Origin: Rhodospirillaceae bacterium
Lineage (GTDB): Bacteria; Pseudomonadota; Alphaproteobacteria; UBA828
Length of the DNA: 14,146 bases
Reading direction: 5' to 3'
Assembly (NCBI GenBank): GCA_028819955.1
Contig: JAPPKP010000416.1
Location: forward strand, 1 to 14,146
Under the pieces are notes generated by a model. The model searched no databases. It saw only the letters and a program-made list of their open reading frames with translations, and was not told the origin of the DNA. Positions 1 through 14,146 of this stretch are shown here, in pieces. The translations under genes were made by a program, and so were the position numbers. Each line of letters begins with the position of its first letter. Within the stretch, counting starts at the first letter, position 1.

Positions 1-501
1 GACACCTACGACTTCGCGGTGAAGCACGAGTGCAACATCCTCTCCTGGCCGCTCACCCGCCCGCTGTCGGAGGTCGAGGCCTACAAGGGGCGTATGGAGT
101 CAGCGCTCGCCGACAACCCCGGCAAGCGGCGGCCGATCTTCGCCACCATGCGCCACACCGTGGTGTACGACACTGCGGCGGAGTGGGAGGTGCCGGTGAA
201 GGCCGCGATCCGCCAGTTCGGCCAGTTCGAGAACCTGTTCAAGAACCTGGGCGACGTCGCCAACGGCTTCCCGCGCACGATCCCGCTTACGGAGCTGGAG
301 AACCGGGGCGAGTTCGACCCGCGCATGCTCCACGACAATCTGATGTTCGGCACGCCGGACGAGGTGATCCAGAAGCTCAGGGCCTACGAGGCGCTCGGCG
401 TCGACCAGTTCACCTACTACGCGAGCCTCGGCCTCGGAATGAAGGAGCAGAAGCGCTCGCTCAAGCTCTTCATCGAGGAGGTAATGCCGGCCTTCGCATG
501 A
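1..501 (+). CDS. LLM-class flavin-dependent oxidoreductase, C-terminal part (5' truncated by window)
   Basis: The frame is open from base 1 and ends at a TGA at 499-501, so only the last 166 residues are present. The terminal segment, with a GTPDEVIQKL stretch followed by the GVDQFTYYASLG stretch and a final LKLFIEEVMPAF helix, is typical of the C-terminal end of bacterial luciferase-like (LLM) monooxygenases. There the G-[TS]-P-[ED]-V motif precedes the last barrel helix. The family uses reduced FMN or F420 to oxidise small organic substrates in the cytoplasm; nothing visible fixes the substrate. The next gene starts 38 bases downstream on the same strand and encodes an alpha/beta hydrolase, so the two are probably co-transcribed. 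The flavin-binding N-terminal half lies outside the window. Family assignment is fairly secure, specific function is unknown. Confidence 0.85.
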   Translation, partial: DTYDFAVKHECNILSWPLTRPLSEVEAYKGRMESALADNPGKRRPIFATMRHTVVYDTAAEWEVPVKAAIRQFGQFENLFKNLGDVANGFPRTIPLTELENRGEFDPRMLHDNLMFGTPDEVIQKLRAYEALGVDQFTYYASLGLGMKEQKRSLKLFIEEVMPAFA

Positions 502-538
502 GGGCGCGTGCGCTCCCGGCAACGAACAAGAGACGTCG

Positions 539-1387
539 ATGAGTACGAGCACCGCGGGCGAGACCGCCTGGGAGCGGCACGGCAGCGGGCCGCCGGTCGT
601 CCTGATCCACGGCTTCGGGCTCAACCGCGCCATGTGGCAGTGGCAGCTCCCGGCGCTCACGCCGCAGTTCAGCGTGCTGACTTACGACCTGCTGGGGCAC
701 GGCGAGAGCGCGCCTCCCGCCGGCACGCCCTGCCTCGCCATGTTCTCCCGGCAGCTTCTCGGCCTCATGGACCGCTGCGGCATCGAGCGGGCAGCTATCG
801 TCGGCTTCTCGCTCGGCGGCATGATCGCGCGCCGCGCCGCGCTGGATCATCCAGACCGGCTGTCGGCGCTCGCGATCCTGAACTCGCCGCACGACCGCAG
901 CCCGGCCGAGCGCGAGGCGGTCCGGGCGCGCGTGCGTCAGACCGAGACCGACGGACCTGCCGCCAATGTCGAGCCCGCTCTCGAGCGCTGGTTCACGCCG
1001 GCCTTCCGCGCCGAGGCGCCGGAAACCGTCGCGCTCGTCCGCAGGTGGATCGCGCGCAACGATCCCGCCCTCTATCCGCAGATCTACCGGGTGCTCGCCG
1101 AGGGCGACGCCGAGATCGCCAATGGCCTGGAGCGGATCGCGTGTCCCGCCCTGGTCATGACCGGAGAGGACGACCCCGGCAACACGCCCGCCATGGCGCG
1201 GGTCATGGCCGGGCTGATCCCCGGCGCCCGGCTCGCGATCCTGCCCGGCCTCAGGCACATGGCGCTCGCCGAAGCGCCGGAGACTGTCAACGCGCCGCTT
1301 TGCGCCTTCCTGCGCGACGCAACAATCAGGCTCCAAGAATCTGTACACGGATCGGGGACGGTCGCCCCCCGGCAGCCGGGTTGTTGA
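539..1387 (+). CDS. alpha/beta hydrolase
   Basis: A 282-residue alpha/beta hydrolase-fold protein, the usual length for this family. The oxyanion-hole HGFG lies at residues 24-27, the nucleophile elbow GFSLGG places Ser91 as nucleophile, the acid is probably Asp212 in GEDDPGN, and His240 sits in GLRHMAL. The triad order Ser-Asp-His is therefore complete and the enzyme should be active. It resembles 3-oxoadipate enol-lactonase/haloperoxidase-type hydrolases, but the substrate (ester, lactone or C-C bond) cannot be told. There is no signal peptide, so it is cytoplasmic. It follows the LLM monooxygenase gene by 37 bp, and an oxygenase-hydrolase pair fits Baeyer-Villiger-like oxidation then ester cleavage; that is inference. 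The ATG at 539 is preceded only by a weak AAGAGA. The 3' end overlaps the tail of the convergent DUF1989 gene by 62 bp. Confidence 0.9.
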   Translation: MSTSTAGETAWERHGSGPPVVLIHGFGLNRAMWQWQLPALTPQFSVLTYDLLGHGESAPPAGTPCLAMFSRQLLGLMDRCGIERAAIVGFSLGGMIARRAALDHPDRLSALAILNSPHDRSPAEREAVRARVRQTETDGPAANVEPALERWFTPAFRAEAPETVALVRRWIARNDPALYPQIYRVLAEGDAEIANGLERIACPALVMTGEDDPGNTPAMARVMAGLIPGARLAILPGLRHMALAEAPETVNAPLCAFLRDATIRLQESVHGSGTVAPRQPGC

Positions 1388-1952
1388 CTTGAGGGCAGTT
1401 GGAGACGATCGCGAGGACGTCGCGCTCGGCCCGCAAGTCGACGCGATCGCCGGGCTTGGATGGGCCGTCCACGAACGTCCGCTCCGCCAGACGGCCCCCC
1501 TCATAGACCGGCACTGCCGAGAAAAAGTTCACGTTGGGCACGATATCCGTCCACCCCAGGCCATGTTCCGCCAGGGTGGTCAGGAAGTTCTCGCGGCATC
1601 CCGGCACGCCTTCCACGCCGTAGAGCATGGCGTTGCTGGGGGCACTGCAGCAGCCGGCGATGGTGTCGTGACGGCCGCAGGTGTCGGCCACAATCGTGAA
1701 GAGCGCTCGTCCCCGGTCCGAGTAGAGCGCATGGCCCGTGGTCAGGCGAAGCGTGCCGCTCTTCTTGATCGTGTTCGGCGCGTAGTAGCGCTCGCGCGGG
1801 TCGGCCGCGTCGTAGCACAGGAAATCGACGCCCTGTTCGCCCTCCAGGTCGACGATACGCAGCACCTGGTCCCGCTGCAGGCGGGCCGACCACGGCGCGC
1901 CCGGCGCCACGACCTCGTCCCGGACAACAGGTAGCGCACCCCCATCGTTCAT
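1326..1952 (-). CDS. DUF1989 / urea carboxylase-associated family protein
   Basis: A 208-residue protein with the hallmarks of DUF1989 (urea carboxylase-associated proteins). The N-terminal beta segment has RIVDLEGEQGVDFLCY (residues 32-47). A central ADTCGRHDT motif (89-97) is followed by a GCC pair (100-102), then GCREN (118-122), a FFSAVPV segment, SKPGD (165-169) and SNCPQ (184-188). Conserved Cys and His residues suggest metal binding. Family members usually sit beside urea carboxylase or amino-acid permease genes, but no carboxylase or allophanate hydrolase gene is seen here, so its role in this context is open. The ATG at 1952 has a good GGAGGG Shine-Dalgarno (complement of 1960-1965) seven bases upstream. 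It is divergent from the LLM gene starting at 2112 and convergent with the hydrolase, with overlapping 3' ends. Confidence 0.9.
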   Translation of the reverse strand: MNDGGALPVVRDEVVAPGAPWSARLQRDQVLRIVDLEGEQGVDFLCYDAADPRERYYAPNTIKKSGTLRLTTGHALYSDRGRALFTIVADTCGRHDTIAGCCSAPSNAMLYGVEGVPGCRENFLTTLAEHGLGWTDIVPNVNFFSAVPVYEGGRLAERTFVDGPSKPGDRVDLRAERDVLAIVSNCPQVNNPAAGGRPSPIRVQILGA

Positions 1953-1989
1953 CGCTGTGCCCTCCGGTCTGACCCGCCGCCTACCCTAA

Positions 1990-1999
1990 CCCATATGGG
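1990..1999. promoter_or_regulatory. 10-bp perfect palindrome in divergent intergenic region
   Basis: CCCATATGGG is a perfect 10-bp palindrome in the 159-bp divergent region between the DUF1989 gene and the LLM oxidoreductase gene. Its place upstream of both starts fits an operator, but a 10-bp palindrome can arise by chance and no regulator gene is adjacent. Confidence 0.2.
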
Positions 2000-2036
2000 C
2001 CACGCCGAACTCCCACGAGTCATCTTGGCGCGCGTT

Positions 2037-2079
2037 TTGTGATCCGCGGCGCCCGACTATCATACGGCCGATGAATCGG
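2037..2079 (+). promoter_or_regulatory. candidate sigma70-like promoter with dyad at the start point
   Basis: TTGTGA (2037-2042) and TATCAT (2058-2063, five of six matches to TATAAT) are separated by 15 bases, a short but tolerable spacer. The imperfect palindrome CCGAT-GA-ATCGG lies at 2068-2079, about where transcription would begin, a classic place for a repressor operator. The start codon at 2112 follows about 40 bases later. Assignment is by eye only. Confidence 0.3.
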
Positions 2080-2100
2080 ATCGGACCGCCGTGTGGCTCT

Positions 2101-2106
2101 GGGAGG
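2101..2106 (+). promoter_or_regulatory. Shine-Dalgarno deciding the start of the 2112 gene
   Basis: GGGAGG lies five bases before the ATG at 2112. The same frame is open from a GTG at 2091, but that codon lies upstream of this site and lacks its own. Family proteins begin at the MDFGI-type strand encoded from 2112, so 2112 is preferred. Confidence 0.7.
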
Positions 2107-2111
2107 CTGTA

Positions 2112-3071
2112 ATGGACTTCGGAATAACCATTCCCAATTACGGGCCGCTTGCCCACCGTGACGCCATTACCGCGATCGCGCGCCAGGCCGAGGCCCTTGG
2201 CTTCGGCTACATGGCGATTGCCGATCACATCGTCATTCCCAAGACCTGGAACTCCTTCTATCCCTATTCGCCGACCGGGTGGGTCGACATCTTCGATGGC
2301 GGCGACTGCCTGGAACCGTTGGCGCTGATGGCGGCGCTCGCTCTCGCGACCCGGAAGGCGCAGCTGCTCACAGCCGTGCTGGTGGTGCCCTATCGCCCGC
2401 CCATCCTGACTGCCAAGCAGCTGGCAACAATCGACGTCCTCTCCGAAGGACGGGTCACCATCGGATGCGGGACGGGCTGGATGCGGGAGGAGTTCGAGGC
2501 CATCGGCGCCCCGCCCTACGAGGCACGCGGCCCGGTGACGGACGAGTACATCGAGGCCTTCCGGGCGATGTGGACGAGCGACGAGCCCGCTTACGAGGGG
2601 GAGTACGCCCGCGTCGCGGACATCTATTTCCGTCCCCAGCCGGTCCGCAAGCCGCACCCGCCGATCTGGATCGGCGGCGACAGCATGCCGGCGCTGCGCA
2701 GGACGGCGCGCCTCGGCGACGGCTGGCTGCCGGTCGGCATCGCGCCGAAACGCCCGCTCGACACGGTCGCCAAGTATCGGGAAGCTGCCGAGACCCTCGC
2801 CAGCCTCGCGCGCGATGCTGGTCGCGACCCGGCCGAAATCGCGCTCAATTATTGGGCCGTCTGGTACGACGAGAGCAGGCGCGCCACGCTCGATGACGGC
2901 AGCCGCCACATCTTCACCGGCGAGGCCGCCGAGGTCGCCGCCGATATCGACGCGCTCGCAGAAGTCGGTGTCAGCGCTGTCCTCTTCAGCTTCGTCCGAG
3001 GCACCCTCGACGAGACCCTCGCGAGCACCGAGCGCTTCGCCCGCGACGTGATGCCGCTGGTGGGCAGCTAG
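2112..3071 (+). CDS. TIGR03619-type LLM-class F420/flavin-dependent oxidoreductase
   Basis: A 319-residue, full-length luciferase-like TIM-barrel oxidoreductase. It starts with the family's first strand (MDFGITIPNYG), has a YMAIADHIV segment near residue 40, and the barrel hallmark TIGCGTGWMREEFEAIG in the middle. Next comes the YFRPQPVRKPHPPIWIGG signature that marks the TIGR03619 (Rv2161c-like) group, followed by LRRTARLGDGWLPVG. The group is often annotated as F420-dependent; in proteobacteria FMN is equally likely and the sequence does not decide it. It acts in the cytoplasm on an unknown substrate. It is divergently arranged with the DUF1989 gene and stands alone on its strand, with the next plus-strand gene more than 1 kb away. 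It is distinct from the truncated LLM protein at the left edge. Confidence 0.9.
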   Translation: MDFGITIPNYGPLAHRDAITAIARQAEALGFGYMAIADHIVIPKTWNSFYPYSPTGWVDIFDGGDCLEPLALMAALALATRKAQLLTAVLVVPYRPPILTAKQLATIDVLSEGRVTIGCGTGWMREEFEAIGAPPYEARGPVTDEYIEAFRAMWTSDEPAYEGEYARVADIYFRPQPVRKPHPPIWIGGDSMPALRRTARLGDGWLPVGIAPKRPLDTVAKYREAAETLASLARDAGRDPAEIALNYWAVWYDESRRATLDDGSRHIFTGEAAEVAADIDALAEVGVSAVLFSFVRGTLDETLASTERFARDVMPLVGS

Positions 3072-3252
3072 AGCAGTATCCGACCTTACGGGGTCACGGC
3101 GGCTCGAACGGCGCCACAATAAACCCGACGGCGAGGGAATGAGATACAAGGTGGGGGCATCCTGGCGGCACTGCATGCAGACAGGGGAACGTGCGACGAC
3201 CGCGTCCGATCGAATGATGCTCCAGATTGTCTTGGCTTCGCGCGGAGACGCT

Positions 3253-4122
3253 CTACCCGAACGCGGCGAGGACCGCGACGCCGCCGACCACCATGGCGAC
3301 GCCGCCCCATTGCAGCGCAGACACTGGCTCGCGCAGGAACATCCGCGCCAGCACCACCGTCACCACCGTGTAGCCCACGCTCGCCACGATCGCGTGCTCG
3401 CCGTTCGGGAGCCTGAGGCCGAAATAGAGCAGCAGGTGGCCCATGGTATCGAGGATCCCGAAGGCGGCCACGATTGGCCAGGCCCGTGCCGGAAACGGCA
3501 CACGCCGCCGGCGGGCAAGCAGGATCGCCGCTACCCCCGCGAAGCCGAAAATGCGAACCACCAGCACGGTCTGCCAGGGGCCGTAGATGTCGATGGCCTT
3601 GTCCGCGGCGGTAAGCGAGGCGGCGTAGACCGCCGCCGCAATCAGGGCATAGAGAATGGTCCGCCGCATCACGGCAGGCGCATATTCCGGTGCGGTCCTG
3701 TCCCCGGACGCCGTCGCCCGCGCCACCAGCCAGACCCCGGCCATGGTGGCGATCATGGCGCCCCAGTGGAGCGGATCGGGCCGGGCGCCGAGGGCGACCG
3801 AGATCGGCACGGCGATCGCCGGATAGCAGGCCACCACCGGCGAGGCGAGCGACACCGGACCGTGGGTCACGGCGTGGTAGAACAGAAGCGAGCCGATCAC
3901 GGTGCCGGCGCCGATCCCGACAAGCCAGTGGAGGCCGTCGAGGCGCCAGTCGAAGGGCTGGCCCGACGCTGCCATGATGGCTGCGATCAGCACGCCGCCG
4001 ACCGCCATCATGGAGCAGGTCGCCGCCAGCACGCCCACCGAGCGACCGGAGAACCGCGCGCAAATGTCCGCGAGGCCCCAGGCGAGCGCGCAGCCCGCAC
4101 CCCAGGCGGCCGCGCTCTCCAT
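3253..4122 (-). CDS. DMT superfamily (EamA) transporter
   Basis: A 289-residue hydrophobic protein with about ten predicted membrane helices in two EamA repeats of about 140 residues each. The first begins at the GCALAWGLADICARF helix and the second near the ILYALIAAAVYAASL helix. Length and helix count match drug/metabolite transporters of the inner membrane, which commonly export amino acids or other small metabolites. I chose the ATG at 4122; a GTG immediately upstream (4125) is equally possible and the ribosome-binding site is weak. The gene is divergent from the GlxA/AraC-type regulator (start 4357) across about 230 bp, so shared control is plausible and the cargo may relate to quaternary amine metabolism. 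That link is inference. Its 3' end faces the LLM gene across a 181-bp gap in which I see no clear terminator. Confidence 0.9.
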   Translation of the reverse strand: MESAAAWGAGCALAWGLADICARFSGRSVGVLAATCSMMAVGGVLIAAIMAASGQPFDWRLDGLHWLVGIGAGTVIGSLLFYHAVTHGPVSLASPVVACYPAIAVPISVALGARPDPLHWGAMIATMAGVWLVARATASGDRTAPEYAPAVMRRTILYALIAAAVYAASLTAADKAIDIYGPWQTVLVVRIFGFAGVAAILLARRRRVPFPARAWPIVAAFGILDTMGHLLLYFGLRLPNGEHAIVASVGYTVVTVVLARMFLREPVSALQWGGVAMVVGGVAVLAAFG

Positions 4123-4356
4123 CACAAGACCGCCGTCACGATGTCATGCGATCATGCGGGGCAGCCGTCCGCGCACGCGCTGGCGACCGAGTTGAGGGAT
4201 GGCGGTTGGACGGCGAAGCCATGGCGGCGCGGATTATGGGCGAGGGCGCCCGCGATAGCGACCCGGCCCGCCAGAGAATTCTGTTTCCCCATCCGTCCTG
4301 AGATGTCGTAATTTGAATAGAGCATTGCGGGGAGGCGCCTGACCGGCGTCGATGCC
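4123..4356. promoter_or_regulatory. divergent intergenic region between transporter and regulator
   Basis: About 234 bp separate the divergent starts of the DMT transporter and the GlxA/AraC regulator, so promoters for both must lie here. An AT-richer patch around 4290-4325 (with TAATTT and GAATAG) is the likeliest core-promoter zone for the regulator. I could not assign convincing -35/-10 pairs or an operator. Confidence 0.4.
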
Positions 4357-5373
4357 ATGAGGACCACCGATCCCGGGAGCCAATTCGGCTTCCTGATGGT
4401 CCCGAAGTTCTCGCTCGGTGCGCTCTCGAGCGCGATCGAGTCGCTTCGGCTCGCCAACTACGTCAGCGGACAGACCCTCTACGAGTGGCGCACCGTCTCC
4501 GTGGACGGCGAAGCGGTGGCGTCATCGGCCGGGCTCAGCGTCGCTGCGGGCCTCTCCATCGGAGACGCCGCCGAGCGCCTGTCGACCGTCTTCGTCTGCG
4601 GCGGCATCGAGACCCACCTGTTCGAGGACACGCGGCTCGCCATCTGGCTGCGCCAGATCGAGCGGCGCGGCATGAACATCGGCGCTCTCTGCACGGGCAG
4701 CCATTTTCTGGCGCGCCTCGGGCTGCTCGACGGCTATCGCTGCACCATCCACTGGGAGAACCTGCCGGGCTTCATCGAGGATTTTCCAAGCGTGGACGTC
4801 AGCGAGGACATCTTCGTCATCGACCGCAACCGCTACACCTGCGCGGGCGGCATGGCGGCCTCCGACATGATGCTGAGCTTCATCAACCGCGATCACGGGT
4901 ATGAGCTGGCCGCCGCGGTGTCGGAAAACCTGGTGTGCGAGCGGATCAGGGGCGAGGACGACCACCAGAGGATGGCGTTGCGCCTGCGCCTCGCGGTCAG
5001 CCAGCCCAAGCTTCTCTCCACCATCAACGTGATGTCGGAGAATATCGAGGCGCCGCTCAGCCAGACCGAGCTGGCGCGGGAAATCGGCCTCTCCACCCGC
5101 CAGCTTGAACGGCTGTTCCTCAAGTACTTGAACTGCCCGCCCAGCCGCTATTACCTCGAAATGCGGCTCAACCGCGCGCGCGCCCTGCTGCAGCAGACCT
5201 GCATGTCCGTGACCAACGTGGCGCTCGCCACGGGCTTCGTCTCGGCATCGCATTTCTCGAAGTCGTTCCGTCTGCACTTCGGCCACGCGCCGCGCGACAC
5301 GAAACGGCTGACCAGCGGCTCGCCTCCGTTCCGCGCGGTCGATGCCGACTTGCCGGACTCGGCGTCTCTGTAA
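4357..5373 (+). CDS. GlxA family AraC-type transcriptional regulator (GbdR/CdhR-like)
   Basis: A 338-residue regulator with an N-terminal DJ-1/PfpI-like amidotransferase-fold sensor domain (about residues 9-195; Cys112 in GALCTGSH occupies the nucleophile-elbow position) and a C-terminal AraC double helix-turn-helix (about 225-320). The second HTH contains the GFVSASHFSKSFRLHFG signature. The LSTRQLERLFLKYL and SRYYLEMRLNRAR segments, and the linker with DDHQRMALRLRL, closely resemble GbdR and CdhR, the activators of glycine betaine and carnitine catabolism in Pseudomonas. It is therefore likely to sense a quaternary amine and to activate the corrinoid methyltransferase operon that starts 236 bp downstream on the same strand, and perhaps the divergent transporter. 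ATG 4357 fits the family N-terminus, although the GGGGAGG upstream (near 4330) is too far to serve it well. Regulator class is secure; the ligand is inferred. Confidence 0.92.
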   Translation: MRTTDPGSQFGFLMVPKFSLGALSSAIESLRLANYVSGQTLYEWRTVSVDGEAVASSAGLSVAAGLSIGDAAERLSTVFVCGGIETHLFEDTRLAIWLRQIERRGMNIGALCTGSHFLARLGLLDGYRCTIHWENLPGFIEDFPSVDVSEDIFVIDRNRYTCAGGMAASDMMLSFINRDHGYELAAAVSENLVCERIRGEDDHQRMALRLRLAVSQPKLLSTINVMSENIEAPLSQTELAREIGLSTRQLERLFLKYLNCPPSRYYLEMRLNRARALLQQTCMSVTNVALATGFVSASHFSKSFRLHFGHAPRDTKRLTSGSPPFRAVDADLPDSASL

Positions 5374-5382
5374 CGCGCTCAA

Positions 5383-5395
5383 GCACCAAGGGTGC
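5383..5395 (+). terminator. small hairpin after the regulator gene (weak terminator candidate)
   Basis: GCACC-AAG-GGTGC forms a five-pair stem with a three-base loop about 10 bp after the regulator stop codon. No T-run follows, so if it ends transcription it does so weakly or with Rho. Confidence 0.2.
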
Positions 5396-5464
5396 CCCAA
5401 GCGAGGACAGCACGGCCGGCCGATCATGGGTTTGTCGCAGGCCGGCAAGCCGGCGTCGCGTCTG

Positions 5465-5477
5465 GGACAGACTGTCC
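5465..5477. promoter_or_regulatory. perfect dyad GGACAG-A-CTGTCC, candidate operator of the corrinoid operon
   Basis: A perfect 6+1+6 inverted repeat lies in the gap between the regulator gene and the corrinoid protein gene, about 130 bp before the latter's start. It is the strongest short dyad in this gap and is well placed for an activator site. AraC-family proteins more often bind direct repeats, so the assignment to the adjacent regulator is tentative. Confidence 0.35.
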
Positions 5478-5554
5478 GCCCCATGTGATTGAAGAGAAAC
5501 AGGGTTAAGGTGCCGCGCGCATGCCCGCAACGCGGGTCCGCAAAGGGGGGCGTG

Positions 5555-5583
5555 CGGCGCCGAAAAGCAACAGCCCGGCGCCG
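5555..5583 (+). promoter_or_regulatory. GC-rich leader hairpin before the corrinoid protein gene
   Basis: Two copies of the 8-bp palindrome CGGCGCCG (5555-5562 and 5576-5583) can pair to form an eight-base-pair stem with a 13-base A-rich loop, with one more G-U pair possible at the base. The structure ends about 15 bases before the AGGA ribosome-binding site (5598-5601), so in mRNA it could influence translation or stability. A smaller hairpin CCCGC-AAC-GCGGG lies just upstream (5524-5536). I see no cobalamin-riboswitch signature. Confidence 0.35.
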
Positions 5584-5597
5584 TCAACGCCCGGATC

Positions 5598-5601
5598 AGG
5601 A
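5598..5601 (+). promoter_or_regulatory. Shine-Dalgarno deciding the corrinoid protein start
   Basis: AGGA lies eight bases before ATG 5610. The in-frame GTG at 5604 is only two bases from it, too close to be used, so 5610 is the preferred start. Confidence 0.6.
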
Positions 5602-5609
5602 CAGTGGCC

Positions 5610-6320
<711 letters not shown>

Positions 6321-6332
6321 GTCCTGCACGCA

Positions 6333-7016
6333 ATGATAGAAGCCGCGACATACGAGCACACCGATCTCTCGGTCGACGAGGAGGCCGCGTTCGCCTCCGC
6401 CGGGCCGGCCCGCGCGCTGGTCATCGCCTGCGGCGCGCTCGCGCGCGAGATCGTGGACTTTCGCGCGGCCAACGGCTTCGATCATCTCGACATCACCTGT
6501 CTGCCGGCCAAGCTGCACAACCGCCCGCACCTGATCCCGGACGCGGTGCGCGCGAAGATCCAGGCGAACCGGGCGGACTACAGGTCGATCTTCGTGGCCT
6601 ATGGCGATTGCGGCACCGGCGGCCTGCTCGACAAGGTGATCGAGGAGGAAGGCGTGGAGCGCATCGGGGGGCCGCACTGCTACGCCTTCTACACCGGCCA
6701 GGAGGCCTTCGCGGCGATCACCGACGACGACCCCACCCAGTTTTTCCTGACCGACTACATGGTGCGCCACTTCGACCGGCTGATCGTCGAAGGCCTGGGG
6801 CTGGACCGCTGGCCCGAGCTGCGCGACGACTACTTCGGCAACTACACGAACTGCGTCTACATCTCCCAGGTCCGCGACGCGGCGCTGGAGGCCAAGGCCC
6901 GCGAGGCGGCCGGGCGGCTGAGGCTCGGCTACGTCCATCGCCACGTGGGCTACGGCGAGCTCGCGGCTTTCATGAAAACGGCGGCAGCAGCCGGTGAAGA
7001 AGCAGGAGCAGCATGA
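6333..7016 (+). CDS. DUF1638 domain-containing protein
   Basis: A 227-residue cytoplasmic protein of the DUF1638 family, whose biochemical role is not established as far as I know. Visible conserved-looking elements are the IACGALAREI strand-loop (Cys33), TCLPAKLHNRPHLIP (Cys56, His62, His66), the glycine-rich YGDCGTGG loop (Cys93), GGPHCYAFY (His115, Cys116) and YTNCVYI (Cys174). The five Cys and three His residues could bind a metal or a cofactor. The gene lies between the corrinoid protein and the methyltetrahydrofolate methyltransferase genes. It overlaps the latter by four bases (ATGA, 7013-7016), implying translational coupling and a role in the corrinoid pathway. DUF1638 genes recur beside MttB-type systems in other bacteria (recollection, not checked). 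Possible roles are corrinoid loading, activation or substrate handling; none is demonstrated. Confidence 0.9.
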   Translation: MIEAATYEHTDLSVDEEAAFASAGPARALVIACGALAREIVDFRAANGFDHLDITCLPAKLHNRPHLIPDAVRAKIQANRADYRSIFVAYGDCGTGGLLDKVIEEEGVERIGGPHCYAFYTGQEAFAAITDDDPTQFFLTDYMVRHFDRLIVEGLGLDRWPELRDDYFGNYTNCVYISQVRDAALEAKAREAAGRLRLGYVHRHVGYGELAAFMKTAAAAGEEAGAA

Positions 7017-7939
7017 CACGCACCATCGTCAGTTCTGCCACCAAAGAGGTGGCGATCGGGTTCGACGAGCCCTTCTGCATCATCGGCGAGCGGATCAATC
7101 CCACCGGACGCAAGCTGCTGATGGCGGAGATGGCGGCCGGTGACTATTCGCGGGTGGAGAAGGACGCGCTGGCCCAGGTCGCGGCCGGCGCGCACATGCT
7201 CGACGTCAACGCGGGCGTGCCGCTCGCCGACGAGCCCAGGATCCTCGCCGACTGCATCCAGCTTGTGCAGTCACTAGTGGACGTGCCGCTCTCCATCGAC
7301 AGCTCCATCGTGGCCGCGCTCGAGGCAGGATTGGAGGTCTACCAGGGTAAGCCGCTGCTCAACTCCGTCACCGGCGAGGAGGAGCGGCTTGAATCTGTGC
7401 TGCCGCTGGTCAAGAAGTACGGCTGCGCCGTCGTCGCCATATCCAACGACGAGAGCGGCATCTCCGAGGACCCCGACGAGCGCTTCGCGATCGCGAAGAA
7501 GATCGTCGAGCGCGCCATGGACCACGGCATCCCCAAGGAGGACGTGGTGGTCGATCCCCTGGTCATGCCCATCGGCGCCATCAACAAGGCGGGCGTGCAG
7601 GCCTTCGCCATCATGCGCCGGCTCAAGGAGGAGCTCGGCGTGAACTCCACCTGCGGCGCGTCCAACATCGGCTTCGGCCTGCCCAACCGGCCGAGCGTCA
7701 ACGCGGCCTTCCTCAGCATGGCGGCGCGCTCGGGCCTCACGTCCGCGATCATGAACCCGCTGCACGAGGCCGAGATCGCCGCGGTCATGGCTGCCGACAT
7801 GATGAACGGCAACGATCCCGATTGCGCGCGCTGGCTTACCCGCTTCCGCGAGCCGGCGGGCGCGAACGGCAGCGAGGGCAGGCGCGGCCGGCGCGAGGGG
7901 CGCCGGCGCCGGCGGGAGGGCGCCGCCGTCAGCGCGTGA
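7013..7939 (+). CDS. methyltetrahydrofolate:corrinoid methyltransferase (pterin-binding domain; MtgA/AcsE-like)
   Basis: A 308-residue TIM-barrel pterin-binding enzyme. Motifs in order are GERINPTG (25-32), LDVNAG (63-68), SIDSS (94-98), LLNSVTG (115-121), VDPLVMP (180-186) and SNIGFGLPNRP (217-227). Asn218 probably corresponds to the Asn that contacts N5 of folate in acetogen MeTr. It should transfer the methyl group from the corrinoid protein to tetrahydrofolate, feeding one-carbon metabolism, as MtgA does in Desulfitobacterium glycine betaine metabolism; the reverse is also chemically possible. A good AGGAG (7004-7008) precedes ATG 7013, which overlaps the DUF1638 stop. The catalytic domain ends near residue 282, after which comes an unusual tail (283-308) with nine arginines within residues 290-301. 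The activator gene begins four bases after the stop. Confidence 0.93.
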   Translation: MTRTIVSSATKEVAIGFDEPFCIIGERINPTGRKLLMAEMAAGDYSRVEKDALAQVAAGAHMLDVNAGVPLADEPRILADCIQLVQSLVDVPLSIDSSIVAALEAGLEVYQGKPLLNSVTGEEERLESVLPLVKKYGCAVVAISNDESGISEDPDERFAIAKKIVERAMDHGIPKEDVVVDPLVMPIGAINKAGVQAFAIMRRLKEELGVNSTCGASNIGFGLPNRPSVNAAFLSMAARSGLTSAIMNPLHEAEIAAVMAADMMNGNDPDCARWLTRFREPAGANGSEGRRGRREGRRRRREGAAVSA

Positions 7940-7943
7940 GCGC

Positions 7944-9944
7944 ATGACCGAATCGGCCTTCGTCGTCTTCGCGCCGTCCGGCAAGCGCGGGCGGTTCCCC
8001 CACGGCACCTCGGTCCTCGACGCGGCGCGCTCCATCGGCGTCGATCTCGATTCCGTATGCGGCGGCCGCGGCCTCTGCGGCCGCTGCCAGGTGGAGGCCG
8101 GCACCGGCCACTTCGCCAAGTTCGGGATCGAGAGCGCGCCCGGCCATCTGAGCCCAACGGGCGAGAAGGAAGCCCGCTACGCCAGCCGCCGCGGCCTCGC
8201 GGAACGCCGCCGGCTGGGCTGCTCGGCCCTCATTCGGGGCGATGTCGTCATCGACGTGCCGCCCGAGAGCCAGGTGCACAAGCAGGTCGTGCGCAAGCGC
8301 GCCGAGGCCAGGGACTACACCATCGATCCCGCGATCCGGCTGCACTATGTCGAGGTCGCGGCACCGGACATGCACAATCCGCGCAGCGACTTCGAGCGCC
8401 TCACGGACGGGCTCGCCGAGCAATGGGGCCTCGACGGCCTCACGTGTGACCTGCACGTCCTGCAAGGCCTGCAGCGCGCGCTCCGGGACGGCGAATGGTC
8501 GGCGACGGTCGCGGTGCACCAGGCTGCGCGCATCGTCGCCGTCTGGCCCGGCTTCCACGAGCAGGCGTATGGCGCGGCCTTCGACATCGGCTCTACCACC
8601 ATCGCCTGTCATCTGGCCGAGATATCGAGCGGCGTCGTCGTGGCCTCTGCCGGGCGCATGAACCCGCAGATCCGCTTCGGCGAGGATCTGATGAGCCGGG
8701 TCTCCTACGTCATGATGAACCCCGGCGGCGAAGCCGAGCTGACCGAGGCCGTGCGCGGCGCGGTCAACGCGCTGATCGGCGAGGTTGCGGACCAAGCAGG
8801 CGTCGCGCGCAGCGACATTCTCAACGCTGCCTTCGTCGGCAACCCGATCATGCACCACCTGCTGCTCGGCATCGACCCGACCGAGCTTGGCGGCGCGCCC
8901 TTCGCCCTCGCGGCCTCCGGCGGGCTTACGCTGCCGGCGGGCGGCATCGACCTCGACGTCAATCCGGGCGCGCGCGTCTACGTCCTGCCCTGTATCGCAG
9001 GCCACGTCGGCGCCGACGCGGCGGGCGTCGTGCTCTCCGAAGCCCCGCACCGGGCCGACGAGACGGTGCTCATCGTCGATGTCGGCACCAATGCCGAGAT
9101 CATGCTCGGCAATCGTGAGCGGCTGCTGGCCGCGTCCTCGCCCACGGGCCCGGCCTTCGAAGGCGCGCAGATCACAGCCGGCCAGCGCGCGGCCCCCGGC
9201 GCGATCGAGCGCGTGCGCATCGACCGCGACACGCTGGAGGCCAGGGTCAAGGTCGTCGGCTGCGAGCTTTGGTCCGACGAGGAAGGATTCCAAGAGGCCA
9301 CGGTCGCCACCGGCGTCACCGGCATCTGCGGCTCGGGCATCATCGAGGCGCTGGCCGAGATGTACCTTGCCGGCATTCTGCTCGCCGACGGCACCATCGC
9401 GGGCGCCGCGCGCGCCAGGACCGCGCGCATCGTCGAAGAGGGGCGGACCTTCCGCTACCTGCTCCATCCTAGCGAGCCGGCGATCTCCATCCATCAGAAC
9501 GACGTTCGCGCCATTCAGCTGGCCAAGGCGGCGCTCATGGCCGGCGCGCGGCTGCTCATGGACCGCTTCGAGACTTCGACGGTCGACCGGATCGTGCTCA
9601 CCGGCGCCTTCGGCAGCCATATCGACCCGCTCTACGCCATGGTGCTCGGCATGATCCCCGACTGCCCGCTCGACAAGGTGAGTGCCGCCGGCAACGCTGC
9701 CGGCACGGGCGCGCTGATCGCGCTGCTCGACTGCGCGGCGCGCGAGGAGATCGAGGGGATCGTGCGCGGGGTCGAGAAGGTGGAGACCGCCGTCGAGCCC
9801 GCGTTTCAGCGTCACTTCGTCGACGCCATGGCGATCCCCCACGGCACGGCGGACTACGTCCACCTGCCGCAGCACGTCACCCTGCCTGCTGCGGAGGCAG
9901 CACCGTCCCCAACCGCCCGCCGCCGCACCCGCCGCCGCCGGTAG
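7944..9944 (+). CDS. ferredoxin/ASKHA reductive activator of corrinoid protein (RACo/RamA-like, DUF4445)
   Basis: A 666-residue protein. Its N-terminal plant-type [2Fe-2S] ferredoxin domain has ligands Cys39, Cys45, Cys48 and Cys93 (C-x5-C-x2-C and a distant LGC). A linker leads to a large ASKHA (actin-like ATPase) domain with the phosphate loop DIGSTT (214-219) and the second phosphate motif DVGTNAE (379-385). This architecture is that of RACo, which uses ATP and a low-potential electron to return accidentally oxidised Co(II) corrinoid to Co(I). Domain order and length are normal for that group, unlike methanogen RamA, which carries C-terminal [4Fe-4S] clusters. It is the last gene of the operon and should repair the corrinoid protein encoded at 5610-6320. 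The C-terminus ends in an arginine-rich tail (SPTARRRTRRRR). The electron donor is not apparent in the window. Confidence 0.93.
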   Translation: MTESAFVVFAPSGKRGRFPHGTSVLDAARSIGVDLDSVCGGRGLCGRCQVEAGTGHFAKFGIESAPGHLSPTGEKEARYASRRGLAERRRLGCSALIRGDVVIDVPPESQVHKQVVRKRAEARDYTIDPAIRLHYVEVAAPDMHNPRSDFERLTDGLAEQWGLDGLTCDLHVLQGLQRALRDGEWSATVAVHQAARIVAVWPGFHEQAYGAAFDIGSTTIACHLAEISSGVVVASAGRMNPQIRFGEDLMSRVSYVMMNPGGEAELTEAVRGAVNALIGEVADQAGVARSDILNAAFVGNPIMHHLLLGIDPTELGGAPFALAASGGLTLPAGGIDLDVNPGARVYVLPCIAGHVGADAAGVVLSEAPHRADETVLIVDVGTNAEIMLGNRERLLAASSPTGPAFEGAQITAGQRAAPGAIERVRIDRDTLEARVKVVGCELWSDEEGFQEATVATGVTGICGSGIIEALAEMYLAGILLADGTIAGAARARTARIVEEGRTFRYLLHPSEPAISIHQNDVRAIQLAKAALMAGARLLMDRFETSTVDRIVLTGAFGSHIDPLYAMVLGMIPDCPLDKVSAAGNAAGTGALIALLDCAAREEIEGIVRGVEKVETAVEPAFQRHFVDAMAIPHGTADYVHLPQHVTLPAAEAAPSPTARRRTRRRR

Positions 9945-10333
9945 CGCCGATGCGAATCCCTCACCGCAGTCCCCGTCCGGTCGTGTCACGCATCCCGGCG
10001 AGCACACAAAATCTTGGCGGGATTAAGTGGGATTAAGTGAGATAAATGGGATTCCGTGGGATAAATGGGATTCCGCGGGATAAGTGGGATTCCGCGGGAT
10101 AAATGGGATTTCGTGGGATAAGTGGGATTCCGCGGGATTAGTTGGGATTAAGCGGGATAGGCGGGATTCTTCGGGACAAGCGGTGGCCGGCATGGGCCGC
10201 AGCCACGCGACCAAGAAGCGCCCTCTCGCCGCCGCTGACCCGCTCTGACTGCTCGCGTTCCGCATCGCGCAATCGTGACGCTTTCGCTGCGCGCCGTGCA
10301 CCGCACCATGGTCCGGGGCCGGACCGGTGGGTT
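9945..10333. other. 389-bp gene-free convergent gap
   Basis: This gap separates the 3' ends of the activator gene and the MttB-family gene. Its middle (10019-10177) is a phased GGGAT minisatellite, listed separately. The flanks (9945-10018 and 10178-10333) show no coding potential that I can support. The right flank contains the tight inverted repeat GGTCCGG-GG-CCGGACC (10310-10325), eight bases beyond the minus-strand stop codon, without a T-run. Confidence 0.7.
10019..10177. repeat. phased GGGAT minisatellite (about 19-nt dimeric unit)
   Basis: Seventeen pentamers (fifteen GGGAT, one GAGAT at 10039, one GGGAC at 10173) start at intervals of 9 or 10 bases. Between 10048 and 10134 the intervals alternate strictly 10, 9, 10, 9, giving a 19-nt unit built from GGGATTCCGC and GGGATAAAT or GGGATAAGT. 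The ends are more degenerate (GGGATTAAGT and similar). The internal ATTCCGCGGGAT is close to self-complementary. The array fills the middle of the convergent intergenic gap. It has no spacers of unique sequence, so it is not a CRISPR array. Function is unknown; a role as transcription boundary, protein-binding array or simple slippage product are all possible. Confidence 0.9.
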
Positions 10334-11869
10334 CTAGGCGAAGGCGTCGGGCATGGACGCCTTCTTCTTCGCGATGAACTCCCTGAGCGCTTCGTCCACG
10401 CCGGGGTCGATGGGCGGCGCCTCGTAGGAGGCCAGCATCGATTTGTACAAGTCGTGCGCCCGCTGCGTGGTGTCCTTGGAGCCGTCCGACTGCCATTGCT
10501 CGAAGCTCGAATTGTCGGCGACGGGGGAGCGGTAGAAGGCGGTCTGGAAGTTCGCCTGGGTGTGGGCGCAGCCGAGGAAGTGGCTGCCCGGCCCGACCTC
10601 GCGGATCGCATCCAAAGCCTGCCCGTTGGCCGATAGGTCGTAGCCGTTTGCCAACACCTGCATCATGCCGAGCTGGTCGGCGTCCATGACGAACTTCTCG
10701 TAGCCGCTCGCGAGCCCGCCTTCGAGCCAGCCGGCGCCGTGCAACACGAAGTTGGTGCCGGCGAGCACGGTCGGCAGCAACGTGTTTACGCTCTCGTAGG
10801 CGGCCTGCGCGTCGGGCAGCTTCGATGCGGTGAGCGCGCCCCCGCTGCGGAAGGGGACGCCCAGGCGCCGGGCCAGCGCGGCCAGGCCGAAGATCGCGAG
10901 CGTCGCCTCCGGCGTGCCGAAGGTGGGTGCGCCGCTCTGCATCGACATCGAGCTAAGGAAGCTGCCGAAGATCACCGGCGCCCCCGGCCGGCAAAGCTGG
11001 GCGAGGGCGATGCCGGCCATGGCTTCCGCAAGCGTCTGCGCCATCGTGCCCGCGACCGAGACCGGCGCCATCGCGCCCGCCAGGATGAACGGGGTGATCA
11101 GCAGGCCCTGGTTGGCCCGGGCGTAAACCTTGAGCGCGCCCAGCATGGTCGCGTCGAAGGTCATCGGCGAGTTGGCGTTGATCAGGCTGACCATGACGGC
11201 CTGGGCATCGACCACGTCCGCGCCGAAGAGGATCTTCGCCATCTCCACCGAATCCGCCGCGCGCTCGGGGTGCGTGACCGAGCCCATGAACGGCTTGTCG
11301 GAATAGCGTATGTGCGCGTACACCATGTCGAGGTGGCGCTTGTTCACGGGCACGTCCACCGGCTCGCAGACCGTGCCGCCGGAGTGGTGCATCGCCGGCG
11401 TCATATAGGCGAGCTTGACGATGTTCTGGAAGTCCTCGAGCTGGGCGTAGCGGCGCCCCTTCTCGATATCGTAGATGAAGGGCGGGCCATAGACCGGCGC
11501 GAAGACCGTATTGCGGCCGCCCATCTCGACCGATCGCTCGGGGTTGCGGGCAAGCTGCGTGAAGGTTGGCGGCGCGGTCGAGACCAGGTGGCGCGCGAGG
11601 CCGCGCGGGAACCGCACCCGTTCGCCGTCGATGTCCGCGCCGGCATCCTTGAAGAGCGCGAGCGCCTCAGGGTCATCGCGAAAATCGATCCCGATCTCCT
11701 CGAGGATCGTGTCCGCGTTCTCCTCGATCAGCGCCAGCCCCTCGTCGGTCAGCAGCCCGACAGAGGGGATGTCGCGCGTGATGTAGCGGAGCTGCTCGAT
11801 CCCGCCGCCGGTCCGCTCCGCGCGCCGCGCCGCGCGCCCGCCGCCGCGGCGACCGCTTCGTCTCGTCAT
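10334..11869 (-). CDS. trimethylamine methyltransferase (MttB) family protein, non-pyrrolysine, probable quaternary-amine:corrinoid methyltransferase
   Basis: A 511-residue member of the MttB superfamily, close to the usual length of about 480-500 plus an N-terminal extension. Characteristic stretches include FRDDPEALALFKDAGAD near the N-terminus, HHSGGTVCEPVDVP, the GSVTHPERAADSV region, AGAMAPVSVAGTMAQTLAE and SGGALTASKLPDAQAAYES. The frame has no internal amber codon, so it is of the non-pyrrolysine type, like glycine betaine methyltransferase MtgB and the proline betaine and carnitine enzymes MtpB and MtcB. It would start the pathway by transferring a methyl group from an N-methylated substrate to the corrinoid protein. 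The ATG at 11869 is preceded by GGCGG at about five bases. Residues 1-20 are arginine-rich (eight Arg). It is transcribed toward the rest of the module from its own promoter rather than within the operon. The substrate is undetermined; glycine betaine is suggested only by the regulator type. Confidence 0.92.
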   Translation of the reverse strand: MTRRSGRRGGGRAARRAERTGGGIEQLRYITRDIPSVGLLTDEGLALIEENADTILEEIGIDFRDDPEALALFKDAGADIDGERVRFPRGLARHLVSTAPPTFTQLARNPERSVEMGGRNTVFAPVYGPPFIYDIEKGRRYAQLEDFQNIVKLAYMTPAMHHSGGTVCEPVDVPVNKRHLDMVYAHIRYSDKPFMGSVTHPERAADSVEMAKILFGADVVDAQAVMVSLINANSPMTFDATMLGALKVYARANQGLLITPFILAGAMAPVSVAGTMAQTLAEAMAGIALAQLCRPGAPVIFGSFLSSMSMQSGAPTFGTPEATLAIFGLAALARRLGVPFRSGGALTASKLPDAQAAYESVNTLLPTVLAGTNFVLHGAGWLEGGLASGYEKFVMDADQLGMMQVLANGYDLSANGQALDAIREVGPGSHFLGCAHTQANFQTAFYRSPVADNSSFEQWQSDGSKDTTQRAHDLYKSMLASYEAPPIDPGVDEALREFIAKKKASMPDAFA

Positions 11870-11892
11870 GGTTTGCCGCCGTCTGGTGCCCG

Positions 11893-11906
11893 TCCCATCG
11901 GTGGGA
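11893..11906. promoter_or_regulatory. inverted repeat TCCCA-TCGG-TGGGA near the MttB-family gene start
   Basis: A five-pair inverted repeat with a four-base loop lies 24 bases upstream of the minus-strand ATG. In the leader RNA it could form a short hairpin just before the ribosome-binding site; as DNA it could be an operator. Confidence 0.2.
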
Positions 11907-11941
11907 ATCTATCGCTGTTTGGCCGGGGCCGCATCTTCCGA

Positions 11942-11952
11942 CCCACAGTGGG
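11942..11952. promoter_or_regulatory. perfect dyad CCCAC-A-GTGGG in divergent region
   Basis: A perfect 5+1+5 inverted repeat about 75 bases upstream of the MttB-family gene, within the 214-bp region shared with the divergent gene starting at 12084. The position suits an operator for either gene. Chance occurrence in GC-rich DNA is not excluded. Confidence 0.22.
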
Positions 11953-12083
11953 CGCGCGTGCCGTGCCTGACTTGCGGAATTGCGACCGAAAACCGCCATG
12001 CCGCGCCTCAGTGCATTCGAGCTGCGCCATATTTCCGTCCAATTCTGGTGCAACGTTCGCCTCAACGGCCGGGGTGACTGACG

Positions 12084-12905
12084 TTGCGGCTTCTTCACAG
12101 GGGGCTATGGCTCGGAGGACACCCGCCGCGATTGCGTCGGGCGCTCGTCGTGGGCTGTGCCATGGTCCTGATCGGCTCCGTGACGGCGGTCGCCCCGGCT
12201 GACCCGGTCGAATCCGGCGAAACGACTCTTCTCCACCCGTCTCCCTGGGCAGCGGCCGAGGCCGAGGCGCAATTCTTGGCCGACCGAATTCTTCGAAGAG
12301 TAGGCGGCGGGCTGTTGCTGGACGACGAGCGCCAGCACGCGCTCGGTCACGAGGTCAAGCAGGCGTTGTCGCTGATTCGCCGCAGGTATCCTGCGATGGC
12401 GGACGTTCGCGTGCGGGAGGAATACAGGCCGGGGAGGATCATACTCGGACTGGAGGGTGGGCTACGCGACACCGTCGTCGGCACCTGGAACGATGAGAAC
12501 GCGCTCGCCCCGCCGCCCACTGGGCACGCGGCTTTCGATGCCCTCAATGCAAAGTTGGGGCTCAGGGCTGCCGAGACGCTCCGCCATGGCGGCTACGCTT
12601 TCCTGGACGTGGACGAGCGCGTGGACGTGGTGGAGGCGACTCTTGCCTACTTCACGATCGACGGCGTCGCCCACGCCCGGCCCGATTGGGCGGTGGGGGA
12701 CAGCTCCGATATCGACGCGGCCGAGGTGCAGGGTACCTGGCACGTCGTCTTTCGTGACGCATGGGGCGACTGCCCGGCCGGCTGTATCCACAGCGAGCTC
12801 TCGTTCTTCACCGTAGCGGACGGTGAGGTCCGACGGATCGAGCCCCCAGAGGCGCGCGCGATGGGCCCCTTCGCGACGCTGCTCGCAGACCGAGGTTGGC
12901 GCTGA
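12084..12905 (+). CDS. putative exported protein of unknown function with DCPAGC motif
   Basis: A 273-residue frame that I do not recognise as a named family. Arginines around residues 16-19 are followed by a hydrophobic stretch (about 20-37, ALVVGCAMVLIGSVTAVAPA), which looks like a signal peptide with cleavage near Ala-Pro-Ala. No clear lipobox is visible. The C-terminal part has GTWHVVFRDAWGDCPAGC (residues 217-234), then a serine and aromatic-rich beta stretch ending in FFTV. The two close cysteines (230 and 234) could form a disulfide in the periplasm. The start is uncertain: TTG at 12084 gives the longest form, while TTG at 12132 with a distant GGAGG at 12114-12118 still keeps the signal peptide. 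It is divergent from the MttB-family gene and convergent with the amidohydrolase gene, 27 bp away. No operon partner. Confidence 0.72.
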   Translation: MRLLHRGLWLGGHPPRLRRALVVGCAMVLIGSVTAVAPADPVESGETTLLHPSPWAAAEAEAQFLADRILRRVGGGLLLDDERQHALGHEVKQALSLIRRRYPAMADVRVREEYRPGRIILGLEGGLRDTVVGTWNDENALAPPPTGHAAFDALNAKLGLRAAETLRHGGYAFLDVDERVDVVEATLAYFTIDGVAHARPDWAVGDSSDIDAAEVQGTWHVVFRDAWGDCPAGCIHSELSFFTVADGEVRRIEPPEARAMGPFATLLADRGWR

Positions 12906-12932
12906 TCGAGAAGGCCGCGCCGAGGCGCCCGC

Positions 12933-14045
12933 TCAGGCCGCCGGCAGGTCGAAGTTGTAGAAGCGGGCACAGTTGTTGAAGGTGATGTCGCGCCGTGTCT
13001 CCTCGTCCAGATGGCCGAAGACACGCTCGATCACCGCCATCGTGTTCGGGTAGGTGCAGCGCGCGTGGGGAAAATCCGAGCCCCACATGATGGTCTTCGG
13101 GTCGATCACGTCCAGCACCTTGTCGAGGTAGGGATCGTCGATCAGCCCGTGATAGATCTGGCCCATGTACGCCTCGATCGGTCGCTTGACCTTGGGGATG
13201 TCCAGCGCCGGCCCAAAATCGTCCTGAATCTGCTTGGCGCGGAACAGCCAGTAGGGCAGCCAGCAGACCTCGTACTCCGAGAGCACCAGCTTTAGGTTCT
13301 CGAAGCGGTCGAGCACGCCGCCGAAGATGAACTCGTTGGCGAGCACGGGCCCCGCCTCCGCCAGCACGCCCATGGCGCTGCGCGGCACGTTGCTGCGCTC
13401 TGGCCCATGCAGGACGAACGGGTCGATCTCGTTGCCGGTGATGATGTGAAGCGTCACCGGCTGGTCCAGCTCCTGCGCGAGCGCCCAGAAGGAGTCGTAG
13501 TGCCTGTCCTGAAACGGCGGCCACTCGGGCCGTGCGTCGCAGTTGATGATCACGCTCTTCAAGCCGCGCTTCGCGGTGCGCTCCAGCTCCTTGCAGGCCC
13601 AGTCGATGTCCGCCATGTGGATCATCGAGGTGCCGTAGAGGCGCTTCGGCGCATGGCTGCAGTATTCGGCGAGCCAGTCGTTGAACACGCTGCACAGGTC
13701 CTCGACCAGCCGGTCGTCCCGCGCGCGCATCGCGTAGAGCATCCAGGTCGAGTTCACGATCTCGCCGACGACGTTGTCCTCGTCCATGCAGACGAGGCGG
13801 ATCGCAGGGTCGGTGCCCGAGCCCACCAGCTTCCGCTGCAGCTCCTCGTCGCCCTCCACGATCTCGTCCACGCGGACGTACTCGAAGCCCGTGAAGAAGT
13901 GATCGGCCTTGGCGCCGGCATGTTCGGAGACCATGCGCGGCACGGCATCGCCGTAGCGCGCGCCCAGCGGCTTGGTCCAGAGGTCCGCCGGCTCGATGAC
14001 GTGGGAATCGCCGGAAATTACGGGCAGCTGTCCGTTTGCAGACAT
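12933..14045 (-). CDS. amidohydrolase family protein (amidohydrolase_2)
   Basis: A 370-residue TIM-barrel metal-dependent hydrolase of the amidohydrolase_2 (PF04909) type, the group that includes ACMSD-like decarboxylases and 6-methylsalicylate/gamma-resorcylate decarboxylases. The N-terminal metal motif is GDSHVIEP (Asp13-x-His15, the usual D-x-H variant), TLHIITG supplies His200, and WGSDFPH provides Asp324 and His327. The conserved segment SEYEVCWLPYW (256-266) matches the family's E-x-G/V-x-W-x-P-Y region. It acts in the cytoplasm by hydrolysis or decarboxylation of an unknown substrate. ATG 14045 gives a typical N-terminus; the ribosome-binding site is weak. A probable membrane protein gene ends about 31 bases upstream on the same strand, so the two may be co-transcribed. 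There is no obvious link to the corrinoid module. Confidence 0.9.
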   Translation of the reverse strand: MSANGQLPVISGDSHVIEPADLWTKPLGARYGDAVPRMVSEHAGAKADHFFTGFEYVRVDEIVEGDEELQRKLVGSGTDPAIRLVCMDEDNVVGEIVNSTWMLYAMRARDDRLVEDLCSVFNDWLAEYCSHAPKRLYGTSMIHMADIDWACKELERTAKRGLKSVIINCDARPEWPPFQDRHYDSFWALAQELDQPVTLHIITGNEIDPFVLHGPERSNVPRSAMGVLAEAGPVLANEFIFGGVLDRFENLKLVLSEYEVCWLPYWLFRAKQIQDDFGPALDIPKVKRPIEAYMGQIYHGLIDDPYLDKVLDVIDPKTIMWGSDFPHARCTYPNTMAVIERVFGHLDEETRRDITFNNCARFYNFDLPAA

Positions 14046-14075
14046 CGCTAACTTCTGAGTCCTGACTTTAGAGAA

Positions 14076-14146
14076 CTAGTCCCTGAGCATCAGCAGCAGC
14101 TTCTGCCGGTAGTTGTCGGCGATCACCGCGAGGATGAGCAGGATGC
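14076..14146 (-). CDS. C-terminal end of a membrane protein, possibly ABC transporter permease (truncated by window)
   Basis: On the minus strand an open frame enters from the right edge and stops at TAG (complement of 14076-14078). The visible residues ILLILAVIADNYRQKLLLML form a hydrophobic helix followed by a basic, polar tail. This resembles the C-terminus of inner-membrane permeases of the ribose/branched-chain type. Only 22 codons are present, so the family is a guess. It lies about 31 bp upstream of the amidohydrolase gene in the same direction. Confidence 0.55.
   Translation of the reverse strand, partial: ILLILAVIADNYRQKLLLMLRD

Follow-up and report, generated by a model that had tools for sequence, protein, structure and literature searches.

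A gene block for a probable corrinoid-dependent glycine betaine demethylase, with a GbdR-like regulator and operator-like repeats

Results

Six genes form a conserved block

We analyzed a stretch of 14,146 nucleotides, referred to here as the window, and confirmed by an ORF check and by Pfam and NCBIfam profile searches that it holds six open reading frames of the families originally proposed for them: a regulator, a corrinoid protein, a DUF1638 protein, a pterin-binding methyltransferase, a reductive activator and an MttB homologue. The first five, from regulator to activator, form a run on the + strand, and mttB lies on the - strand, convergent with them. The same gene set in the same order was present in all five of the nearest genome loci (L001-L005), and the grouping of these six genes is far from chance. 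The nearest loci come from alphaproteobacterial MAGs, and it is on these relatives that we base the probable assignment of the organism to the alphaproteobacteria; a haem-copper oxidase was found in four of the five genomes. The original prediction had described the module as self-contained, which was an overstatement. In a profile scan of the window proteins we found no MetF, MtgE or dimethylglycine/sarcosine enzymes, so the block by itself covers only part of a pathway, and no choline or dimethylglycine genes were found among these proteins either. Searches for MetF, MetH, oxidases and transporters covered the genomes of relatives.

Corrinoid protein, methyltransferase and reactivation proteins

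An MtgC-like corrinoid-binding protein of 238 aa (5604..6320, +) has both B12-binding domains (PF02607 and PF02310) and a DxHxxG motif, DIHDIG, at residue 114, and scored 209.3 and 176.5 bits on the MtgC models NF047996 and NF047995, below their cut-offs of 370 and 310. It is followed by a DUF1638 protein of 227 aa (6333..7016, +; PF07796, 91.8 bits), a partner in B12 reactivation according to the literature, where this role is drawn from the fitness of P. inhibens mutants (PMC5764234). A fold search with a confident model (pLDDT 87.5) gave TM-scores below 0.4 for the 50 PDB matches listed, so no function was assigned from the fold of this protein. The next gene (7013..7939, +) encodes an MtgD-like methyl-THF:corrinoid protein methyltransferase of 308 aa with a PF00809 domain and a score of 360.3 bits on NF005719 (PRK07535), above the cut-off of 259. 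These family matches agree with the corrinoid, folate-linked demethylation module that had been predicted.

The RamA/RACo-like reductive activator (7944..9944, +; 666 aa) contains the RACo linker, middle and C-terminal domains (PF17650, PF17651 and PF14574). Near its N-terminus are Cys 39, 45, 48 and 93, which we take to be a [2Fe-2S] ferredoxin pattern. Its earlier description as a ferredoxin/ASKHA activator is in line with these features; Pfam reported no ferredoxin domain in the N-terminal part. A separate corrinoid protein, a pterin methyltransferase, and both RamA-like and DUF1638 reactivators are all present, as in aerobic MtgBCD systems.

The MttB homologue

The convergent gene (10334..11869, -) encodes a non-pyrrolysine, MtgB-like methyltransferase of the MttB family (511 aa; PF06253, 777.9 bits). 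It has no in-frame stop and no UAG, and a Leu aligns with the pyrrolysine column, as expected for the pyrrolysine-free homologue first proposed; its score on the trimethylamine methyltransferase MttB model TIGR02369 was 294.4 bits, below the cut-off of 525. A sub-threshold PYLIS_3 match within mttB (36.3 bits, against a gathering threshold of 38) was attributed to mttB homology, and a pyrrolysine reading was rejected.

At least 8000 candidates were scored in the MttB search, and at least 8000 had E-values under 0.001. The PDB search gave only five distinct relatives. Identity was 69% to the S. meliloti protein 4yyc, 46% over 470 residues to MtgB of Desulfitobacterium hafniense (DhMtgB) and 27% to the pyrrolysine MttB 7xcl. 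The phylogeny suggested in the original prediction was run against MtgB and MttB references only; it placed the homologue with 4yyc in a supported 46-row clade, while DhMtgB branched outside 66 other rows. Kinship with the S. meliloti protein is thus supported by the sequence comparison. In a docking model of DhMtgB, Y94, N199, R309 and H345 surround glycine betaine (PMC6855144). All four residues of this model-derived pocket are kept in the alignment with our protein, and its whole seven-position pattern, YNRHWGG, is common to 86 of the 111 alignment rows. DhMtgB F353 is replaced by Gly and I349 by Trp, so the pocket differs from that of DhMtgB.

A GbdR-like regulator and phased repeats

The first gene of the block (4357..5373, +) encodes a GATase1/AraC-type protein of 338 aa with a DJ-1/PfpI domain (PF01965) and an AraC helix-turn-helix (PF12833/PF00165). 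Its best NCBIfam model was GbdR (NF052371), on which it scored 383.7 bits and its relatives in five genomes (G001-G005) scored 389-402 bits. As the curated cut-off is 480, we call it GbdR-like rather than GbdR, and the earlier designation holds in this form, with the best-scoring model and operator-like repeats at two promoters on its side. It is 47-49% identical to proteins above the GbdR cut-off.

Exact direct repeats were found upstream of two genes of the block. One, GTCGC-N16-GTCGC (5434..5459, +), lies 145-170 bp upstream of mtgC; the other, GGCGC-N16-GTCGC (11982..12007, -), lies 113-138 bp upstream of mttB and matches GNCGC-N16-GTCGC exactly. In the window alone such repeats are not rare, since a plain scan gave 10 where 7 were expected, and three of the five exact GNCGC-N16-GTCGC occurrences are inside genes. 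Across relatives, the pattern was present in 28 of 82 mttB upstream regions and 13 of 35 mtgC upstream regions, compared with 0.6 and 0.2 in shuffled sequences, and the reverse-complement control gave 6/82 and 1/35. After thinning to proteins less than 80% identical, the exact repeat was present in 8/27 mttB and 3/13 mtgC upstream regions, where shuffled sequences averaged 0.2 and 0.0. When up to one mismatch was allowed, 21 of 35 mtgC upstreams had the gap-16 repeat (0.8 in shuffles); with longest-ORF starts the counts at this stringency drop to 22/80 for mttB and 16/32 for mtgC. The signal is spacing-specific, with a peak at gap 16.

The distribution of the repeat is uneven. Both promoters carry an exact copy in only 2 of 35 loci, that of the window and L001, which nearly duplicates it, and in L002 the MttB protein is 97% identical, yet mttB has no site. 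In S. meliloti and Paracoccus, the only upstream sites have two to three mismatches. Upstream of the regulator gene itself no gap-16 repeat was found beyond chance (1/25 at up to one mismatch, 0.7 in shuffles). A conserved GTCGTAATTTGAATAG block that precedes this gene at 4305..4320 (+), alike in five of six aligned loci, L004 being the exception, is a possible single half-site, and this block alone is not above chance in the window.

These observations suggest that the promoters of corrinoid demethylase genes may be under a betaine-type activator; that the GbdR-like protein acts through the repeats is, in our estimate, an even bet. Alternatively, the repeats may be sites of another GATase1/AraC regulator (CdhR-, SouR- or ArgR-like), with the neighboring regulator sensing something else, which we consider a doubtful but serious option. 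The half-sites of CdhR, GGTCGC with a 15-bp spacer, have been described as "very similar" to those of GbdR, SouR and ArgR (PMC5806209), the regulator tree leaves the window group unresolved next to true GbdR, and the presence of a site and of a regulator in the same locus were uncorrelated (Fisher p 0.31-0.73). However, in each of four relative genomes (G001-G004) the sole match to the GbdR model is the module regulator, and the window protein is closer to GbdR of Pseudomonas borbori (48.9% identity; 644 bits on the GbdR model) than to the other P. borbori regulator compared (43.5%). In addition, the first half-site of our pattern, G[C/G]CGC, resembles the GbdR distal half-site GCCGC (PMC5806209).

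Gene neighborhoods and the probable substrate

Choline/betaine catabolism genes, as judged by cluster family labels, occur in 43 of 80 related loci, or 31 of 80 without the broad DAO/FAO_M flavoprotein cluster; these counts describe loci of the MttB clade only. In one close relative (G005), a BCCT transporter and a gene resembling that of dimethylglycine dehydrogenase stand next to the module, and the transporter, the only FAO_M protein of that genome, the regulator and the module all lie within 12 kb. Genes for betA, betB, a choline transporter, mttB and mtgC are found together in five loci (L054, L067, L073, L077 and L078). In S. meliloti and Paracoccus the same enzyme genes are beside metF. 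Only matches above the cut-off of TIGR01372 were counted, as this model fired below it in 14 of 14 controls, and the broad model PF00848 served only for finding GbcA candidates.

Because of the choline/betaine genes in the clade loci and the neighbors in G005, we read the substrate as glycine betaine. An undescribed substrate, which the original prediction had allowed for, was rejected on the same context as the main reading, and we regard it as improbable. It belongs with an explanation in which the chemistry is the same, the substrate is another one (proline betaine, carnitine, choline or an undescribed betaine) and the nearby betaine genes reflect shared uptake or regulation. Consistent with this explanation, the pocket differs from that of DhMtgB at the two positions noted above, MttB proteins 44-56% identical adjoin other catabolic genes, and a Paracoccus carnitine 3-dehydrogenase gene lies ~4.5 kb from the cluster. 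Furthermore, R. pomeroyi on glycine betaine produces two MttB proteins, marine bacteria have up to seven, and E. limosum homologues, named in the same source, vary in substrate (PMC12478193). The betaine gene context and a regulator and operator predicted to be of the GbdR type nevertheless make a different substrate unlikely.

Discussion

We propose, with a probability of roughly 0.8, that the block encodes a glycine betaine demethylase of the MtgB/MtgC/MtgD kind known from aerobic proteobacteria. The MttB homologue, as MtgB, would take one methyl group off glycine betaine, which becomes dimethylglycine, and load it onto Co(I) of MtgC, the corrinoid protein; MtgD would pass it from there to tetrahydrofolate. 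The resulting methyl-THF would be oxidized by a MetF-type enzyme encoded elsewhere, and the RACo-like protein, assisted by DUF1638, would re-reduce Co(II) after accidental oxidation. The GbdR-like activator, sensing a betaine catabolite, might switch on the mtgC-DUF1638-mtgD-activator run and also the convergent mtgB, through the paired half-sites 21 bp apart at both.

That the corrinoid core works chiefly in making methionine, as a split methionine synthase, with betaine demethylation secondary, is very improbable: although R. pomeroyi needs MtgC and MtgD for both functions (PMC12478193), evidence from P. inhibens also counts on this side (PMC5764234) and the MetH activation domain was not found in G002, a MAG that may be incomplete, this domain is present in G001, G003, G004 and G005, homocysteine-methyltransferase modules were absent from the window proteins scanned and present elsewhere in G001-G005, and MttB and a GbdR-like regulator are in the block at all five nearest loci.

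The use of glycine betaine, an abundant osmolyte, as food begins with its demethylation. Mausz et al. (PNAS 2025, PMC12478193) described MtgB, MtgC and MtgD with RamA-like and DUF1638 reactivators in aerobes, giving genetic proof in R. pomeroyi and pointing to the cluster in S. meliloti. The contrast with anaerobes drawn in the original prediction is out of date because of that work, and its interpretation as a whole is partly supported. With the enzyme system known since 2025, what is new here is the sequence evidence on promoter wiring to a betaine-type activator. The word GbdR does not appear in the main text of PMC12478193, and regulation of the aerobic corrinoid route was not found in the literature consulted.

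Across the Proteobacteria, corrinoid glycine betaine demethylation could be generally controlled by GbdR-class activators, which would drive mtgC and mttB via phased GTCGC repeats, a proposal whose chances we regard as evenly balanced. Both demethylases, corrinoid and GbcAB, occur in P. borbori and perhaps in Denitromonas, with GbdR beside mttB, so such a cell could choose between oxygen-consuming and oxygen-sparing use of betaine. If the operator reading is true, the aerobic corrinoid route would become predictable from promoter sequence and tied to a betaine sensor, and bacteria carrying both routes would allow it to be set against the oxygen-dependent one. The window offers a compact gene set suited to sufficiency testing.

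Comparison with known systems

The block most resembles the aerobic MtgBCD(E) systems of Ruegeria pomeroyi and Sinorhizobium meliloti, which likewise combine an MttB-family enzyme, a separate B12 protein, a pterin methyltransferase, a RamA-like activator and DUF1638 (PMC12478193), and its genes are clustered as in S. meliloti. It differs in that neither metF nor mtgE was found adjacent, and in that it includes the GbdR-like regulator, of which the S. meliloti stretch has no relative, and the operator-like repeats. With the anaerobic MtgB of Desulfitobacterium hafniense (2qne, 9yce) and Methanolobus vulcani it shares the non-pyrrolysine MttB family, whereas the two pocket substitutions, the position of DhMtgB in the tree and the sub-cut-off MtgC scores set it apart. 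The pyrrolysine trimethylamine MttB 7xcl is also a PF06253-type protein, but in our homologue a Leu takes the pyrrolysine position, and the four DhMtgB pocket residues kept here are all different in 7xcl. Finally, the regulator resembles Pseudomonas GbdR in its GATase1-AraC architecture, its level of identity and, at the level of sequence pattern, the 21-bp-phased GTCGC repeats published for the CdhR/GbdR group (PMC5806209), and is unlike it in scoring below the GbdR cut-off and in sitting with corrinoid genes rather than with gbcAB, the genes of the GbdR-linked, oxygen-dependent glycine betaine route.

Gene content and conservation of the module

All six genes on which the original prediction was built are present as described. 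The + strand carries, in order, the regulator (4357..5373), the corrinoid protein gene mtgC (5604..6320), a DUF1638 gene (6333..7016), the pterin methyltransferase gene mtgD (7013..7939) and a RACo/RamA-like activator gene (7944..9944), with mttB convergent on the - strand (10334..11869). A DxHxxG motif is present in the corrinoid protein, and the N-terminal part of the activator contains four cysteines (39, 45, 48 and 93). The MttB homologue is indeed pyrrolysine-free, its frame containing no stop and Leu occupying the pyrrolysine column. A sub-threshold match to the Rfam pyrrolysine insertion element within mttB (10732-10834, - strand; 36.3 bits vs. a gathering threshold of 38) probably represents plain sequence homology. 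In the DUF1638 protein (6333-7013), Cys33, Cys93, Cys116, His62 and His115 are invariant across 15 aligned sequences including that of the window, and could form a metal or cofactor site in this predicted B12-reactivation protein; its predicted structure is confident, with no good PDB match among the 50 matches listed.

We searched genome contigs with the window MttB, obtaining at least 577 confirmed relatives among at least 595 matched stretches, and kept the best 80 loci. By tblastn, MtgC, DUF1638, the pterin protein and the activator were all found on the fetched stretch of mttB in 27 of these 80 loci, many contigs being short, and in 18 of the 80 a regulator relative accompanied the four core genes. 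Stricter ORF clustering placed the four core genes in 16/80 loci and the regulator in 25/80. The window gene order recurs in the loci L001-L005, with DNA identity over the aligned parts of about 90% to L001 and L002 and 76% to L005. Luciferase-like, alpha/beta hydrolase, DUF1989 and EamA genes occupy window positions 1-4125, and their order beside the module is kept in L001 and L002, from which a second luciferase-like gene (2091-3071) is absent; the TMAO demethylase model is another hit of DUF1989, over part of its length. The mttB of a locus recorded as Mycobacterium sp. KBS0706 (L017) groups with alphaproteobacterial ones, which may reflect a wrong name or assembly, or a transferred gene.

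None of the scanned window proteins was a MetF. Each of the five nearest genomes (G001-G005) has a divergent MetF-type gene on a contig other than that of the module, with no MetF match as strong as each best MetF of the other six genomes. The MetH activation domain was found in G001, G003, G004 and G005 and not in G002. Homocysteine-methyltransferase domains and a sarcosine oxidase alpha subunit above its cut-off occur in 11/11 genomes, FAO_M proteins in 9/11, and haem-copper oxidase and a BCCT transporter each in 4/5. All these genomes are of unstated completeness, and several are MAGs.

Substrate of the MttB homologue

Glycine betaine is the best reading of the substrate, as judged from sequence and gene neighborhood. 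A docking study places four residues around glycine betaine in Desulfitobacterium hafniense MtgB (PMC6855144). These four are retained in the window MttB, with F353 replaced by Gly and I349 by Trp, and this pocket pattern is common to 86 of 111 aligned rows. The phylogeny that had been proposed as a check was run in part, with the S. meliloti MttB homologue of structure entry 4yyc and D. hafniense MtgB (72 rows): the window protein and 4yyc fell within a 46-row clade (100/97) and D. hafniense MtgB outside 66 other rows, in a tree that carries a long-branch warning and is rooted for drawing only.

Recurrent mttB neighbors in the 80 loci, labeled by a family scan of one representative per cluster, include MetF2, a MetF partner, formyl-THF deformylase and FolD; a DAO/FAO_M flavoprotein, a flavoprotein with a GcvT-type domain and sarcosine oxidase subunits; and a choline/glycine betaine ABC transporter ATPase, betaine-homocysteine methyltransferase, choline dehydrogenase and a betaine-aldehyde-dehydrogenase/BetI-type frame. 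As raw tallies, 43/80 loci have at least one labeled choline or betaine gene, and 31/80 when the DAO/FAO_M cluster is excluded. Within 12 kb in G005 lie a BCCT transporter, the genome's only FAO_M protein, the regulator and the module. This transporter scores above the BCCT subfamily cut-off (495.6 bits), and its top model is the glycine betaine BCCT (529.5, under the cut-off of 650). A methionine-synthase-like gene in G005 (L134, 12820-13938; PRK06520, 315.9 bits vs. a cut-off of 313) adjoins mttB divergently, recalling the methionine link of MtgC.

Other MttB homologues were also observed. A second one in G001-G004 (L097-L100), 41-42% identical and with pocket Tyr94 replaced by Gly, likely has another substrate. 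Those at L126 (8001-9431) and L125 (8001-9455) share about 44% identity with the window protein and have genes of the dihydrodipicolinate-synthase type, for aldehyde dehydrogenase and for FAD oxidoreductase in their vicinity, to which L126 adds one of the enolase superfamily; we suspect that they act on hydroxyproline-betaine-like substrates. A Rhodobacter homologue (L123, 342-9452; 56% identical) neighbors a Rieske oxygenase, a hybrid-cluster oxidoreductase and a glycine betaine/proline ABC transporter.

The GbdR-like regulator and operator-like repeats

The regulator had been called GbdR-like; it does match the GbdR model, at 383.7 bits, but falls under the cut-off of 480. In G001-G004 it is the sole match to this model at E 0.001. 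Pseudomonas borbori has a protein well above the cut-off (644 bits) 1.5 kb from mttB, with a GbcA above its own cut-off (815 vs. 670) on a contig other than that of mttB. Denitromonas has another protein above the GbdR cut-off (538 bits) 3 kb from mttB, and the same contig encodes GbcA-like and GbcB-like proteins that score under their cut-offs; its mttB, GbdR, GbcA-like, GbcB-like and sarcosine oxidase alpha genes lie inside about 30 kb (L130-L131, contig C25).

Operator-like repeats precede both mtgC (5434..5459, +) and mttB (11982..12007, -) in the window. For CdhR, PMC5806209 reports GGTCGC half-sites separated by 15 bp, which it describes as highly similar to the sites of GbdR, SouR and ArgR, and it gives GCCGC as the distal half-site of GbdR. 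The published CdhR-type spacing equals GTCGC-N16-GTCGC, and the 21-bp direct repeat was seen in the mtgC upstream alignment before this operator was known to the analysis. Allowing one mismatch, the gap-16 repeat was found upstream of mttB in 34/82 loci (0 to 7 at 25 other spacings, 1.8 in shuffles) and upstream of mtgC in 21/35 (1 to 8 at other spacings, 0.8 in shuffles); when starts were taken from the longest ORFs, the values were 22/80 and 16/32. The exact pattern GNCGC-N16-GTCGC, picked after sites had been seen, occurs in 28/82 mttB and 13/35 mtgC upstreams (other spacings gave no more than 2, and shuffles 0.6 and 0.2). The loci are related by descent and site counts are thus not independent; after thinning to <80% protein identity, exact sites were found in 8/27 and 3/13.

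With the same longest-ORF starts and one mismatch allowed, the gap-16 repeat also precedes other genes, namely those of the GcvT-type flavoprotein (8/9), deformylase (6/10) and DAO/FAO_M flavoprotein (5/18), and all ORFs except mttB and mtgC gave 46/476 upstreams vs. 15-27 at five other spacings. The 14-kb stretch of G005 (L134) has an exact site before mtgC and a second, 112-137 bp ahead of a DMG-dehydrogenase-type gene, toward an opposite-strand transporter gene whose longest frame extends past the site and whose family match begins only after residue 160. The repeat in the window alone is not rare (10 found vs. 7 expected), and of the five exact matches there to the refined pattern, three fall within genes. 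The S. meliloti and Paracoccus upstreams had no good sites, and presence of the repeat did not correlate with that of a local regulator across loci.

The repeats are candidates for linking a GbdR-type regulator to the mtgC and mttB promoters. The listings and abstract openings of CC-licensed PMC literature gave no tie between GbdR and MttB or corrinoid methyltransferases, which is weak evidence of absence; co-mentions of GbdR with another search term concerned tuberculosis or had "corrinoid" in the reference list only, and GbdR is absent from the main text of PMC12478193. This candidate regulatory link to corrinoid demethylation is worth a bench test.

Comparison with known systems

Ruegeria pomeroyi growing on glycine betaine produces proteins of the MttB family along with MtgC, a separate corrinoid protein, and MtgD, a pterin protein; its mtgC and mtgD mutants require methionine, and supplying it does not restore their growth on glycine betaine. 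RamA-like and DUF1638 proteins were named as predicted reactivators, and in S. meliloti the whole set lies together in one place (PNAS 2025, PMC12478193). The original prediction of a corrinoid demethylation route agrees with this system; its novelty does not stand, since an MtgBCD-type system is reported there and the core inference is therefore already in print. The S. meliloti and Paracoccus clusters have the same enzyme genes as the window, plus metF and its partner; a GlxA-type regulator is present in the Paracoccus cluster, whereas the S. meliloti stretch has none. The window system belongs to this recently described kind.
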